From: Winogradskyella sp. PG-2
Lineage (GTDB): Bacteria > Bacteroidota > Bacteroidia > Flavobacteriales > Flavobacteriaceae
Assembly (NCBI RefSeq): GCF_000828715.1
Contig: NZ_AP014583.1
Span: forward strand, 1 to 64,000
Reading direction: 5' to 3'
DNA: 64,000 nucleotides
Shown here: positions 1-64,000 of the stretch, one piece after another
Layout: each line of letters begins with the position of its first letter
How positions within the stretch are numbered: the stretch's first letter is position 1
The notes under the pieces: model-generated
What the model saw: only the letters and a program-made list of their open reading frames with translations
Databases searched by the model: none
Told to the model about the DNA's origin: nothing
Position numbers and translations under genes: made by a program

Positions 1-20
1 ATTTGTCCAGTTGAAACAAT

Positions 21-47
21 GAGAGAATCCTAACTCTCTTTTTTTTT
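21..47 (+). terminator. Possible intrinsic terminator upstream of dnaA
   Basis: A short inverted repeat, GAGAG and CTCTC (21-25 and 34-38), is followed directly by a run of T. It could end transcription arriving from the left edge of the window. The stem is only five base pairs, so this is a weak call. Confidence 0.35.
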
Positions 48-85
48 GCTAATCTAACTAACTAACAAAAAATTTAATTTAACGA

Positions 86-1513
86 ATGGAGATCACAGCG
101 CAATCTGTATGGAGTAATTGTCTCGCCTTTATAAAAGATAATATACAATCCCAAGCATATAAAACTTGGTTTGAACCCATAGATGCTGTTAAACTTTCCG
201 GTAATGCATTAAGCATACAAGTTCCTAGTAAATTTTTCTACGAGTGGTTAGAGGAACATTATGTTAAAATATTAAAAGTATCATTAACCAAAGAACTTGG
301 CGAAGATGCTAAATTGGTTTATGTTATCAAAATGGAAAACACTTATGGTAACAAACAACCTTTTACCGAAAAGATTCCTAGTTCAAATAGAACACCTGTT
401 AAATCTCAAGATGTTGATGTTCCTTTCAATAATAAAAGCCCAGAATTAAAGAATCCATTTGTAATCCCTGGTATTAGAAATGTAAAAATCGAATCTCAGC
501 TGAATCCAAGTTACAGTTTTGAGAATTTCTTAGAAGGTGATTCTAATAGGTTAGCTAGAAATGCTGGTATTGCAGTAGCTAACAAACCTGGAGGCACTTC
601 TTTTAATCCACTTTTAATCTTTGGAGGTGTTGGTTTAGGAAAAACTCATTTAGCGCATGCTATTGGTGTTGACATTAAAGATAAATATCCTGAAAAAACA
701 GTTCTATATATCTCAGCCGAGAAATTTACGCAACAATATATTGATTCTGTTAAGAAAAATAATAGAAATGATTTTATTCACTTCTATCAAATTATAGATG
801 TGTTAATTATAGATGATGTACAGTTCTTATCTGGCAAAACAGGTACACAAGATGTATTCTTCCATATTTTTAATCATTTACATCAAAATGGAAAGCAAGT
901 TATTTTAACAAGTGACAAGGCTCCTGTTGATATGCAAGATATTGAACAACGCTTACTATCTCGTTTTAAATGGGGACTTTCAGCAGAATTGCAAACTCCA
1001 GATTTTGAAACTAGAGTTTCTATTCTTAAGAATAAGCTTTACAGGGATGGTGTTGAAATGCCAGAAGAGATTATCGAGTATGTTGCTAAGCATATTAAAA
1101 CCAATGTTAGAGAACTAGAAGGTGCAATTATCTCATTAATTGCTCAGTCTTCTTTCAATAAAAAGGAAATCACAATAAACTTAGCTAAAGATATCGTTGA
1201 GAAGTTTGTTAAGAACACTAAGCGTGAAGTTTCTATCGATTATATTCAAAAAGTAGTTTCAGATTACTTTCAAATGGATGTTAACACACTTCAATCTAAA
1301 ACGCGTAAACGTCATATTGTACAAGCACGTCAGTTGGCTATGTTCTTTGCAAAAAAATATACAAAAGCTTCATTAGCTAGTATTGGTTCTCAAATAGGAC
1401 AACGTGACCATGCTACTGTCTTACATGCATGTAAGACAGTTGACAATTTATCTTCAACAGATAAGCAATTCAGAAAGTATGTTGAAGACTTATCTAAGAA
1501 GTTAGCACTTTAA
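86..1513 (+). CDS. dnaA: Chromosomal replication initiator protein DnaA
   Basis: DnaA binds DnaA boxes at oriC as an ATP-bound filament and opens the duplex to start replication. The 475-residue protein has normal family length and all four domains. The N-terminal interaction domain covers roughly residues 1-85 and a variable linker follows to about 140. The AAA+ domain carries Walker A GGVGLGKT at 180-187 and Walker B LIIDDVQ near 240-246. The C-terminal DNA-binding helix-turn-helix has the signature RDHATV near 440-445. The ATG at 86 gives the usual N-terminus. The next gene, a phosphatase, starts 11 bases downstream. Its position at the very edge suggests that the chromosome was numbered from dnaA. 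Confidence 0.98.
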   Translation: MEITAQSVWSNCLAFIKDNIQSQAYKTWFEPIDAVKLSGNALSIQVPSKFFYEWLEEHYVKILKVSLTKELGEDAKLVYVIKMENTYGNKQPFTEKIPSSNRTPVKSQDVDVPFNNKSPELKNPFVIPGIRNVKIESQLNPSYSFENFLEGDSNRLARNAGIAVANKPGGTSFNPLLIFGGVGLGKTHLAHAIGVDIKDKYPEKTVLYISAEKFTQQYIDSVKKNNRNDFIHFYQIIDVLIIDDVQFLSGKTGTQDVFFHIFNHLHQNGKQVILTSDKAPVDMQDIEQRLLSRFKWGLSAELQTPDFETRVSILKNKLYRDGVEMPEEIIEYVAKHIKTNVRELEGAIISLIAQSSFNKKEITINLAKDIVEKFVKNTKREVSIDYIQKVVSDYFQMDVNTLQSKTRKRHIVQARQLAMFFAKKYTKASLASIGSQIGQRDHATVLHACKTVDNLSSTDKQFRKYVEDLSKKLAL

Positions 1514-1524
1514 TTACATTTATT

Positions 1525-1980
1525 ATGACTCGCATTTTAATGGTGTGTCTTGGTAATATTTGCCGTTCACCATTGGCTCATGGTATTTTACAATCTAAAC
1601 TTAGTGATGATAGTTTTTATGTAGACTCTGCTGTTACAGCTGCATATCATATTGGTAATTCACCAGATAATCGCTCAATAAAAGTCGCTAAAACAAGAGG
1701 TATAAATATTAGTACACAGAGTGCAAGGCAATTTAAAGTTTTAGATTTTGATGCTTTTGATTATATCTATGCCATGGACAACTCTAACTATACAAATATT
1801 ATTAGCCTAGCTAGAAATTCTGACGATATTGGTAAAGTAAAATTATTCCTAGAGATAAATTCTGATATTGCTAACAAAAATGTACCAGACCCATATTATG
1901 GTGAGCTAAGCGATTTTGAATATGTTTTCAATCTCGTAGATGAAACTTGTGATATTCTTGCTGATAAACTGAAAGGTTAA
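1525..1980 (+). CDS. Low-molecular-weight protein-tyrosine phosphatase
   Basis: This is a cytoplasmic phosphatase of the arsenate-reductase/LMW-PTP fold that removes phosphate from tyrosine residues. The phosphate-binding loop C-x5-R-S is present at the N-terminus (VCLGNICRSP, with Cys8, Arg14 and Ser15). The general-acid DPYY motif follows at Asp122. The length of 151 residues is typical. It sits 11 bases after dnaA on the same strand and is probably co-transcribed with it. From general knowledge this dnaA-phosphatase neighbourhood is common in Flavobacteriaceae. Its substrate is unknown; related enzymes act on tyrosine kinases of polysaccharide export. Confidence 0.93.
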   Translation: MTRILMVCLGNICRSPLAHGILQSKLSDDSFYVDSAVTAAYHIGNSPDNRSIKVAKTRGINISTQSARQFKVLDFDAFDYIYAMDNSNYTNIISLARNSDDIGKVKLFLEINSDIANKNVPDPYYGELSDFEYVFNLVDETCDILADKLKG

Positions 1981-2042
1981 ACAAGGGTTCTATTCTTAGA
2001 CTCTTATCCTTTTTTTCGTAAATTAGTAGCAAACCATTTCAA

Positions 2043-3479
2043 ATGCCTATTATGAAATCTTTATCTCTACTTACTCTCTCATTATTTTTTTGTTTTAATT
2101 TAAGCTATACTCAAGATTTAGAGTTAGAATTATTTTCTACGGGCCTAAATAATCCAGTTAATTTAAAGCATGCAGGTGACCAGCGCCTTTTTGCAGCTGA
2201 ACAAAATGGTATAATTAAGATTATTAATTCAAATGGTTCTGTGGTAAGCGCACCTTTTTTAGATATAAGTGGACGCGTTGAAAGTGGAGGCAATGAAGAA
2301 GGACTCTTAGGACTAGCCTTTCATCCCGACTACGCTACAAATGGATACTTTTTTGTTAATTATATAAAGGATGTTGTTGGTGCTTTTGATAATGAAACCG
2401 TAATATCTAGGTTTACACGCAGTAACTCCAATCCGTCTCTGGGAGATCCAAATTCTGAGTTTGTTATACTTACATATACACAACCATATAGTAACCATAA
2501 TGGTGGTGATTTAGCTTTTGGCGCAGATGGATATTTATATATTTCCTCAGGTGATGGTGGTAGTGGTGGTGATCCTGACGGAAATAGTCAAAACACAACT
2601 AATCTACTTGGTAATATTCTTAGAATTGATGTAAACAATACTACTGCAGCTCTTAATTATAGCATTCCATCTGACAATCCATTTGTAGGAAGTTCTACTA
2701 TAAGACCTGAAATATGGGCATATGGCTTGAGAAATCCTTGGAAATTTTCTTTTGATCGACTAAATAATGATATTTGGATTGCAGATGTAGGACAAGGAAA
2801 TTACGAAGAAATCAATAGAGCTTCTGGTTCTCTAGGAGGATTAAACTATGGCTGGAGATGCTATGAAGGTAACAGTATTTTTAATTCAAATAATTGTCCT
2901 AGTTCGAGCACGTTAACGTTTCCCGTTTCAGGATATAATCATTTTGGTGATGGTGAATTTAAATGCTCAATAACAGGTGGCTATGTATACAGAGGACCTA
3001 CCTATACTCCTTTTACTGGTTCTTATTTCTTTGCAGATTATTGTAGTTCTGAAATTGGTTTTATTACTTATAATAGTACTCTCGATAATTGGGACATGAC
3101 CTTAGAAGAGTTTACAGGAAACTGGTCAGCATTTGGTGAAGATGTTGATGGCGAAATTTATGTTTCTGATATTCAATCTGGGAATATTTATAAAATTACT
3201 GACGCTTTATTAAGTATTGATGAGAATAAAATTAACTCTATTCCCATCTATCCGAATCCAGTAAAAGACAGGTTAAATATTGATTTTAGCAATTATCACT
3301 CTGCTACTTCTACAGAAATTGTAATATACAGTATACATGGTAAAATTGTTAAATCAGTAAATCTTGATTCTGAAAACATACAAAAAATTGATACTTCTGA
3401 GCTAGCAAATGGTATCTACCTACTAAAAATTAATTCAAATAATGGAGACCAAAGCACTCATAAACTTGTAATAAATTAA
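2043..3479 (+). CDS. Secreted PQQ-dependent sugar dehydrogenase-like protein with T9SS sorting domain
   Basis: The 478-residue protein begins with a signal peptide (about residues 1-23, ending SYTQ). It continues with a glucose/sorbosone dehydrogenase-type beta-propeller. Typical elements are EEGLLGLAFHPDY, the NHNGGDLAFGADGYLYIS segment and RNPWKFSFD. Family members oxidise sugars with the cofactor PQQ outside the cytoplasm, but the substrate cannot be read here. The last 80 or so residues form a type A type IX secretion sorting domain (starting near IPIYPNPVKDRLNIDF), so the protein is probably exported and surface-anchored or released. Its TAA stop overlaps the ATG of the next gene by one base (TAATG), which implies translational coupling. 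An alternative start lies at codon 4. Confidence 0.88.
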   Translation: MPIMKSLSLLTLSLFFCFNLSYTQDLELELFSTGLNNPVNLKHAGDQRLFAAEQNGIIKIINSNGSVVSAPFLDISGRVESGGNEEGLLGLAFHPDYATNGYFFVNYIKDVVGAFDNETVISRFTRSNSNPSLGDPNSEFVILTYTQPYSNHNGGDLAFGADGYLYISSGDGGSGGDPDGNSQNTTNLLGNILRIDVNNTTAALNYSIPSDNPFVGSSTIRPEIWAYGLRNPWKFSFDRLNNDIWIADVGQGNYEEINRASGSLGGLNYGWRCYEGNSIFNSNNCPSSSTLTFPVSGYNHFGDGEFKCSITGGYVYRGPTYTPFTGSYFFADYCSSEIGFITYNSTLDNWDMTLEEFTGNWSAFGEDVDGEIYVSDIQSGNIYKITDALLSIDENKINSIPIYPNPVKDRLNIDFSNYHSATSTEIVIYSIHGKIVKSVNLDSENIQKIDTSELANGIYLLKINSNNGDQSTHKLVIN

Positions 3480-4195
3480 TGACAACCAATAAAGGAAAAC
3501 TATACCTCATACCTACTCGATTAGGTGATAATCCACCATTAGAAGTTTTACCAATTTCTATAAAAAAAATTATTGAAGAGAATAATTATTACATTGTAGA
3601 AAACGAAAAAACTGCACGTCGATTTATAAAACGTGTGTCACCAAGCAAATCACAACCTTCACTAAAGCTTCAAGTATTAAATAAGTATACAACAGAAGAA
3701 GAACGTAATACGTATTTAAATATATGCTTAGAGGGAACTTCTGTGGGTCTACTATCTGAGGTAGGCTGTCCAGCAATTGCAGATCCTGGATCAGATATAG
3801 TAAGCTTAGCTCATCAAATGAATATTCAAGTTGTTCCACTTGTAGGTCCGTCTTCGATAATTTTAGCCTTAATGGCCTCTGGCATGAATGGACAAAGCTT
3901 TACATTTAACGGATATTTACCAATTGATAAAAGTGAACGAAAGTCTAAATTAAAATCCTTAGAACGTTTGTCATTAGAACATAATCAGGCTCAAATTTTT
4001 ATAGAAACACCATATAGAAATATGAAAATGCTTGAAGATTTGGCAAATTCACTTCAACCCAATACAAGAGTATGTGTAGCATGTGACTTAACTCTACCAA
4101 CAGAATATATAAAAACTAAAGCTGCAAAAGATTGGAGGCACAATAAAGAGGATCTGCATAAGAGACCCGCTATTTTTATTATACAAAAAGATTAA
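3479..4195 (+). CDS. RsmI-like SAM-dependent methyltransferase (tetrapyrrole methylase fold)
   Basis: The protein of 238 residues belongs to the tetrapyrrole methylase superfamily and most resembles the RsmI/YraL branch, which methylates the 2'-O-ribose of C1402 in 16S rRNA. Recognisable motifs are GLLSEVGCPAIADPGSDIV and VPLVGPSSIILALMASGMNG, which form the SAM site, followed by FNGYLP. It is shorter than classical RsmI and diverged at its N-terminus, so the exact rRNA target is an inference. The start codon overlaps the stop of the dehydrogenase gene by one base. The 3' end overlaps the convergent lysozyme-like gene by four bases. Confidence 0.82.
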   Translation: MTTNKGKLYLIPTRLGDNPPLEVLPISIKKIIEENNYYIVENEKTARRFIKRVSPSKSQPSLKLQVLNKYTTEEERNTYLNICLEGTSVGLLSEVGCPAIADPGSDIVSLAHQMNIQVVPLVGPSSIILALMASGMNGQSFTFNGYLPIDKSERKSKLKSLERLSLEHNQAQIFIETPYRNMKMLEDLANSLQPNTRVCVACDLTLPTEYIKTKAAKDWRHNKEDLHKRPAIFIIQKD

Positions 4196-4857
4196 AGTGT
4201 AACCTTAGCTTTTTTATCAGGAATAAGCATCGAAGTATCGTAACCTGAAAACTTTTTCATGTAGTGCTTTACAGTAGATCCATAAGCATCTGCAAAGTTA
4301 TTTCCACCATAACTGCGTAAATACTTTTTAACACTTCCAGGACCAGCTAAATGTGCTGCTGCTAAAATTCCAGACTCTGTAACTTCAACTCCACCTATCA
4401 ATTTTCCTTCAAAACGCTTAATGTCTTTTCTAAGCACCCATTTATTACGTTCTGCATTAGCAATAAATGCTTTTTCTTGTAATTCTGGATTATATAAAAA
4501 TTGATTTGGGTTATAAATTCCAATTATTTTTAAAGTTTCCGAGCCGAACTGATATTTTCCTAAATATCCTAAAGTATTTACTGTAAAATAATCCCCTCTA
4601 GATTCTTTAAAAGCTAAAGCTTCTTTAAAACCTTCAAATGATTTACCCAAGTAAGGTGTAAACATGTTCTGCTTTATAGGTTCTTCTTCAGAAACCATTG
4701 CTAACTCTTCAGAAATATTGTAATTAAGTTCTAATCCTTCTGTAGAATAGGCCTCAGGTATTAGAGATGAATCTGGATACAATGCTAATGCAATTAGTAA
4801 ACAAATTGAAAATGGTAATATAAAATTCTTAACGCTATTTATATTCATAACAGCCAA
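4192..4857 (-). CDS. Lysozyme-like membrane-anchored protein (putative lytic transglycosylase)
   Basis: The protein of 221 residues has one N-terminal hydrophobic segment (about residues 11-28) that would anchor or export it. A lysozyme-like module follows from about residue 75. The segment KESRGDYFTVNTLGYLGKYQFG resembles the catalytic Glu region and GKYQF-type motif of SLT-like transglycosylases, and GILAAAHLAGPGSV matches the usual second motif. It probably cleaves glycan strands of peptidoglycan in the periplasm. ATG codons lie at positions 1 and 4, and either could be used. It follows the cell-wall operon dapF-GNAT-mltG-DUF2279 after a 109-base gap. Function is inferred from fold motifs only. 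Confidence 0.7.
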   Translation of the reverse strand: MAVMNINSVKNFILPFSICLLIALALYPDSSLIPEAYSTEGLELNYNISEELAMVSEEEPIKQNMFTPYLGKSFEGFKEALAFKESRGDYFTVNTLGYLGKYQFGSETLKIIGIYNPNQFLYNPELQEKAFIANAERNKWVLRKDIKRFEGKLIGGVEVTESGILAAAHLAGPGSVKKYLRSYGGNNFADAYGSTVKHYMKKFSGYDTSMLIPDKKAKVTL

Positions 4858-4966
4858 TTTTAAAATTGTAAAATAATTCCCCTCATTACTTTACTAAATT
4901 CGCGTGCAAATATACAACATTTTATTAATTGTTGAAAGACAGAGTGTTAAGGTTTGTTAAAACTTA

Positions 4967-5872
4967 TTAAAAGTAGAGATAATGCAGGTTTACGCGCCCT
5001 TTACTATTCAGCTCTAAAGCTGGAAAAGGAACCTTAATAACGTTAAAAACGCTAAAAACTGTTTTCAGGAAGCGAGAATTTGTTTTAATTCGACTTAAAT
5101 CTAGATCCAAACTCAAGTAATATTGACGTTTTCTATCCTGATTTAAAAATAATGGATCACTTGGTTCTCCCGTCAGCATACCATCTGCTCCATATCCAAA
5201 AGCAAAATTCAACCAATTTGGGAAACCATCTATTTTTAAAAACGAATTGATATTGGCGCTTAACCAATACGTTTGTCCATTATAATCTTTTAAAAATTCT
5301 TCAGAAAAACCATTTCCTAACTTATCTGGTCTTTGTTCTGCAAAATGTGTTCTATGAAATGAATACTTTAATAAAATACGTTGCTCTTCCCACAATAACT
5401 CTTGTCCAACATATAATCCTGTACCTGTAATATTTGCAGCCATATCTGTCCAAGAAAATCCCCATTCTTCAGAAAAACCATCCATAAGCTCAACAGCAGT
5501 TAAAAAACCAAGTCCCAAAGTAGCACCGTAAAGCAACTGGTTTTTTTTAGAAACTCCAGCCCAGCTTAAAGCATTAGCACCAACAGTTCCTAATTGATAA
5601 GATGAAAAGACATGCCCCATTTTATCCATTTGTAACCACTCTTCACTATCATTAATCGTCTTAAAACTAGAACGAGGATAATCTTCATACCATAATTGAT
5701 TTAAAGCTATCAATGTAGTTGTAGCTAAGGTAATTTCAGAAATGACAACTGTGTTTCGCCTCTGCTTATTTAAAGAGTCACTTGGCTTTAAAAAGGCATT
5801 AAATTTAGATTGTGAAAAAAGCGATGAACTTACTGCCAAGCAAAGAATGATATAGCAATAAAAATGCCTCAA
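4967..5872 (-). CDS. DUF2279-type envelope protein
   Basis: This predicted envelope protein of 301 residues starts with a signal peptide (about residues 1-20, ending SSLFSQ). The middle contains hydrophobic helices and the conserved-looking segment KMGHVFSSYQLG, then WSWTDMAANITGTGLYVGQE-like sequence. I recognise this pattern from DUF2279 (YfiM-like) proteins, whose function is unknown. The gene starts three bases after the mltG stop and is the last member of the dapF-GNAT-mltG operon. This placement suggests an envelope role but does not prove it. Confidence 0.72.
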   Translation of the reverse strand: MRHFYCYIILCLAVSSSLFSQSKFNAFLKPSDSLNKQRRNTVVISEITLATTTLIALNQLWYEDYPRSSFKTINDSEEWLQMDKMGHVFSSYQLGTVGANALSWAGVSKKNQLLYGATLGLGFLTAVELMDGFSEEWGFSWTDMAANITGTGLYVGQELLWEEQRILLKYSFHRTHFAEQRPDKLGNGFSEEFLKDYNGQTYWLSANINSFLKIDGFPNWLNFAFGYGADGMLTGEPSDPLFLNQDRKRQYYLSLDLDLSRIKTNSRFLKTVFSVFNVIKVPFPALELNSKGRVNLHYLYF

Positions 5873-5875
5873 ACT

Positions 5876-6919
5876 TTATCTATTTATACCTTGAGAAGAT
5901 AAATATCTATGATATTCTCGAGCATTATTATTATGTTGAGCCAAGGACTTGGCAAACTTATGATAACCTGGTCGTTTGGCATCGACGGCAAAATAAAAAT
6001 AACTATGCTTTTCGGGATTTAAAACAGCATTAATAGCCGAAAGATCTGGCATAGCAATTAATCCTGGTGGTAAACCTGCATTTTTATATGTATTGTATGG
6101 TGAATCTATTTCTTTATGAATATTAAGAACACGTCTAATTACGGTGTTTTTGTACTGTGGTAATTTATAAGCCGCATATTTAAGAGTTGGGTCTGCATCG
6201 AGCTTCATACCTATTCGCAATCTATTTAAATAAACACCTGCAACTCTAGGTTGCTCTTCTTTTAGTTTAGATTCTTCATAAACTATTGAAGCCAATGCAA
6301 TAACTTCATTAGGTTGGAGATTCAATTTTTTAGCTTTATTCAATCGATCACTATTCCAAAAACGCTTGTATTCTTTTAGCATTTTATCTCTAAATCCTTC
6401 AGCAGTTGTATTCCAAAAGAACTCATAGCTATTTGGTAAATACATACCTAAGGCAGTAGCATTTGAAAAACCATTAATATTTAAAAAAGCTTCATCCGTC
6501 ATCGCATTTAAAATAGATAGGCTATCGGCTTCTATTTGAGTGCCTATTCTACCTGCTAAATCTTTTAAATTATGTTGATTATTAAAGGCTATTTTAATTG
6601 GCAAGTTCTTACTACGTATAGAATTGATAATTTCATTATTATTCATGCCTTTAGAAATAGCGAAACGACCAGCTTTAATATTAGTTGTATATTTCTTTTG
6701 ACTAGCTAGAGCATCAAACTTATCTATATCATCTAAAAGTGGCTCTAACTGAGACCTTATCTCACTATAGCCAGCATTAGTTGGCACATATATATAAGCT
6801 ACTTCATCATCAAAAGCTGTATTGGGTTGAAACATAGCTCCATATATGTAATAGGCTATAGCTCCAAAAATAACAAGTCCGATTAAGGCTATAGCCCAAA
6901 GAATTTTTTTAATGTACAT
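5876..6919 (-). CDS. mltG: Endolytic transglycosylase MltG
   Basis: MltG is an inner-membrane enzyme that cuts nascent peptidoglycan strands and is thought to set glycan chain length. The 347-residue protein has an N-terminal membrane helix (about residues 5-28). A LysM-like region follows, then the YceG/MltG catalytic domain. Key segments are ALASIVYEESKLKEEQPRVAG, containing the catalytic glutamate, and LDADPTLKYA. The GLPPGLIAMPDLSAI segment and a FYFAVD stretch near the end complete the family pattern. It lies two bases downstream of the GNAT gene and three bases upstream of the DUF2279 gene, so the four genes probably form one transcript. Confidence 0.94.
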   Translation of the reverse strand: MYIKKILWAIALIGLVIFGAIAYYIYGAMFQPNTAFDDEVAYIYVPTNAGYSEIRSQLEPLLDDIDKFDALASQKKYTTNIKAGRFAISKGMNNNEIINSIRSKNLPIKIAFNNQHNLKDLAGRIGTQIEADSLSILNAMTDEAFLNINGFSNATALGMYLPNSYEFFWNTTAEGFRDKMLKEYKRFWNSDRLNKAKKLNLQPNEVIALASIVYEESKLKEEQPRVAGVYLNRLRIGMKLDADPTLKYAAYKLPQYKNTVIRRVLNIHKEIDSPYNTYKNAGLPPGLIAMPDLSAINAVLNPEKHSYFYFAVDAKRPGYHKFAKSLAQHNNNAREYHRYLSSQGINR

Positions 6920-6921
6920 AG

Positions 6922-7446
6922 TTATTTGTTAATACGTTGTAATATATATTCGTTGTTGTATAGATTGCCATCAAAATTCCAATCTTCTTTTAAACCTATT
7001 CTTTTAAAGCCATTGCCTTCAAACAAATTCATGCTTGCTATATTGTTCTCAGAAATATTGGCATAAACCTGATGTAAATGTAAAATTTTAAAACAATAGT
7101 TAACTAGAAGTTCTAAAGCTTCTTTTCCGTAACCTTTAAATCTATCAGAATTACTTTTAATAAGAATACCAATACCTGCACGTTTGTTCTTAATGTTGAA
7201 ATCAAAAACGTCAATTAGACCCAAAGTATTGTCATTTTTATCGCAAATTGCTAAACGTAATTGTTTTGCTTCAAAAATATCTTGCTGAGCGTTGTCTAAA
7301 TATTGTTTTATTAAAAATCTTGAATAAGGTGTTTGTGTATCACTTAACTCCCAGAGTTCTGTGTCATTTTCAATCTCATAAATGAAATCTAAATCTTCTG
7401 GTTCTAAAGCTCTTAAATAGATATATTCACCTTTTAGTGTTACCAT
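6922..7446 (-). CDS. GNAT-family N-acetyltransferase (RimJ/RimL type)
   Basis: The 174-residue protein fits the single-domain GNAT fold that transfers acetyl groups from acetyl-CoA. The N-terminus ITLKGEYIYLRALEPEDLD-like sequence and the C-terminal NISENNIASMNLFEGNGFKRIG segment are typical of the RimJ/RimL and SpeG-like branch. The acetyl-CoA loop is DRFKGYGKEALELL. The acceptor is not known. The start overlaps the dapF 3' end by seven bases, so translation is probably coupled to dapF. Confidence 0.85.
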   Translation of the reverse strand: MVTLKGEYIYLRALEPEDLDFIYEIENDTELWELSDTQTPYSRFLIKQYLDNAQQDIFEAKQLRLAICDKNDNTLGLIDVFDFNIKNKRAGIGILIKSNSDRFKGYGKEALELLVNYCFKILHLHQVYANISENNIASMNLFEGNGFKRIGLKEDWNFDGNLYNNEYILQRINK

Positions 7447-8219
7447 TCTAATTCACCTTTAAAAACTTGAGTTGCTGGTCCTACTAACCAAATATCATTA
7501 TATCCATTTTCATGACTCTGAAAATTCACTTTTAATTGACCTCCTGGTGTTTTCAGACTAACAGTACTACTATCTGTTTTGCCAGTTTTATGCATAGCCA
7601 AAGCAACAGCAGTCACACCTGTTCCGCAAGATAATGTTTCATTCTCAACTCCTCGTTCATAGGTTCTTACAGCAAAACTATCTTCAGCTAATTGCTCAAC
7701 AAAATTAACATTAGTTCCACCAGTCATATAAGCTTTACCATATCTTATAGTACATCCTTTTATTTTCACATTAAAATTGTCTATATCTGAAACTAATTCT
7801 ACGTGATGAGGAGAACCTGTATCCAAAAATGAATGACTCTCATATGTTTCTACTGTGGAAACATCTTGCATTTGTAAGTGAACAATATCGTTTTCAATTT
7901 TGGCTTTATGTAGACCATCTATAGCCAAAAACTCTGTTTCATTTTCTATAACTCCAAGAAACTTTGCGAAAGCTGTAATACATCGTCCTCCATTACCACA
8001 CATACTACTTTCATTACCATCTGCATTATAATATACCATCTTAAAATCTGAATTTTCGTCATTTTCTAATAGTATAAATCCATCAGCTCCAATACCAAAT
8101 CGTCTATCGCACAATTGCTCTATTCGTTTGGTATTATTTTTGTCGATTATATGTGAGCGATTATCAACAATAATAAAGTCGTTTCCTGTACCTTGATATT
8201 TATAAAATGTTATTCTCAT
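7440..8219 (-). CDS. dapF: Diaminopimelate epimerase
   Basis: DapF interconverts LL- and meso-diaminopimelate without a cofactor, supplying lysine synthesis and peptidoglycan cross-links. The protein has 259 residues and both catalytic cysteines: Cys74 in SSMCGNGGRC and Cys198 in ETLSCGTG. The N-terminus FYKYQGTGNDFIIVDN is diagnostic. It is the first gene of the minus-strand cell-wall operon with a GNAT gene, mltG and a DUF2279 gene. A TATATTTG -7-type element lies just upstream, at 8229-8236. Confidence 0.97.
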   Translation of the reverse strand: MRITFYKYQGTGNDFIIVDNRSHIIDKNNTKRIEQLCDRRFGIGADGFILLENDENSDFKMVYYNADGNESSMCGNGGRCITAFAKFLGVIENETEFLAIDGLHKAKIENDIVHLQMQDVSTVETYESHSFLDTGSPHHVELVSDIDNFNVKIKGCTIRYGKAYMTGGTNVNFVEQLAEDSFAVRTYERGVENETLSCGTGVTAVALAMHKTGKTDSSTVSLKTPGGQLKVNFQSHENGYNDIWLVGPATQVFKGELEW

Positions 8220-8228
8220 AAGCTAAGG

Positions 8229-8236
8229 CAAATATA
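8229..8236 (-). promoter_or_regulatory. Bacteroidota -7 element for dapF operon
   Basis: On the minus strand this reads TATATTTG, matching TAnnTTTG. It lies about ten bases before the dapF start. A TTA, not TTG, sits 19 bases further upstream, so only the -7 part is convincing. Confidence 0.4.
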
Positions 8237-8369
8237 AGAATATTACATCGTAATATAAGTTGTTAAATGCTCGTTAAAGTTGACGTTAAATAGTAGTTAA
8301 AATGAAGACTAAAATTCAATAAATTTTTAATTTTAATCGTTAGTATAATTAAACTTAAAACTGAAAATT

Positions 8370-9776
8370 ATGAAGAAGATTTTAACATTAGTATGTGTTT
8401 CGGCATTAGGTGGCCTACTTACCTTAGGCGGTTATAAATTATTTGTCGAAGAAAAAAACAAACAAGTCGCATTAGAACAGATTTCTGAACCTCCTATTTA
8501 TGTACCAACTAACACAACTAATAATACATCTGTGGATACACCAAATTTTGTTGATGCCGCAGAAAAATCATTAGATGCAGTTGTACATGTAAAAAACACA
8601 TCAATTGTTACTGCACCAATGAGTATGCAAGATTTGTTTTTTGGTCGTAATTCAGAACGTGCTCAAGTAGGTACAGGAAGTGGTGTGATTATCTCGCCAA
8701 CAGGCTATATTGTCACCAATAATCATGTTATTAATAATGCTAATGAGATTAGTATTACTCTTAATGATAACAAATCATATATGGCAGAATTAATTGGTAC
8801 TGATGAAGCTACTGATATTGCACTTTTAAAAATTGAAACAGAAGAAGACTTACCTTTTATGGCATTTGGTGATTCTGATAGTGCAAAAATTGGTGAATGG
8901 GTTTTGGCTGTAGGTAATCCATTTAATTTAAACTCTACAGTAACTGCCGGAATCATTAGTGCTAAATCTAGAGATTTATCTGGTAAAAACACACAATCGT
9001 TTATTCAAACAGACGCTGCTGTGAATCCTGGAAACTCTGGAGGTGCATTAGTTAACACTAACGGAGATTTAATAGGAATTAATACAGCTATTTCATCTCG
9101 TACAGGATCCTATATAGGCTATTCATTTGCGGTACCTAGTAATATTGCACGTAAAATCGTAAACGATATCATGGAATATGGCAATGTGCAAAATGGTATT
9201 CTAGGGGTTGTTGGCGGTGCTCTTAATAGTAAATCTGCTGAAGAACTAGGTACTGATATTACTGAGGGTTTTTATGTTAGTGAAGTTACAAAAGATACAG
9301 GAGCAGAAAAAGCTGGTATAAAATCTGGTGATATTATTAAAAAAGTTGATGGTGTAGAGATCAATAAATTTTCTGATTTAACTGGCTATCTTAAAACTAA
9401 AAGCCCTAAAGACATAGTTAATGTTACATTACTTAGAGATGGTGATGAAGAAGTCCTACCAGTTACTTTATTAAAAAATATGGTATTAGAAATTCCCATT
9501 ATTGGAGTAGTTAAAAACATTTCTAAAAATGAATTAAAGGATTTTAAGCTAAATTATGGTTTAAAAATATCTAAGCTAACAAATCACCCTAAACTTGAGT
9601 CTTACTGGAAAAATAATGGTGTAAAAGAAGGTAGTATAATTACACGTTTGAATGGAAAAAAGCTATACTCCGTTGATGATGCACAAAATGCAATAAAAGA
9701 TAGAGGTTACGATGAAGCCATAGAAATAGAAGTTCTAAATAAAGAAGGTGAAAAAGTGATTTACAATTTTAGATAA
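8370..9776 (+). CDS. DegP/HtrA-family periplasmic serine protease
   Basis: This Do-family protease degrades or refolds damaged envelope proteins. The 468-residue protein has an N-terminal signal or anchor helix (about 4-24) and a trypsin-like domain with an intact triad: His119 (NNHV), Asp149 (ATDIALLKI) and Ser223 (NPGNSGGA). Two PDZ domains follow, from roughly residue 275 to 365 and from 385 to 468. The second is diverged. It stands alone with its own terminator at 9801-9835. Confidence 0.95.
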   Translation: MKKILTLVCVSALGGLLTLGGYKLFVEEKNKQVALEQISEPPIYVPTNTTNNTSVDTPNFVDAAEKSLDAVVHVKNTSIVTAPMSMQDLFFGRNSERAQVGTGSGVIISPTGYIVTNNHVINNANEISITLNDNKSYMAELIGTDEATDIALLKIETEEDLPFMAFGDSDSAKIGEWVLAVGNPFNLNSTVTAGIISAKSRDLSGKNTQSFIQTDAAVNPGNSGGALVNTNGDLIGINTAISSRTGSYIGYSFAVPSNIARKIVNDIMEYGNVQNGILGVVGGALNSKSAEELGTDITEGFYVSEVTKDTGAEKAGIKSGDIIKKVDGVEINKFSDLTGYLKTKSPKDIVNVTLLRDGDEEVLPVTLLKNMVLEIPIIGVVKNISKNELKDFKLNYGLKISKLTNHPKLESYWKNNGVKEGSIITRLNGKKLYSVDDAQNAIKDRGYDEAIEIEVLNKEGEKVIYNFR

Positions 9777-9800
9777 AGCTTAATTAAAATAGATAAAAAT

Positions 9801-9835
9801 AACCCTTGAAAGTATTATTCTTTGAAGGGTTTTTA
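9801..9835 (+). terminator. Intrinsic terminator after the DegP gene
   Basis: The arms AACCCTTGAAAG and CTTTGAAGGGTT pair with one mismatch around a short AT-rich loop and are followed by T residues. The hairpin lies 24 bases after the protease stop codon. Confidence 0.7.
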
Positions 9836-9873
9836 TTTTCGACAAAATGTGCTACGAAAACGTTTGAAATATG

Positions 9874-9881
9874 TATTTTTG
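9874..9881 (+). promoter_or_regulatory. -7 promoter element for the GAPDH gene
   Basis: TATTTTTG matches the Bacteroidota -7 consensus TAnnTTTG and lies 33 bases before the GAPDH ATG. No clear TTG is found at the ideal 19-base distance. Confidence 0.4.
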
Positions 9882-9914
9882 CGCCAAATCTAAAAATCAC
9901 TAAACCAAAAACAA

Positions 9915-11363
9915 ATGGGTTTTAACGACACTTACGAAAAAGAGTTAGCGTTTCAAGCAGATCGTCGCAGAGCAACGGTTGAATTTATTAAAATTGTTAG
10001 CGACCTATGGTACGATAAGTCTATAGAGCTTGTTTTATTTAGAAATCAATTAATCGATAAAAATGTGAGCGAAATTTTAAACTTGCACGAATATGCAGGC
10101 GAATTTGTTCAGAAACCAATTTCTATTTTCGATTCAGTTGAAATTGCTCAAGCTATTAATGCTTTAGACTTACCACCGGCTAAATTAGATATTGGTAAAC
10201 TAACTTATGAGTTTCACTTAGAAGATCAGAAGTACAATAATGCAACTGCATTTGTTTCTGCCAAACTAGGTTCTGCAAAAGATAATAAAGGTATTGAACC
10301 AAAAGATGTTGTACTATATGGTTTTGGACGAATTGGTAGATTAGTAGCACGTGAACTTATGACACGTACTGGTAAAGGAAACCAACTACGTCTGAGAGCT
10401 ATAGTAACTAGAGGAACAATTGATGAAACAGTTTTAGAAAAGCGCGCTTCTTTATTAAGAAATGATTCTGTTCATGGGGATTTCTCAGGCATGGTAAGCA
10501 CAGATGTAAAAAATTCTGCTTTAATAATTAACGGAACAACTGTAAAAATAATCTCAGCAAATGCGCCAGAAGATATCGACTATACAAGTTATGGTATAAA
10601 CAAAGCATTAATAATAGATAATACTGGTGCATTTAGAGATAAAGAGGATTTAAGTAGGCATTTAAAAGCAAAAGGTGTTGATAAAGTTTTATTAACCGCA
10701 CCTGGGAAAGGAATTCCTAACATAGTACATGGTGTTAATCACTTAGAAAATAATCCTGATAAAGTGAACATTTTCTCAGCAGCATCTTGTACTACAAATG
10801 CTATTACACCTATTCTAAAAGCAGTTGAAGATTCTTTTGGTATTAAAACTGGGCACCTAGAGACTATACATGCCTATACAAACGATCAAAATCTAGTAGA
10901 TAACTTTCACAAAAAATACAGAAGAGGTCGTGCTGCAGGTTTGAATATGGTAATTACAGAAACAGGAGCTGGTAAAGCAGTAAGTAAAGCATTACCATCT
11001 TTAGAAGGAAAATTAACATCTAATGCTATCAGAGTACCAGTTCCAAACGGTTCTTTAGCGATTTTAAGCTTAGAGTTAAAAAGCAAAACTACTGTAGAAA
11101 GCATGAATACCATTATGAAGAAATATGCTTTAGAAGGTGACTTGGTAGAACAAATAAAATACGAAATGAGTGATGAATTAGTGTCGAGTGACATCGTTGG
11201 TAGCTCAGCACCATCAATTTATGACAGTAAAGCCACTATTGTAAGAGCAGACGGTAAAAATGCCATACTATATATATGGTACGATAATGAATATGGATAT
11301 AGCCATCAGGTTATAAGATTAGCGAAATATATTTCTAAGGTAAGACGCTATGCTTATTATTAG
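9915..11363 (+). CDS. Glyceraldehyde-3-phosphate dehydrogenase, long N-terminally extended form
   Basis: GAPDH oxidises glyceraldehyde 3-phosphate to 1,3-bisphosphoglycerate with NAD(P). The 482-residue protein is about 140 residues longer than standard GAPDH. A non-GAPDH N-terminal region covers residues 1-130, and the Rossmann motif GFGRIGR comes only at 136-142. The catalytic cysteine is Cys292 in ASCTTNAITP, and the C-terminal WYDNEYGYSHQVIRL is intact. From memory, Bacteroidota and some other bacteria carry such a long second GAPDH; whether it works in glycolysis or gluconeogenesis is unclear. The gene is monocistronic, with a strong terminator at 11386-11415. Confidence 0.93.
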   Translation: MGFNDTYEKELAFQADRRRATVEFIKIVSDLWYDKSIELVLFRNQLIDKNVSEILNLHEYAGEFVQKPISIFDSVEIAQAINALDLPPAKLDIGKLTYEFHLEDQKYNNATAFVSAKLGSAKDNKGIEPKDVVLYGFGRIGRLVARELMTRTGKGNQLRLRAIVTRGTIDETVLEKRASLLRNDSVHGDFSGMVSTDVKNSALIINGTTVKIISANAPEDIDYTSYGINKALIIDNTGAFRDKEDLSRHLKAKGVDKVLLTAPGKGIPNIVHGVNHLENNPDKVNIFSAASCTTNAITPILKAVEDSFGIKTGHLETIHAYTNDQNLVDNFHKKYRRGRAAGLNMVITETGAGKAVSKALPSLEGKLTSNAIRVPVPNGSLAILSLELKSKTTVESMNTIMKKYALEGDLVEQIKYEMSDELVSSDIVGSSAPSIYDSKATIVRADGKNAILYIWYDNEYGYSHQVIRLAKYISKVRRYAYY

Positions 11364-11385
11364 AATTCTTGGAAAAGAGAAAGTG

Positions 11386-11415
11386 AAAAATCTTGCCTTT
11401 TGGCAAGATTTTTTT
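11386..11415 (+). terminator. Strong intrinsic terminator after the GAPDH gene
   Basis: AAAAATCTTGCC pairs perfectly with GGCAAGATTTTT around a TTTT loop, followed by more T. It lies 22 bases after the stop codon. Confidence 0.85.
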
Positions 11416-11577
11416 GTTTCATAAAGCCAGGACATCCAGAATAAAAATTATTACGTATATAAAATGTCATTGTAATTGTATAAGTGCTATGTTTTTGATA
11501 ATTTATTATTAAAATGTGCTTATAAAATTACTATCTTGGCACCTAATTAATCTAATAGAACCTAAATTAAGATTAGA

Positions 11578-12186
11578 ATGAAATTAATCACCAAACTAGT
11601 TGTAGCTCTTATAGTTACCTTAAGTTTTCAAACCATCAAATCCCAAACTGCTAATAATGCAGAAGAAAAATTATCCCTCAATAGTGGAACCTTAGATAAT
11701 CAGTTTGAATATGTTATCCGACGATCACCTAATTGGAGGGAATATAAGACTGTAAAGAAAATTTGGTTATATGCGTTAAAAGCACATACTCTAGATTCCT
11801 TAAAAGTTTTACAAAAACAACTTAGTGATACAAAAATCATTGTAAATACTAAACAAGGAGAAATTGATAATCTAAAAAATAATTTAAGTACTACGCAAAC
11901 TGATTTAGCAACAACTAATGAAGAAAAGAATAATATGGCTTTATTAGGTATGCAGACCAGTAAAACAAATTATAATGTAATTATGTGGTCGATTATAAGT
12001 GTTTTACTTGCGATGTTATTACTTTTTATATATAAATTTAAAGGCAGTAATTCTGCCACGCGTCATGCAAAACATAAACTAAGTGAAGTAGAAGTAGAAT
12101 TTGAAGAGCATAGACGAATAGCTTTAGAACGCGAGCAAAAAGTAAGACGTCAATTACAAGACGAGATTAATAAGCAAAAGTCTTAA
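11578..12186 (+). CDS. Coiled-coil single-pass membrane protein of unknown function
   Basis: No catalytic domain is recognised. The 202-residue protein begins with a signal peptide (about residues 1-22, ending IKSQ). A short conserved-looking stretch, FEYVIRRSPNWREYKTVKK, follows. A coiled coil rich in Leu, Lys, Asp and Asn covers about 78-125, a transmembrane helix covers 134-152, and the charged tail to 202 is also helical. From memory, homologues in Flavobacteriaceae are sometimes labelled tRNA (guanine-N1)-methyltransferase. Nothing in this sequence supports that label. The gene stands alone and ends at a hairpin near 12203-12235. Confidence 0.8.
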   Translation: MKLITKLVVALIVTLSFQTIKSQTANNAEEKLSLNSGTLDNQFEYVIRRSPNWREYKTVKKIWLYALKAHTLDSLKVLQKQLSDTKIIVNTKQGEIDNLKNNLSTTQTDLATTNEEKNNMALLGMQTSKTNYNVIMWSIISVLLAMLLLFIYKFKGSNSATRHAKHKLSEVEVEFEEHRRIALEREQKVRRQLQDEINKQKS

Positions 12187-12202
12187 AACTAAATCTAAAA
12201 CA

Positions 12203-12235
12203 AAAAAGATCCGTGATTTATTTACGGATTTTTTG
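12203..12235 (+). terminator. Intrinsic terminator after the coiled-coil membrane protein gene
   Basis: ATCCGT and ACGGAT form a short stem with flanking A and T tracts that extend it, 17 bases after the stop codon. Confidence 0.6.
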
Positions 12236-12414
12236 TGACTATTATTAAAACATACATAAGTTAACTCGAAAATTTATCGCTCATTTTTTATAACTATAAA
12301 GTATTAACTAACCAATCTTCCTAGTTTGAAGAATGATTTTATTTTTGGAAAGCTGAATAATATCTGTTAGTTTGTTGGCTATAAAAAGTATATTTATATT
12401 ATAATTTTAAGTCT

Positions 12415-13587
12415 ATGAATCCATCAGCTAGCGGCTGGATAAAAAAATTACTTAAACAGGTTTCTGAAACAATGTATTCGCAAACAGAAACTTCTGAGTT
12501 CTACAATAAATTAAAGCATGCAGGATTTATTTACGGAAGTAATATTAAGGTCGTTCTAGATATAGTTAAGACTATTGATTTCACTGAAGAAGAGCGTTGT
12601 AAAATCAATTTACTCCTCACCTACTATTATATCTACAAAAAGAAACAACCAAATGAAGGTTTTATAGATAATTTAATTAGATATTATAAATCTATTAGCG
12701 ATCAAAAGCAGTCATTTTTTGAAGAGTTGTTTGGCGATAAAAAGCCAGATAGTTTGTTAGAGAAAATGATTCACAAACGTATTCATATTGATGATAATTT
12801 TATTTCAAAAAGCTTTAATTATTTTTTAATTAATGCTTTATTATTTGTCGATGTATTAGGGTATCAACGCTTTCTGAAAGATGAAAATAACATCAGAAAC
12901 TATGTAAATAACCTAGAATCTGCTTTAGAGACTATTGTCTTTTCTGTTATTGATGCTAAGTCAAAAAAAACAGAGTACGATCACAATCTTATAAAGCTGT
13001 TCGAAGACTCTATACGTCATAAAAGTTCGGAGTTACCCTCTTATAAAGATGCTATAACTTTTATAAATGAACCACTCGAGAAGTTATATGTTATTGACCT
13101 AGTATGTATGGCGTCATGGACAGATATGGTGATTGATAAAGAAGAGCGTGAGTTTTTAAATCGATTAAAAACAGATTTAGCACTTAACAATGATAATATA
13201 AAACAATCTGTAGATGATATTAATGCATTTTACAACGAACATAAAGAGAATGTAGCCTTTTTAAAATCTAAGAACTTAGCTCAAAGTTTTTATGATAATA
13301 GTAGTAAAGTAGTTTCTAAACTCATAAAAAGAAATAGTAAACGACTCACTAGAGAATTGTTAGAAAGTAAAGAAGCAATGGCACTTTTAGCACAATCTAC
13401 GCAACGTAATCTTACAGATGAGGAGCAGAAAAAAATTCAATCCCAGCTTTTAGACATTTTTAAGTCTATTCCAAGTTTGGCAATATTTATGTTACCTGGA
13501 GGTATGTTATTGTTGCCTTTGTTTGTAAAGTTTATTCCTAAAATATTGCCCTCTGCATTTGATGATAATAGAATAGAAGACGATTAA
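12415..13587 (+). CDS. LETM1-like domain protein
   Basis: The 390-residue protein is mainly helical and charged. Near its C-terminus (about 350-380) it carries a hydrophobic segment, IPSLAIFMLPGGMLLLPLF, which resembles the LETM1 ribosome-binding/membrane domain of mitochondrial proteins. The middle segment near residues 230-250 (ASWTDMVIDKEEREFL) recalls TerB-like helical proteins. Bacterial LETM1-like proteins from Flavobacteria have been linked to biofilm by annotation; that link is not visible here. The J-domain gene follows 57 bases later on the same strand, so the two may share a transcript. Confidence 0.72.
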   Translation: MNPSASGWIKKLLKQVSETMYSQTETSEFYNKLKHAGFIYGSNIKVVLDIVKTIDFTEEERCKINLLLTYYYIYKKKQPNEGFIDNLIRYYKSISDQKQSFFEELFGDKKPDSLLEKMIHKRIHIDDNFISKSFNYFLINALLFVDVLGYQRFLKDENNIRNYVNNLESALETIVFSVIDAKSKKTEYDHNLIKLFEDSIRHKSSELPSYKDAITFINEPLEKLYVIDLVCMASWTDMVIDKEEREFLNRLKTDLALNNDNIKQSVDDINAFYNEHKENVAFLKSKNLAQSFYDNSSKVVSKLIKRNSKRLTRELLESKEAMALLAQSTQRNLTDEEQKKIQSQLLDIFKSIPSLAIFMLPGGMLLLPLFVKFIPKILPSAFDDNRIEDD

Positions 13588-13644
13588 CTTGTAACATAAC
13601 TAATAAAATGATTACTAATAGATAACCACTTTTAAGTTTTTGCT

Positions 13645-14115
13645 ATGATAACTAACTACTACACTTTACTAAAAATAGAGCAATCCACAACTTTATATGA
13701 TATTAAAAAAGCATTTAGAAGAGAAATTGCAATTTATCACCCAGACAATAATAAATCTGAAGACGCAAAAGACAAATTCGAGTCATTAGTGGAAGCTTTT
13801 GATGTATTATCAGATACTGAAAAAAGAAAAACCTATGATGAGCTTCTAAATTATCAAGCTAAGACATGCAAACCGGTAGTTACTGAAGAACAAAAGGAAG
13901 TATATGAAGAATGGCAAAAAGAAGCTAAAACAAAGTCTAAAACATATAGAAAATCTACCCTAACGGAGCTATTACTTTTAGATATTTTTGCTGAAGCTAG
14001 TATTGAAGGCCTTTTTGTTGGCACAGAATCTTTAATAGAAGGGGCTGAGCCATTAATAGATGGGATTGGAGATGTCTTAGGTGATGTTATTGGTGGTATT
14101 TTTGATGATCTATAA
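13645..14115 (+). CDS. J-domain protein (DnaJ-like co-chaperone)
   Basis: The N-terminal 65 residues form a J domain (TNYYTLLKIEQ) with the essential HPD at 32-34 (YHPDNN) and a KRKTYDELL helix IV. J domains stimulate the ATPase of Hsp70 (DnaK). No Gly/Phe-rich region or zinc fingers follow, so this is a class III J protein. The C-terminal 50 residues are rich in Gly, Ile and acidic residues (EGAEPLIDGIGDVLGDVIGG), suggesting a membrane- or partner-binding tail. It lies downstream of the LETM1-like gene and converges on the LytTR regulator gene with five bases between. Confidence 0.87.
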   Translation: MITNYYTLLKIEQSTTLYDIKKAFRREIAIYHPDNNKSEDAKDKFESLVEAFDVLSDTEKRKTYDELLNYQAKTCKPVVTEEQKEVYEEWQKEAKTKSKTYRKSTLTELLLLDIFAEASIEGLFVGTESLIEGAEPLIDGIGDVLGDVIGGIFDDL

Positions 14116-14120
14116 TTATT

Positions 14121-14876
14121 TTATTCTAACCAATTTTTAAAATCCTTTACACGTTCTCTAGCAACAATAATATCTTGCTCATTGAAACGACTCAGTTTTA
14201 TTTGTAGACGCGAATTAGTATAGCTCACCATATCTTTAATAGCATTAATATTAACGTAGAATTTTCTGCTTACTCTAAAAAACACATACGGTTCTAACTC
14301 ATCTTCTAACTGATCTAATGTTTGATCTAACAAGTAATTTCTTCCTTCATTAGTAAACGCATAGGTTCCTTTATTTTCACTATAAATACATTCTATGTCT
14401 TCTATGTTGATGAGCTTTAAATGTTGACCCACTTTTACTGAAAAACGTTTTTTGTATTCACGTTCAATTGGGTTAACCAACAGTTTTTTGATGTCGCTAA
14501 AATCTAAAGTAACCGATTGTTTTTGTGGTGCTCTATTTTCATATTTTTCTACCGCAATTTTTAAATCATCCTCATCAATAGGCTTCAATAAATAATCAAT
14601 ACTATTGAGTTTAAATGCCTGAAGCGCATATTCATCATAAGCAGTAGTGAAAATTATTGCTGACTTAATATCAATAGCTTCAAAGATTTCGAAAGAAAGA
14701 CCATCACTTAACTGAATATCTAAAAAGATTAGATCAGGATGTTCAATATTTTGAAACCAATCGATAGACTCTTCTACAGAATGCAACATAGTTTCTGCTT
14801 CAACATCCAGAGATTTTAGCATACGCTGTAAGCGTCTTGCTGATGGTTTTTCGTCTTCTATTATAATTACATTCAT
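14121..14876 (-). CDS. LytTR-family response regulator
   Basis: The 251-residue protein has an N-terminal receiver domain with acidic pocket IIEDE (7-9) and phospho-acceptor Asp53 in IFLDIQLSDG. A C-terminal LytTR DNA-binding domain (about 145-248) contains the typical KVGQHLKLINIEDIECIYSE and FFRVSRKFYVNINAI segments. It should act as a transcription factor controlled by a LytS-type kinase. The natural partner is the kinase encoded at 17495-18850 in the same direction; 2TM-domain genes lie between them. The gene ends the cluster and starts one base after the preceding stop codon. Confidence 0.93.
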   Translation of the reverse strand: MNVIIIEDEKPSARRLQRMLKSLDVEAETMLHSVEESIDWFQNIEHPDLIFLDIQLSDGLSFEIFEAIDIKSAIIFTTAYDEYALQAFKLNSIDYLLKPIDEDDLKIAVEKYENRAPQKQSVTLDFSDIKKLLVNPIEREYKKRFSVKVGQHLKLINIEDIECIYSENKGTYAFTNEGRNYLLDQTLDQLEDELEPYVFFRVSRKFYVNINAIKDMVSYTNSRLQIKLSRFNEQDIIVARERVKDFKNWLE

Positions 14877-14877
14877 A

Positions 14878-15360
14878 CTATCTTAGATTTATTTTTTTTG
14901 CTTCTCTATTAATAATTTTACCTCCAAAAAAAACTGTGAAGAGTGTTGCTAAAACAATTACCCACCAAAATTGTTGCATATTGTTTACAAATCGGGTTCC
15001 TATTTCGGACCAAAACGCACAGTATAAACCTACAACAGACCAACTCATAAAATAAAAATGATAGCCAAACCAATTCTTTTTCTTTTTAATTGTTGGTAGT
15101 GTACCACCAATAATAGTAGCTAAACTCATAATAGCGAAAAAATGAAATATGCTAAACCCGTCAAAATTTATAATAAAGAATGAAGATATATTTATCAATA
15201 ACATAGAAAAGACGTAAATATATCCTGAACGTTTATGAAACAGTGTTCCTTTTTTATTTAATAACACCATAGTTCCTGTTAGCATTGCTAATACTGCCAA
15301 AATAAAATGAAACCAACCTATATTACTATGTATAATATCATTTAAAAAATTCATTCCCAA
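14878..15360 (-). CDS. Four-helix membrane protein (DUF2306-like)
   Basis: This 160-residue integral membrane protein has about four to five hydrophobic helices. The sequence HFILAVLAMLTGTMVLLNKKG, followed by HKRSGYIYVFSMLLINISSF, resembles the DUF2306 pattern. No function is known to me. The gene overlaps the upstream 2TM gene by ten bases and ends one base before the LytTR regulator gene, so it is clearly part of the two-component operon. It may take part in membrane signalling; this is inference from position. Confidence 0.68.
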   Translation of the reverse strand: MGMNFLNDIIHSNIGWFHFILAVLAMLTGTMVLLNKKGTLFHKRSGYIYVFSMLLINISSFFIINFDGFSIFHFFAIMSLATIIGGTLPTIKKKKNWFGYHFYFMSWSVVGLYCAFWSEIGTRFVNNMQQFWWVIVLATLFTVFFGGKIINREAKKINLR

Positions 15361-15671
15361 CGTTTTGTGACTTCCTCTTCCTCTTTTGTAAACTCTTTCA
15401 TTTTTTTATCCTCCCAACTACTTTTAAAAAACAATCTTTCTTTAAAAACATTTAAACTATGAATGATTACAAAAACTGTCCAAGCTACAATAACACTTAA
15501 GTTTAAGCTTATAATATTATTCTTATATGATCCTTCATCTATAATGTAAAAGTTATATAATATGAGTACTATTGCGATGATATATAATGCTAAATGCATA
15601 TAGAGTATTTTAACTCTCTTTAATTTCTTCTTGGCGTTAGCTAAAAGTTGTTGCTCTTTATCTAATTCCAT
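15351..15671 (-). CDS. 2TM domain protein
   Basis: The 106-residue protein consists of a charged N-terminal helix (NAKKKLKRVKILYMHLALY), two transmembrane helices (about 22-45 and 54-75) and a charged tail (SSWEDKKMKEFTKEEE). This is the 2TM domain pattern often found in Bacteroidota next to or fused with LytS/LytTR systems. Three more copies of the domain lie in this cluster. The role is unknown. It starts four bases after the amidohydrolase gene stop and overlaps the next gene. Confidence 0.82.
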   Translation of the reverse strand: MELDKEQQLLANAKKKLKRVKILYMHLALYIIAIVLILYNFYIIDEGSYKNNIISLNLSVIVAWTVFVIIHSLNVFKERLFFKSSWEDKKMKEFTKEEEEVTKRWE

Positions 15672-15675
15672 AATA

Positions 15676-16809
15676 CTATCTTTTTACAGCTTTACCATCT
15701 TTCCAAACTTTTTCAATTTTGTTAATGGCTTTTATATCTTCAGTTACATCTCCATCTATTAGAATTAAATCTGCGATATAACCTTCTTTTATAAATCCAT
15801 ACCTTTTTAAACCAAAAGCTTGAGTGATATTACTTGTTCCTGATTTAAGAACTTCAATTGTTGGTATACCAGACTCCAATATAAGCTCTAGTTCTTTGTA
15901 TAAATCTGTACCATAATTGATACCTGCATTTGGTGGATCTGTGCCTGCAAGAATTGGAATTCCAGCTTCATACATCTTTTTTACTTGTGCTAAGAGTTGG
16001 GTTTTAGTTAAAAACTGTTCAGAAGTACTTCCCATAGTTTCAAAGACTTTAATTGTAGTTAATAAAGTAGGAATTACAAAAAATGATTGCTCTTTTGAAA
16101 GTTGTTTTAACTTTTCATCTTCTAACTCTTTATCCCACCAAATATGTGCCAAACCATCTGCTCCATTATAAATTACATTAACAGCATCCTCTAATCTACT
16201 AATATGTACAACAGCAATCTTTTTTGCTTTATGTGCTTCTTTTATAAGCTCAGAAACAGTCTCTATTGATAATGTTTTCTTCCAAGGTTCTAATATAATT
16301 TTAATATGATCAACGTTGGCCTTAACTCTATCAGCAATAAACTGTTTTGCGTCCTCTGGTTTAGTTAGTGTTGGTACAGGGAATCCAAATTGTGTTCCAT
16401 GACCTTCTGGAGCGGTTGCTGCATAACCCGCAACGTAATATCTTGCATAGTTAGTAGAATCTTTAAGTTGACGCATAGCAGTTTGATAAGTTTCTACACC
16501 ATGCATATCCATAACATTCAAGACTCCTGCCTTAACAGCTTCATTAAGTGATGGCAAAGCCCATGCATGCACGTGAGCATTAGATAAAGCTGGTATTAAG
16601 GTTTTACCTTTTCCATGAATAACTTCATCTTTATCAGATATTTTAATTGATTTTGAAACTTCTGTAACAAGGCCATTTACAACCTTTACAGAAGTAGATT
16701 GAATTACGTCTTCACCATCAAATACTTTTACATTTTTAATGACAAAACTATCTTGAGCGTTTAAAAATAGAAATGAGAATGAAACTAAGAATAGTAATAT
16801 ACTTTTCAC
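15676..16809 (-). CDS. Secreted amidohydrolase-family protein
   Basis: I place the start at a GTG (16807-16809) because it gives a clean signal peptide, KSILLFLVSFSFLFLNAQD, and avoids a 92-base overlap with the preceding gene. The only upstream in-frame ATG, at 16917, lies inside that gene. The mature protein, about 360 residues, is a metal-dependent hydrolase of the imidazolonepropionase/dipeptidase-like superfamily. Visible metal motifs are HVHAW near the N-terminus, VVHISRLED and GLAHIWWD in the middle, and GTDPPN towards the C-terminus. The substrate is unknown. It lies between two 2TM-domain genes in the two-component cluster, 16 bases after the first. Confidence 0.82.
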   Translation of the reverse strand: MKSILLFLVSFSFLFLNAQDSFVIKNVKVFDGEDVIQSTSVKVVNGLVTEVSKSIKISDKDEVIHGKGKTLIPALSNAHVHAWALPSLNEAVKAGVLNVMDMHGVETYQTAMRQLKDSTNYARYYVAGYAATAPEGHGTQFGFPVPTLTKPEDAKQFIADRVKANVDHIKIILEPWKKTLSIETVSELIKEAHKAKKIAVVHISRLEDAVNVIYNGADGLAHIWWDKELEDEKLKQLSKEQSFFVIPTLLTTIKVFETMGSTSEQFLTKTQLLAQVKKMYEAGIPILAGTDPPNAGINYGTDLYKELELILESGIPTIEVLKSGTSNITQAFGLKRYGFIKEGYIADLILIDGDVTEDIKAINKIEKVWKDGKAVKR

Positions 16810-16825
16810 TTTTTTACATTTTAAA

Positions 16826-17164
16826 TTATTCCCAATTTTTACGTTCTTTATCCATATACTCTTCAACCTTACGTTTTTCCCAATCTTTTCCAAAGAAAAA
16901 GTCTGGTCCAAATACACCTATAAAGTGAAAGACTAATCCAATGCCCCAAAAAAATGCCGTAGCATAAGGACCAAATCCACTAAAGCCTACATTGACACCT
17001 ATTAGGATGATTAAAAATAAATTTACAACAACATAAGCCGCTAAATGCCAGTAAAATCCAATAAGTGAATCTACTTTCTTTTTAGCTCTTAAATATGCTT
17101 CTTCTTTTCTAAAATCTGAAACCTCATCTTTTTCTTTATAAGGTTCTATACTATATTTTTCCAT
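16826..17164 (-). CDS. 2TM domain protein
   Basis: The 112-residue protein has a charged N-terminus with AYLRAKKKVDSLIGFYWHLAAY. Two membrane helices follow (about 36-56 and 68-88), then the characteristic ending FFGKDWEKRKVEEYMDKE. It is a second intact stand-alone copy of the 2TM domain in this cluster. It lies between the broken 2TM copy at 17169-17483 and the amidohydrolase gene. No enzymatic motif is present. Confidence 0.85.
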   Translation of the reverse strand: MEKYSIEPYKEKDEVSDFRKEEAYLRAKKKVDSLIGFYWHLAAYVVVNLFLIILIGVNVGFSGFGPYATAFFWGIGLVFHFIGVFGPDFFFGKDWEKRKVEEYMDKERKNWE

Positions 17165-17168
17165 AACT

Positions 17169-17483
17169 CTATTCTTTTGAATTATTAGATAATTCTTTAT
17201 TCATTAATTGTTCAATTTTACGTTCTTCCCAGGCTAAGCCATATTTTAAGGATATAAAATGTAATATCAAAAATATACCCCAAACTACCCAACTACTTAA
17301 TACGTCTATGCTTATTATTTTATCCACAAAACTATCCCAGCTATCTTAATTATTATTTACTTTAACTCCAGTAATTACTATATTAACAACTATATAAATA
17401 AAGAGATGTGTGTAAAAACCTTTCTCTTTTTCTACTTTATTTTTAGCTTTGATATATTTTAAATTTTCTTCTTGATCTTTCAT
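17169..17483 (-). pseudogene. 2TM domain gene interrupted by an in-frame TAA
   Basis: Reading from the ATG at 17483 gives a 2TM-type start (KYIKAKNKVEKEKGFYTHLF, then a first membrane helix ending VITGVKVNNN). After 45 codons a TAA occurs at 17346-17348. In the same frame the sequence continues for 58 codons with the second helix (VLSSWVVWGIFLILHFI) and the family-typical tail, LAWEERKIEQLMNKE, ending at TAG 17169-17171. One base change, such as CAA to TAA, explains the break. It fills exactly the space between the kinase gene and the next 2TM gene. A short peptide of 45 residues with one helix could still be made. Confidence 0.85.
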
Positions 17484-17494
17484 AATACTTAATT

Positions 17495-18850
17495 TTAATT
17501 CCAATGACTATTTTGATCATCTCTGTTCATGTACTCTTCTATTTTCTTTTTTTCCCAGTTTGCGCCAAAAGCACCATTATCTACAAATACTCTATAGGCT
17601 TGTATAACCAAGCTTAATCCCCAACCAAACATCGGAAACCAAAACCATTGTATGGTATGTCTAGAATAGGTATACCATATAAAAATTAGAAATGGAATAA
17701 CAAATACATAGGATATTAAACTATAGTAGAAAGCTTTCAATTCTTCTACGCGTTTGCGAGCTCTAACATAATCGTCATTTAGACGCTCTTGTGATTTTTG
17801 TGTTGTTCTCATGATTGATACTTGTTTTGTGAGCATAGGAATTGCAACCGCAAAATCCTTATCTCTTTGATTGATATAAACTTTTCTGTCTGAAAGTAGA
17901 TTATAACGTTGTTTAATATTCTCTAAACCAACACCACTACTTTTCTTAACTATTTGTTTTGGTTGAAGATTATTCATCACTACTAAATGATTTCCATCTT
18001 CATATATTTTTATGTTCAACGGCTTACTAGATGTTACCATATTATGCTTTACTGCATTTTCTAAAAGTAACTGCAACGATAAAGGCACAACTTTACTTTC
18101 TGGATTTGATGCCTTGTCTGGTATCTCAAAAATGATACTATCTTCAAATCGCATTTTTAAAAGCGACATATACGTTCTTGCAAAATTCAATTCCTCATCT
18201 ACAGTAACTAATTCCTTATTCTTCTGCTCTAATACATAGCGATAGACTTTAGATAAAGACGTTGTAAAACGTTGTGCATTGTCTGGATTCTCTTCGATTA
18301 AACTCGTTAGTACATTTAAACTATTGAATAAAAAATGCGGATCTAACTGATTTTTTAAAGCATCAAATTTTGCGCTTGCTGCACCTGCGATAACCTTTTG
18401 TTCTTTTATCTTATTCTTCTGGTAACGATTATAAAAATAAATGATGTGAAAAACCGAAACTATTAATAGTGTAATCCATAACCCAAATGAATAACCGCTC
18501 CAAGTTTCACCATCTATAAATGCTTGATAATCTTCACCATAAACACCAATTGATATAAATGCTCTTAGAAAAAATATTAAAATTAAAGTTATGATTACAG
18601 CTCCTAAGATTCCTATAATTATTCGTTTTAAAGTGTCCCCCTTTTTCCAGTTTCTCTTTTCCATGTAATCGAAAAATACCATGTTAGCATATCCGAGAAC
18701 AAAGGAATACAATTGATAAAACCCAAACTCAATTAAAAACTCGTTCATGTTATCATATTGGAACATATCTCCAGAAATAAGTTCCCCAAGAATGAATATT
18801 GCACATCCTATCAAAAATGTAATGACTATATTTTTAACTGATTTAGACAT
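17495..18850 (-). CDS. LytS-type sensor histidine kinase fused to a C-terminal 2TM domain
   Basis: The protein has 451 residues. Four N-terminal membrane helices lie at about 8-27, 42-60, 76-98 and 122-140. The HisKA-like module of the LytS family follows with phospho-acceptor His172 in LDPHFLFNSLNVL, and then a HATPase region with LLLENAVKHNM and GVGLENIKQRY. From about residue 360 a complete 2TM domain is attached (RKRVEELKAFYYSLISY, two helices, GANWEKKKIEEYMNRDD), an arrangement that places a membrane module after the catalytic core. It probably phosphorylates the LytTR regulator at 14121. It is the second-to-third gene of a minus-strand cluster beginning with DUF2141 and TPR-like genes. 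Confidence 0.92.
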   Translation of the reverse strand: MSKSVKNIVITFLIGCAIFILGELISGDMFQYDNMNEFLIEFGFYQLYSFVLGYANMVFFDYMEKRNWKKGDTLKRIIIGILGAVIITLILIFFLRAFISIGVYGEDYQAFIDGETWSGYSFGLWITLLIVSVFHIIYFYNRYQKNKIKEQKVIAGAASAKFDALKNQLDPHFLFNSLNVLTSLIEENPDNAQRFTTSLSKVYRYVLEQKNKELVTVDEELNFARTYMSLLKMRFEDSIIFEIPDKASNPESKVVPLSLQLLLENAVKHNMVTSSKPLNIKIYEDGNHLVVMNNLQPKQIVKKSSGVGLENIKQRYNLLSDRKVYINQRDKDFAVAIPMLTKQVSIMRTTQKSQERLNDDYVRARKRVEELKAFYYSLISYVFVIPFLIFIWYTYSRHTIQWFWFPMFGWGLSLVIQAYRVFVDNGAFGANWEKKKIEEYMNRDDQNSHWN

Positions 18851-18861
18851 AATTGTTTTTA

Positions 18862-19482
18862 TTATTTACAAGATTCTACTACCTGCTCAGCACGCTCTTT
18901 CCCCCAATTTGGATAAAAATCACTCTCTGGTTTAAAGGTATCAAAAAGTTCTATGGATGCCTCAATTTCTTTGCAATAAGGAGCTGTGTCTTGTCCAAAG
19001 TATTTAGCGCTTCCCATAGACCAATCTGCCTTACAAAAAGCTGCTCTAGGGTTTGTTGGTGCTAATTCTAAAGCTTTAGTGTACAACTCTGTTATTTTAC
19101 CTGCATATTTCATCCCATAAGTTGCACCATCATAAGCCACCCAATTTGTTAAGACCTGTGCCTGCATTATAAGAAGTTCAACATTCTCTTCACTCTTAGT
19201 CATAGCAATATCTAAATGCTCTTGTGCTTTATCTAATTGTGCTTTTAAGATGGCTTCATCTTTTACATTCCAGCTTTTTAAACTATTGATTTGTGCAATG
19301 TAATAGTTAGGCAACCATTCTTTAGATTCAGCTTTAGCAATACGTTCAAACATGTTTTCGGCTTCGTCAGTTTTATCGGATTGCCATAGTTCAAAAGCTT
19401 TAGTCATTCCTTTTTCAAAATTAGTTTGCGCTTGTGTAATTCCTGTGATTACAAATAAAGCGATGATGATTAAATTCCTCAT
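18862..19482 (-). CDS. Secreted TPR-like helical-repeat protein
   Basis: The 206-residue protein has a signal peptide (about 1-18, ending TQAQ) and then helical repeats resembling tetratricopeptide units (FELWQSDKTDEAENMFERIA, YTKALELAPTNPRAAF). Such repeats mediate protein contacts, and no enzyme motif is seen. Two cysteines near the end could form a disulfide. It sits 11 bases upstream of the kinase gene on the same strand. It may act as a periplasmic partner of the two-component system, but this is inferred from position only. Confidence 0.75.
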   Translation of the reverse strand: MRNLIIIALFVITGITQAQTNFEKGMTKAFELWQSDKTDEAENMFERIAKAESKEWLPNYYIAQINSLKSWNVKDEAILKAQLDKAQEHLDIAMTKSEENVELLIMQAQVLTNWVAYDGATYGMKYAGKITELYTKALELAPTNPRAAFCKADWSMGSAKYFGQDTAPYCKEIEASIELFDTFKPESDFYPNWGKERAEQVVESCK

Positions 19483-19500
19483 AATATTTAGTCTGTTTAA

Positions 19501-19923
19501 TTATAGTGTTATTGTTATTGATTTATTCTCTTTAAGCTGAAATTTGGCATCTTTCCATTTTGGTGGTCCCATAAAACCTCTTGCATTATTAGAACAACCG
19601 TAATCTTCTTTTGGAATGCCCATAAAGTTACTATCTAATTTCCCATTATTATTTTCGTCATGAAAAATAGAAACTGCGTAAGTACCTTTTGGTAAATCTT
19701 CAAAAGTCACGACACAGCTATTATTAGTAATTTTACTTTTAGTGCCCTTGTAAGACTTGCCTAAAAACTCTGTTTCAGTATTATAAATTGAAATAAACAT
19801 TTGTCCTTTATTACTATCTAATTCTTCAACTTTAACTTCTAAACTATATGTTTCTTCAGTTTTAACCTCAAGATTAGTTAAGCTTATTATTAATACAACT
19901 ACAAGTTTTAATAAAGTTCCCAT
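19501..19923 (-). CDS. DUF2141 domain secreted protein
   Basis: Starting at the ATG at 19923 gives 140 residues with a signal peptide (GTLLKLVVVLIISLTNLEV). An upstream ATG at 19947 would add eight residues before it and is less likely. The mature part shows the DUF2141 pattern: GQMFISIYNTETEFLG, LPKGTYAVSIFHDENNNGKLD and FMGIPKEDYGCSNNARG. The fold is probably an Ig-like beta sandwich in the periplasm. Function is unknown. It is the first gene of the minus-strand cluster that leads to the 2TM-fused kinase. Confidence 0.85.
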   Translation of the reverse strand: MGTLLKLVVVLIISLTNLEVKTEETYSLEVKVEELDSNKGQMFISIYNTETEFLGKSYKGTKSKITNNSCVVTFEDLPKGTYAVSIFHDENNNGKLDSNFMGIPKEDYGCSNNARGFMGPPKWKDAKFQLKENKSITITL

Positions 19924-20117
19924 AATGTTTGTTTTTGTTTGATACAAATATCTAGCACAAATCCAGGTATTAAAAACCAGACTTACTGAATTGTGATTTT
20001 TTAATGATGAATTGTAATTATTAAAAAATCCTTCTAAAAAAAACAGTACCTTCCTTTAATATTACTTATTTGATTCACTACATAAATTGGTCACCATAAT
20101 GAAACAAAAAATATTAA

Positions 20118-20498
20118 ATGCAAAACAACTATCAAATCTTTAGACAATTCTCACATCTAGGACAGGCTACTGAATTGAGGAATATACTCGAAGCTAACGC
20201 AATTATCACTCAACTAGATGATAATACACCACCTGTTGATGTTACATTTGCAGGTAATACATTACAAAATAAATTTGAAGTACTCATACGGCAATCCGAT
20301 TTTGAAAAGACGGAACAGATTCTAGAAAAAAATGCAGAAAACATAATAGATCAAATAGATAAAGACTATTATCTATTTCAGTTTACTGATGACGAACTTT
20401 ACAATATTCTTTTAAAATCTGATGAGTGGAATGAATTTGATTACACACTAGCCCAAAAATTGCTAATTCAGCGAGGACAATTGAGCGAGGACAATTGA
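20118..20498 (+). CDS. N-terminal part of a split DUF2007-type protein
   Basis: The first 80 residues look like a DUF2007 (putative signal-transducing) domain: FRQFSHLGQATELRNILEAN and FAGNTLQNKFEVLIRQSDFEKTEQIL. The frame then continues to KLLIQRGQLSEDN and stops at a TGA. The last four codons come from the second copy of a 14-bp tandem duplication (20471-20498). Without the duplication the frame would run straight into the downstream membrane region and give one protein of 218 residues. The 126-residue product may still fold as a soluble DUF2007 domain without its membrane anchor. Confidence 0.8.
   Translation: MQNNYQIFRQFSHLGQATELRNILEANAIITQLDDNTPPVDVTFAGNTLQNKFEVLIRQSDFEKTEQILEKNAENIIDQIDKDYYLFQFTDDELYNILLKSDEWNEFDYTLAQKLLIQRGQLSEDN
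20471..20498 (+). repeat. 14-bp tandem duplication that breaks a reading frame
   Basis: GCGAGGACAATTGA occurs twice head to tail, at 20471-20484 and 20485-20498. Because 14 is not a multiple of three, the second copy shifts the frame and creates the TGA that ends the upstream reading frame. Removing one copy restores a continuous frame through to 20788. Confidence 0.95.
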
Positions 20499-20788
20499 TT
20501 GACAAAGAATTGCTAGCATCTTTAAAAAAAGAACGTTTAAAGAAATTAGCTAAGCCCGAGAGCATTCAGAAACCATGGATTATAAGTGGTTACATCTTGT
20601 CTATTTTAGGTGGCTTTTTAGGGTTAATCATTGGTTATTTTCTGTGGACATCTAAGAAAACATTACCAAATGGACAAAGGGTTTATTCTTATAGTAAAAA
20701 TGATAGAAAACATGGCAATCAAATCTTTATCATTGGATTAATTGTTGCACCAATTGTTATGCTAGTTAAAGTAGTTAGTCAGTTTTAA
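20495..20788 (+). CDS. C-terminal membrane part of the split DUF2007-type protein
   Basis: The frame opens at a TTG (20495-20497) that overlaps the TGA of the upstream half. The 97 residues contain a charged linker (KELLASLKKERLKKLAKPE) and then two hydrophobic helices (WIISGYILSILGGFLGLIIG and IFIIGLIVAPIVMLVKVV) separated by KKTLPNGQRVYSYSKNDRKHGN. This is the natural C-terminal half of the protein broken by the duplication at 20471. It might be translated by re-initiation at the overlapping TTG, or not at all. Confidence 0.7.
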   Translation: MIDKELLASLKKERLKKLAKPESIQKPWIISGYILSILGGFLGLIIGYFLWTSKKTLPNGQRVYSYSKNDRKHGNQIFIIGLIVAPIVMLVKVVSQF

Positions 20789-20801
20789 AACTTATTATAA
20801 A

Positions 20802-20829
20802 AAAAGACCATCTTAATTGATGGTCTTTT
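20802..20829. terminator. Bidirectional intrinsic terminator
   Basis: AAAAGACCATC and GATGGTCTTTT form a perfect 11-bp stem with a TTAATT loop, flanked by A on one side and T on the other. It can end the split DUF2007 gene from the left and ndk from the right. Confidence 0.85.
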
Positions 20830-20851
20830 AATATTATATAATGTTTTTGTC

Positions 20852-21271
20852 TTAAAACATATCTCTACCAGAGAAATGAAAAGCACCTTCAATAGCTGCA
20901 TTGTCATCGCTATCACTTCCATGCACAGCGTTTTCGCTAATAGAATCCGCAAACATTTTACGGATAGTACCTTCTGCTGCATCTGCAGGATTGGTAGCAC
21001 CAATTAATGTTCTAAAATCTTCAACAGCATTATCTTTTTCTAATATTGCAGCTACTATAGGTCCACGAGTCATATATTCTACTAACTCACCAAAAAATGG
21101 ACGCTCTTTATGTATACCATAAAATTCCTCAGCATCTGCATTAGTCATCTGAGTTAACCTCATTGCTACAATTCTAAATCCTGAAGCTGTAATTTTTTCT
21201 AATATTGCGCCAATGTGTCCTTTTTCAACAGCATCTGGCTTTAACATTGTGAAAGTTCTGTTAGTTGCCAT
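20852..21271 (-). CDS. ndk: Nucleoside-diphosphate kinase
   Basis: Ndk transfers the gamma phosphate of ATP to other nucleoside diphosphates through a phospho-histidine, balancing nucleotide pools. The 139-residue protein has standard length. The N-terminus is [16 protein letters not shown], and the active-site histidine is His117 in [10 protein letters not shown]. It is a single gene with a terminator at 20802-20829, and it is divergent from nrnA. Confidence 0.98.
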
Positions 21272-21505
21272 GTATATTTTTTAATTTTGGTTCACCTTGC
21301 TTTAGTGCTTTGGCGAATTTGGATGCAAAAGTAATGCATTTCTTTAAAAAATCAAGAAGCACAGGCAATAATTGAATACTATTTAATGATTTATTAACAA
21401 AGCTTTAAAATATTATTTTATCATTCTCAAAAAGGAAAGACACAATTCTTAATTTCATATTAAAAGCACTTTTCAAAAACCCTAAAAATTGTATCTTCGC
21501 TTCTT

Positions 21506-22525
21506 ATGATTAAAGCACAAATTCCAGAAATAAAAACGCTCTTAAGTACTCCTAAGAACATTGTTATTGTTCCACATAAAAATCCTGATGGTGATGCTAT
21601 GGGATCTACCTTAGGACTATACCATTATCTAAAATCATATAATCATAATGCAACAGTTATTGCTCCAAATGATTATCCCGATTTTTTAAAATGGTTACCA
21701 GGAAATAACACTGTTTTAAAATATGAAAATGATCAGGGGGTAAGCAAAGTCTTAATAGAAAAAGCAGATTTAATTTTCACTTTAGATTTTAACGCTTTTC
21801 ATAGAGCTGGAGATATGGCTGAAGTATTAGAAACTTCTAATGCAACAAAATTAATGATAGATCATCACCAACAACCAGATGACTATGCAAAATTTAAGTA
21901 TTCAGATGTAAGCATGTCTTCAACATGTGAGATGGTTTACAATTTTATTGAAATGTTAGACGATGCAGAAAAGATTGATGCCATAATAGCCACGTGTTTA
22001 TATGTTGGTATTATGACTGATACAGGGTCGTTTAGATTTCGTTCTACAACGAATAGGACTCATGAGGTTATTAGCAACTTAATTAAAAAAGGTGCAGATA
22101 ACACCCAGATCCATAATAATATATTCGATACAAATAGTTACAGTCGCATACAATTACTAGGTAGAGCATTACAAAACTTAAAAATAGTACCAGAGTTAAG
22201 AACCGCTTATATTACTTTGTCTCAAGATGAACTTGATGAATTTGATTTTAAAAAAGGTGATACTGAAGGTTTTGTAAATTATGCACTATCCTTGAAAGGA
22301 ATTATCTTTGCTGCAATTTTTATAGAGAGTCAACAAGACCAAATTATAAAAATTTCTTTACGAAGTAAAGGTTCATTTTCAGTCAATGAATTTTCTAGAG
22401 CACACTTTCATGGTGGTGGACATACCAATGCTGCTGGAGGACGTAGTGAAACAGATATGTCTTCTACCATTGATAAATTTATTAGTATATTACCAAAATA
22501 TAAACAAGATTTGTCCCAATCATGA
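21506..22525 (+). CDS. DHH/DHHA1 phosphoesterase, NrnA-like (oligoribonuclease/pAp phosphatase)
   Basis: The 339-residue protein has the metal-binding motifs of the DHH family: VPHKNPDGDAMGS near residue 22-35, a Tx-D element (TLDFNAF), the DHH motif in LMIDHHQQPDDY, and TDTGSFRF. The C-terminal DHHA1 domain ends with GGGHTNAAGGR. NrnA-type enzymes degrade short RNA oligomers and dephosphorylate pAp. The gene overlaps the region just before GldI by four bases if the long GldI start is used. It forms an apparent operon with gldI and a PPIase. Confidence 0.92.
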   Translation: MIKAQIPEIKTLLSTPKNIVIVPHKNPDGDAMGSTLGLYHYLKSYNHNATVIAPNDYPDFLKWLPGNNTVLKYENDQGVSKVLIEKADLIFTLDFNAFHRAGDMAEVLETSNATKLMIDHHQQPDDYAKFKYSDVSMSSTCEMVYNFIEMLDDAEKIDAIIATCLYVGIMTDTGSFRFRSTTNRTHEVISNLIKKGADNTQIHNNIFDTNSYSRIQLLGRALQNLKIVPELRTAYITLSQDELDEFDFKKGDTEGFVNYALSLKGIIFAAIFIESQQDQIIKISLRSKGSFSVNEFSRAHFHGGGHTNAAGGRSETDMSSTIDKFISILPKYKQDLSQS

Positions 22526-22563
22526 AATCGAAAATATACAAACTCGACCACAAAGGAATAACT

Positions 22564-23103
22564 ATGTTAAGTAAAAACCTACACTACTTACTAGTAATCG
22601 CAATAATCTTTGTAAGCTGTAAATCACCTGAAGCCAGAATGCCAGAATCTGTTCAGTCTGGCTCATTCCTTAAAGAATCTGTAGAACGTAACAAAAAGCT
22701 CAATGAATTAGAGCGAGACCATATTAAAGACATTATAAAGAACAATCCTGATAAAACTTACATTGCTTCAGAGACTGGGTTTTGGTATTATTACAATATT
22801 AAAATAGAAACAGATAGCCTTAAACCACAATTCGGTGATATTGTAGATTTCGATTATAATATTTCGAGTATTGAAGGTAACGAAATCTATGCTAAGACCA
22901 ATAGATCATACATTATAGACAAAGAAGAATTGTTTACAGGCTTGCGTGAAGGTATAAAACTTCTTAAACCTACTGAAACAGCTACATTTATATTTCCATC
23001 ACAAAAAGCTTTTGGCTATTATGGAGATGACAATAAAATAGGAACTAATATTCCTTTAATTTGCGAAGTAACATTAAACACTATAAATAAGAAAAATGAT
23101 TAA
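22564..23103 (+). CDS. gldI: Gliding motility-associated FKBP-type PPIase lipoprotein GldI
   Basis: GldI is an outer-membrane-associated lipoprotein with an FKBP-like peptidyl-prolyl isomerase domain needed for gliding in Flavobacterium. I choose the ATG at 22564 because it puts the lipobox cysteine at residue 19 (VIAIIFVSC). An upstream ATG at 22522 would give an unusually long N-region. The mature protein has a helical segment (KESVERNKKLNELERDHIK) and an FKBP domain from about residue 70 to the end. It ends inside the next PPIase gene with an eight-base overlap. Whether isomerase activity is retained cannot be judged from the sequence. Confidence 0.85.
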   Translation: MLSKNLHYLLVIAIIFVSCKSPEARMPESVQSGSFLKESVERNKKLNELERDHIKDIIKNNPDKTYIASETGFWYYYNIKIETDSLKPQFGDIVDFDYNISSIEGNEIYAKTNRSYIIDKEELFTGLREGIKLLKPTETATFIFPSQKAFGYYGDDNKIGTNIPLICEVTLNTINKKND

Positions 23104-24262
23104 AAGAGCCCTTACAACACTTGTTGTATTATTAGTATTGGTAAATATTTCTTGCCAAGAAAAATACCCAAATTTAGAAGATGGTTTATATGCAGAATTC
23201 ATCACAAATAAAGGTACAATGGTAGCAGAATTGCATTATGATAAAGTTCCTGTAACCGTTGCTAACTTTGTTGCACTTGCAGAAGGTAATCATCCTTTAG
23301 TTAAAGAAGAATTTAAAGGCAAACGTTATTATGATAGTATAACATTTCATCGTGTCGTTAATAATTTTATGATTCAAGGCGGAGATCCTACTGCTACAGG
23401 TGCCGGAAATCCTGGTTATAAATTTCCTGATGAATTTCACCCAGAATTAAAGCACGATAAACCTGGTATTCTATCTATGGCAAACCCAGGAAAAGATGCC
23501 AATGGCACCCAATTTTTTATTATGGAAAAAGAATGGCCAAGTCTAGATAACCGACATGCTGTTTTTGGACAAGTGGTTGAAGGAATGGCTGTTCATGACT
23601 CTATTTCTAATGTAAAAGTTATTGATCCAAGTAGACGTAATCACAAACCTGTAGAGGATGTTGTAATTACTAAACTTAATATTATAAGAAAAGGTGCAGA
23701 TGCAAAGTCTTTCAACGCACCTAAGGTTTTCGAAGAGGAAATGCCAAAAATGAAAGAGAAGCAAGCAAAACTAAAAGAAGAAGCCAGAAAAAAAGCTAAA
23801 GAATTAGCAGATCTTGCAAAAGCAGAATTTTTAAAAAATAATGAAACACTCACTGGTCGTCGCATAGACTCACCAACCGGCATGGCAATGATATTTACTA
23901 ATGAAAGTGATGGTATAAAACCAAAGTCTACAGACAGCGTTAATATTGATTGTGCAGGTTATTTTGAAAATGGAGAATTATTCTGGACAACTTGGAAGAC
24001 TGTTGCTGAAGAAAATGGTAAGTACGATGAAAGAACGGACAAAGCTGGTCGTTATGCGCCTTTTTCTATGCCATATAATGCTACAGCAAGTTTAGTTCCT
24101 GGTTTTAGAGAAGCGATGTTAAATATGAAAATTGGTGATAAAGCCAGAGTATTTATCCCTCATTATTTAGGTTATGGCGAAAGAGGAAATCCACCAGTAA
24201 TTCCGGCTAATACTAATATCATATTCGATGTACAATTATCTGAAGTTAAAGTGAAAGAGTGA
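23096..24262 (+). CDS. Two-domain PPIase: cyclophilin plus FKBP, probable lipoprotein
   Basis: The 388-residue protein carries two unrelated proline isomerase folds. After a lipoprotein-like leader with Cys20 (VLVNISC) comes a cyclophilin domain (about 30-195) with YYDSITFHRVVNNFMIQGGD and FPDEFHPELKHDKPGILSMAN. A Lys/Glu/Ala-rich helical linker (about 210-245) follows, then an FKBP domain (about 255-388) with the hallmarks LVPGFREAMLNMKIGDKARVFIP and YGERGNPPVIPANTNIIFDV. It overlaps gldI by eight bases and closes the operon before the terminator at 24282. It probably assists folding of exported proteins. Confidence 0.93.
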   Translation: MIKRALTTLVVLLVLVNISCQEKYPNLEDGLYAEFITNKGTMVAELHYDKVPVTVANFVALAEGNHPLVKEEFKGKRYYDSITFHRVVNNFMIQGGDPTATGAGNPGYKFPDEFHPELKHDKPGILSMANPGKDANGTQFFIMEKEWPSLDNRHAVFGQVVEGMAVHDSISNVKVIDPSRRNHKPVEDVVITKLNIIRKGADAKSFNAPKVFEEEMPKMKEKQAKLKEEARKKAKELADLAKAEFLKNNETLTGRRIDSPTGMAMIFTNESDGIKPKSTDSVNIDCAGYFENGELFWTTWKTVAEENGKYDERTDKAGRYAPFSMPYNATASLVPGFREAMLNMKIGDKARVFIPHYLGYGERGNPPVIPANTNIIFDVQLSEVKVKE

Positions 24263-24281
24263 TAACTGATAATTATAAAAT

Positions 24282-24318
24282 AAAAATTGCCCGCTAATTT
24301 AATTAGCGGGCAATTTTT
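24282..24318. terminator. Bidirectional intrinsic terminator
   Basis: AAAAATTGCCCGCTAATT pairs perfectly with AATTAGCGGGCAATTTTT. It lies between the convergent ends of the PPIase gene (left) and the acidic FKBP lipoprotein gene (right). Confidence 0.9.
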
Positions 24319-24340
24319 ATTTTATACAGTAAATTATTCT

Positions 24341-25303
24341 TTACTCATCTGTTTCATTAGACTCAGTTGAATCTGCATCTAAATAATTAGGAATACCATC
24401 ACCATCACTATCATCATTCGTAGGGTCACCATCATTATCTAAATCTTCATTAATTGTAAAAACTCCATCCTCGTCATCATCTACATCAATATAGTTAGGA
24501 AATAGATCTTCGTCTGTATCATCATCATCAACACTTAAACTATTATCTAAATCTTCAATATATGAAGGCACACCATCATTATCGTGATCTAATTCTTCCA
24601 TCTGTAATAATTCAAACTTAAAAACAAGATTATCATAGGAAAACCCCGTAGTTGAACCAGAAAAATAGCCTAATCCTGATGGTACAAACATCACTCCTAA
24701 GCCAAAATTATTATAATTAACAATACCATTATCAAAAGTAAAATCTAAAGCAGAGTTAAATGAAGGTATGACCAAATTCCAAGCTCTAATTGTACCAAAA
24801 GTAGTAAAGCCATTTCCTTGCAAATTAAGATCAACAGGTGTAACTCTAGAGTCAAATACTTCTTCAGTCTGTACCGAACTTCCTTCATATCGCATACGTA
24901 CAGCATCAGTAAAATGAGGAGACTCACCTGCACCTTGATTAAGTCTTAAGATATAATACTCATACTCTACATCTAAATACGTTGTGGTTAAAACGTCAAC
25001 ATCATCAATAAGTAAAGTATTTTGATCTGGATCTGGCATATCCAAATAATTACCATCATCATCTTGAGGTAATTCAGTAATTATTATGTCAGTGTATTTA
25101 TGGTTGCTTCCTGTTTCAAGAAAACTTGAATTATAATAGTGCGTTGAAAGGTATGACAATATAGAATCTCTATCCTTTACTTGTTGTTCTGTTCTATCAG
25201 CTTCAACAAAGGTAGTTGTTATGTCATCATCATCTTTACAAGAAATAAAAACCGCTAATATGGCAATTACAAAAATGCTAAGTTTTAATATTTTAATTTT
25301 CAT
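24341..25303 (-). CDS. FKBP-type PPIase-like lipoprotein with acidic calcium-repeat tail
   Basis: The 320-residue protein has a lipoprotein signal with Cys22 (LAVFISCKDDDD). An FKBP-like domain lies at about 110-225 (RMRYEGSSVQTEEVFDS, then WNLVIPSFN and FVPSGLGYF). The last 85 residues are extremely acidic, with repeated units such as HDNDGVPSYIEDLD, VDDDEDGV and DSDGDGIPNYLDAD. These resemble thrombospondin type 3/EF-hand-like calcium-binding repeats. The FKBP active site looks degenerate. It is a monocistronic gene facing the PPIase operon end-to-end. The tail probably binds calcium outside the cytoplasm, by analogy with such repeats. Confidence 0.83.
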   Translation of the reverse strand: MKIKILKLSIFVIAILAVFISCKDDDDITTTFVEADRTEQQVKDRDSILSYLSTHYYNSSFLETGSNHKYTDIIITELPQDDDGNYLDMPDPDQNTLLIDDVDVLTTTYLDVEYEYYILRLNQGAGESPHFTDAVRMRYEGSSVQTEEVFDSRVTPVDLNLQGNGFTTFGTIRAWNLVIPSFNSALDFTFDNGIVNYNNFGLGVMFVPSGLGYFSGSTTGFSYDNLVFKFELLQMEELDHDNDGVPSYIEDLDNSLSVDDDDTDEDLFPNYIDVDDDEDGVFTINEDLDNDGDPTNDDSDGDGIPNYLDADSTESNETDE

Positions 25304-25393
25304 AGAATATATTTTTCTAGTAATAGTTTTACCACAAAACCATTACTAGGTTCATTATTGCTTAATTATAAGGCGCAAGATACATAAATATAA

Positions 25394-25401
25394 TATTTTT
25401 G
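25394..25401 (+). promoter_or_regulatory. -7 promoter element before the S4-domain gene
   Basis: TATTTTTG matches TAnnTTTG and lies 36 bases before the ATG. No clear TTG is seen at the ideal distance. Confidence 0.4.
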
Positions 25402-25437
25402 CATCAAAAGATTAACGTAGTTTTTAGTTAAAAATAT

Positions 25438-25806
25438 ATGCGAATTGATAAATATTTATGGTGTGTGCGATATTACAAAACTCGCAATATAGCCTCACAA
25501 GCGTGCAAAAAAGGCCAAATAAAAGTAAATGGCAAGGTTGTAAAACCTTCAAGAGAAGTATATCCTACAGACAAAATAGAATTACGTAAAGATCAAATTA
25601 AATATCAGTTAACTGTAAACGATATACCACCAAATCGCGTAGGTGCAAAACTTGTTGATATTTATAGGATAGACACAACTCCTAAAGAAGCTTTTGAAGC
25701 CAAAGAACTTCTAAAATACAGTAAAGATTATTACAGAAAGAGAGGGACTGGAAGACCAACTAAGAAGGATCGACGGGATATTGATAATTATTATGAAGAA
25801 GAATAA
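25438..25806 (+). CDS. S4-domain RNA-binding protein, Hsp15-like
   Basis: The 122-residue protein begins with an S4 RNA-binding domain (MRIDKYLWCVRYYKTRNIA, then ACKKGQIKVNGKVVKPSREV). It ends with a very basic tail (KYSKDYYRKRGTGRPTKKDRRD). This matches Hsp15, which binds 50S subunits carrying stalled nascent chains. The 3' end overlaps the next gene, whose ATG at 25793 lies before this stop codon, so the two are probably co-translated. Confidence 0.9.
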   Translation: MRIDKYLWCVRYYKTRNIASQACKKGQIKVNGKVVKPSREVYPTDKIELRKDQIKYQLTVNDIPPNRVGAKLVDIYRIDTTPKEAFEAKELLKYSKDYYRKRGTGRPTKKDRRDIDNYYEEE

Positions 25807-26383
25807 TTTAGATAGTATTTATTGGAAAAACAGATATAAACACGGACAGATAGGCTGGAATATTGGCTATCCTTCTACTCCACTAAAAGATTTCATAGAT
25901 CAACTCAAGGATAAAACAATTAAAATATTAATTCCTGGTGCAGGCAATAGTTATGAAGCCGAATACCTTTGGAATAATGGTTATAAAAATCTACATGTGC
26001 TTGATTTTGCAAAACAGCCGCTTAACAATTTTAAAAAACGTGTTATAAATTTCCCCGAAGACCAATTACTACACTCTGATTTTTTTGAATTAAACAATAA
26101 ATTCGATTTAATACTAGAACAAACTTTTTTTTGTGCCCTAAATCCAAGCTTAAGAAAGGATTATGTTGAAAAAATGAAACAACTTTTACAGCCTAATGGA
26201 AAACTAGTTGGTCTATTATTTGATTTTGAATTAACTGAATCTGGCCCACCTTTTGGAGGGAGTATAATAGAATACAAATCACTTTTTGCAACCCAATTTG
26301 AAATCAAGGTTTTAACACCATCAATTAATTCTATAAAAGAAAGACAAGGTAAAGAACTGTTTTTTATCTTTGAGAACCTTTAA
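25793..26383 (+). CDS. TPMT-family SAM-dependent methyltransferase
   Basis: I prefer the ATG at 25793 (KKNNLDSIYWKNRY) over the TTG at 25781. The 196-residue protein matches the thiopurine methyltransferase family. WKNRYKHGQIGWNIGYPS lies at the N-terminus, the SAM motif is ILIPGAGNSYEAEYLWNNG, and VLDFAKQPL and LILEQTFFCALNP follow. The physiological substrate is unknown; relatives methylate thiols or halides. It overlaps the S4-domain gene by 14 bases. Confidence 0.87.
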   Translation: MKKNNLDSIYWKNRYKHGQIGWNIGYPSTPLKDFIDQLKDKTIKILIPGAGNSYEAEYLWNNGYKNLHVLDFAKQPLNNFKKRVINFPEDQLLHSDFFELNNKFDLILEQTFFCALNPSLRKDYVEKMKQLLQPNGKLVGLLFDFELTESGPPFGGSIIEYKSLFATQFEIKVLTPSINSIKERQGKELFFIFENL

Positions 26384-26420
26384 TAGAACCTTGGCAAACT
26401 AAGTTTAAAAAACATAAAAA

Positions 26421-26924
26421 ATGGCATTAACTAAGAATACGATATTAAGTCATAAAGAAATTGAACATAAAATAAAGCGTATTGCATATCAAATCTATGA
26501 GAGTAATGCTAATGAAACTAAACTTGTTATTGCAGGTATTGAAAGTAATGGCTATATCTTAGCGAAGAAAATAAAGGCCAATCTCGATAAGATTTCTGAT
26601 ATCGAATCTACATTATGTAAAGTTACCATTGATAAATCTGAGCCTACAAAACCAATAAAAACTTCTATTAGCAAAAACGATTATACAAATAAATCAATTG
26701 TTCTTATCGATGATGTTTTAAATTCTGGTAGTACTTTAATTTATGGTATTAAACATTTTTTAAATGTACCCTTAAAACAATTTAAAACCGCTGTTTTGGT
26801 GAATAGAAATCACAAAAAGTACCCTGTTAAGGCTGACTTTAAAGGAATTTCTTTATCTACATCTCTTTTCGAACATGTGCATGTTAATTTATCTAAACAA
26901 CCTTACGAAGCCTATTTAGATTAA
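26421..26924 (+). CDS. Phosphoribosyltransferase-family protein (PyrR-like)
   Basis: The 167-residue protein carries the PRPP-binding loop IVLIDDVLNSGSTLIYG and the N-terminal hood typical of type I phosphoribosyltransferases (HKEIEHKIKRIAYQIYE). PyrR-type proteins act as uracil phosphoribosyltransferase and pyrimidine regulators; the exact activity here is not clear. It lies 37 bases after the methyltransferase gene and overlaps the convergent shikimate kinase gene by nine bases. Confidence 0.85.
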   Translation: MALTKNTILSHKEIEHKIKRIAYQIYESNANETKLVIAGIESNGYILAKKIKANLDKISDIESTLCKVTIDKSEPTKPIKTSISKNDYTNKSIVLIDDVLNSGSTLIYGIKHFLNVPLKQFKTAVLVNRNHKKYPVKADFKGISLSTSLFEHVHVNLSKQPYEAYLD

Positions 26925-27437
26925 ATACGTCAAGATAATTTCTAAAACATCTTGTTTAGATTTATGGTCTGTGTCTATGGTATATTCTGCCTGATTGTAG
27001 TATTGAACACGCTCAAATAGATGCTTGCCAATAAACTCCATTAATTGTTCTTCAGTATTTAAATGACTTATTAAAGGACGTTTTTCTCTTGCTGAAAATA
27101 AGCGTTTAGTTAAAAGCGGAATTGAAAGTTTTAAATAAAATAATTCAACATTCTCATTCCTAATTAATAGGTCAATATTATTACTATAGCAAGGAGTGCC
27201 ACCACCTAATGCTAAAACCAAATTCTCAGAAGAATTAGTCAACTCTTTTAAATATTCAGTTTCTTTTTTTCTAAAATAAATTTCACCTTTGGTTTTAAAT
27301 AAATTAGAGATTGATGCATTTTCTTTGTCAGAAATATAATCATCAAGGTCTAAGAAATCATAATTTAATACTGTAGCTAATTCTTTACCTATAGTAGATT
27401 TTCCAGATCCCATATATCCCATTAAAACGACTATCAT
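26916..27437 (-). CDS. aroK: Shikimate kinase
   Basis: Shikimate kinase phosphorylates shikimate at O3 in the aromatic amino acid pathway. The 173-residue protein starts with Walker A MGYMGSGKSTIG (residues 6-17). It has the shikimate-binding DLDDYI and RKKE segments, the GGGTP motif and the lid arginine in REKRPLI. Length and motifs are complete. Confidence 0.96.
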   Translation of the reverse strand: MIVVLMGYMGSGKSTIGKELATVLNYDFLDLDDYISDKENASISNLFKTKGEIYFRKKETEYLKELTNSSENLVLALGGGTPCYSNNIDLLIRNENVELFYLKLSIPLLTKRLFSAREKRPLISHLNTEEQLMEFIGKHLFERVQYYNQAEYTIDTDHKSKQDVLEIILTYLI

Positions 27438-27511
27438 AAAGCTTACAATTTGATTATTAAATCTCTACGCAAAGAGACAACAAAAAAACGAAAATTTAAA
27501 TAAAAAAAGTA

Positions 27512-27541
27512 TTGTTTTATTAATTAAACATTTTATATTTG
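27512..27541 (+). promoter_or_regulatory. Canonical promoter of the tRNA-Lys gene
   Basis: TTG at 27512-27514 is separated by exactly 19 bases from TATATTTG at 27534-27541. This fits the Bacteroidota primary sigma pattern TTG-N19-TAnnTTTG. It lies 28 bases before the tRNA. Confidence 0.75.
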
Positions 27542-27569
27542 CACCCTCGTTTAGAGAAAATAATTTAAT

Positions 27570-27642
27570 GACCAGTTAGCTCAGTTGGTAGAGCATCTCC
27601 CTTTTAAGGAGAGGGTCCTGGGTTCGAGCCCCAGACTGGTCA
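27570..27642 (+). tRNA. tRNA-Lys (anticodon TTT)
   Basis: The 73-base sequence folds as a class I tRNA. The acceptor arms are GACCAGT and ACTGGTC, with discriminator A. The D-loop is AGCTCAGTTGGTAGAGC, the anticodon loop CTTTTAA carries TTT, and the T-loop is GGTTCGAGCC. CCA is not encoded. Confidence 0.97.
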
Positions 27643-27644
27643 CT

Positions 27645-27679
27645 AAAAGTTAAGCAATTTAAGCTTAACTTTTTTTTTA
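27645..27679 (+). terminator. Intrinsic terminator after tRNA-Lys
   Basis: AAAAGTTAAGC and GCTTAACTTTT form an 11-bp stem followed by T residues. The hairpin separates the two tRNA genes. Confidence 0.75.
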
Positions 27680-27696
27680 CCTTTACTTATCTAAAT

Positions 27697-27780
27697 GCGC
27701 ACGTGGCGGAATTGGTAGACGCGCCAGCTTGAGGGGTTGGTGGACATTAGTCCGTGGAAGTTCGAGTCTTCTCGTGCGCA
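27697..27780 (+). tRNA. tRNA-Leu (anticodon GAG)
   Basis: The 84-base sequence folds as a class II tRNA. The acceptor arms are GCGCACG and CGTGCGC, with discriminator A. The anticodon stem-loop CCAGC-TTGAGGG-GTTGG carries GAG, and a long variable arm follows (TGGACATTAGTCCGT), as expected for leucine. CCA is not encoded. Confidence 0.96.
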
Positions 27781-27833
27781 CTTTCTTTTTCCTTATTTTT
27801 TGTTAATTCTAGTAGACTTAATATTTAAAATCC

Positions 27834-27841
27834 TATTTTTG
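27834..27841 (+). promoter_or_regulatory. -7 promoter element before the carotenoid regulator gene
   Basis: TATTTTTG matches TAnnTTTG and lies 20 bases before the MerR-family ATG. It is the only good -7 match between tRNA-Leu and the regulator, so it may drive the whole regulator-crtI-crtB-crtZ unit. Confidence 0.45.
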
Positions 27842-27861
27842 TTTAAAGATTTTAAAAAAAA

Positions 27862-28761
27862 ATGAACAACATAAAGAATAAGTTCAGTATTAAAGATTTA
27901 GAAAATCTAACAGGTATTAAAGCACATACCATTAGAATATGGGAAAAGCGCTATAATCTACTAAAGCCTAAACGTACAGGAACAAATATCAGGTACTATG
28001 ATTTAGCCAGTTTCCAAAAACTATTAAACGTTAGTTACCTTAATAATAACGGTTATAAAATATCTAAGATTGCAACAATTAAAGAGCAAGAAATTCCTGA
28101 TCTTGTGAGAAAAATTGCATCCGAAAGTAATCTAGAAAGTCATGCTATAAATGCTTTTAAACTTTCGATGTTAAACTTTGATCAGGCACTGTTCTACAAT
28201 ACATATGAATCTCTTTTAAAAGAAATGGATTTTGAAGATACTTTTTATGAAATCTTTATACCGCTACTAACTGAAATTGGCTTATTATGGCAAACAGATA
28301 CCATTTCACCTGCTCATGAACATTTTTTAACATCATTACTTCGTCAAAAAATATTGATCAATACAGAGAAAGTTCAATCAAAGCAAATAAATAAGTCTAC
28401 GAAAACCTTTGTGTTATATCTACCGGAAAATGAAATACACGAGTTAGGTTTAATGTTCATAAACCATCAATTAGTCAGTAAAGGGTATCAATCTATTTTC
28501 TTAGGATTTAGTGTACCAATGGAAAGCCTTAAAGATTTGCAGAATTACTATGACGAAATTATTTATGTTTCCTATTTTACTGTAAAACCAGAGAAAGCAG
28601 ATATTGATGATTATTTAAAAGACTTTAGCAAACTTTTAGTTAATACAACTAATACAGAGCTATGGGTTTTAGGGCATATGCTTAACTCTATCGACTTAGA
28701 CAATCTACCAAGTGGAATTTCCCCTTTCAATAGTATCCAGTCCTTAATAGATAAGGTTTAA
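27862..28761 (+). CDS. MerR-family regulator with B12-binding domain, CarH/LitR-like
   Basis: The 299-residue protein has an N-terminal MerR winged helix (FSIKDLENLTGIKAHTIRIW, then EKRYNLLKPKRT, residues 8-75). A four-helix cap (about 95-165) and a C-terminal cobalamin-binding Rossmann-like domain (about 180-299) follow. Two features match the light sensor CarH. The cap has W-x9-EH (Trp143, Glu153, His154), and the B12 domain has E-x-H-x2-G with candidate lower ligand His193. The residue after Trp143 is Gln, whereas to my knowledge Thermus CarH has His there. The gene ends three bases before crtI. It probably represses the carotenoid genes in the dark; this is inferred from the family and position. 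Confidence 0.88.
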   Translation: MNNIKNKFSIKDLENLTGIKAHTIRIWEKRYNLLKPKRTGTNIRYYDLASFQKLLNVSYLNNNGYKISKIATIKEQEIPDLVRKIASESNLESHAINAFKLSMLNFDQALFYNTYESLLKEMDFEDTFYEIFIPLLTEIGLLWQTDTISPAHEHFLTSLLRQKILINTEKVQSKQINKSTKTFVLYLPENEIHELGLMFINHQLVSKGYQSIFLGFSVPMESLKDLQNYYDEIIYVSYFTVKPEKADIDDYLKDFSKLLVNTTNTELWVLGHMLNSIDLDNLPSGISPFNSIQSLIDKV

Positions 28762-28764
28762 TTT

Positions 28765-30225
28765 ATGAGTAAAGTGATATCTATAATTGGTTCAGGCTTT
28801 TCTGCATTGTCAGCATCTTGCTACTTAGCAAAAGCCGGCCATAAAGTTTCAGTTTTCGAAAAAAATGATTCTGTTGGTGGTAGAGCAAGACAAATTGTTA
28901 AAGATGGCTTCACCTTTGATATTGGACCAAGTTGGTATTGGATGCCAGATATTTTTGAAAAATTCTTCAATGATTTTGGAAAATCCACAAGTGACTATTA
29001 TCACTTAGATAAATTAAGTCCTGCATATAAAATCTTTTTTTCTGATGAAGTAATAACTATAGGTGACCATATGGATCAGATTTGTGAAGAATTTGAACGT
29101 ATTGAAACCGGAAGTTCTAAACCACTTCGCAAATTTATATCTAGAGCCCAAGATCATTATGAAATAGCAATAAATAAGGTTGTTTTAAAACCCGGTATCT
29201 CACCTTTTGAATTAGTAACTAAGGAAACAGTAACTAGAATTGATCAGTTTTTCAAGACTATTAGTTCCGAAGTTCGTAAAAACTTCAAAAATCCTAAACT
29301 AATATCTACTCTAGAGTTTCCTGTACTATTTTTGGGTGCTAAACCAAATCAAACACCTTCATTTTATAGTTTTATGAATTTTGCCGATTTTGGTTTAGGC
29401 ACATGGCATCCTAAAGGAGGTATGTACGAAATAATAAAAGCTATGAAAAGTCTAGCTGAAAGTCTAGGCGTAAATATAAATACTAATTGCAATGTAGAAA
29501 AAATTAACGTTGATAATGGTAATTCTAATGGCATTGTTGTAAATGGAGAATTTATAAAATCTGAAGTTATTTTAAGCGGCGCAGATTATCATCATTCAGA
29601 AACTCTATTAGATAAAAAGTATAGACAATACTCGCAAGCATATTGGGACAAACGTACATTTGCGCCATCTTCTTTACTCTTTTATGTAGGTTTTGACAAA
29701 AAATTGATAAATGTAGAGCATCATAATCTATTTTTCGATACTAATTTTGAAACTCACGCTGAAAATATTTATGATAAACCTAAATGGCCTGAAGATCCAT
29801 TATTTTATGTTAACTTTCCATCAGTTACAGACTTTAGTATGGCACCAAAAAATTGTGAAACCGGCTTCTTCCTTATTCCTATAGCGCCTGGATTAGAAGA
29901 TACACCTGAATTACGACAGCAATATTTTGATATCATTATTAATCGTTTTGAAAAAAGAACTAATCAAAGTGTAAAAGAAAATATATTATTTAAAGAATCG
30001 TTTTGTGTAAATGACTTTATAAGTGAATACAATTCCTTTAAAGGAAATGCCTATGGTATGGCAAATACTTTAATGCAAACCGCTTTTTTAAGACCAAAGT
30101 TAAAAAGCAAAAAGGTTAAAGGACTATACTTTACTGGTCAATTAACTGTTCCTGGTCCCGGTGTTCCACCATCTTTAATTTCAGGAAAACTAGTGGCACA
30201 ATTGATAGAAAAGAATGAATCTTAA
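28765..30225 (+). CDS. crtI: Phytoene desaturase (carotenoid)
   Basis: CrtI desaturates phytoene stepwise to lycopene. The 486-residue flavoprotein starts with the FAD-binding motif ISIIGSGFSALSASCYLAKAG and then VFEKNDSVGGRARQ. The conserved DIGPSWYWMPDIFEKFF region and the C-terminal GLYFTGQLTVPGPGVPPSLISGK signature are present. It directly follows the regulator gene (3-base gap) and precedes crtB by 23 bases. Confidence 0.95.
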   Translation: MSKVISIIGSGFSALSASCYLAKAGHKVSVFEKNDSVGGRARQIVKDGFTFDIGPSWYWMPDIFEKFFNDFGKSTSDYYHLDKLSPAYKIFFSDEVITIGDHMDQICEEFERIETGSSKPLRKFISRAQDHYEIAINKVVLKPGISPFELVTKETVTRIDQFFKTISSEVRKNFKNPKLISTLEFPVLFLGAKPNQTPSFYSFMNFADFGLGTWHPKGGMYEIIKAMKSLAESLGVNINTNCNVEKINVDNGNSNGIVVNGEFIKSEVILSGADYHHSETLLDKKYRQYSQAYWDKRTFAPSSLLFYVGFDKKLINVEHHNLFFDTNFETHAENIYDKPKWPEDPLFYVNFPSVTDFSMAPKNCETGFFLIPIAPGLEDTPELRQQYFDIIINRFEKRTNQSVKENILFKESFCVNDFISEYNSFKGNAYGMANTLMQTAFLRPKLKSKKVKGLYFTGQLTVPGPGVPPSLISGKLVAQLIEKNES

Positions 30226-30248
30226 TAGCTAATAATTAAATTGAATAT

Positions 30249-31088
30249 ATGAAATCCCTTTTTGATAATGTATCTAAAGAATGTAGCAAGCTTGTAACCA
30301 ATGCTTACAGCACATCTTTTTCTATGGCTACAAAAATGTTGTCAGACGTTATCAGACAAGATATATATAACATATACGGCTTTGTAAGATTTGCGGATGA
30401 AATTGTAGATACGTTTCATGATTATGATAAAGAAAAACTTTTTATAAACTTTCAAACAGATTTAGAATCCGCTCTAAAAGATAAAATTAGTTTAAATCCA
30501 ATTTTAAACGCTTTTCAAGAGACCTTTCACAAATATAGAATAGATAAGCATCTCGTAGATTCATTCATGGATAGTATGCGCTTAGACCTTTACAAAAAAG
30601 ATTATTTAACTGAAGAAGAATATAGAGCTTACATTTATGGATCCGCTGATGTTGTTGGGCTCATGTGCCTGAAGGTTTTTGTTAAAGGGGATAATGAACA
30701 ATATGAGGACCTCAAAGAATCAGCTATGAGTTTGGGTTCAGCATTTCAAAAAGTAAACTTTTTGAGAGACTTAAAAGCAGATTTCGAGGATTTGAGTAGA
30801 ACTTATTTCCCAAATACGGATTTAAATGACCTTGATGAAAAATCAAAACAAGCTATTATAAGTGATATTGAAGAAGATTTCGCTAAAGGGTTGAATGGTA
30901 TAAAACGTTTGCCTTTAGAAGCGAAATTTGGTGTATTTATGGCCTACCGCTATTACAACAAATTACTTGAAAAATTAAAGAAGACCCCTGCTTTGAAAAT
31001 AAGATCTACAAGAATCAGAGTTCCAAATTACAGAAAAGTAGAACTATTGACGAGAAGCTATGTTAAATACCAACTTAACCTTATATAA
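30249..31088 (+). CDS. crtB: Phytoene synthase
   Basis: CrtB condenses two geranylgeranyl diphosphates to phytoene. The 279-residue protein shows both Asp-rich Mg-diphosphate motifs: FADEIVDTFHDYD (residues 51-63) and FLRDLKADFEDLSRTYF. Another family element is YIYGSADVVGLMCLKVF. It lies in the operon between crtI and crtZ. Confidence 0.95.
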   Translation: MKSLFDNVSKECSKLVTNAYSTSFSMATKMLSDVIRQDIYNIYGFVRFADEIVDTFHDYDKEKLFINFQTDLESALKDKISLNPILNAFQETFHKYRIDKHLVDSFMDSMRLDLYKKDYLTEEEYRAYIYGSADVVGLMCLKVFVKGDNEQYEDLKESAMSLGSAFQKVNFLRDLKADFEDLSRTYFPNTDLNDLDEKSKQAIISDIEEDFAKGLNGIKRLPLEAKFGVFMAYRYYNKLLEKLKKTPALKIRSTRIRVPNYRKVELLTRSYVKYQLNLI

Positions 31089-31105
31089 AATTATACAGAA
31101 CTACT

Positions 31106-31552
31106 ATGCAAACTGTTATTTGGATTTTTATTTTTTTCGGAACATTCTTTATCATGGAATTTAATGCTTGGTTTACACATAAGTATATTATGCATGGTTT
31201 CTTATGGAGCTTACATAAAGATCATCATCACAAGGATCACGATAGTTGGTTTGAACGCAATGATGCTTTTTTTATTTTTTATGCTGTTGTAAGTATGACA
31301 TGTTTTTATTTATGGAGTTATGAAGATGTTTGGTTCACTTTGCCAATTGGCATAGGTATTCTAGCCTATGGAATTGCTTATTTCGTGGTACACGATATTT
31401 TTATACATCAGCGTTTTAAGTGGTTCCGTAATATTGACAATAAATATGCTAGAGGTGTAAGACGTGCGCACAAAATTCATCATAAACACTTAGGTAAAGA
31501 AAAAGGTGAGAACTTTGGGATGCTTATTGTTCCTTTTAAATATTTTAAATAA
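31106..31552 (+). CDS. crtZ: Beta-carotene hydroxylase
   Basis: CrtZ hydroxylates both rings of beta-carotene to make zeaxanthin, using a membrane di-iron centre. The 148-residue protein has four membrane segments and the expected histidine clusters: HKYIMHG, HKDHHHKDH, HDIFIHQR and HKIHHKH. It is the last gene of the regulator-crtI-crtB-crtZ unit. The lycopene cyclase that makes its substrate is encoded at 41713-42852. Confidence 0.94.
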   Translation: MQTVIWIFIFFGTFFIMEFNAWFTHKYIMHGFLWSLHKDHHHKDHDSWFERNDAFFIFYAVVSMTCFYLWSYEDVWFTLPIGIGILAYGIAYFVVHDIFIHQRFKWFRNIDNKYARGVRRAHKIHHKHLGKEKGENFGMLIVPFKYFK

Positions 31553-31554
31553 AG

Positions 31555-32127
31555 TTATTCAGAAATTAATTGGTCAAGCTGATGTCTTACAGTATCACTA
31601 TTCCAATCAATTGCACCAGATTCATCGACCACAATTTCTCCTTTTTTATTCATTATAAATGTTCTTGGGATAGAACGCGTCGTTAACGCTTTAGGAATTT
31701 CATTTAAAGGATTATAAACTATAAAATCGAATTCTTTTTTTGTTTTAAATTGTTTAACCGCATTTAAAGCGTCATTGGTAATAAACATAAAAACTACCTT
31801 ACCCTTATAATCATTGTACAATAACTGAAGGCTAGGCATTTCTGCAATACATGGTGGACACCAAGTTGCCCAAAAATTGACAAATACAACCTTACCTTTA
31901 GTCTCATTAAAATTAAGAGTAGTGTTTTTATCAGATTGTAATTTCCAATTAGAATAAGTAACAGACGTTCTATCTTCTGCAACAATAACTGATGATTGGT
32001 TTATATAACTCAATCCTTTATGCAATACAATTTGAACAGCTTGCCTAGTCTGAGGAATAATAAGTATAGCAATAAGAATAAAGAATATAATATTGCGTTT
32101 GGTAAGTTTGCTTTTCATTGAAGTCAA
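31555..32127 (-). CDS. TlpA-like thioredoxin-family protein
   Basis: The 190-residue protein has an N-terminal membrane anchor (about 11-26) and a periplasmic thioredoxin domain with the CPPC active site at 90-93 in FWATWCPPCIAEMPSL. The C-terminal SIPRTFIMNKKGEIV holds the cis-proline. TlpA/ResA-like proteins reduce disulfides or haem-binding cysteines outside the cytoplasm. Codon 4 is an alternative start. The gene begins two bases after the Crp/Fnr gene stop, so the pair is probably one transcript. It converges on crtZ. Confidence 0.87.
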   Translation of the reverse strand: MTSMKSKLTKRNIIFFILIAILIIPQTRQAVQIVLHKGLSYINQSSVIVAEDRTSVTYSNWKLQSDKNTTLNFNETKGKVVFVNFWATWCPPCIAEMPSLQLLYNDYKGKVVFMFITNDALNAVKQFKTKKEFDFIVYNPLNEIPKALTTRSIPRTFIMNKKGEIVVDESGAIDWNSDTVRHQLDQLISE

Positions 32128-32129
32128 AA

Positions 32130-32801
32130 TTAAGCAGAAGTTTGATATATTCTAATCTGTTTACGATTAAAATCTATAACTTTTTCTTCTTTTAATTCGT
32201 TCATTAAAATATTAAGTGTAGGTCGAGATATACCAATTAGCGATGCTATATCTTTTTGTGTGTATGGATGGTTAATAATATGATCACCTGTTTGATTACA
32301 ATCGTAACCGTAATCTGTACAAAGCTCTTCTAAAAACTCAACTAAACGTGTTTTAGAATCTTTAAATAATAATAATTGTAGACGACGTTCCAGTCTTTTA
32401 AACTTAAAACCTATAAACTTATAAATTCTGAGACCAAAGGTTTTATTATCTCTTATAAGATCGTGCATCGTATCTACACTTACTGGACATATAGACGTAC
32501 TGTTATCTAAAGACTGAGCAAATTCATTACGCTTCTCTTCACCAAGAATTGCTTTTTCACCAAATAAATCACCTTTACTTAAAATCGATTTTACAATTTC
32601 TGTACCATCTTCATTATAATATCCAATTTTCACTTTGCCTTTTTCAATAAGGTAGACCTTATTTGCAGCATCTTCTTCAAAATAGATATAGTCACTTTTT
32701 TTGTACGCATCAAACGTATGACAAGCTTTATATTTCTTAAACTTATGAGGACATAATAAATTAAATAAATTCACGTCTTCGAAAACCCAGATAGAGTTCA
32801 T
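32130..32801 (-). CDS. Crp/Fnr-family transcriptional regulator
   Basis: The 223-residue protein has a cyclic-nucleotide-binding-type beta barrel (about 25-145, with LIEKGKVKIGYYNEDG and GDLFGEKAILGEEKRNEFAQ). A helix-turn-helix follows at about 175-215 (YTQKDIASLIGISRPTLNILMNELKEEKVI). A Cys pair and a His are found early, but no classical Fnr iron-sulfur cysteine pattern is evident. The effector is unknown. It is followed at two bases by the TlpA-like gene, which suggests redox-related control. Confidence 0.9.
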   Translation of the reverse strand: MNSIWVFEDVNLFNLLCPHKFKKYKACHTFDAYKKSDYIYFEEDAANKVYLIEKGKVKIGYYNEDGTEIVKSILSKGDLFGEKAILGEEKRNEFAQSLDNSTSICPVSVDTMHDLIRDNKTFGLRIYKFIGFKFKRLERRLQLLLFKDSKTRLVEFLEELCTDYGYDCNQTGDHIINHPYTQKDIASLIGISRPTLNILMNELKEEKVIDFNRKQIRIYQTSA

Positions 32802-32873
32802 ATGAGATAAGATTTAATTGAGTTTGATATAAAGTCGTATAAAAACAGAAAATCTTTCACGAATAGACATAAA

Positions 32874-32902
32874 AAAACTCCTAACAAAAAAGTTAGGAGT
32901 TT
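32874..32902 (-). terminator. Intrinsic terminator after aconitase
   Basis: AAACTCCTAAC and GTTAGGAGTTT form an 11-bp stem around AAAAAA. It follows the aconitase stop on the minus strand. Confidence 0.75.
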
Positions 32903-32924
32903 AAATAACATATAAATGTATAGA

Positions 32925-35192
32925 TTAAGCGTTCTCTTTCTTAATTAAATTAAGAGCCGAACCTTCATTATACCATTCTATTTGAGCATCGTTATACGTA
33001 TGATTTAACACAATAACATCTTTACTTCCATCAGCATGCACAGCTTCAAGATTTAATTGTTTATCTGGTGCAAACTCATTTAAATCTAAAAAGTTAAATG
33101 TATCATCTTCTTGTATTAAATTATAATCAGCTTCGTTAGCAAAAGTTAAACCTAACACCCCCTGTTTTTTAAGATTGGTTTCGTGGATACGTGCAAAAGA
33201 TTTAACAATTACGGCTGCAACACCTAATTGTCTTGGCTGCATAGCTGCGTGTTCTCTAGAAGAGCCTTCACCATAGTTATGATCGCCAACTACAATAGAT
33301 CTAATTCCAGCTGCTTTGTATGCTCTTGCTGTATCTGGTACTCCACCAAATTCACCTGTTAATTGATTCTTAACAAAATTTGTTTTCTTACCAAATGCAT
33401 TAACAGCACCAATTAACGTATTGTTTGCTATATTATCTAAATGTCCTCTATAACGCAACCATGGACCAGCCATAGAAATATGATCTGTAGTACATTTTCC
33501 GAAAGCTTTAATTAATAATTTAGCACCTGTAATTGAATCTCCAATAGGAGTAAATGGTTCTAATAATTGTAATCGCTCTGATGTAGGACTAACAGATACA
33601 ACAACTCCACTTCCATCTTCTAAAGGCTCTAAATAACCATTATCCTTTACATCGAAACCTTTAGGCGGTAATTCCCATCCTGTCGGCTCATCGAACATAA
33701 CTTCTTCACCATTTTCGTTTATTAATTTATCCTTTAAAGGATTAAAGTCTAAACGACCAGCTACTGCTATAGCAGCAGTCAACTCTGGCGATGCAACAAA
33801 AGCATGTGTATTGGGATTTCCATCAGCACGCTTAGCAAAGTTTCTATTAAACGAATGCACTATACTATTTTTAGGTGCATTTTTAGGATCATTATATCTT
33901 GCCCATTGACCAATACATGGTCCACAAGCATTAGTGAATATTTTTGCATCTAAGTTTTCAAATATTCCTAAGATACCATCACGCTCAGCTGTATAACGTA
34001 CTTGTTCAGAACCAGGGTTTATACCTAATTCAGCTTTCATCTTCAAACCTTTATCTAAAGCTTGTTGCGCTATAGAAGAGGCTCTAGATAAATCTTCGTA
34101 AGATGAATTGGTACAAGACCCTATTAATCCCCATTCTACCTGAATAGGCCAATCGTTAGCTTTTGCCTTTTCAGTCATATCTTTACCAACAGAAGTTGAT
34201 AAATCTGGTGTGAAAGGTCCATTTAACAGTGGTCCTAATTCAGATAAATTGATATCTATAACCTGGTCGAAGTATTGCTCAGGGTTTTCATATACTGCAT
34301 CATCTGCAGTTAAGTATGGTCTAATTTTGTTAGCTTCATCTGCAACATCTGCTCTTTCCGTAGCACGTAAATAACGTTCCATTGAATCGTCATATCCAAA
34401 AGTTGAAGTAGTTGCCCCAATTTCAGCACCCATATTACAGATAGTTCCTTTACCTGTACAAGACATTGAAGTCGCACCAGGTCCAAAATATTCTACAATA
34501 GCACCAGTACCACCTTTAGCTGTTAATATCTCTGCTACTTTTAAAATCACATCTTTAGGCGCAGTCCAACCAGATAATTTACCTGTTAATCTTACACCAA
34601 TTAACTTTGGAAACTTAAGCTCCCATGCCATTCCTGCCATAACATCTACAGCATCAGCTCCACCAACACCAATAGCTACCATTCCTAACCCACCAGCATT
34701 AACTGTATGAGAATCTGTACCTATCATCATTCCTCCAGGAAATGCATAATTTTCTAATACAACTTGGTGAATAATACCTGCACCAGGTTTCCAAAAACCT
34801 ATTCCATACTTATTAGAAACTGATTCTAGGAAATTAAAAACCTCACTACTTGTATTATTGGCATTTTTTAAATCGGTTGCCGCACCTTCTTTTGCTTGAA
34901 TCAAGTGATCACAATGCACAGTAGTTGGCACTGCAACTTTAGGCTTACCCGCTTGCATAAATTGTAATAATGCCATTTGTGCTGTAGCATCTTGACATGC
35001 TACACGATCTGGCGCAAAATCTACATAATCTTTACCTCTTGTAAAGGCTTTATTAGGTTTACCATCCCATAAATGAGCGTATAATATTTTTTCTGAAAGT
35101 GTTAATGGTTTTCCTACAATGTCTCTAGCTGCATCAACGCGCTCAGTCATGTTAGCATAAACCTTTTTAATCATATCAATGTCAAAAGCCAT
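32925..35192 (-). CDS. Aconitate hydratase
   Basis: Aconitase interconverts citrate and isocitrate in the TCA cycle with a [4Fe-4S] cluster. The 755-residue protein is close to the mitochondrial-type (AcnA-like) length. Cluster cysteines lie in [11 protein letters not shown] and NACGPCIG. Other family segments are [30 protein letters not shown], and [18 protein letters not shown] of the swivel domain. It is monocistronic, with a -7 element at 35232 and a terminator at 32874. Confidence 0.96.
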
Positions 35193-35231
35193 AAAGTATT
35201 TTTAAGAAGTTTAATATTATTTTTTGCGACA

Positions 35232-35239
35232 CAAATTTA
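35232..35239 (-). promoter_or_regulatory. -7 promoter element for aconitase
   Basis: On the minus strand this reads TAAATTTG, matching TAnnTTTG, about 40 bases before the start codon. The -33 region is weak. Confidence 0.4.
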
Positions 35240-35403
35240 CGAATTATAAAGTCAATTTAAAAATATGTAACACTATTGGTTTTTCTCTGAATATAATTCA
35301 TAATACAAGTAATTCTTTGATAATATTACAAATAATTAACAGTAATACAGACACTTAGTTATTAATTTAATAAATTGTCTTATTTAGAATAAATATGAAT
35401 TTA

Positions 35404-35600
35404 CTATTGGGATTTGTAAACCTTAATCAAAACGATAATTGCTATTAGAATACCTAACACCTCTATTATGTTTCCTATGGTTAAAAGTTCTATTCCATAA
35501 GGCCAATGTTGAATTTTAAAAAGTGCCCAATGATTGTAACCGTGAGAACAATCAAAAAATAATAATAGTAAGAAATATTCTTTTTATTAGTTCGCGTAAT
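35404..35600 (-). pseudogene. Broken small two-helix membrane protein with GldL-like motif
   Basis: Directly after the moxR stop (35604-35606) the same frame reads ATA, ATT, then TRTNKKNISYYYYFLIVLTV and TIIGHF. It then runs out of frame at a five-base T run (35518-35522). In the other frame the protein continues as FKIQHWPYGIELLTIGNIIE and VLGILIAIIVLIKVYKSQ, and stops at TAG 35404-35406. One missing T explains the shift and gives 65 residues in all. No ATG is present where it is expected; an ATT stands there. The GHxFKIxHWP pattern resembles the N-terminal helices of gliding protein GldL, but the rest of GldL is absent. Confidence 0.72.
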
Positions 35601-35603
35601 TAT

Positions 35604-36557
35604 TTAAAATAAACTCTCAATAATCTTTTCATCGGTAACACCTTCTGCTTCTGCTTTGTAGTTTTTAATGATTCTATGTCTTAGAATGCCTGTAGCTATA
35701 GCTTGAATATTTTCTATATCTGGAGAAAACTTTCCATGTGATGCAGCATGAGTTTTAGCAGCCAAAATTAAATTCTGAGACGCTCTTGGTCCTGCTCCCC
35801 AATCCACAAATTCTTTTACAATATCTGCGGCTGTATCCGCTTTAGGTCTTGTTTTGCTGACTAAGGATACTGCATATTCAACAACATTATCCGCAACTGG
35901 AATACGACGAATAACATTCTGAAAATCTATAATCTCTTGTGCCGTAAATAATGCGTTTACAGTTTGTGTAATATCTGTTGTTGTTGCTTTTACAACATCG
36001 ACCTCTTCCTGAAAGGATGGATATTCTAAGTTAATAGCAAACATAAAACGGTCTAATTGGGCTTCTGGTAAAGGATAAGTTCCTTCTTGCTCAATTGGAT
36101 TTTGAGTAGCTAACACAAAATAAGGTAAGCTTAACTTATATTGATGACCTGCAACAGTAACAGCACGCTCTTGCATAGCTTCTAATAAAGCAGCTTGAGT
36201 TTTTGGTGGTGTTCTATTAATCTCATCCGCCAAAATGATATTAGCAAAGATGGGACCTTTAATAAATTTAAACTGACGGTTTTCATCTAAGATTTCACTA
36301 CCTAATATATCACTTGGCATTAAATCTGGTGTAAATTGAATACGCTTAAAGTCTAATCCTAAAGCTTGAGCAATTGTATTTACCATTAAGGTTTTTGCTA
36401 AACCTGGTACTCCGATTAATAAAGAGTGTCCACCCGAAAAGATCGAAATCAATATCTGATTAACCACATCATCTTGTCCAATAATTACTTTAGCAATTTC
36501 TTGTTTAAGCGCTGTGAATTTCTTTACAAAGTTTTCAATTTTAGCAACGTCAGACAT
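35604..36557 (-). CDS. MoxR-family AAA+ ATPase
   Basis: The 317-residue protein has Walker A GVPGLAKT (49-56) and Walker B in NIILADEINRTPPKTQAALLE. The MoxR signature EAMQERAVTV is present, with sensor 1 in LATQNPIEQEGTYPLPEAQLDRF. MoxR ATPases act as chaperone-like activators of metalloenzymes or VWA-domain protein complexes. No VWA-domain gene is adjacent. It starts three bases after the SurA-like gene stop, so it belongs to the folding-factor operon. Confidence 0.93.
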   Translation of the reverse strand: MSDVAKIENFVKKFTALKQEIAKVIIGQDDVVNQILISIFSGGHSLLIGVPGLAKTLMVNTIAQALGLDFKRIQFTPDLMPSDILGSEILDENRQFKFIKGPIFANIILADEINRTPPKTQAALLEAMQERAVTVAGHQYKLSLPYFVLATQNPIEQEGTYPLPEAQLDRFMFAINLEYPSFQEEVDVVKATTTDITQTVNALFTAQEIIDFQNVIRRIPVADNVVEYAVSLVSKTRPKADTAADIVKEFVDWGAGPRASQNLILAAKTHAASHGKFSPDIENIQAIATGILRHRIIKNYKAEAEGVTDEKIIESLF

Positions 36558-36560
36558 ATT

Positions 36561-38003
36561 CTATTGATTTTTTAACCAGTTACTTTGAAATTCACAACCT
36601 CTATACTCACCATTAATCTTAACGTAAGTATCTATTATTGTTTCTCTTTGCCATTTTTCAATAGCCTTAATTTGCTTGTCTTGTAAAGCTAATTCTTTAA
36701 TTTTTAAATAATCCCTTGAAAAGTCTGCTTCGTGATCATCTATTCTATCTGTAACGGTTAAAATCTTAAATTTTATTCTATTTATACGATCTTCATCTTG
36801 TAAGACAGGGCTTATCTCACCATCCTTTAAATCTTGAATTTGAGAATATAACTCTGGTTCCATTCTTGTCAATTCAAAATTAAAATCTTGAGTTGTAGGA
36901 TTAACTAACTGACCACCTTCATACTTTGTTTCTTTTTCATCACTGAATTCTCTAGCAGCTTCAGCAAAAGTTAAAGTACCATCAGCTATTTTAGCTCTTA
37001 CTTCTTTAATTTCATCTTCAGCCTTTTTTACAGCATCTTGAGTTAGTTCTGGTCGTAATAATATGTGTCTAACATCATATTCTTGCCCTCTAATTTTTTC
37101 TAGCAAAATAATATGGTATCCAAACTCGGTCTCAAAAGGTTCTGAAATTTCGCCTTCTTGTAATGAAAATGCGACATCTCTAAATTCTTTTACCATCCTA
37201 GGACGTTTTCTATTAAGCGTATACTTTCCTCCTGTAGATTTAGAAGTCGTATCATCTGTGTAGAATAATACTTTAGTTGTAAAACTAGATCCATTTTCTT
37301 CGATGTCTGTTTTAAACCCTTTTAACTTATCAACTACAGCTTGCTTTGCTTCTTTTGTAACTTCTGGTATAACAACAATTTGAGCCAACTTAAGTTCAGT
37401 ACCAAAAGTTGGGCGCTCTTCTTTTGGTATATCATTAAAAAACTGTCTTACCTCTTCTGGAGTTACTTCAATTTCTTCAGTAACTTTCTTCTGCATTTCT
37501 TGAGCTAAATATCCATTCTTGTTAATTTCATACATTTCATCTCTTAATGCTTGTTCAGAATCTTTTTTGTAGAATTTAAGCATGCCAGCCATATCTCCTT
37601 TGGTCTGTGCTAAAATTCCTTGAATCTGTTGATCTACGAGTGATTGAATATATAACTCATTAACTATAACACTATCTTGTATTGCTTGATGTGCATATAA
37701 TTTTCCTTCTAACAAACTACCAAAAAGCTCGCAACGTGTTATACCTTCTAAATCTGCACCTTGAGCTTCCAACTGCGCTATTTCTCTATCTAAGTCCGAT
37801 TCTAAAATTATAAATTCACCAACTACAGCAGCTACTCCATCTGCTTTGATACGCGATTCTTTAATTATAGTATCTTGTGTTTTTTCTAATTGTGGTTTTT
37901 CATCATCAATAATTTCTTGAGCGTTAGAAAAATTGAATGAAATAAAACAAATCAATAAGATTGTTTTAGTTATAGATTTGAAATTGATTGTTTGTAATGG
38001 CAT
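36561..38003 (-). CDS. SurA-like periplasmic peptidyl-prolyl isomerase (parvulin type)
   Basis: I choose the ATG at 38003 rather than 38018. Both overlap the upstream gene, and no later in-frame ATG would keep the signal peptide (TKTILLICFISFNFSNAQ). The 480-residue protein has a SurA-type N-terminal helical chaperone region and two parvulin domains (near 180-285 and 290-400 in the mature numbering). Signatures are EGEISEPFETEFGYHIILL and EYDVRHILLRPELT. It should escort outer-membrane proteins. Mature residues contain KCELFG-like Cys elements. It is followed by moxR at three bases. Confidence 0.9.
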   Translation of the reverse strand: MPLQTINFKSITKTILLICFISFNFSNAQEIIDDEKPQLEKTQDTIIKESRIKADGVAAVVGEFIILESDLDREIAQLEAQGADLEGITRCELFGSLLEGKLYAHQAIQDSVIVNELYIQSLVDQQIQGILAQTKGDMAGMLKFYKKDSEQALRDEMYEINKNGYLAQEMQKKVTEEIEVTPEEVRQFFNDIPKEERPTFGTELKLAQIVVIPEVTKEAKQAVVDKLKGFKTDIEENGSSFTTKVLFYTDDTTSKSTGGKYTLNRKRPRMVKEFRDVAFSLQEGEISEPFETEFGYHIILLEKIRGQEYDVRHILLRPELTQDAVKKAEDEIKEVRAKIADGTLTFAEAAREFSDEKETKYEGGQLVNPTTQDFNFELTRMEPELYSQIQDLKDGEISPVLQDEDRINRIKFKILTVTDRIDDHEADFSRDYLKIKELALQDKQIKAIEKWQRETIIDTYVKINGEYRGCEFQSNWLKNQ

Positions 38004-38817
38004 CTTTTGTAATATCATTTTCTAGTTGCTTGATGAGCTCTAATTTTCTCTTGTTTATAACAATTTTTTGTATAGAAGTATTGACGTATTCTAAAGGTGC
38101 ATAATTATTTTGTAATCGTACGTCATTAACTTGCATCAAATATAGGTTTAATGAATCTTTGAGCTGTAAGAAATTAGTTTTTTTTAACAGTTGATTTTTG
38201 TTTTCTAAGCTTACTACAGGAATTTTTTCAACCACTTGACTATATTTTATCCAAATAGAATCATTTAATGAATAAGACTTAAACTGAACAGAGATAGAAT
38301 CTAAATACACTTTATCTTTTGTTTCAAATCGTTTAAGCCTTGTCTTAATTGTATCTAAGTCTATAGAGTTTAATGGTAAGTTTACATATCTAAACTTTAA
38401 TAAATCATCATTAAGTTTAAAAGATTCTTTATTCGCTTCATAAAAGATCTTAGATTCCTCAACACCTACAATTGTGTCGATATTCTTTTTAACCAAACCT
38501 TCTAAATATGCCTTAGTGTAGAGATCATTTTTGTATTGTTCCACAAGTCTAGAGAATTCGCTTTGTTTGTCTTCTGAAAGGTTTAATAAAGCCCCATCCA
38601 TTAAAAGTAATTGTCTTGCCCAACGATTAATGAAGGCATTTACTAAAATAGTGCTATCTTGTCGTGAAGCCCCTTCAGGCACTACATCTTCAATATCTTC
38701 TTGGTACAAATAGGTCTCATTTACCCTAGCTATAGGCCCACGATCATCCGTTTTTTTAAAAAAATCGCAGCTTAATAATAAGAGACAGATTACTAATATG
38801 TATATAGATTTTCTCAA
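37966..38817 (-). CDS. SurA/PrsA-like folding lipoprotein without a clear parvulin core
   Basis: The 283-residue protein has a lipoprotein leader with Cys17 (CLLLLSCDFFKK). The rest is helical and resembles the N-terminal chaperone half of PpiC/SurA proteins: ARVNETYLYQEDIEDVVPEG, FINRWARQLLLMDGA and ENKNQLLKKTNF. No parvulin active-site pattern is apparent. It is the middle gene of three consecutive folding-factor genes and overlaps the next by 38-53 bases depending on that gene's start. It probably works as a partner chaperone. Confidence 0.75.
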   Translation of the reverse strand: MRKSIYILVICLLLLSCDFFKKTDDRGPIARVNETYLYQEDIEDVVPEGASRQDSTILVNAFINRWARQLLLMDGALLNLSEDKQSEFSRLVEQYKNDLYTKAYLEGLVKKNIDTIVGVEESKIFYEANKESFKLNDDLLKFRYVNLPLNSIDLDTIKTRLKRFETKDKVYLDSISVQFKSYSLNDSIWIKYSQVVEKIPVVSLENKNQLLKKTNFLQLKDSLNLYLMQVNDVRLQNNYAPLEYVNTSIQKIVINKRKLELIKQLENDITKDAITNNQFQIYN

Positions 38818-38827
38818 GGTATTTAGA

Positions 38828-40771
38828 CTAGTTTCCGATTTTAGTTTTTATAGCTTTTAATGTCTTTTGGTTAACCTCAACACTAAAACGGTCTTGAAGA
38901 TCATTAATCCAATTGGCCTCTATTTCAGTTTGATAATCATTAATAACACTTCCTCTAGCTTCATCCAAAGTTTTATTACCTGCTGGCAAAATAGATTTCA
39001 CATTTATAACGTGAAATGCTTCGTTATGCTGATACACTTTTGACACACCATTTTTCATCACAAAATTAGCTGGTAACTTTGGATCCTTAGCATCAAAAAT
39101 CCCTTTTGTAAATATGACGTTTTGCTTGTTTTCTGTATTCAAAGTTTTAGTAATCTCATCTTCAGAATTTCCTTTCTTCATCATCTTAAGAATCTTCTTC
39201 ATATTGGATTTGTCTGCTGAAGATGCTATTACAACATCAACTCTATCTTGCCATTGATAATTAGACTTATGCTTATCGTAATACGCTTCTAATCCTGTTG
39301 TATCTTTAGATGCTTTATTCCATACTTCTTTCTCCATTAAATCAAATAACAAAAGTCCATCTCTATACTCTTGAAGAATGTTTGCAAAATCTTTATTCTC
39401 TAATTCCAAATTATCTTCTCTGTAACGAAGAATTGATTTTTCAAAAAAATCATTAAATTCTTTATCTATGACTAATGGAGCTGGTTTGTTTTTACCTACT
39501 AAAAGACGTTGAGCAGATAACAATTGACGAGCAAAATCTGCATAAGTAAATGATCTGTTATTTATAGAAAAAACAACATTGTCTTTCTGTAAATCTTCTG
39601 GTAATCCCCAAGCACGTTTAAAAAATTCAGCATTAACCAAAGATTCAAAGTAAGGTTTAGCTTCATCATTATATAGAATTCGGTAACGATCTTTAAGCTC
39701 ATCAACCATTGCTGCATTAATCAGTTTAGAACGAGAATCGCGTTTTACTCTAGTTTCTAAAGATGCCTTAACATCTTTAAAATCTTCTACAGGTTTATGA
39801 CCTAAACGTTTTATTATGTGCCACCCAAAAGCACTTTCAAAAGGTGCACTAACATCACCATTATTTTCAAGATTAAAAGCTGTATTCTCAAATATTTCTG
39901 AACTCAATTGCCCACTCTTGAAAGGTGTTAGCTTTCCTCCATTTTTAGCAGAACTTTTATCATCTGAAAACTGCTTTGCTAAAGCTTCAAAGCTTTCTCC
40001 TTGGGTTAGTTTTTTATAAATATCTTTAATTCGTTGTTCTGGATCTAATAGAGAATCTGGCTGCTTAGAATTTATCATAATATGAGCCGCTGTTATAGTT
40101 CCTCTAGAAGCACGGTTTTCTAAAATATTTACAACATGGAATCCAAACTTTGTTCTAAAAGGCATCGAGATTTCCCCTTTTGGAGTGTTATAAGCAGCAT
40201 TTTCAAAATCGTAAACCATTTTAAATGCAGAAAAATAACCCAAGTCTTCTAAAAAAATGTTGCTACCATCGTGCATTTCTGCTTTTACCTTATCAAAACC
40301 TTCCTTTAAAACACGATCTCTTAAGGTCAAAACCTTATTGTAAGCTGCTGTAGTATCTGTAGCTGTTTCGTCTAAACGAACTAAAACATGAGATGCTTTT
40401 ATATCTATATTACTTCGATCATAAGCTTCTTTTACTAAATCTGCTGTTACTTTGTTTTCTGATAGATAATTTTTAGTCAATTGTTTTTTATAGTTTAAAA
40501 ACTCACGTTGGTATTTTACGTCTTCGTCTAATTTTAAGCGTCTCGCTTCTTTTAGTTTTAATTGGTATTCAGTGAATAGTTTTAAATAACCATCAATATC
40601 TTTCTGGCTTTCATCTTTTACCAAATCTAAGTTTTTGTTGTAAACACGTAAAAACTCAGAAGACATTATAGGAGTCCCATCAACCTTTAGAAGCACAGCA
40701 TCTTTATCTTGAGAAAAACAAAAATTTAGTGCTAACAACACTACAAACAAAAATTTAAATTTAATACGCAT
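38828..40771 (-). CDS. Large SurA-like peptidyl-prolyl isomerase with two parvulin domains
   Basis: The 647-residue protein has a signal peptide (about 1-20, FVVLLALNFCFSQ). An N-terminal SurA-like helical part follows (LRVYNKNLDLVKDESQKDID). Two parvulin domains come next: one around 125-225 (IKASHVLVRLDETATDTT, FGFHVVNILENRASRG), one around 228-325 (ITAAHIMINSKQPDS, SAFGWHIIKRLGHKP). A long helical C-terminal region ends the protein. It is the first gene of the minus-strand operon with two further folding factors and moxR. Its likely role is biogenesis of outer-membrane or exported proteins. Confidence 0.9.
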   Translation of the reverse strand: MRIKFKFLFVVLLALNFCFSQDKDAVLLKVDGTPIMSSEFLRVYNKNLDLVKDESQKDIDGYLKLFTEYQLKLKEARRLKLDEDVKYQREFLNYKKQLTKNYLSENKVTADLVKEAYDRSNIDIKASHVLVRLDETATDTTAAYNKVLTLRDRVLKEGFDKVKAEMHDGSNIFLEDLGYFSAFKMVYDFENAAYNTPKGEISMPFRTKFGFHVVNILENRASRGTITAAHIMINSKQPDSLLDPEQRIKDIYKKLTQGESFEALAKQFSDDKSSAKNGGKLTPFKSGQLSSEIFENTAFNLENNGDVSAPFESAFGWHIIKRLGHKPVEDFKDVKASLETRVKRDSRSKLINAAMVDELKDRYRILYNDEAKPYFESLVNAEFFKRAWGLPEDLQKDNVVFSINNRSFTYADFARQLLSAQRLLVGKNKPAPLVIDKEFNDFFEKSILRYREDNLELENKDFANILQEYRDGLLLFDLMEKEVWNKASKDTTGLEAYYDKHKSNYQWQDRVDVVIASSADKSNMKKILKMMKKGNSEDEITKTLNTENKQNVIFTKGIFDAKDPKLPANFVMKNGVSKVYQHNEAFHVINVKSILPAGNKTLDEARGSVINDYQTEIEANWINDLQDRFSVEVNQKTLKAIKTKIGN

Positions 40772-41028
40772 AATCTATTCTTATTTATATACTAGTCCTT
40801 GCAAAAATTCACTTTTTTCGAAGCAGAGCAAAAATAACATAAATCCCTTATTTCACAAGTTGATTAGCTTACATTATTCAATATCTAACGCAACTTTAAC
40901 CGTAAAAATCGTACCAAAGTAAACTTCTACCATCATTACATATAATTTGAACAATTAAAAACGTATAAACGTCGATAATATTAATCTATTGCTAGCTTGT
41001 TTTATACTTTTACATAAATTCTCTTATA

Positions 41029-41484
41029 ATGAAATATAAAACGGAAATCCTCATAAAGAAGCCAATCCAAGAAGTGATACACAAAATGGATTCTGCCGAT
41101 AACATGAAACATTGGCAAGAAGGCTTAGTTGGTGCTGAGCATATTTCTGGTTTACCTGGTCAATTAGGTGCTAAAATGAAGTTAACTTATGATTTTGGTC
41201 AGCGTAAAATGGAACTAATAGAAACCATTACAAAACAGAATTTTCCTCGTGAATTCCATGCTACATATTCTACTAAGGGAGTTCGCAATATTCAGCAAAA
41301 TTATTTTGAAAGCACTGCTAATGGTCATACTAAATGGATTGGAGAAAACGAATTTCAGCCTACTAATTTTATGATGAATGCAATGTTGTTTTTAATGCCT
41401 AAAGCATTTAAAAAACAAACAAAAACCTATATGATAAACTTCAAAAACTTTGTAGAACAGGGAATTTCAGTAGCCAATGCGTAA
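41029..41484 (+). CDS. SRPBCC (START-like) family protein
   Basis: The 151-residue protein fits the SRPBCC helix-grip fold: KYKTEILIKKPIQEVIHKMD at the N-terminus, a WQEGLVGAEHISGLPG loop and ENEFQPTNFMMNAMLFLMP at the end. The fold binds hydrophobic ligands, and the ligand here is unknown. Its stop overlaps the next gene by eight bases. Confidence 0.85.
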   Translation: MKYKTEILIKKPIQEVIHKMDSADNMKHWQEGLVGAEHISGLPGQLGAKMKLTYDFGQRKMELIETITKQNFPREFHATYSTKGVRNIQQNYFESTANGHTKWIGENEFQPTNFMMNAMLFLMPKAFKKQTKTYMINFKNFVEQGISVANA

Positions 41485-41716
41485 ACTAAAATTGATTTGG
41501 GATTTTAGAGGACCTGTTGGTCAAAAAACTGCAGAACATCACTTAATTCATTTAAAAGAATATATAGCTGAAAATTCAGTCAACATATCAATTACTGGTA
41601 TTGAGACTTTAAGTGATATGCATAGCTTGGCCTATTTGGTTGTTGACGAATCTGAAATGAAACCCATTAGGGATGCCTTAAAACCTCACAGAGGTCAAGT
41701 TTATTCTCAAGATTAG
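41477..41716 (+). CDS. Small uncharacterised protein
   Basis: The 79-residue protein has no recognised domain. It is soluble, with the start KLKLIWDFRGPVGQKTAEHH and the end DALKPHRGQVYSQD. It overlaps the SRPBCC gene by eight bases and the convergent crtY gene by four, so the frame is constrained. Histidine and glutamate residues are frequent. Confidence 0.72.
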   Translation: MRKLKLIWDFRGPVGQKTAEHHLIHLKEYIAENSVNISITGIETLSDMHSLAYLVVDESEMKPIRDALKPHRGQVYSQD

Positions 41717-42852
41717 AATAAACGTTTAAAAAATGACTGAATAAATCGCTTTGGTGGTACAGATAGGATAATCTTTAAATCTTCCGACAACGTAGATTCT
41801 TCGTCTAAAAATTTAAAAATAGTTTTCACATTACCTTTTCTAAACATAGATGAGAACAGTGCAGACCCTTCTTCATTATGCTTGGCTAAAACATCTAAAA
41901 ATATTAAATCATAAAACCAAAACTTCGTTTTCTTATGAAACTTAGATAAGTCACTTTCTTGCTTTAAAAAATTGACTAATTTTTTTGTCTTTTTAGATGT
42001 ATTCCTAAAGGTATAACCAGTACTTGCTTTGGTCCATCCTCCTGCTGTACCAATATTTAAAATATGCTTAGAGTTTAATTTTGAAAACTTAAAGGATGTC
42101 ATTGGTATTGACCCTTTCTCTTTTTCAATAATCTGAATATCAGATATGTTTTTCTTATTTAAATAACTTATTATAGAATTCTCATAGTCAACATCTTTCA
42201 ATAACTCTTTTGAAAATAAAGTGTACTCAAACAAAGCAGTTCTCTTATCAATTGGCAAAACATACATAAAACGTGTATTTCCGTTTTGAGGTACAGTGAA
42301 ATCCATAAATGTAGCTACAGAATCGTCAAAAGTATCTTTGCTAGTTTTTACAAACCAACCCAGAAAATGTTGCTGAATAACAGGATACTCTTTTTGGCCT
42401 TCATAAACCTCTGTCTTAAGTAAACTATTAAAAAGTTTAGCACAATTATAAGTACCATTTATAGTATTTACTTGAACACCACTTTTTAATTCTGAAAAAC
42501 TATCTACAGTATCTTCTACAAAAGTGATATTAGATTTAGAATTAATAGCCATCCAAAGTGAATTATAATAGGCTTCGCTTCTAATCATTTTGTATGCGTA
42601 TGGTGAAATATTTATGTTACTAGAATAAGCAGAACTACCAAAAAAAATATTTGGCCATGTTTTGGTTAATAAAGCATCCCACTCACCTTCTCCATCTTCC
42701 CAAAAACACCAGGTTCTGTCATTGCCTTTATCCTTTACTTTATCCATTATTAAAATAGATTTATCATCAAAGAAAACATCTTGAGACATGCGATATGCTA
42801 ATGTTAAGCCTGAAGCTCCTGCACCTAAAATGATGTAGTCGTAATTTACCAT
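41713..42852 (-). CDS. crtY: Lycopene beta-cyclase
   Basis: CrtY closes the ends of lycopene to beta-ionone rings, giving beta-carotene. The 379-residue protein starts with the dinucleotide motif DYIILGAGASGLTLAYRM. It has the cyclase features DRTWCFWEDGEGEWDAL, DFTVPQNGNTRFMYVLP and GTAGGWTKASTGYTF. It lies about 10 kb from crtI-crtB-crtZ and on the opposite strand, so it needs separate control. Confidence 0.93.
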   Translation of the reverse strand: MVNYDYIILGAGASGLTLAYRMSQDVFFDDKSILIMDKVKDKGNDRTWCFWEDGEGEWDALLTKTWPNIFFGSSAYSSNINISPYAYKMIRSEAYYNSLWMAINSKSNITFVEDTVDSFSELKSGVQVNTINGTYNCAKLFNSLLKTEVYEGQKEYPVIQQHFLGWFVKTSKDTFDDSVATFMDFTVPQNGNTRFMYVLPIDKRTALFEYTLFSKELLKDVDYENSIISYLNKKNISDIQIIEKEKGSIPMTSFKFSKLNSKHILNIGTAGGWTKASTGYTFRNTSKKTKKLVNFLKQESDLSKFHKKTKFWFYDLIFLDVLAKHNEEGSALFSSMFRKGNVKTIFKFLDEESTLSEDLKIILSVPPKRFIQSFFKRLF

Positions 42853-42947
42853 TTAACTATAAAATTCAGTAACGAAGATAAGATATATCCTTATCTAGTT
42901 TTTCAAAAAAAAGGACTAACTTGTATTATAATCTAAAATCATAGACA

Positions 42948-43525
42948 ATGAGAATTATACTAACCTTCGTTTTATTATTTAATTCATTGCTTGTTTTTAG
43001 TCAAGATTACAAATCTGAAATAACTGAACAACCTTATATTGAGGTTACTGGAACAGCAAAAAGAGAAGTAATTCCTGATAAGATTTTCTTAACTATAACT
43101 TTAAAAGAGAAAACCGTAGATAGAAAAAATTATACGATTATTGAGTAAGAAAGTGCTCTGAAATCAATTATAATATCTCTAAATATTGGTATGGATAAAC
43201 TATCTTTATCAGATTCTAACTCAGAGATATTTTACAAGCGACGAAAAGAAAAAGGTATTGTACTATCTAAAGAATATATATTAGAAGTTAGAATTGAAGC
43301 CGTTAAAGCAGCAAAAGAAAAAGCCAAATATTTACTAAATGCTATTGGATAAGAATTAGGCTCTCCAATTGTAGTAACCGAGAGAACAATTCCAAATAGA
43401 GTAGTTCAAATTTTAATAGCAACTCAGCTTATTTTTTAGTAAAAGAATTTGAGGGTTTAAACTTTAAAACCATAGAGATTAAATTTTCTTATTACATTAA
43501 ATATGTAAAAAAAGAAAAGATATAA
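42948..43525 (+). pseudogene. Decayed SIMPL-domain (DUF541) gene
   Basis: The frame from 42948 encodes a signal peptide (LTFVLLFNSLLVFSQ) and the SIMPL start YIEVTGTAKREVIPDKIFL, then stops at TAA 43146-43148. Reading on gives more of the family (ALKSIIISLNIGMDKLSLSD, VKAAKEKAKYLLNAIG), a second TAA at 43350-43352, and a frameshift near 43407-43415. The true C-terminus follows in another frame (LVKEFEGLNFKTIEIKFSYY) and ends at 43523-43525. The jump from EYILEV to RIEAVKAAKEK also suggests an internal deletion relative to the family. The gene cannot make a complete protein. Confidence 0.85.
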
Positions 43526-43589
43526 ACTCAATTGTTAATGATTTGACTTTTTTAAGAATAAAGAGATTTTTAACTCCTCAAGAATTTGT

Positions 43590-45059
43590 CTACCTAGAAT
43601 AATTAGGAGCTTCTTTAGTAATAGTCACATCATGTGGATGACTTTCATTAATACCACTTGCTGTTATCTTTACAAAGCGACCATTTTCCTTTAATGTTTC
43701 AATATCTTTTGCACCACAGTAGCCCATACCAGCTCTAAGTCCTCCGATAAATTGATGAATACTTTCATATAATTCACCTTTATATGGCACACGACCAACT
43801 ATACCCTCAGGTACTAGTTTTTTAATATCATCTTCTACATCTTGGAAATAACGATCTTTACTTCCTTGTTTCATAGCTTCAACAGAACCCATACCTCTGT
43901 AGGATTTAAACTTACGTCCTTCGTATATAATCGTTTCACCAGGACTCTCTTTTGTTCCTGCTAAAAGCGAACCTAACATTACAGTATCTGCACCTGCAGC
44001 AATAGCTTTTGGAATATCACCAGTATAGCGAATCCCACCATCAGCAATTACCGGAACTCCAGAACCTTTTATAGCAGCGGCCACTTCTAGTACTGCAGAA
44101 AACTGAGGAAAACCAACACCAGCAACAACTCGTGTTGTACAAATTGACCCTGGACCAATACCAACTTTAACAGCATCTGCGCCAGCTTCTACCAAATATT
44201 TAGCAGCTTCGCCTGTTGCAATGTTTCCTACAATGACGTCTAAATTTGGGAATTGTTGTTTTACTGATTTTAATATCGTTACTACACCAACGGTATGACC
44301 ATGTGCTGTATCAATAACAACAGCATCAACTCCCGCTTTTACTAAAGCTGCTGCTCTATCTACAGCATCGCCTGTAACACCAATTGCAGCTGCAACGCGT
44401 AATCTTCCGTAGCTATCTTTATTTGCATTTGGTTTCTGAGTCACTTTAGTAATGTCTCTAAAAGTGATTAATCCTGCAAGTTTATCTCCTTCTAAAATGA
44501 GTAATTTTTCAATTTTATTAGCTTGTAGAATCGCTTCAGCATCTTTTAATGACGTTCCTTTTGGCGCAGTGACAAGGTTATCACCAGTCATTACCTCAAC
44601 AATTGGTCTATCGTTTTGATGTTCAAAACGTAAATCTCTATTAGTAACAATACCTTTTAAAATCTTATTTTCATCAACTATTGGAATACCTCCAATACTG
44701 TGCTCTCGCATTGCATTTTTAGCATCAGCAACAACAGCATCCATTGGTAAGGTTACAGGATCCAAAATCATTCCGCTTTCGGCACGTTTTACACGACGAA
44801 CCTTTCTGGCTTGCGCTTCAATCGTCATATTTTTGTGCAGTACACCAATACCACCTTCTTGCGCCATAGCAATTGCCATTTTACTTTCGGTAACTGTATC
44901 CATAGCAGCCGAAACCACAGGAATATTAATAGTAATATTTCTTGTGAATTTTGTTTGAATATTGACTTCGCGTGGAAGAACTTCTGAAAATGCTGGAACT
45001 AATAGGACGTCATCGTAAGTGAGTCCTTCCCCTAAGATTTTATTTTCGTGTGCTTTCAT
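43590..45059 (-). CDS. guaB: Inosine-5'-monophosphate dehydrogenase
   Basis: GuaB oxidises IMP to XMP, the committed step to GTP. The 489-residue protein has full length. Its TIM barrel is interrupted by a CBS pair at about 100-205, and catalytic Cys307 lies in [11 protein letters not shown]. The mobile flap contains [15 protein letters not shown] sequence. It is a single gene with a -7 element at 45083-45090. Confidence 0.97.
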
Positions 45060-45082
45060 TGCAATTGTGATATAATTGCATG

Positions 45083-45090
45083 CAAATCTA
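45083..45090 (-). promoter_or_regulatory. -7 promoter element for guaB
   Basis: On the minus strand this reads TAGATTTG, matching TAnnTTTG, 23 bases before the start codon. No TTG is found at 19 bases. Confidence 0.4.
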
Positions 45091-45148
45091 CGCTTTTTAT
45101 TTCATATAAATTAGCTTAAGTCTCTTATAAGATTATCTAAACTGTTAG

Positions 45149-45607
45149 TTAATTTATATTATAAGTTTTTCTAACTTTTCTGGCCCAAGCTATTAAAGCC
45201 ACTTTTTCAGATTCAGTGATACCTCCATGTAACAAATTATAAGATTTTAATGGCATTTCATTGGCTTCAATTTCCTCTATAAGCTCATCTAATTTGTGGT
45301 CTTTTTTCTTAATGCTATAGCTTTCCCATTGAGATACGTTAAAATGCTCAATACCTTCTTCAACATGATCTGCAATAAAAAAAGATACTGGTGCTACTTC
45401 TGAGTACCAAGGGTAAGTCGTTTTATTACTGTGACAGTCGTAGCACTTACTACTAAAAACAGCCTTTACTTTAGCAGGCATCTCGGTCTGAGACTCAAAT
45501 ACCGCGACATCTCTATTTTCAGCATTATTCTTCTCTGGTCTATAGAATTGAATTAGAATTAATGCGATTAATAATACTATGAGTATTTTTTCAAATATTT
45601 TCATCAT
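45149..45607 (-). CDS. Haem-binding domain protein (CxxCH)
   Basis: The 152-residue protein has one N-terminal membrane helix (about 7-20) and a single c-type haem motif, CYDCHS, with Cys55, Cys58 and His59. Later segments are YPWYSEVAPVSFFIADHVEEG and EIEANEMPLKSYNLLHG, which fit the Haem_bd (PF14376-like) pattern of Bacteroidota. It is the last gene of the probable iron/haem uptake operon, nine bases after the TonB receptor. Confidence 0.87.
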   Translation of the reverse strand: MMKIFEKILIVLLIALILIQFYRPEKNNAENRDVAVFESQTEMPAKVKAVFSSKCYDCHSNKTTYPWYSEVAPVSFFIADHVEEGIEHFNVSQWESYSIKKKDHKLDELIEEIEANEMPLKSYNLLHGGITESEKVALIAWARKVRKTYNIN

Positions 45608-45616
45608 TGAATAGTT

Positions 45617-48040
45617 TTAAAATTTAATTTGAAGTGTTGTATAAAAGTTTCTAGGTGCTGATGGAATAATTCCTGGTCCAGGATAACCTGTTGCGCGTCT
45701 TGTAAAGTATGCGTTATCTAATACATTATTTACACCAGCTTCTAACTTAAAGCGTTTATAAGAATATGATAATGATAGATCAAGAATATCATATTCAGGA
45801 ATTTCCCCAATGACACCACTAATATTAGAATCTACCGAATTTGTAGCATCAGTAAATTGGCGACCTAAATAGGTGTATTGTGCATTTACCATTAGATTTT
45901 TATAACCAAATCGTAATCCTGTTTTTAAATTTAAATCTGGTACAAACTCTACTTGATTTCCTTCAATTCCTGATTGATCTGAATTGGTATATTCAGATTT
46001 TATAAAGGAGGTATTAATAAAGTAATTTAAGCTAAAGTCGTTATTCATTTTAAATACTTTTTTCAAATTAAAATCAAACAAAGATTCTATGCCATACATT
46101 ACGGCATCACCAATATTACCACGCTCGCTAATGACGCGTCCATCGTCCAAACCTTTTTGAACAAATCCAATTCTGCGGTTATAGAATAAGCCGAACACAC
46201 CAAGGTCATACGATACAAATGACTTATAATTTCCACGAACACCTAAGTCAATGGTATAGCCTTCTTCGTCTGTTATATCTGGATTTATAGCAAATGCTGG
46301 ATTTATAATGTTTATATCTGAAAATGTTACCGAACGGTAATTTTGAGATATATTTCCGTAAGCCTCCAAACTTGTATTTGGTTTATAGCTTAAGCCTAAT
46401 CCTAGCAACAAGAAATTACGTTCAAAATCGCGATTATCCTCAACCGTTTCGTCAAAAATGACGTTACCAGCAGCATCTGTATTAATACGTTGATAAAACC
46501 CATCACTTTCAGTTTTTATATATTCGAATCTAAAGCCAGGAGTTACCGAAAACTTATCATTTAAATAGAAAATGTTCTCTCCAAAAATTGCAACGTTTAA
46601 ATTAGGAAAATCAAAATTAGATTGGTCTGGATAATTTAGGAATTCGTCTGTTCTGATATTAAAATCAGGACCAATACCATCAGAACCTGGACCTTGTTGC
46701 TGACTATTGCTAGCATTATAATATTTAGAACCTATCAAAAACGTAGCTTCTTTATTGAAGACTTTATATTTACTCAATAAACGGGCTTCAAATCCAAAAT
46801 TATTAAAATCACCTTTTATTAAATCGCGTTCGGTTTCCGGGTCTACTTGGTCTACTCTATTAGTTCTAAAACCTAAAGCATTTCTGTTGGCATTTAAACC
46901 AAAGAAGTTGAACGTAAAATTAGTTTTTTCAGAAAACTTGTGTGCGAATTTTAAATTGTACAATAGCCAATCAACTTCAAACCAGTTTCGTGCTCTATTA
47001 CTTTGATATGGATTGTCGTTAAACTGATTATCTGTTAATCCACCTGCTTGTTGTGCTAAATAATCGAGATAGGTTAGCTCAGCAGTTAATGATGTTTTGT
47101 CATTAAATTGATAACCTATATGAGCATATATATTTTTAGATTCAAATTCTGAATTTGGTCTAAATCCATTACCTTTCTTATAATTAAAAAACGTGTAATA
47201 GCTCCACTTATCTTTTGTACCACTTATACTTGTAAAGTTGGTATATAACTCAAAGCTTCCGAGTGTATTTCTTGTAATTAACTCAAACGGTTTATTAACA
47301 TTCGGCTCTTTCATCACAAAATTAATGAGTCCACCAAACTGTGTTCCGTATTGCAAAGATGCTGCACCACGTATCACTTGAATTTCTTTCAAACCTTCTG
47401 CAGCAGCCGCATAGTAACTTTCAGGATATCCCAAGACATCTGCGCTAATATCATAACCGTTTTGTCTCGTATTAAAATTAGATGTTCTATTAGGATCTAA
47501 GCCACGACCACCAATATTAAGTTGTAAACCTGCATCATCATTTTGATAAATATTTAATCCTGCAACTTGACTATAAATTTGCCTTGCATTGTTAGTTGCC
47601 AAATTTGCCATGGATTGTTCTACTAAAATAACTTCTGTCTTTTTACCAGCATATATGGCAGTTTCTTCAACATCTCTTAACCGTGTTAATTCAAAAACTT
47701 TAGTTTTTATGGCTGTAATTTCTACTGCTGTTAATTCTTCACCTAAAGGGTCTAAAGTTTGATTTAAAACCATATCACCATCAATAGTAATTGGTACTTC
47801 TTTAATCTGAAACTCATAAGAAAAGAAAGCTAAAGTTATAACCGACTTTTGAGTTATAAACTCGTAATAACCTTTGTCATTTGTTGTTGCTAATCGTCCT
47901 GAAGCCTTATCATAAACTTCAACATTATCAAGAGCTTTTCCTGACGCATTGGTTACAACACCTGACACTTTTTTTTGCGCTTGCAAACTAAATGTTATTA
48001 CTAAAAAAAATATGAGTAAACTATAGTCCTTTAATTTCAT
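45617..48040 (-). CDS. TonB-dependent outer-membrane receptor (FecA-like)
   Basis: The 807-residue protein begins with a signal peptide (LLIFFLVITFSLQAQ). A carboxypeptidase-like beta domain follows (VSGVVTNASGKALDNVEVYD). The plug domain lies at about 120-235 (VSEQSMANLATNNARQIYSQ-type and IQVIRGAASLQYGTQFGG), and a 22-strand barrel runs to the C-terminal phenylalanine (FYTTLQIKF). It imports ligands with energy from TonB. Its operon partners imelysin, HTTM, DUF4856 and a haem-binding protein suggest iron or haem as cargo. The start overlaps the HTTM gene by 20 bases. Confidence 0.94.
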   Translation of the reverse strand: MKLKDYSLLIFFLVITFSLQAQKKVSGVVTNASGKALDNVEVYDKASGRLATTNDKGYYEFITQKSVITLAFFSYEFQIKEVPITIDGDMVLNQTLDPLGEELTAVEITAIKTKVFELTRLRDVEETAIYAGKKTEVILVEQSMANLATNNARQIYSQVAGLNIYQNDDAGLQLNIGGRGLDPNRTSNFNTRQNGYDISADVLGYPESYYAAAAEGLKEIQVIRGAASLQYGTQFGGLINFVMKEPNVNKPFELITRNTLGSFELYTNFTSISGTKDKWSYYTFFNYKKGNGFRPNSEFESKNIYAHIGYQFNDKTSLTAELTYLDYLAQQAGGLTDNQFNDNPYQSNRARNWFEVDWLLYNLKFAHKFSEKTNFTFNFFGLNANRNALGFRTNRVDQVDPETERDLIKGDFNNFGFEARLLSKYKVFNKEATFLIGSKYYNASNSQQQGPGSDGIGPDFNIRTDEFLNYPDQSNFDFPNLNVAIFGENIFYLNDKFSVTPGFRFEYIKTESDGFYQRINTDAAGNVIFDETVEDNRDFERNFLLLGLGLSYKPNTSLEAYGNISQNYRSVTFSDINIINPAFAINPDITDEEGYTIDLGVRGNYKSFVSYDLGVFGLFYNRRIGFVQKGLDDGRVISERGNIGDAVMYGIESLFDFNLKKVFKMNNDFSLNYFINTSFIKSEYTNSDQSGIEGNQVEFVPDLNLKTGLRFGYKNLMVNAQYTYLGRQFTDATNSVDSNISGVIGEIPEYDILDLSLSYSYKRFKLEAGVNNVLDNAYFTRRATGYPGPGIIPSAPRNFYTTLQIKF

Positions 48041-49385
48041 CCTTAAATGGTAAAATCCAATGTTTTGGTTTCAATGATTCTGTTTGTTTGAGTAAATCTA
48101 TTTCTGAGTCTATGTAAGGTTCACTCGATCTTCCGTTAAGCGCAACATAACTGTCAATATAAATCTCAATATTTTGATGGCCTTGGGACTTAAAATGTTG
48201 TTCTAAATACTTAGCATATTCTAAAATAAAATCGGGTTGAGTACTCATTTGCTTTTCTTGAAATGGTGTTAAAAAATCTAAATTATTAACAGAAAATGAA
48301 TTCCCTGTTTCAGAATTAACAACCTTAAACTCTGCATAACCCGCTTTTTCCATAAGCATTACACGCCAAGAGAATCGATAACCTTCTTCTGTCCAAAATA
48401 ATTCGTTAGGATACAATAGATAACGAAACGGCAAAAGTAACTGAATAACAAAAAATACAGTTAAAATTGGCAGAATTATCTTTCTATATGGAAGTGTATA
48501 ATTCGAGATTTGTAGTTTCACAGATTTTAATTTCAAAAAACTAAAAAGCGTTTTAACCACATTCAAAATAAGCTCATGAACTTTATAATCAAAGAATATT
48601 AATGTACCAATGATCATTACGTAAGGAAACATTCCGATAGGAAACAATACTCTTGTAAATACGTGAAAAAACACAACTACTATAAAAGCATAAATTCGTG
48701 TGCGTTTATAGAGTAATAAAAATGGAATGGTTAAATCGTAAAGCATTCCTGACCAACTCATAGTCATATGAAACCAATTTTGTTGCATTAAAGTTTCACC
48801 AATAAACGGTAAATCGTATTTAGAGGGAAGCCAGATTTTTAAAGGCATAGCTTTAAACAGCCAATCACTATTTATCTTGGCCAAACCTGCATATACATAA
48901 ACAATACCCAATAATAATTTTATACTATCTATAGTCCATTTTGGGATTTGTAAACTTTGTTTTTTTCTAATTAAAGCATCCAGAGAAAAGTAAGCGTTTG
49001 CTGGCAAAAAACACATTAAAAAACTCAATACACTTATAAAATAATAGTGGTTGAGATATGTGGTTTTATCCATTAACTCAATAAAAGTAAAGCTTAAAAA
49101 AAAGGTAATGACAGCAATTCTATACTTTAGACCTAAAGCCACAAAAAGAGCTGAGAATCCGCAAATAATGAAAATGAGATAGGTGTGACTGCCAATTGGT
49201 TTTATCCATTCGAATCCATAATACGAAAAATGAAATTTTGGCTCTAAATATAATTTTTCTATCCAACCATAAGACCAAAACCTAATTATGCTTGCTAACA
49301 TCATAATACCAAAACCTATTCTAAATACAGCTAATGGTGCCGCATGAGTCTCTGTATTTAAGTATGTTCTTAGTTTATTTGGCAT
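48021..49385 (-). CDS. HTTM domain membrane protein
   Basis: The 454-residue integral membrane protein shows the HTTM (vitamin K-dependent carboxylase-like membrane) pattern. The start is APLAVFRIGFGIMMLASIIR. Repeated aromatic helices follow, with LNHYYFISVLSFLMCFLPA, VYAGLAKINSDWLFKAMP and FFHVFTRVLFPIGMFPYVM. A soluble C-terminal part begins near SWRVMLMEKAGYAEFKV. It lies in the operon between imelysin and the TonB receptor, an arrangement known from other Flavobacteria. Its biochemical role in iron uptake is not known. Confidence 0.9.
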   Translation of the reverse strand: MPNKLRTYLNTETHAAPLAVFRIGFGIMMLASIIRFWSYGWIEKLYLEPKFHFSYYGFEWIKPIGSHTYLIFIICGFSALFVALGLKYRIAVITFFLSFTFIELMDKTTYLNHYYFISVLSFLMCFLPANAYFSLDALIRKKQSLQIPKWTIDSIKLLLGIVYVYAGLAKINSDWLFKAMPLKIWLPSKYDLPFIGETLMQQNWFHMTMSWSGMLYDLTIPFLLLYKRTRIYAFIVVVFFHVFTRVLFPIGMFPYVMIIGTLIFFDYKVHELILNVVKTLFSFLKLKSVKLQISNYTLPYRKIILPILTVFFVIQLLLPFRYLLYPNELFWTEEGYRFSWRVMLMEKAGYAEFKVVNSETGNSFSVNNLDFLTPFQEKQMSTQPDFILEYAKYLEQHFKSQGHQNIEIYIDSYVALNGRSSEPYIDSEIDLLKQTESLKPKHWILPFKDEIKGL

Positions 49386-49441
49386 ATAGCAAAAAAAAGG
49401 ATTCTCTTTACTGAGAACCCTTGTGAATGTCTTATATATTT

Positions 49442-50560
49442 TTAATCGCCATCAGCATCGACATAATCAACACTAATATTTAAAGCTTGTAGCATATCAA
49501 CTTTTAATAATACAACAGCCATTTGCAAAGCATCATAAGCTTCAGTCATTTTTGTGTTATCGGTATTTATCTGATCGGTAAAACTATTATCTAGCGTATT
49601 AATTTTTGACTGCGCTGTATTGAATTGATTATTAATGAGTACACTTAAATCTTCTGCATTCTTAATAGAATTTAAATAATCTAAATACGAGGCCAGGCCT
49701 TCTCCGCTAGAACTGTTATTATAAGAACTACCATTGAAAAAATCTTTAACTGCCGTCAAAGCCTCTGTTGCTAGAGCCTTAGAAATATCGCTTCTATAAA
49801 AACCTTCTACCTTATCTGGTAAGGGAGTTGTAGAAAAGTTACCTGCAGGAATACCAATCTTATTTGCTCTTAATCCTTTTTCATAATAAAACATAAAGTC
49901 ATTCACTAACTTGTTTATTGAGCCTGTTGCTGTATTATTTGAGTTATCAATAAAAGTTTGTCTGTAAGTTGACCAACTAGAATTAACATCTAAAGATAAT
50001 GCCTTCATTTGATCAACTAAATCTGATAAATAAGCTAAGTATTTAGAAGTATCTGCATCTATAGTGTAAAAATTTAGAATATCATTATCGTTATTTGAAA
50101 GACCATATAGCATGTAATCTAAAGCAGGAAAACCAACCGCATCATTATTATTCACATTAGCTAAATCGTAATTCTGAGATTGAATATTATTTTGTATATC
50201 ATTTACATTAGTAGGATAGATATTCATTTGAAAAGCAAAATTAATCTCTTCAGCTCTACCAATATTAAACATTTCGGCTGATTGCCAAACTTGGTAAGCA
50301 CTATACCAAGAACTTCTTAAGGCATCTAAGTTAGATTGATTTGGTGTGCTTATAAAAGCATCTTTTTGCGCTACCAAATCAGTAAGTTTTGTATTTAAAT
50401 CTTGATAAATTGGCACAATAATATTATCTGCCCAATTCGTTAACATCGCAGTTCTATCAAAAGACATTGGCATTCCATCGTCTGTTCCACCATCATCCGA
50501 AGAACTGCAGGCAACGATTATAAAACCTATCGCTAAAAGAACTATTCCTTTTTTTAACAT
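49442..50560 (-). CDS. Imelysin-family lipoprotein
   Basis: The ATG at 50560 gives a clean lipoprotein leader (LKKGIVLLAIGFIIVACSSS). An upstream ATG at 50596 would add twelve residues before it. The mature part is the imelysin/EfeO-type helical fold. MLTNWADNIIVPIYQDLNTK starts the domain, AWQSAEMFNIGRAEEINF-like sequence follows, and DAVGFPALDYMLYGL corresponds to the GxHxxE region with changes. Imelysin proteins occur with iron uptake genes and are thought to bind iron. The operon context agrees. Confidence 0.9.
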   Translation of the reverse strand: MLKKGIVLLAIGFIIVACSSSDDGGTDDGMPMSFDRTAMLTNWADNIIVPIYQDLNTKLTDLVAQKDAFISTPNQSNLDALRSSWYSAYQVWQSAEMFNIGRAEEINFAFQMNIYPTNVNDIQNNIQSQNYDLANVNNNDAVGFPALDYMLYGLSNNDNDILNFYTIDADTSKYLAYLSDLVDQMKALSLDVNSSWSTYRQTFIDNSNNTATGSINKLVNDFMFYYEKGLRANKIGIPAGNFSTTPLPDKVEGFYRSDISKALATEALTAVKDFFNGSSYNNSSSGEGLASYLDYLNSIKNAEDLSVLINNQFNTAQSKINTLDNSFTDQINTDNTKMTEAYDALQMAVVLLKVDMLQALNISVDYVDADGD

Positions 50561-50642
50561 AACTATTTTTTTTCTGTTGCAAAGATAAATAAGCATAAGC
50601 TTTCAAACTAATAAAAACTTATGCTTTGCTATTAACTAATTA

Positions 50643-51833
50643 CTAACTTCCAGCTTGCTCAACTGTAAATTTGAAACGCGCTGCAATATCATCTGATATA
50701 TCATCTAAAGTTTCGGTAGTAACATCCCAGAATCCATTACCAGTCATTAATTCTGCTATGAAAGCTTCAACTTCAGATTTTGAAAAATATGGAGTTGTTG
50801 TTCCTGGCTGACGTGTAAATTGTAAACTGTATATAAATCCGAAGCCTTCAGATAAATCATGAAAAGCAGAACCAAAATCAGAACCTAAGCCAGCTTTACC
50901 TTGTTGTAGATAGTATACAGCTCTAACTCCAATGATTTCAGAAACTTTTTCTCTAATAATTTCAGCTTGCTCATCTCTAACGGTATAGTTTTTTTTAACT
51001 ATTGCCGCTCTTCCCAATTTAAAAGCATCATATATCTCAGTTGCTATACCAGCAAAATCAGTATCACCTTCTACACGAGATAAGTACTTGCTTAAAAAGC
51101 TATCTGCATTTAACTGTGGAGCTAAAGCATCATCTGCACCATATAAGTAACCAAAAGCTTCATCCCATTTGTGCTCCATAGTCGTATAGTTTTTACCTTC
51201 AGCAACTGTACCAGCATCATTGTTGGCTCTATTATCTCCTGCATCTAAAACAGATGGACTTAAATAATTATTAAGCATTTGGTCTGCCATTAAAGCACCA
51301 ATTAAAGCTTTATTAATAGCTTGGTTATACTCCAACCCTTTAGCATTAACATAACGTGTAGATCCACCACCAGCTTCTTGAATTTTACCTGCTGTACCAG
51401 CAACTGCATCTGTATCCCAATTAGGAAAAACTTCGCTTACTTGATTAGCTATCCAAGTATCAAAATCTGCTTTAATTGCATTGGCATCTGTAGAATTTGC
51501 AGAAAAATAATCGCTAGATGCTGCAGTTTTACTCCTAATGTTTTTAGTAGATTCGTTTAAATCTGATGTAGAAAAGTAATTTCCGGTATTAGTAAACATA
51601 CCATCTAATTCTGCTTCAGTTTTTGAACTATTTTTTATTGCAGAAACAAATTCTTGTCCCATTTCAATTCGTGTGGACTGACCACTATAACTAACTGTAG
51701 TAGTACTACCTCTTTGAAATTGGTAAGTAGCAGGTGCAACAACTTGTAGTTCACCTGAACCGTTATCATCATCACTAGAACATGATGTTAATAAGGCTCC
51801 TATTACAAATAAACTTAAGACTAACTTTTTCAT
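50643..51833 (-). CDS. DUF4856 lipoprotein, first gene of an iron-uptake operon
   Basis: The 396-residue protein has a lipoprotein leader with Cys18 (FVIGALLTSCSSDDD). The long DUF4856-type sequence includes TYQFQRGSTTTVSYSGQSTR, GLEYNQAINKALIGALMADQ, and KWDEAFGYLYGADD. The biochemical role is unknown. It is the first gene of the run with imelysin, HTTM, the TonB receptor and the haem-binding protein. It is preceded by a canonical promoter (51895-51924) and a palindrome (51928-51950). Confidence 0.87.
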   Translation of the reverse strand: MKKLVLSLFVIGALLTSCSSDDDNGSGELQVVAPATYQFQRGSTTTVSYSGQSTRIEMGQEFVSAIKNSSKTEAELDGMFTNTGNYFSTSDLNESTKNIRSKTAASSDYFSANSTDANAIKADFDTWIANQVSEVFPNWDTDAVAGTAGKIQEAGGGSTRYVNAKGLEYNQAINKALIGALMADQMLNNYLSPSVLDAGDNRANNDAGTVAEGKNYTTMEHKWDEAFGYLYGADDALAPQLNADSFLSKYLSRVEGDTDFAGIATEIYDAFKLGRAAIVKKNYTVRDEQAEIIREKVSEIIGVRAVYYLQQGKAGLGSDFGSAFHDLSEGFGFIYSLQFTRQPGTTTPYFSKSEVEAFIAELMTGNGFWDVTTETLDDISDDIAARFKFTVEQAGS

Positions 51834-51894
51834 TTTTAATTAACTTTTAATTGTTTTTATTATTCTTATTAAGACTTGTTATAAATAATTTATG

Positions 51895-51924
51895 CAAAAA
51901 TAACAATGAAAGGCAAATCTCCAA
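51895..51924 (-). promoter_or_regulatory. Canonical promoter of the DUF4856/iron operon
   Basis: On the minus strand TTG (51922-51924) is followed after exactly 19 bases by TATTTTTG (51895-51902). This is a full match to TTG-N19-TAnnTTTG and lies 62 bases before the DUF4856 start codon. Confidence 0.75.
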
Positions 51925-51927
51925 AAT

Positions 51928-51950
51928 TTATTTAGATTAAATTTAAATAA
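51928..51950. promoter_or_regulatory. Palindromic operator candidate upstream of the iron operon
   Basis: The arms TTATTTAGAT and ATTTAAATAA are inverted repeats with one mismatch around TAA. They end three bases upstream of the -33 element on the minus strand. A Fur- or DtxR-type metal repressor site is the natural idea for an iron operon, but the region is very AT-rich and this is unproven. Confidence 0.45.
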
Positions 51951-52150
51951 TATTATAAATAATTATTTAACAAACAGTTACAATCTTTAATATTAAAAAT
52001 ATGCTTAAAGATAATATGAGGTTTCATAACTTATTACCCTACTTGATCATAAGTTCTTAATTAGTGAATTTAAAGGAAAAGTTTTTAAGTAATTAATTAT
52101 AAAAAGGTTAACTATATAAGATTTAGTCTTTGGTCAAAGCAATAAATCTT
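51951..52150. other. AT-rich intergenic stretch without detected genes
   Basis: Together with the promoter region this gap of about 317 bases (51834-52150) contains no credible reading frame, tRNA or strong hairpin. It is very AT-rich and separates the iron operon from the broken esterase-like gene. Confidence 0.6.
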
Positions 52151-53491
52151 TCATTTTTTTTTAAGAATTTCAAACGCTTTGTAATTTAGAATTTTGCTTT
52201 TGTTTTTATATCCACTATTTAGCAATTTTTCAACATAATTGAGCGCACTATTAATATCATTTTTATCGATATAATTCTCTATTTGTTCAAAATAAAGAAA
52301 TGAGTAATCTGGATATAAAAGCATACAAATATCATAGCAAAAAATTGATTTGTCTTTATCATTGCTAGCACTTCCATATTTTGCACTTTCAATAGCTAAC
52401 GCATACACTTTAAATAACAAACATCGAATCATTTTCTTTTTAAGAATAGTGCTTTTTGCTTCTTCTTTTGTTAGCTTATTGACTCGAGATGTCCACCATT
52501 TAAGATTCTTATTCTTTTTTGTTAGATCATTTGCAAACCTTTTGGCAAATACATTACTGAGATTAGTTTCTTCTTTATAAATAGATTCTAGTTGTTTTTT
52601 TTTACCTATTAGTACTTTGTTTTTACTCAAATCACTTAGTCGATTAGATATACTATCTATTTGATAATATGTTTCGAAACTTTTAATAATTCTCTTATAC
52701 TCCTCTTCAGCATACAACAACTTATTATCGTTTTCTATCTGAATTGCTTTGTTATAATAATTTTGGTAACTGGTTTTTATAGCATCATTATTTAGAGGAA
52801 TAATCCCTTTTCTATAAGCTTCTAATTGTAGCCAATCAAAAGCACTTAAAATTTGCTCTTGAGATGGCCATTTATGATTCATCTCATAAGTAAATAAAGA
52901 ATTAGAAATATTGAATTGCGACAGATATACTCTCATTGAATTCATCTCAATTAAATTCATGTCTTCATCACCTATAATACCTGCGTAAGAGAAAGAATGA
53001 TCTGTAGACAAATTTGTTGCTGATGCAGAAAAACCTGCACCACAAGCAATAACTCCTTGGATTTTATTAGTAACGACTGTAATCGCAAAGGCTAAGCGCG
53101 CTCCTCCAGAAAACCCAGAAGTATAAATTCTATTTGCATCTATATTAAAATCAGAAAATATTTTTATGAATAGCCGATTAGTAATTTCAAAATTTTCTAA
53201 AGAACCATTTTTTGAATTATTAGAGCACACTTAAATATAGCCATATTTTTCTGCAGCTTCTATAAAAGGTTCAATCCCAACCTTACCTCGAGCAGCTGGA
53301 TCAAAAATAAAGACGATAGGTGAGAGATTTTTTTTCTTGTAACTTGCTGGTAAATAAAACGCTTACGATTCTTTAGATTCTTTTTCAATTAAAATCTTAT
53401 CTATCGTTTTGCCAGTTATATAAGTATTTTCTAGTGCTATTATAAACTGACTGCAGCAAACTATCAATATTAAAATAATTTTTTTAATCAT
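52151..53491 (-). pseudogene. Secreted alpha/beta-hydrolase-like gene with two in-frame TAA codons
   Basis: From the ATG at 53491 the frame reads a signal peptide (MIKKIILILIVCCSQFIIA). It then meets TAA at 53363-53365, continues with AFYLPASYKKKNLSPIVFIF, meets a second TAA at 53231-53233, and then runs open to 52151. The joined sequence is an esterase/PHB-depolymerase-like hydrolase with nucleophile-elbow GFSGGARLAF. A charged helical C-terminal region follows (tetratricopeptide-like, about 200 residues). A GTG directly after the second TAA could start a 359-residue fragment, but that would lack the signal peptide and part of the hydrolase core. Two single-base changes explain the breaks. 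Confidence 0.8.
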
Positions 53492-53551
53492 TAGAAATGT
53501 ATAGTTTTCATCGATTTAGCATCTAAGATAATATCATAATTAAGACAAAAC

Positions 53552-54688
53552 TCATTTAGGTAATCTAGATCTCAAAATATTTCTTGTTCTAGAAATAAAC
53601 TTATAAATCATAGGTAAGGGATCTTTTAGAGCAAACTGAAGAGGTGTATGTTTTAGTATGAAATTGACTTTAAAAATAAATGTTATATTTTTTTTTATAG
53701 ATTTTACAACACCTTTTAAGTTTATGTAACTTATATAACTGTATTGTGGTATTTTAAATATATGCCCTTTACTTGCAAGACAATATAAATATGGAAAGTT
53801 AACCCCGGCAATTAGTGAAGCATCTAAAGACACCCAAAATCTAGCATTAACCTCAATAACCTTAAACAAATTTGCCTTTCTATCATATCGCATATCTATA
53901 TGAGCTACACCATTCCATTTGAGAGACTTCATTAGTTTTTCTACAACCCTATAAAGCTCATCTTCATATAGAAAACTCAATCCAAATTGAGGAGAAAACT
54001 GATTTTTCCCAGTCATATTACCTTTTTGAATTGTAAATGCTAAAATCTCACCTGATTTACATAACACGCTGCAATCTATATCGTAACCTTCTATATATTC
54101 TTGAACTATATTTATATATTCAAAATCATGATTTGAGAAATAATGATGTAATTCTTCTTTAGAGTTGAATTTAATAATTCCTTGACCTCCACCGAAACCT
54201 TCTTCTGGTTTTATTATTACGGGGAAATTTAAACTATTTACGTTGTCAAACTCTAATTCAGTTGATAATGAAACAGTCTTAGGGTTTGGTAAATTATTTG
54301 CATCTAAATGCTTCGCTAATAGCCCTTTGTTTAATGCTGTATCAAAATTAGAAAGTGAAGGTAATAACCCTAATCTATCTTGTTGTGATATTTTAGTTTT
54401 ATGTTTAATAAGTGTTCTAATACCTGTTTCAAAAATTGGCATAATCACTTCTATATCATGTTTTTCTAATTCTTTATTAATATTGTTTATCCAATCTATA
54501 TCTGAACTAGTTTTGGCGTAATATGAAAACGTTTTTATATATTTAGAATAACGCATTGGGTTATTCATTTCATTAGACATTAAATATAAATCTATATTCT
54601 TCAATTTAGACATACAACTAACTACGTACAGTAATATATGACTTTCCCCATCTGGAATTAGAATTGAAAGTTTAGAATTAGTATCCAT
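53552..54688 (-). CDS. ATP-grasp domain protein (carboxylate-amine ligase-like)
   Basis: The 378-residue protein has a pre-ATP-grasp domain (LSILIPDGESHILLYVVSCM). The ATP-grasp core includes FPVIIKPEEGFGGGQGIIKF, EYIEGYDIDCSVLC, WNGVAHIDMRYD and VIEVNARFWVSLDASLIAG. Such enzymes join a carboxylate to an amine, thiol or other nucleophile with ATP. The substrate is unknown. It overlaps the upstream HTTM-like membrane protein gene by 11 bases, so the pair is translationally coupled. A possible role in making a modified small molecule or peptide is only inference. Confidence 0.87.
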   Translation of the reverse strand: MDTNSKLSILIPDGESHILLYVVSCMSKLKNIDLYLMSNEMNNPMRYSKYIKTFSYYAKTSSDIDWINNINKELEKHDIEVIMPIFETGIRTLIKHKTKISQQDRLGLLPSLSNFDTALNKGLLAKHLDANNLPNPKTVSLSTELEFDNVNSLNFPVIIKPEEGFGGGQGIIKFNSKEELHHYFSNHDFEYINIVQEYIEGYDIDCSVLCKSGEILAFTIQKGNMTGKNQFSPQFGLSFLYEDELYRVVEKLMKSLKWNGVAHIDMRYDRKANLFKVIEVNARFWVSLDASLIAGVNFPYLYCLASKGHIFKIPQYSYISYINLKGVVKSIKKNITFIFKVNFILKHTPLQFALKDPLPMIYKFISRTRNILRSRLPK

Positions 54689-55796
54689 TCTCTATTTGGG
54701 TATTTATGGGTCTTTTACCTTTCCAAAATTTAGAAATAAAAAATATAATCCAAATCCATAAAATAGAAATATGAAGCAAGTGCATTATAATATCATTGAA
54801 TAAAAATCTAATTAGTAAATCAACAATAAATAAAGTGAGATAAAAATTGGGAGTAAATATTAACAAATAACGTAATGCACTAATATTAATCTTATCTACG
54901 GAATCTGTTTTTATTTTTAACCAGTATGCATTTTTAATATTAGAAGCATTATCATGAATGACATAACAATTATTGAAATAAAAACTAAATATCTGTTTAA
55001 AAAAAACACTCACATTTTTATTAATATAGATGTTGATTTTCTCTTTAGGCCAAATCAAAAATATCAATAGAATTATAACTATATCCTCATAAAAATGACC
55101 AAATCTAAAAAATATTATGGTGTACAAAACAGAATGAAACAAGATAATAATCCAAGCAACCATTACATGCCTCTTTTTTATTAGAATTAAGACTGCTATG
55201 GAAAACTCTACCAACATGGAAAACCAAGACAATAATTTGGCAAACCACATATTTGGTAAAAATTCTGATACTGATATAAAGAAAGGATTCTCTCTAGAAT
55301 TACCCAACCAATTATAGATAAATTGACCACTCCACCAATCTGCTTCAAAAACCTTATTAAATACTGCACCAAAATATACTAAGCTTAATTGTATAAATAA
55401 CAACCTAGGAGGACTATTCTTATCTGATAGGCCAGCCAGCAATAAAGCACAACCACATATAAACAAGTGATTTCTAAAAAGTGATTTAGAAGACAGTATA
55501 ACCATTATTACAGAGCATCCAAGAATTATGGCCATAGTCCTGGGTCTAATGTTGAATAGTAATAACAAACCTGAACACAAAAAAAGACTCCTTAATGTGG
55601 TTTTAAACACATTGGGATATTCTAGAAAATAATCTAAGGCTCTAATGAAAGGTATGAACGGGTCTTCAACGTAACCAATAAAACCATGAGCAACTATTAA
55701 AAGAAATAGTAGCTTACACATTAATAATATATTTGGTTGCATTTCTTTAACCAAAAAATTAAATGGAGAATAACGGTTGTTATAAAAATATTTCAT
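54678..55796 (-). CDS. HTTM-like multi-pass membrane protein
   Basis: The 372-residue protein has about eight hydrophobic helices and resembles the HTTM family in its middle part: LRSLFLCSGLLLLFNIRPRT, SLFRNHLFICGCALLLAGLS, VYFGAVFNKVFEADWWSGQ and FGHFYEDIVIILLIFLIWP. The soluble end found in many HTTM proteins is missing; two further helices lie at the C-terminus instead. Its ATG overlaps the TGA of the upstream broken gene (ATGA), and its end overlaps the ATP-grasp gene. The three form one transcription unit. The function is unknown. Confidence 0.8.
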   Translation of the reverse strand: MKYFYNNRYSPFNFLVKEMQPNILLMCKLLFLLIVAHGFIGYVEDPFIPFIRALDYFLEYPNVFKTTLRSLFLCSGLLLLFNIRPRTMAIILGCSVIMVILSSKSLFRNHLFICGCALLLAGLSDKNSPPRLLFIQLSLVYFGAVFNKVFEADWWSGQFIYNWLGNSRENPFFISVSEFLPNMWFAKLLSWFSMLVEFSIAVLILIKKRHVMVAWIIILFHSVLYTIIFFRFGHFYEDIVIILLIFLIWPKEKINIYINKNVSVFFKQIFSFYFNNCYVIHDNASNIKNAYWLKIKTDSVDKINISALRYLLIFTPNFYLTLFIVDLLIRFLFNDIIMHLLHISILWIWIIFFISKFWKGKRPINTQIENGY

Positions 55797-56134
55797 CGCT
55801 CTAATTTCCAGACACGTTCGTTGTGACCATTTACTAAGTATTTTATTTCAACATTGGCATTTTCTCTCTTTCCATAAGTCGATTCATATTGGGTAATAAT
55901 ATTAAAACCATTATTTATACTTCTAGGTTCTATACCCTTAGAAACGTATCGATATCGATTTTCTATTTCTTTATCTGTTAAATGTACCCCATTTACGACG
56001 ACATCAATATCTAAATAGGTGTGTTCATCAAATGGTGCCCAACAAAAAAAGCGTTCTGCTGAAAATTAAGCAAAAGCAATACCAATAATTTGAAGCATTA
56101 AGAAGATAATCCCTATTTTATATCTAATATTCAT
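55793..56134 (-). pseudogene. Small secreted protein gene interrupted by TAA
   Basis: The frame from the ATG at 56134 begins with a membrane or signal segment (YKIGIIFLMLQIIGIAFA), meets TAA at 56066-56068, then continues open to TGA at 55793-55795. The second part has 90 residues (ERFFCWAPFDEHTYLDIDVV, NGVHLTDKEIENRYRYVSKG, YLVNGHNERVWKLER). I do not recognise the family, although the sequence looks conserved and structured. One change such as CAA to TAA explains the break. The TGA overlaps the next gene's ATG, which supports the frame being real. Confidence 0.72.
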
Positions 56135-56281
56135 AAGAAATATTTAAGTATCTTTTTTTGTATAAAAAATAAGCTTTAAAATTTAATTTCGATGTATTAA
56201 CAGCTTTTCTAGAAATAAAGCTTCTCAACTATGTTGTTTATTTGCCCGACAAAAAAAACAATTTTAACTATATAATAAATA

Positions 56282-57145
56282 TTAATGATATGAGCTAAAA
56301 ACCTTTGTCGCTTCATTATAAGAACTTTCGAAGCTCATCGCATTGAGATCATGGGCTTTTTTTTGAGTAAAATAAGATAACAATTTTTCAGTTGGCATAT
56401 TACCTGTTAATTCATCTTTTGCCATTGGACAACCACCAAAACCTTGAATTGCACCATCAAAACGTCGACAACCTGCTTTATAGGCTGCATCAATTTTTTC
56501 GAACCAAGTGGTTGGTGTGGTATGCAGATGTGCGCCAAATTCAATATCTGGATATTTCGGAATAAGGTTAGAGAACAAATATTCAATATTATCAGGGTTT
56601 GAGCTTCCGATTGTATCACTTAAAGACAAAATATTAACACCCATTTTAGACAGGCGTTCTGTCCATTCACCAACGATGCCTACGTTCCATGGATCACCAT
56701 ACGGATTACCAAATCCCATTGATATATAAACTACGACTTTTTTATGACTCTTATCCGCAATATTTAATATTTCGGAAAGGGTAATAACAGATTGAGCTAT
56801 GGTTTTATGTGTATTACGCATTTGAAAGTTTTCCGAGATAGAAAAAGGAAAACCTAAATAGTCAATTTCAGAATGTTGAGCAGCATCATTAGCACCACGA
56901 ACATTAGCTATAATTGCTAATAATTTACTTTTGGTTTTACTTAAATCGAGTTGCGCTAAAACTTCTGCCGTATCTACCATTTGCGGAATGGCTTTAGGTG
57001 AGACAAAGCTACCAAAATCAATAGTATCAAAACCAACTCTTAGTAAAGACTGAATATACTGTACCTTCTTTTTAGTAGGTATAAATTCCTTAATGCCTTG
57101 CATGGCATCTCGAGGACATTCTATGAGTTTTACAGCTTTATTCAT
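56282..57145 (-). CDS. Hydroxymethylglutaryl-CoA lyase family protein
   Basis: HMG-CoA lyase cleaves HMG-CoA to acetoacetate and acetyl-CoA, mainly in leucine catabolism. The 287-residue TIM-barrel protein has ECPRDAMQG at the start, FGAHLHTTPTTWFEKI with the metal-binding His pair, SDTIGSSNP, and the active-site cysteine Cys239 in QGFGGCPMAKDELTGNMPTE. The length is usual. It is a single gene; the LysE exporter gene follows the opposite way only in upstream position on the same strand. Confidence 0.92.
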   Translation of the reverse strand: MNKAVKLIECPRDAMQGIKEFIPTKKKVQYIQSLLRVGFDTIDFGSFVSPKAIPQMVDTAEVLAQLDLSKTKSKLLAIIANVRGANDAAQHSEIDYLGFPFSISENFQMRNTHKTIAQSVITLSEILNIADKSHKKVVVYISMGFGNPYGDPWNVGIVGEWTERLSKMGVNILSLSDTIGSSNPDNIEYLFSNLIPKYPDIEFGAHLHTTPTTWFEKIDAAYKAGCRRFDGAIQGFGGCPMAKDELTGNMPTEKLLSYFTQKKAHDLNAMSFESSYNEATKVFSSYH

Positions 57146-57172
57146 TGGTTCAAATATAAGCTATTTAGGATA

Positions 57173-57826
57173 TTACAATAAAATGAAAACCGCTATTCCA
57201 ATAAACACAAAAATCTGAAGCCATTTTAATACTAAGCCAGAGTTTTTATGCTTCAATGTATAGATCTTTATTTGTCCAGCAAGAAGAGCTATTGTAGAAA
57301 AAATAATAAAAGATACCAGCATAAAAAGACCACCCAAGATATAAAATTGCCGAACTGTGCTCATGGTATCACTAAATAAAAATCCAGGAAAAAAGGCTAA
57401 AAAGAAAATAGTAACTTTTGGATTTAGAACATTCATAAAAAAACCTTGTACGAATAAGTTTTTCAAGCTTTTCGTAGGTACTACTTTGGCTTCTAAATCT
57501 AAATCCTCATCAGACATATAAACCTTATATGCCAAGTACAAAAGATATAAAGCACCTAAAACTTTAATACCGAAAAACAAATTTTCATTAGCCTTAATAA
57601 TCGCAGAAACTCCAAATGCTAATAAAGTTGTATGCACAATACAGCCAGTTATTAAACCACAAACAGTAGCTAAGCCATAAGATTTACCATTTGTAATACT
57701 TTGTACTAATACATATATATTATCTGGTCCAGGTGAAATTGCCAATGCACAGGTTGCAAATACAAAAGATATAAGAATATCGTAATTCAAAATATAAAAT
57801 TTACTCAAAAATACATTAAAAGTCAT
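57173..57826 (-). CDS. LysE/RhtB-family amino-acid exporter
   Basis: The family exports amino acids or related molecules through six membrane helices. The sequence FATCALAISPGPDNIYVLVQ, LITGCIVHTTLLAFGVSAII and GALYLLYLAYKVYMSD is typical, as is FLAFFPGFLF. The start is uncertain. The ATG at 57826 gives 217 residues; a TTG at 57790 (LNYDILIS) would give 205, the usual family length. An ATG at 57898 would add an unlikely hydrophobic extension. The gene is divergent from the metalloprotease gene. Confidence 0.88.
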   Translation of the reverse strand: MTFNVFLSKFYILNYDILISFVFATCALAISPGPDNIYVLVQSITNGKSYGLATVCGLITGCIVHTTLLAFGVSAIIKANENLFFGIKVLGALYLLYLAYKVYMSDEDLDLEAKVVPTKSLKNLFVQGFFMNVLNPKVTIFFLAFFPGFLFSDTMSTVRQFYILGGLFMLVSFIIFSTIALLAGQIKIYTLKHKNSGLVLKWLQIFVFIGIAVFILL

Positions 57827-57969
57827 ATTAATAATAGTAGTAGAATATAAGCTCATAAAATAAATTAAAAGTAAGAATAAGACTACTTGAAACATCATTT
57901 CATCGATAATATACTATAGTTATTAGTTAAATTTATATTTTAGAGCACCCTTACTATAAATAACTAAAT

Positions 57970-59715
57970 ATGAATATTACTAAATTATTAAAACCAGTTA
58001 TTAAACTTGTATTAGTTTTCGCTGTAAGCACTTCAATTTATTCACAAAATAATGAATGTGGGTTTACCTATTCACCAGAAGCACAAAACTATTTTGACTC
58101 TATTAAAAGTGAATTAGAAATATTAGAAGAGCAATTTCTACAAAATCGTTTGACTTCAAGAAGTTCTACTGCATTAACTTCTGTACCAATTAAAGCACAC
58201 ATCGTAAGACAAACTAATGGCACAGGTGGTTTAACAACTATAGAACTTGATGATGCTATCGCAACAATGAATTCTATTTATGTAGATGCCGGCTTAGAGT
58301 TTTATCTATGTGATACGATCAATTATATAGATGATGATAATTTTTATGCATACGAAACTAATGATGAGTCTGCACTATTTGCTGCTAATAGTGTCGCAGA
58401 TATTATGAATATCTATTTTACCGACAATATTGTAAGTAGTAGTTCAGGAGGTGGCCTTTGTGGTTATGCTCGTTTTCCTGGGGGTGCAATCACTGAAAAT
58501 ATCTTAATGGCTAATAGTTGTGCTACAAACGGAAGTACATTAGCTCATGAGGTTGGTCATTTTTTCGCTTTAACACATACTCATGGTGGAAGTAATTCCA
58601 CTACTACTGAAGAACTGGTAAATGGATCTAATTGCGATACCACTGGAGATTTTATTTGTGATACACCAGCTGATCCGCAATTAAGTTATGGTAATGTAAA
58701 CGGAGCTTGTGAGTATATAGATCCTTTTACACAAGATGCAAATGGTCAAACTTACGTTCCTGACCCTCAAAATTTAATGTCATACTCTCGTAAAGAATGT
58801 AGAACATTATTCTCACCACAACAGTTAGCTAGAATTAATTCTATTTATCATCTCTCTAGAAATAATATTACCTGTTCAACTTTTGGTGCAGATTTTGTGG
58901 CTGACGAAACCGTAAGTTGTGGTGCAAACCTCACAGTAAATTTCACAGACACTAGCGCAGGTGCAACTTCATGGTCTTGGGATGTAGATGGTGATGATAT
59001 TGAAGATTATACAACTCAAAATATTACACATACATATAATGCTATTGGTGATTATGATGTAGCATTAACTATTTCTGATGGCACAACTTCAGTGACTAAG
59101 GTAAAACCGCAATACATAGATGTTGGTGCACAAGAAATAAATACAACTATGATAAGACTAAATTTAACTCTAGATGATTGGCCAAACGAAACATCTTGGC
59201 AATTTCTAGACGAAAATGGGACTGTTATTGATTCTGGTGGTCCTTATGTAAATCCTACAGATGATTTTGCAAATAAAACTGCACAGTTTACGGTAAATAC
59301 AGATATGTGCTATACGTTTATAATATCGGATAGTTATGGAGATGGTATATGTTGTTCTTCTGGTAATGGTTTTTACGAATTAAGAGCCACTGATAATACA
59401 CTTTTAGCGACAGGAAGCGATATAGGTTTTGGTGAAACTAACGGCTTTTTTAATGGTGTATTAAGTGTCAATAATTTTAGCACAGAAACCTTAAAATTAT
59501 TTCCTAATCCATCCTCTAGCACAATCTCTATCACATCCAATTCTTTACCTGATTCTTATATTATTTATAATACACTAGGACAGGTTATTAAAAGGTCTCA
59601 AGTAGAATCAGAAAATGATCTTGAAATAAATATTGAAAGTTTAAATAATGGAATGTATTTTATAAAACTAACAAAAGACAATGCAGACCAAGTATTATCT
59701 TTTGTAAAAAATTAG
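57970..59715 (+). CDS. Secreted M43-type zinc metalloprotease with PKD and T9SS domains
   Basis: The 581-residue protein has a signal peptide (about 1-25, STSIYSQ). A pappalysin-like (M43) protease domain follows, with zinc motif HEVGHFFALTH (His193, Glu194, His197, His203) and Met-turn NLMSYSRKECR. A PKD domain follows (about 310-385, VSCGANLTVNFTDTSAG and YNAIGDYDVALTISDG), then a beta domain, and finally a type A sorting domain (LKLFPNPSSSTISI). It is probably exported by the type IX system and degrades proteins outside the cell. It stands alone. Confidence 0.93.
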   Translation: MNITKLLKPVIKLVLVFAVSTSIYSQNNECGFTYSPEAQNYFDSIKSELEILEEQFLQNRLTSRSSTALTSVPIKAHIVRQTNGTGGLTTIELDDAIATMNSIYVDAGLEFYLCDTINYIDDDNFYAYETNDESALFAANSVADIMNIYFTDNIVSSSSGGGLCGYARFPGGAITENILMANSCATNGSTLAHEVGHFFALTHTHGGSNSTTTEELVNGSNCDTTGDFICDTPADPQLSYGNVNGACEYIDPFTQDANGQTYVPDPQNLMSYSRKECRTLFSPQQLARINSIYHLSRNNITCSTFGADFVADETVSCGANLTVNFTDTSAGATSWSWDVDGDDIEDYTTQNITHTYNAIGDYDVALTISDGTTSVTKVKPQYIDVGAQEINTTMIRLNLTLDDWPNETSWQFLDENGTVIDSGGPYVNPTDDFANKTAQFTVNTDMCYTFIISDSYGDGICCSSGNGFYELRATDNTLLATGSDIGFGETNGFFNGVLSVNNFSTETLKLFPNPSSSTISITSNSLPDSYIIYNTLGQVIKRSQVESENDLEINIESLNNGMYFIKLTKDNADQVLSFVKN

Positions 59716-59736
59716 AAATAAAAAAACATATCAAAT

Positions 59737-59767
59737 AAAAAAGACACATTAATAAAGCGTCTTTTTT
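59737..59767. terminator. Possible terminator shared with the pyrD 3' end
   Basis: AAAAAAGAC and GTCTTTTTT form a 9-bp stem with a 13-base loop. It lies 22 bases after the protease stop and overlaps the final codons of pyrD on the other strand. Confidence 0.5.
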
Positions 59768-60789
59768 ATTATTGCTTTGTTGATGTCTTTAATCAATTTT
59801 GGACCTTCATAAATAAATCCTGTATAAACTTGAACTAAATTGGCTCCAGCATCCAATTTTTCTAAAGCATCTTCGGCTGAGTGAATACCTCCTACTCCAA
59901 TGATAGGAAAAGATTTATTACTTTTTTCAGATAAATATTTTATGACTCGCGTAGATTTTGCTTTAATCGGTAGACCACTCAAGCCACCATTTCCAATTTC
60001 AGATAAACGCTCATCAGAAGCCTTTAAATCCTTTCTTTCCGTAGATGTATTACTTGCAATAACACCATCGAGATTAGTCTCAGCGATAAGCTCTACAATT
60101 TCATCAAGTTGATTATTGTTAAGGTCTGGGGCAATTTTAAGAAGAATTGGTTTTTGCTTTGCAAATTTTGAGTTTGCATTTTGTACAGCGCCAATGAGTT
60201 CTAACAAATAGTCTTTATCGTTTAACTTTGCATGGCTTCCAACATTAGGACAGCTCACATTAAGTACAAAATAATCTACGTAAGGATGCAAGGCATTAAA
60301 ACATTCTAAATAATCTCTTGTATAATCTTCAGGTTTAGTTTGTGTATTCTTACCTATATTTCCGCCAATAATCAATTGCCCTTTATTTTTCTTTAATTGA
60401 ACAATAGCAGCATCTATGCCTTCATTATTAAAACCCATTCGGTTAATAATCCCTTTATCATCTTTTAAGCGAAATAAACGTTGTTTAGGGTTACCTTCTT
60501 GTGCTTTTGGAGTAACAGTACCTATTTCAATAAAACCAAATCCAAAATTAGCCAGTTCGTTATACAAGGCAGCATTTTTATCGAAACCTGCGGCTAGTCC
60601 TACGGGATTTTTAAACTTAAGCCCAAATAATTCGCGTTCAAGTTTCTTGTCTTCTATTATATATAAGGTTTTAAATAAAGGTTTAAATCCTGGTAATTTT
60701 GAAATATTTCGAATTAATGAAAATGTGAAATGATGAATTTTTTCGGGATCGAAACTAAATAGAATTGGTCTTATTAATGCTTTATACAT
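59749..60789 (-). CDS. pyrD: Dihydroorotate dehydrogenase (quinone), class 2
   Basis: PyrD oxidises dihydroorotate to orotate with FMN and passes electrons to quinone in the membrane. The 346-residue protein has the N-terminal helical quinone-tunnel extension (residues 1-45). The class 2 signatures [20 protein letters not shown] and FNNEGID are present. Catalytic Ser lies in NVSCPNVG and the flavin loop is [10 protein letters not shown], with [12 protein letters not shown] near the end. Confidence 0.96.
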
Positions 60790-60892
60790 AAGATGTAATT
60801 TCAGTGCAAAAATAAAGCAAATAGAATCAAATTAAAAGAAACTTGTCCTTTACCTAAGTCTTAGTTATTTTTGAATACAATCCATAAGCATT

Positions 60893-62131
60893 ATGACCAA
60901 TAAACAGCATATTATAGAGCGTTTTATTAGCTATATTACAATTGATACAGAATCAGATCCTAATTCTGAAACCACTCCAAGCACAGAAAAACAATGGGAT
61001 TTAGCTCATAAATTAGTGGAAGACTTAAAAGCAATTGGACTGAGTGATGTCACTATAGATGATAATGCTTATATCATGGCAACACTTCCAAGTAATGTAG
61101 AACATGATGTTCCGATAATTGGATTTATATCTCATTTTGACACGTCTCCGGATTTTACAGGTGCAAATGTTAACCCACAGATAATAGAAGCCTATGATGG
61201 TAAAGACATTGTACTTAATGAAGCTCAAAACATTGTGTTATCACCAGATTATTTTGAAGATTTATTACATTATAAAGGACAAACTTTAATCACTACAGAT
61301 GGCACAACTCTATTAGGTGCTGATGATAAGGCTGGTATTACAGAAATTGTAACAGCTATGGAGTATCTTATTAATCATCCAGATATTAAACATGGTGATA
61401 TTAAAATAGGGTTTACACCAGATGAAGAAATCGGAAAAGGTGCACATAAATTTGATGTTGAAAAATTCGGAGCAGATTGGGCTTACACCATGGATGGAAG
61501 TCAAATTGGAGAGTTAGAGTACGAAAATTTTAATGCAGCAGGTGCAGTAATAAAAGTAAAAGGCAAGATAGTGCATCCTGGTTATGCTAAAGGTAAAATG
61601 GTTAACTCTATGTACTATGCCTCAGAGTTTATAAATGCTTTACCTCAATTAGAAACACCAGAGCATACAGAAGGATATGAAGGTTTTTTTCATTTACATA
61701 CAATTGAAGGTAAAGTAGAAGAAACTAAGCTTCAATACATTATAAGAGATCATGATATGGCTAAATTTGAAGCTCGAAAAGCTTTGATGCAGAAAATTGT
61801 ATCTGACTTAAATGCCAAGTTCGAAGCAGATATCTTTGAAATAGAACTCAAGGACCAGTACTTTAACATGAAAGATAAAGTTGAACCAGTAATGCATATT
61901 GTTGACATTGCAGAAGAAGCAATGAAAGCTCTAAATATTACACCATTAATTAAACCAATTAGAGGTGGTACAGATGGTTCTCAGCTCTCTTATATGGGAT
62001 TACCATGTCCTAACATTTTTGCTGGAGGTCATAATTTCCACGGTCGTTACGAATATGTACCGGTAGAAAGTATGCAAAAAGCTGTAGAGGTGATTTGCAA
62101 AATTGCTGAATTAACGGCGTCAAAAAATTAA
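60893..62131 (+). CDS. pepT: Peptidase T (tripeptide aminopeptidase)
   Basis: PepT removes the N-terminal residue from tripeptides in the cytoplasm with two zinc ions. The 412-residue M20-family protein has the metal motifs [12 protein letters not shown] and [10 protein letters not shown], the catalytic glutamate in [15 protein letters not shown] and the end motif [17 protein letters not shown]. The length is standard. It is followed by a Dabb gene after 15 bases. Confidence 0.96.
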
Positions 62132-62146
62132 TATAAATTTCTTTTT

Positions 62147-62587
62147 ATGGTTTTAAACTCTATAAATTTTACGCGAAATATATCATCAATAGTCATTTTT
62201 TCGATTTTATTTTTAATTAGTTGCACTGATAAAAAGGAAGTGGTAAATGAAGAGGTTAATAAGAATAATAATGAATTAGCACTGCAATCATTACGTCATG
62301 TAGTACTTTTTAAGTTTAAGGATGATACTTCTAAAGAAGTTATTTCAGAAATAGAAACTTCATTTGCATCTCTACCAAATAAAATTAAAGAGATTAAGGA
62401 TTTTGAATGGGGTTTAAACAATAGTCCTGAAGGATTAGATAAAGGATTTACTCATTGCTTTTTTGTAACTTTTGAAAATGAAGAAGCTAGATCAGTATAT
62501 CTACCACACCCAGATCATAAAGCTTTTGTAGAATTACTAGGCTCACATTTAGATGATGTCCTAGTTATAGATTATTGGGCAAAATAG
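62147..62587 (+). CDS. Dabb-domain lipoprotein
   Basis: The 146-residue protein has a lipoprotein leader with Cys27 (VIFSILFLISCTDKKE). A stress-responsive alpha/beta-barrel (Dabb) domain follows (RHVVLFKFKDDTSKEVISE, FEWGLNNSPEGLDKGFTH and YLPHPDHKAFVELLG). Dabb domains form dimeric ferredoxin-like barrels; the function is not known in most cases. It lies 15 bases after pepT. Confidence 0.86.
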   Translation: MVLNSINFTRNISSIVIFSILFLISCTDKKEVVNEEVNKNNNELALQSLRHVVLFKFKDDTSKEVISEIETSFASLPNKIKEIKDFEWGLNNSPEGLDKGFTHCFFVTFENEEARSVYLPHPDHKAFVELLGSHLDDVLVIDYWAK

Positions 62588-62643
62588 GTTCTAGTTTAAT
62601 TATGAAAATTGATTTTATAAAGATTTTCAATTAATTTAGTAAA

Positions 62644-63240
62644 ATGCAAAAAATATATTCCGTAGAAGAATACTTAGAACTCAACTCACATTACGCAGAT
62701 GAACTTACAGTTTTGCGAAATATTATTATGAGTACAGAGCTTGAAGAAACAGTAAAATGGAGTATACCAACCTATTGCTTAAATGGTAAAAACATATTGG
62801 GTTTAGGAGCTTTTAAAAATCATTTCTGTCTTTGGTTTCATCAAGGTGTGTTTTTAAAAGACGCTCATAACTTACTTGTTAATGCTCAAGAGAACAAGAC
62901 CAAAGCCATGCGCCAAATGCGCTTTAAAACTAAAGCAGATATTAAAGAAGCTGCTAAACTATGTAAAAGAAGCTATAGAGAATCAACGTGCTGGTAAAGA
63001 AATTAAACCAAAACGTGCAACTAAAGAAGAGTTATTATTCCAGAAGAACTTAATCGTATTCTAAACTCAAATAAAGAGCTAAATACTTCTTTTAAAGCAT
63101 TAATACCTGGCAAGCGACATGAGTATTGTGAGTACATATCTGAAGCTAAAAGAGAAGCTACAAAGCTTAAACGCTTAGAAAAAATAACTCCAATGATTAT
63201 AAAAGGAGTAGGCTTATACGATAAGTATAAAAATTGTTAG
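62644..63240 (+). pseudogene. DUF1801/YdeI-like gene with two frameshifts
   Basis: The frame from 62644 encodes a DUF1801-type start (VEEYLELNSHYADELTVLRN, TVKWSIPTYCLNGKNILGLG, FCLWFHQGVFLKDAHN) and ends early at 62997. From about 62955 the family sequence continues in a second frame (NYVKEAIENQRAGKEIKPKR, ATKEELL), and from about 63040 in a third (PEELNRILNSNKELNTSFKA, HEYCEYISEAKREATKLKRL), ending at TAG 63238-63240. Two small indels, near 62950-62961 and 63031-63040, explain this. Intact relatives are cytoplasmic proteins of poorly known function. Confidence 0.85.
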
Positions 63241-63284
63241 CCCATCCCTAACCCTTCTGAGGAATGGAAATCGTTGTCAAAATA

Positions 63285-63316
63285 AAAAGGCTGTTCAAAT
63301 GAATGAACAGCCTTTT
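63285..63316. terminator. Bidirectional intrinsic terminator before yajC
   Basis: AAAAGGCTGTTCA and TGAACAGCCTTTT form a perfect 13-bp stem with a short loop. It lies between the broken DUF1801 gene and the end of yajC. Confidence 0.85.
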
Positions 63317-63335
63317 AATATTTTTAGACAATCAA

Positions 63336-63626
63336 CTACTTTACAACAGCTGGTGCATTTAATTTTTTACTCATTTCCATAGAAATTGCAGAACGGTCAA
63401 ATTTAATTTTGCCAGCTAAGGTTTCAATAACACAACTGTTATCCTTATCGTTTAGCTCTACTATTTTTCCATGCATTCCACTTTTAGTAATCACACGATT
63501 ACCTCTTTTTAACTCACTTGCAAACTTCTTTTCCTGTTTAGCACGTTTCATTTGTGGTGCAATCATAAAGAAATACATCACAGCAAATATGGCTATAAAT
63601 GGTAAAAATGATCCTAATCCTTCCAT
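63336..63626 (-). CDS. yajC: Preprotein translocase accessory subunit YajC
   Basis: YajC is a small inner-membrane protein associated with SecDF. The 96-residue protein has one membrane helix at about 6-24 (FLPFIAIFAVMYFFMIAPQM). A cytoplasmic domain follows with KRGNRVITKSGMHGKIVELN. The preceding DUF1573 gene ends five bases upstream, which is a common arrangement in Flavobacteriaceae. Confidence 0.95.
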   Translation of the reverse strand: MEGLGSFLPFIAIFAVMYFFMIAPQMKRAKQEKKFASELKRGNRVITKSGMHGKIVELNDKDNSCVIETLAGKIKFDRSAISMEMSKKLNAPAVVK

Positions 63627-63631
63627 AAAAA

Positions 63632-64000
63632 TTAATCGTGGTTATGTCCTTCGTGACCTGGCTGTGTTGAAGATTTCTTCACTGCTCCATTGTTTGTAGC
63701 TAAAGGATTTATTGTTGCAGTACCAGCTTTCTTTACTGGTGCATTTGGATCTTGTTGTACCATTGCTCCAATCTTTACTACTTCTGTTCCTTTTTCTGTA
63801 TTAGCAGTAATAGTTAATGACTTAGAAACTTTACCATTTCCTTTTCCATTAAACTTTACAGTAAACTCACCTGTTTCACCTGGTGCAACTTCTTTTGTAT
63901 AGTTAGATGGTACCGTACAACCACATGTACTTTTAATATTACTCACTACCAACATAGAGTTACCTGTGTTTGTATATTTAAATACAGTTTCTACTGGAGT
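63632..64000 (-). CDS. DUF1573 domain protein, N-terminus outside window
   Basis: The frame is open to the right edge of the window, so the start and signal peptide are not seen; an internal ATG at 63955 is not the true start. The visible 122 residues contain the DUF1573 pattern (TVFKYTNTGNSMLVVSNIKS, STCGCTVPSNYTKEVAPGET). They end with a Pro/Ala/Lys-rich stretch and a His tail (PGHEGHNHD). DUF1573 domains are Ig-like and periplasmic; the function is unknown. It is probably co-transcribed with yajC. Confidence 0.88.
   Translation of the reverse strand, partial: TPVETVFKYTNTGNSMLVVSNIKSTCGCTVPSNYTKEVAPGETGEFTVKFNGKGNGKVSKSLTITANTEKGTEVVKIGAMVQQDPNAPVKKAGTATINPLATNNGAVKKSSTQPGHEGHNHD

Follow-up and report, generated by a model that had tools for sequence, protein, structure and literature searches.

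Near the start of the Winogradskyella sp. PG-2 genome, two reading frames overlap at a perfect tandem repeat, which raises the question of whether they are two genes, two states of one reversible gene, or the remains of a gene that has recently been broken. The window referred to here is the whole stretch of DNA that was analysed, 64,000 nucleotides in length. The features at the centre of the question are as follows.

20118–20498, plus strand: upstream frame of 126 amino acids, a DUF2007-like soluble alpha/beta domain plus helices (placed from homologues, alignment and a model of the relative P0002).
20465–20484, plus strand: near-direct repeat, AATTCA (20465–20470) and AATTGA (20479–20484), 14 bp apart and bordering the duplicated unit; likely slippage substrate.
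20471–20484, plus strand: repeat copy 1, GCGAGGACAATTGA (seen in the sequence, by TRF and in a tandem-repeat scan).
20485–20498, plus strand: repeat copy 2, identical to copy 1 and finishing with the TGA that closes the upstream frame.
20495–20788, plus strand: downstream frame of 97 amino acids from a TTG, with a helix and a membrane anchor of two hydrophobic segments.

The sequence-only reading had reported two tandem copies of GCGAGGACAATTGA at 20471–20498, and the match between them is exact. TRF identifies a repeat of period 14 at 20465–20498 with a score of 61, and the 28-mer that contains both copies occurs once in the genome. Within the 64-kb window there is no other perfect tandem duplication of period 10–60. 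When the 64-kb window was simulated 60 times with a first-order Markov model, duplications of period at least 14 did not arise, and perfect tandem duplications of period at least 10 arose at a mean of 0.22 per 64 kb. A 400-kb sample of the same genome, taken as 20 stretches, contained four duplications of period at least 10, one of which had a period of at least 14 (15 bp). Because of the window scan, the simulations and this sample, the 14-bp repeat is read as a real duplication event and not a chance match, and such duplications are uncommon but not unique in the PG-2 genome.

The arrangement of the two frames is as first described from the sequence. The second repeat copy supplies the final five residues of the upstream frame and its TGA, and the TTG that starts the downstream frame overlaps this stop, so that the frames share TTGA. 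This TTG, at 20495, is the first ATG, GTG or TTG in the downstream frame, which has been open since 20441. The predicted effect of deleting one copy was also reproduced: 671 − 14 = 657 nucleotides, or 219 codons including the stop, which matches homologues of 218 amino acids. Two ways in which the second frame might be translated were considered and set aside. Programmed frameshifting was suggested by five consecutive A residues that close a codon pair ahead of the repeat, where no clear slippery heptamer was seen by eye, and the relatives need none. For a Shine-Dalgarno-like start of the second frame, GAGGA lies too near the TTG; Flavobacteria in general make little use of Shine-Dalgarno sites.

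Comparison with homologues indicates what the locus looked like before it was divided. A search with the upstream piece, in which proteins much longer than 220 amino acids could not be candidates, matched 136 proteins; among the 120 listed (the window's own piece included), 112 are 216–221 amino acids long. The downstream piece aligns to the later part of the same proteins of about 218 amino acids, and in the alignment the two pieces join at residues 121–124 of the 218-residue relatives. The view that both frames come from a single ancestral gene, which a short tandem duplication has divided, is thus upheld, with the pieces matching consecutive parts of a single protein. At 23 distinct loci read as DNA the gene runs through in one stretch, and a perfect tandem repeat of 8–60 bp is found in none of these 23 undisrupted genes. 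Two further loci stand outside this set, one at 40% identity that runs in one stretch over 1–213 (L015) and one at 27% (L035), and two others that are cut or rearranged near contig ends (L016 and L033) are in neither the intact nor the broken count. The joint region itself was inspected in 20 of 22 relatives and contains no repeat; the motif used to find it missed L023 and L027, at both of which the gene reads through. Among the relatives read as DNA there is neither one-copy/two-copy variation nor any tandem repeat at the joint.

The sequence-only reading named, as a result that would refute it, two separate conserved genes with this two-copy layout in close relatives; none of the relatives compared carries it. 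Neither the search with the N-terminal piece nor that with the C-terminal piece gave a matching pair with this split, and the idea of two conserved separate genes was rejected. Among the relatives compared, the two-copy allele was found in the PG-2 genome alone, and its protein cluster (P0001) has one member on one contig. Shorter proteins do occur among the matches listed in the N-piece search (they include P0009, P0011, P0023, P0041, P0060, P0068 and P0080), and the C-piece search gave 15 non-self C-terminal pieces, all of which were read and whose ends fall at various residues. Except for P0068, which is the product of a broken gene described below (L011), the shorter proteins lie mostly on short metagenome contigs, where a contig end, a gene-call artefact and a true break look the same.

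The architecture of the intact protein shows where the break falls. A model of the intact relative P0002 (pLDDT 83.8, pTM 0.56) has an alpha/beta domain at residues 5–77, short helices up to residue 118, a helix at 125–140 and then further helices, and the break position lies in the loop between helices 106–118 and 125–140. Alignment and model agree with the split point proposed earlier, with a soluble alpha/beta-plus-helical part on one side and, on the other, a part that contains two hydrophobic segments. The earlier description of a DUF2007 domain followed by two membrane helices holds in its second half, as the two hydrophobic segments are present in the downstream piece, and is weaker in its first, as DUF2007 (PF09413, putative prokaryotic signal transducing protein) is just weakly recognised. 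The window's own piece has no match to PF09413 at E ≤ 0.1. Of 29 aligned members, 14 match at E ≤ 0.01, and none attains the gathering cut-off of 25.7 bits, the best score being 23.2 bits. The likeness lies in the weak match of intact relatives to the profile over residues 17–71 and in the NCBI name ‘DUF2007 domain-containing protein’ given to some of them; unlike DUF2007, the family here adds a helical part and two membrane segments, and all of its scores are below the curated cut-off. A structure search gave no confident homologue, and kinship with PrgK-like structure matches was set aside as reflecting a small common arrangement. The best E value in a profile search against solved structures was 0.073, and matches to NCBIfam were sub-threshold at most.

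The condition of the two pieces bears on the age of the break. The other aligned sequences conserve 78 positions at 90% or more, of which the pieces keep 75 (42 of 44 upstream and 33 of 34 downstream), and because of this the break is, to judge from conservation, young. Both pieces are free of further lesions, and a gene that is in one frame in relatives and broken here, with its conserved residues kept, has the marks of a recent pseudogene. Branch lengths do not date the break, nor do they show that the downstream piece has decayed: in the tree built from the upstream half the window sits on a long terminal branch (0.298, ranking 26th of 28, against a median of 0.081), and in that from the downstream half its branch is not unusually long (0.200, 19th of 28, median 0.110).

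The gene itself is patchily distributed. Among 397 genomes from the family, 18 have it, with one match weak (G266); in the other 17 it is open in 13, broken in three (the window, G298 and G454) and truncated near a contig end in one (G062). At the level of the genus it is found in four of 37 genomes, PG-2 included. Its setting in PG-2 is defined by the following features.

19501–19947, minus strand: divergent neighbour gene with a DUF2141 domain.
20802–20829, no strand assigned: terminator-like hairpin common to the split gene and the convergent ndk (two found, one per strand, at the same place; 0.6 expected).
20852–21271, minus strand: ndk (nucleoside diphosphate kinase), convergent neighbour and synteny anchor.

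An ndk match was obtained in 58 of 60 genomes, and at none of the 29 other loci of the genus that were read does the gene lie beside ndk. At five ndk loci with a nearby DUF2141 gene, the corresponding slot holds a 247-residue ORF (L041), a 137-residue ORF (L051 and L055) or no ORF of 50 amino acids or more (L040 and L058). Since the gene is patchy in the family and genus, is absent beside ndk elsewhere, and the contents of the slot vary, it looks as though it was acquired in PG-2, probably into a slot of high turnover.

Several further observations concern the surroundings of the gene. The interval from ndk to the DUF2141 gene (window 19948–20851) contains different genes or none across Winogradskyella genomes and forms a small turnover hotspot. 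In some relatives GTTGTGCAAC lies upstream of the gene and GTTGCACAAC downstream (as at L009 73–778, the same gene as L018), with a variant of these flanks at about 3960–4830 of L007. The same pair encloses 695–1235 bp in four Winogradskyella loci (L069–L072), and in L020 (1474–3071) elements of about 200 bp separate successive single-gene units. By analogy, these flanked single-gene units are somewhat like integron attC cassettes. A 14-base flank motif has 16 occurrences in 11 of 40 genomes, against four for the reversed control, and none in the PG-2 genome. At six loci (L009, L016, L018, L022, L025 and L033) the gene lies no more than about 300 bp from the end of a contig, which may reflect surrounding repeats that break assemblies. 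Upstream of the DUF2141 gene there is a direct repeat, ACAATTC-N14-ACAATTC (window 19988–20015, minus strand), which is kept in five of six relatives scanned (L040, L041, L051, L055 and L058; not L048) and resembles a LytTR-type binding site; a gene with His_kinase (PF06580) and 2TM at 17495–18850 is part of the same gene run.

Three other lineages carry the gene independently broken, by other lesions. The gene of an uncultured Flaviramulus (L011, the same gene as L021) is stopped by a TAA at codon 143 and shifts frame later, at about residue 199; that of L032 (G454) changes frame at about residue 71–73 and then has further stops; and in a Bizionia MAG (L017) the start is missing and the frame changes at about residue 93. 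No tandem repeat of 6–60 bp is present in any of the three. Because the places of the breaks differ between lineages, the sequences give no sign of targeting at the boundary between soluble and membrane parts, although two metagenome proteins, P0011 and P0127, known at protein level, end or begin near the PG-2 joint and qualify this reading.

Taken with one genome in which the duplicated state is seen, these comparisons make it probable that slippage recently duplicated the unit and so inactivated a dispensable, mobile accessory gene, with a predicted loss of function. The likely substrate is the pair AATTCA and AATTGA, the spacing of which is exactly one repeat period; as microhomology it is imperfect, with five of six bases shared and an unbroken match of one base at the border. 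During replication, a slipped strand on which AATTGA had already been copied would re-pair with AATTCA, and the unit would be copied again, giving a de novo 14-bp tandem duplication. This would shift the frame of a horizontally mobile accessory gene whose product, of about 218 amino acids, combines a DUF2007-like soluble domain with two membrane segments. The first 121 residues may then be made as part of a soluble truncated protein lacking its anchor, and little or no product would be expected from the downstream remainder, because its translation would have to begin at a TTG that overlaps the stop. As two-copy repeats in other bacteria revert (penA, below), some reversion is to be expected in PG-2, presumably occasional, through one copy being lost at the low rate typical of such repeats, and without selection for switching. 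We infer the slippage route, the loss of function and the occasional reversion alike, and expected reversion alone does not make an adaptive switch.

Such a switch, in which the repeat expands and contracts at a high rate so that a membrane-anchored protein alternates under selection with a soluble truncated one, was the suggestion of the sequence-only reading. The repeat is a perfect two-copy one whose unit is not a multiple of three, so that it shifts the reading frame as the repeat unit of a phase-variable locus should, it is reversible in principle, and the break sits between the soluble and membrane parts; reversible intragenic tandem duplications are also on record for penA (PMC4169377) and for pneumococcal capsule genes (PMC4243769). 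However, the array has just two copies, and a repeat tract conserved in relatives, as expected of a phase-variable locus, was found neither in the 23 undisrupted genes (periods of 8–60 bp) nor in the three broken ones (6–60 bp). The duplicated state is confined to one genome, the gene is patchy, and the unrelated lesions of L032, L017 and L011 fall elsewhere. We regard an evolved switch as highly improbable and a fixed or recent mutation, which was offered as its alternative, as the better reading. A slow toggle, by which the two-copy repeat would free the DUF2007-like domain from its two-helix anchor with a minority of cells holding the one-frame gene, is just as doubtful.

The clean state of the two pieces, with 75 of 78 conserved positions kept, could also be explained in two other ways. 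It would suit a working split, in which both frames are translated, coupled via the TTGA overlap of stop and start, and yield two proteins acting together. This seems very unlikely, as the searches gave no pair of homologues with the same split (eight shorter N-side and 15 non-self C-side proteins break at various residues), and a TTG at the stop is a weak start in a frame with no earlier ATG or GTG. Freshly intact pieces are, too, what an assembly or sequencing error would leave if the strain had one copy and an intact gene. We think this unlikely: the genome is in one contig of 3,811,479 bp with a completeness of 99.97, sequencing errors are usually of the homopolymer type and not perfect 14-bp duplications, and no split gene is seen among window genes matched by relatives. 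In that control, which lacked a positive control and which four relatives with short synteny limited to 11 of the 63 window ORFs of at least 100 amino acids, each of the 11 was covered over at least 80% in a single frame, with no frameshifted match flagged.

Read as a recent inactivation by slippage, the locus provides a clean example of gene inactivation through a short duplication in a patchy accessory gene of marine Flavobacteriaceae, and it cautions annotators against describing the two frames as separate genes. Should one-copy and two-copy molecules be found together, it would be a case in which repeat slippage detaches a soluble domain from its membrane anchor in a controlled way. The term Winogradskyella was not found among the matches listed in a literature search. 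In Burkholderia thailandensis, short tandem duplications in the coding region of penA can likewise be reverted by copy loss, and reversion of tandem duplicates is reported at 9.3e-7 and 3.6e-5 (PMC4169377). The study also describes, as a route for some duplications, a direct-repeat pair that borders the duplicated template in TRs 1–3, whereas the border repeats in PG-2 are imperfect; the penA duplications also arose under selection, were recovered because their product still worked, and had their reversion measured, whereas that in PG-2 shifts the frame (PMC4169377). Spontaneous sequence duplications in pneumococcal capsule genes (Waite et al. 2001 and 2003, as summarised in PMC4243769) are similar in lying within an ORF, in turning the gene off and in being reversible; there, phase variation was observed in culture, whereas the PG-2 case is known from one genome. 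In Mycobacterium tuberculosis, ultra-deep reads have revealed that the copy number of promoter tandem repeats varies in populations (PMC12817950). Those repeats, of 54–57 bp, lie in promoters and alter expression, whereas the 14-bp unit in PG-2 lies inside a coding region in one genome; what the two would have in common is a tandem repeat of variable copy number.
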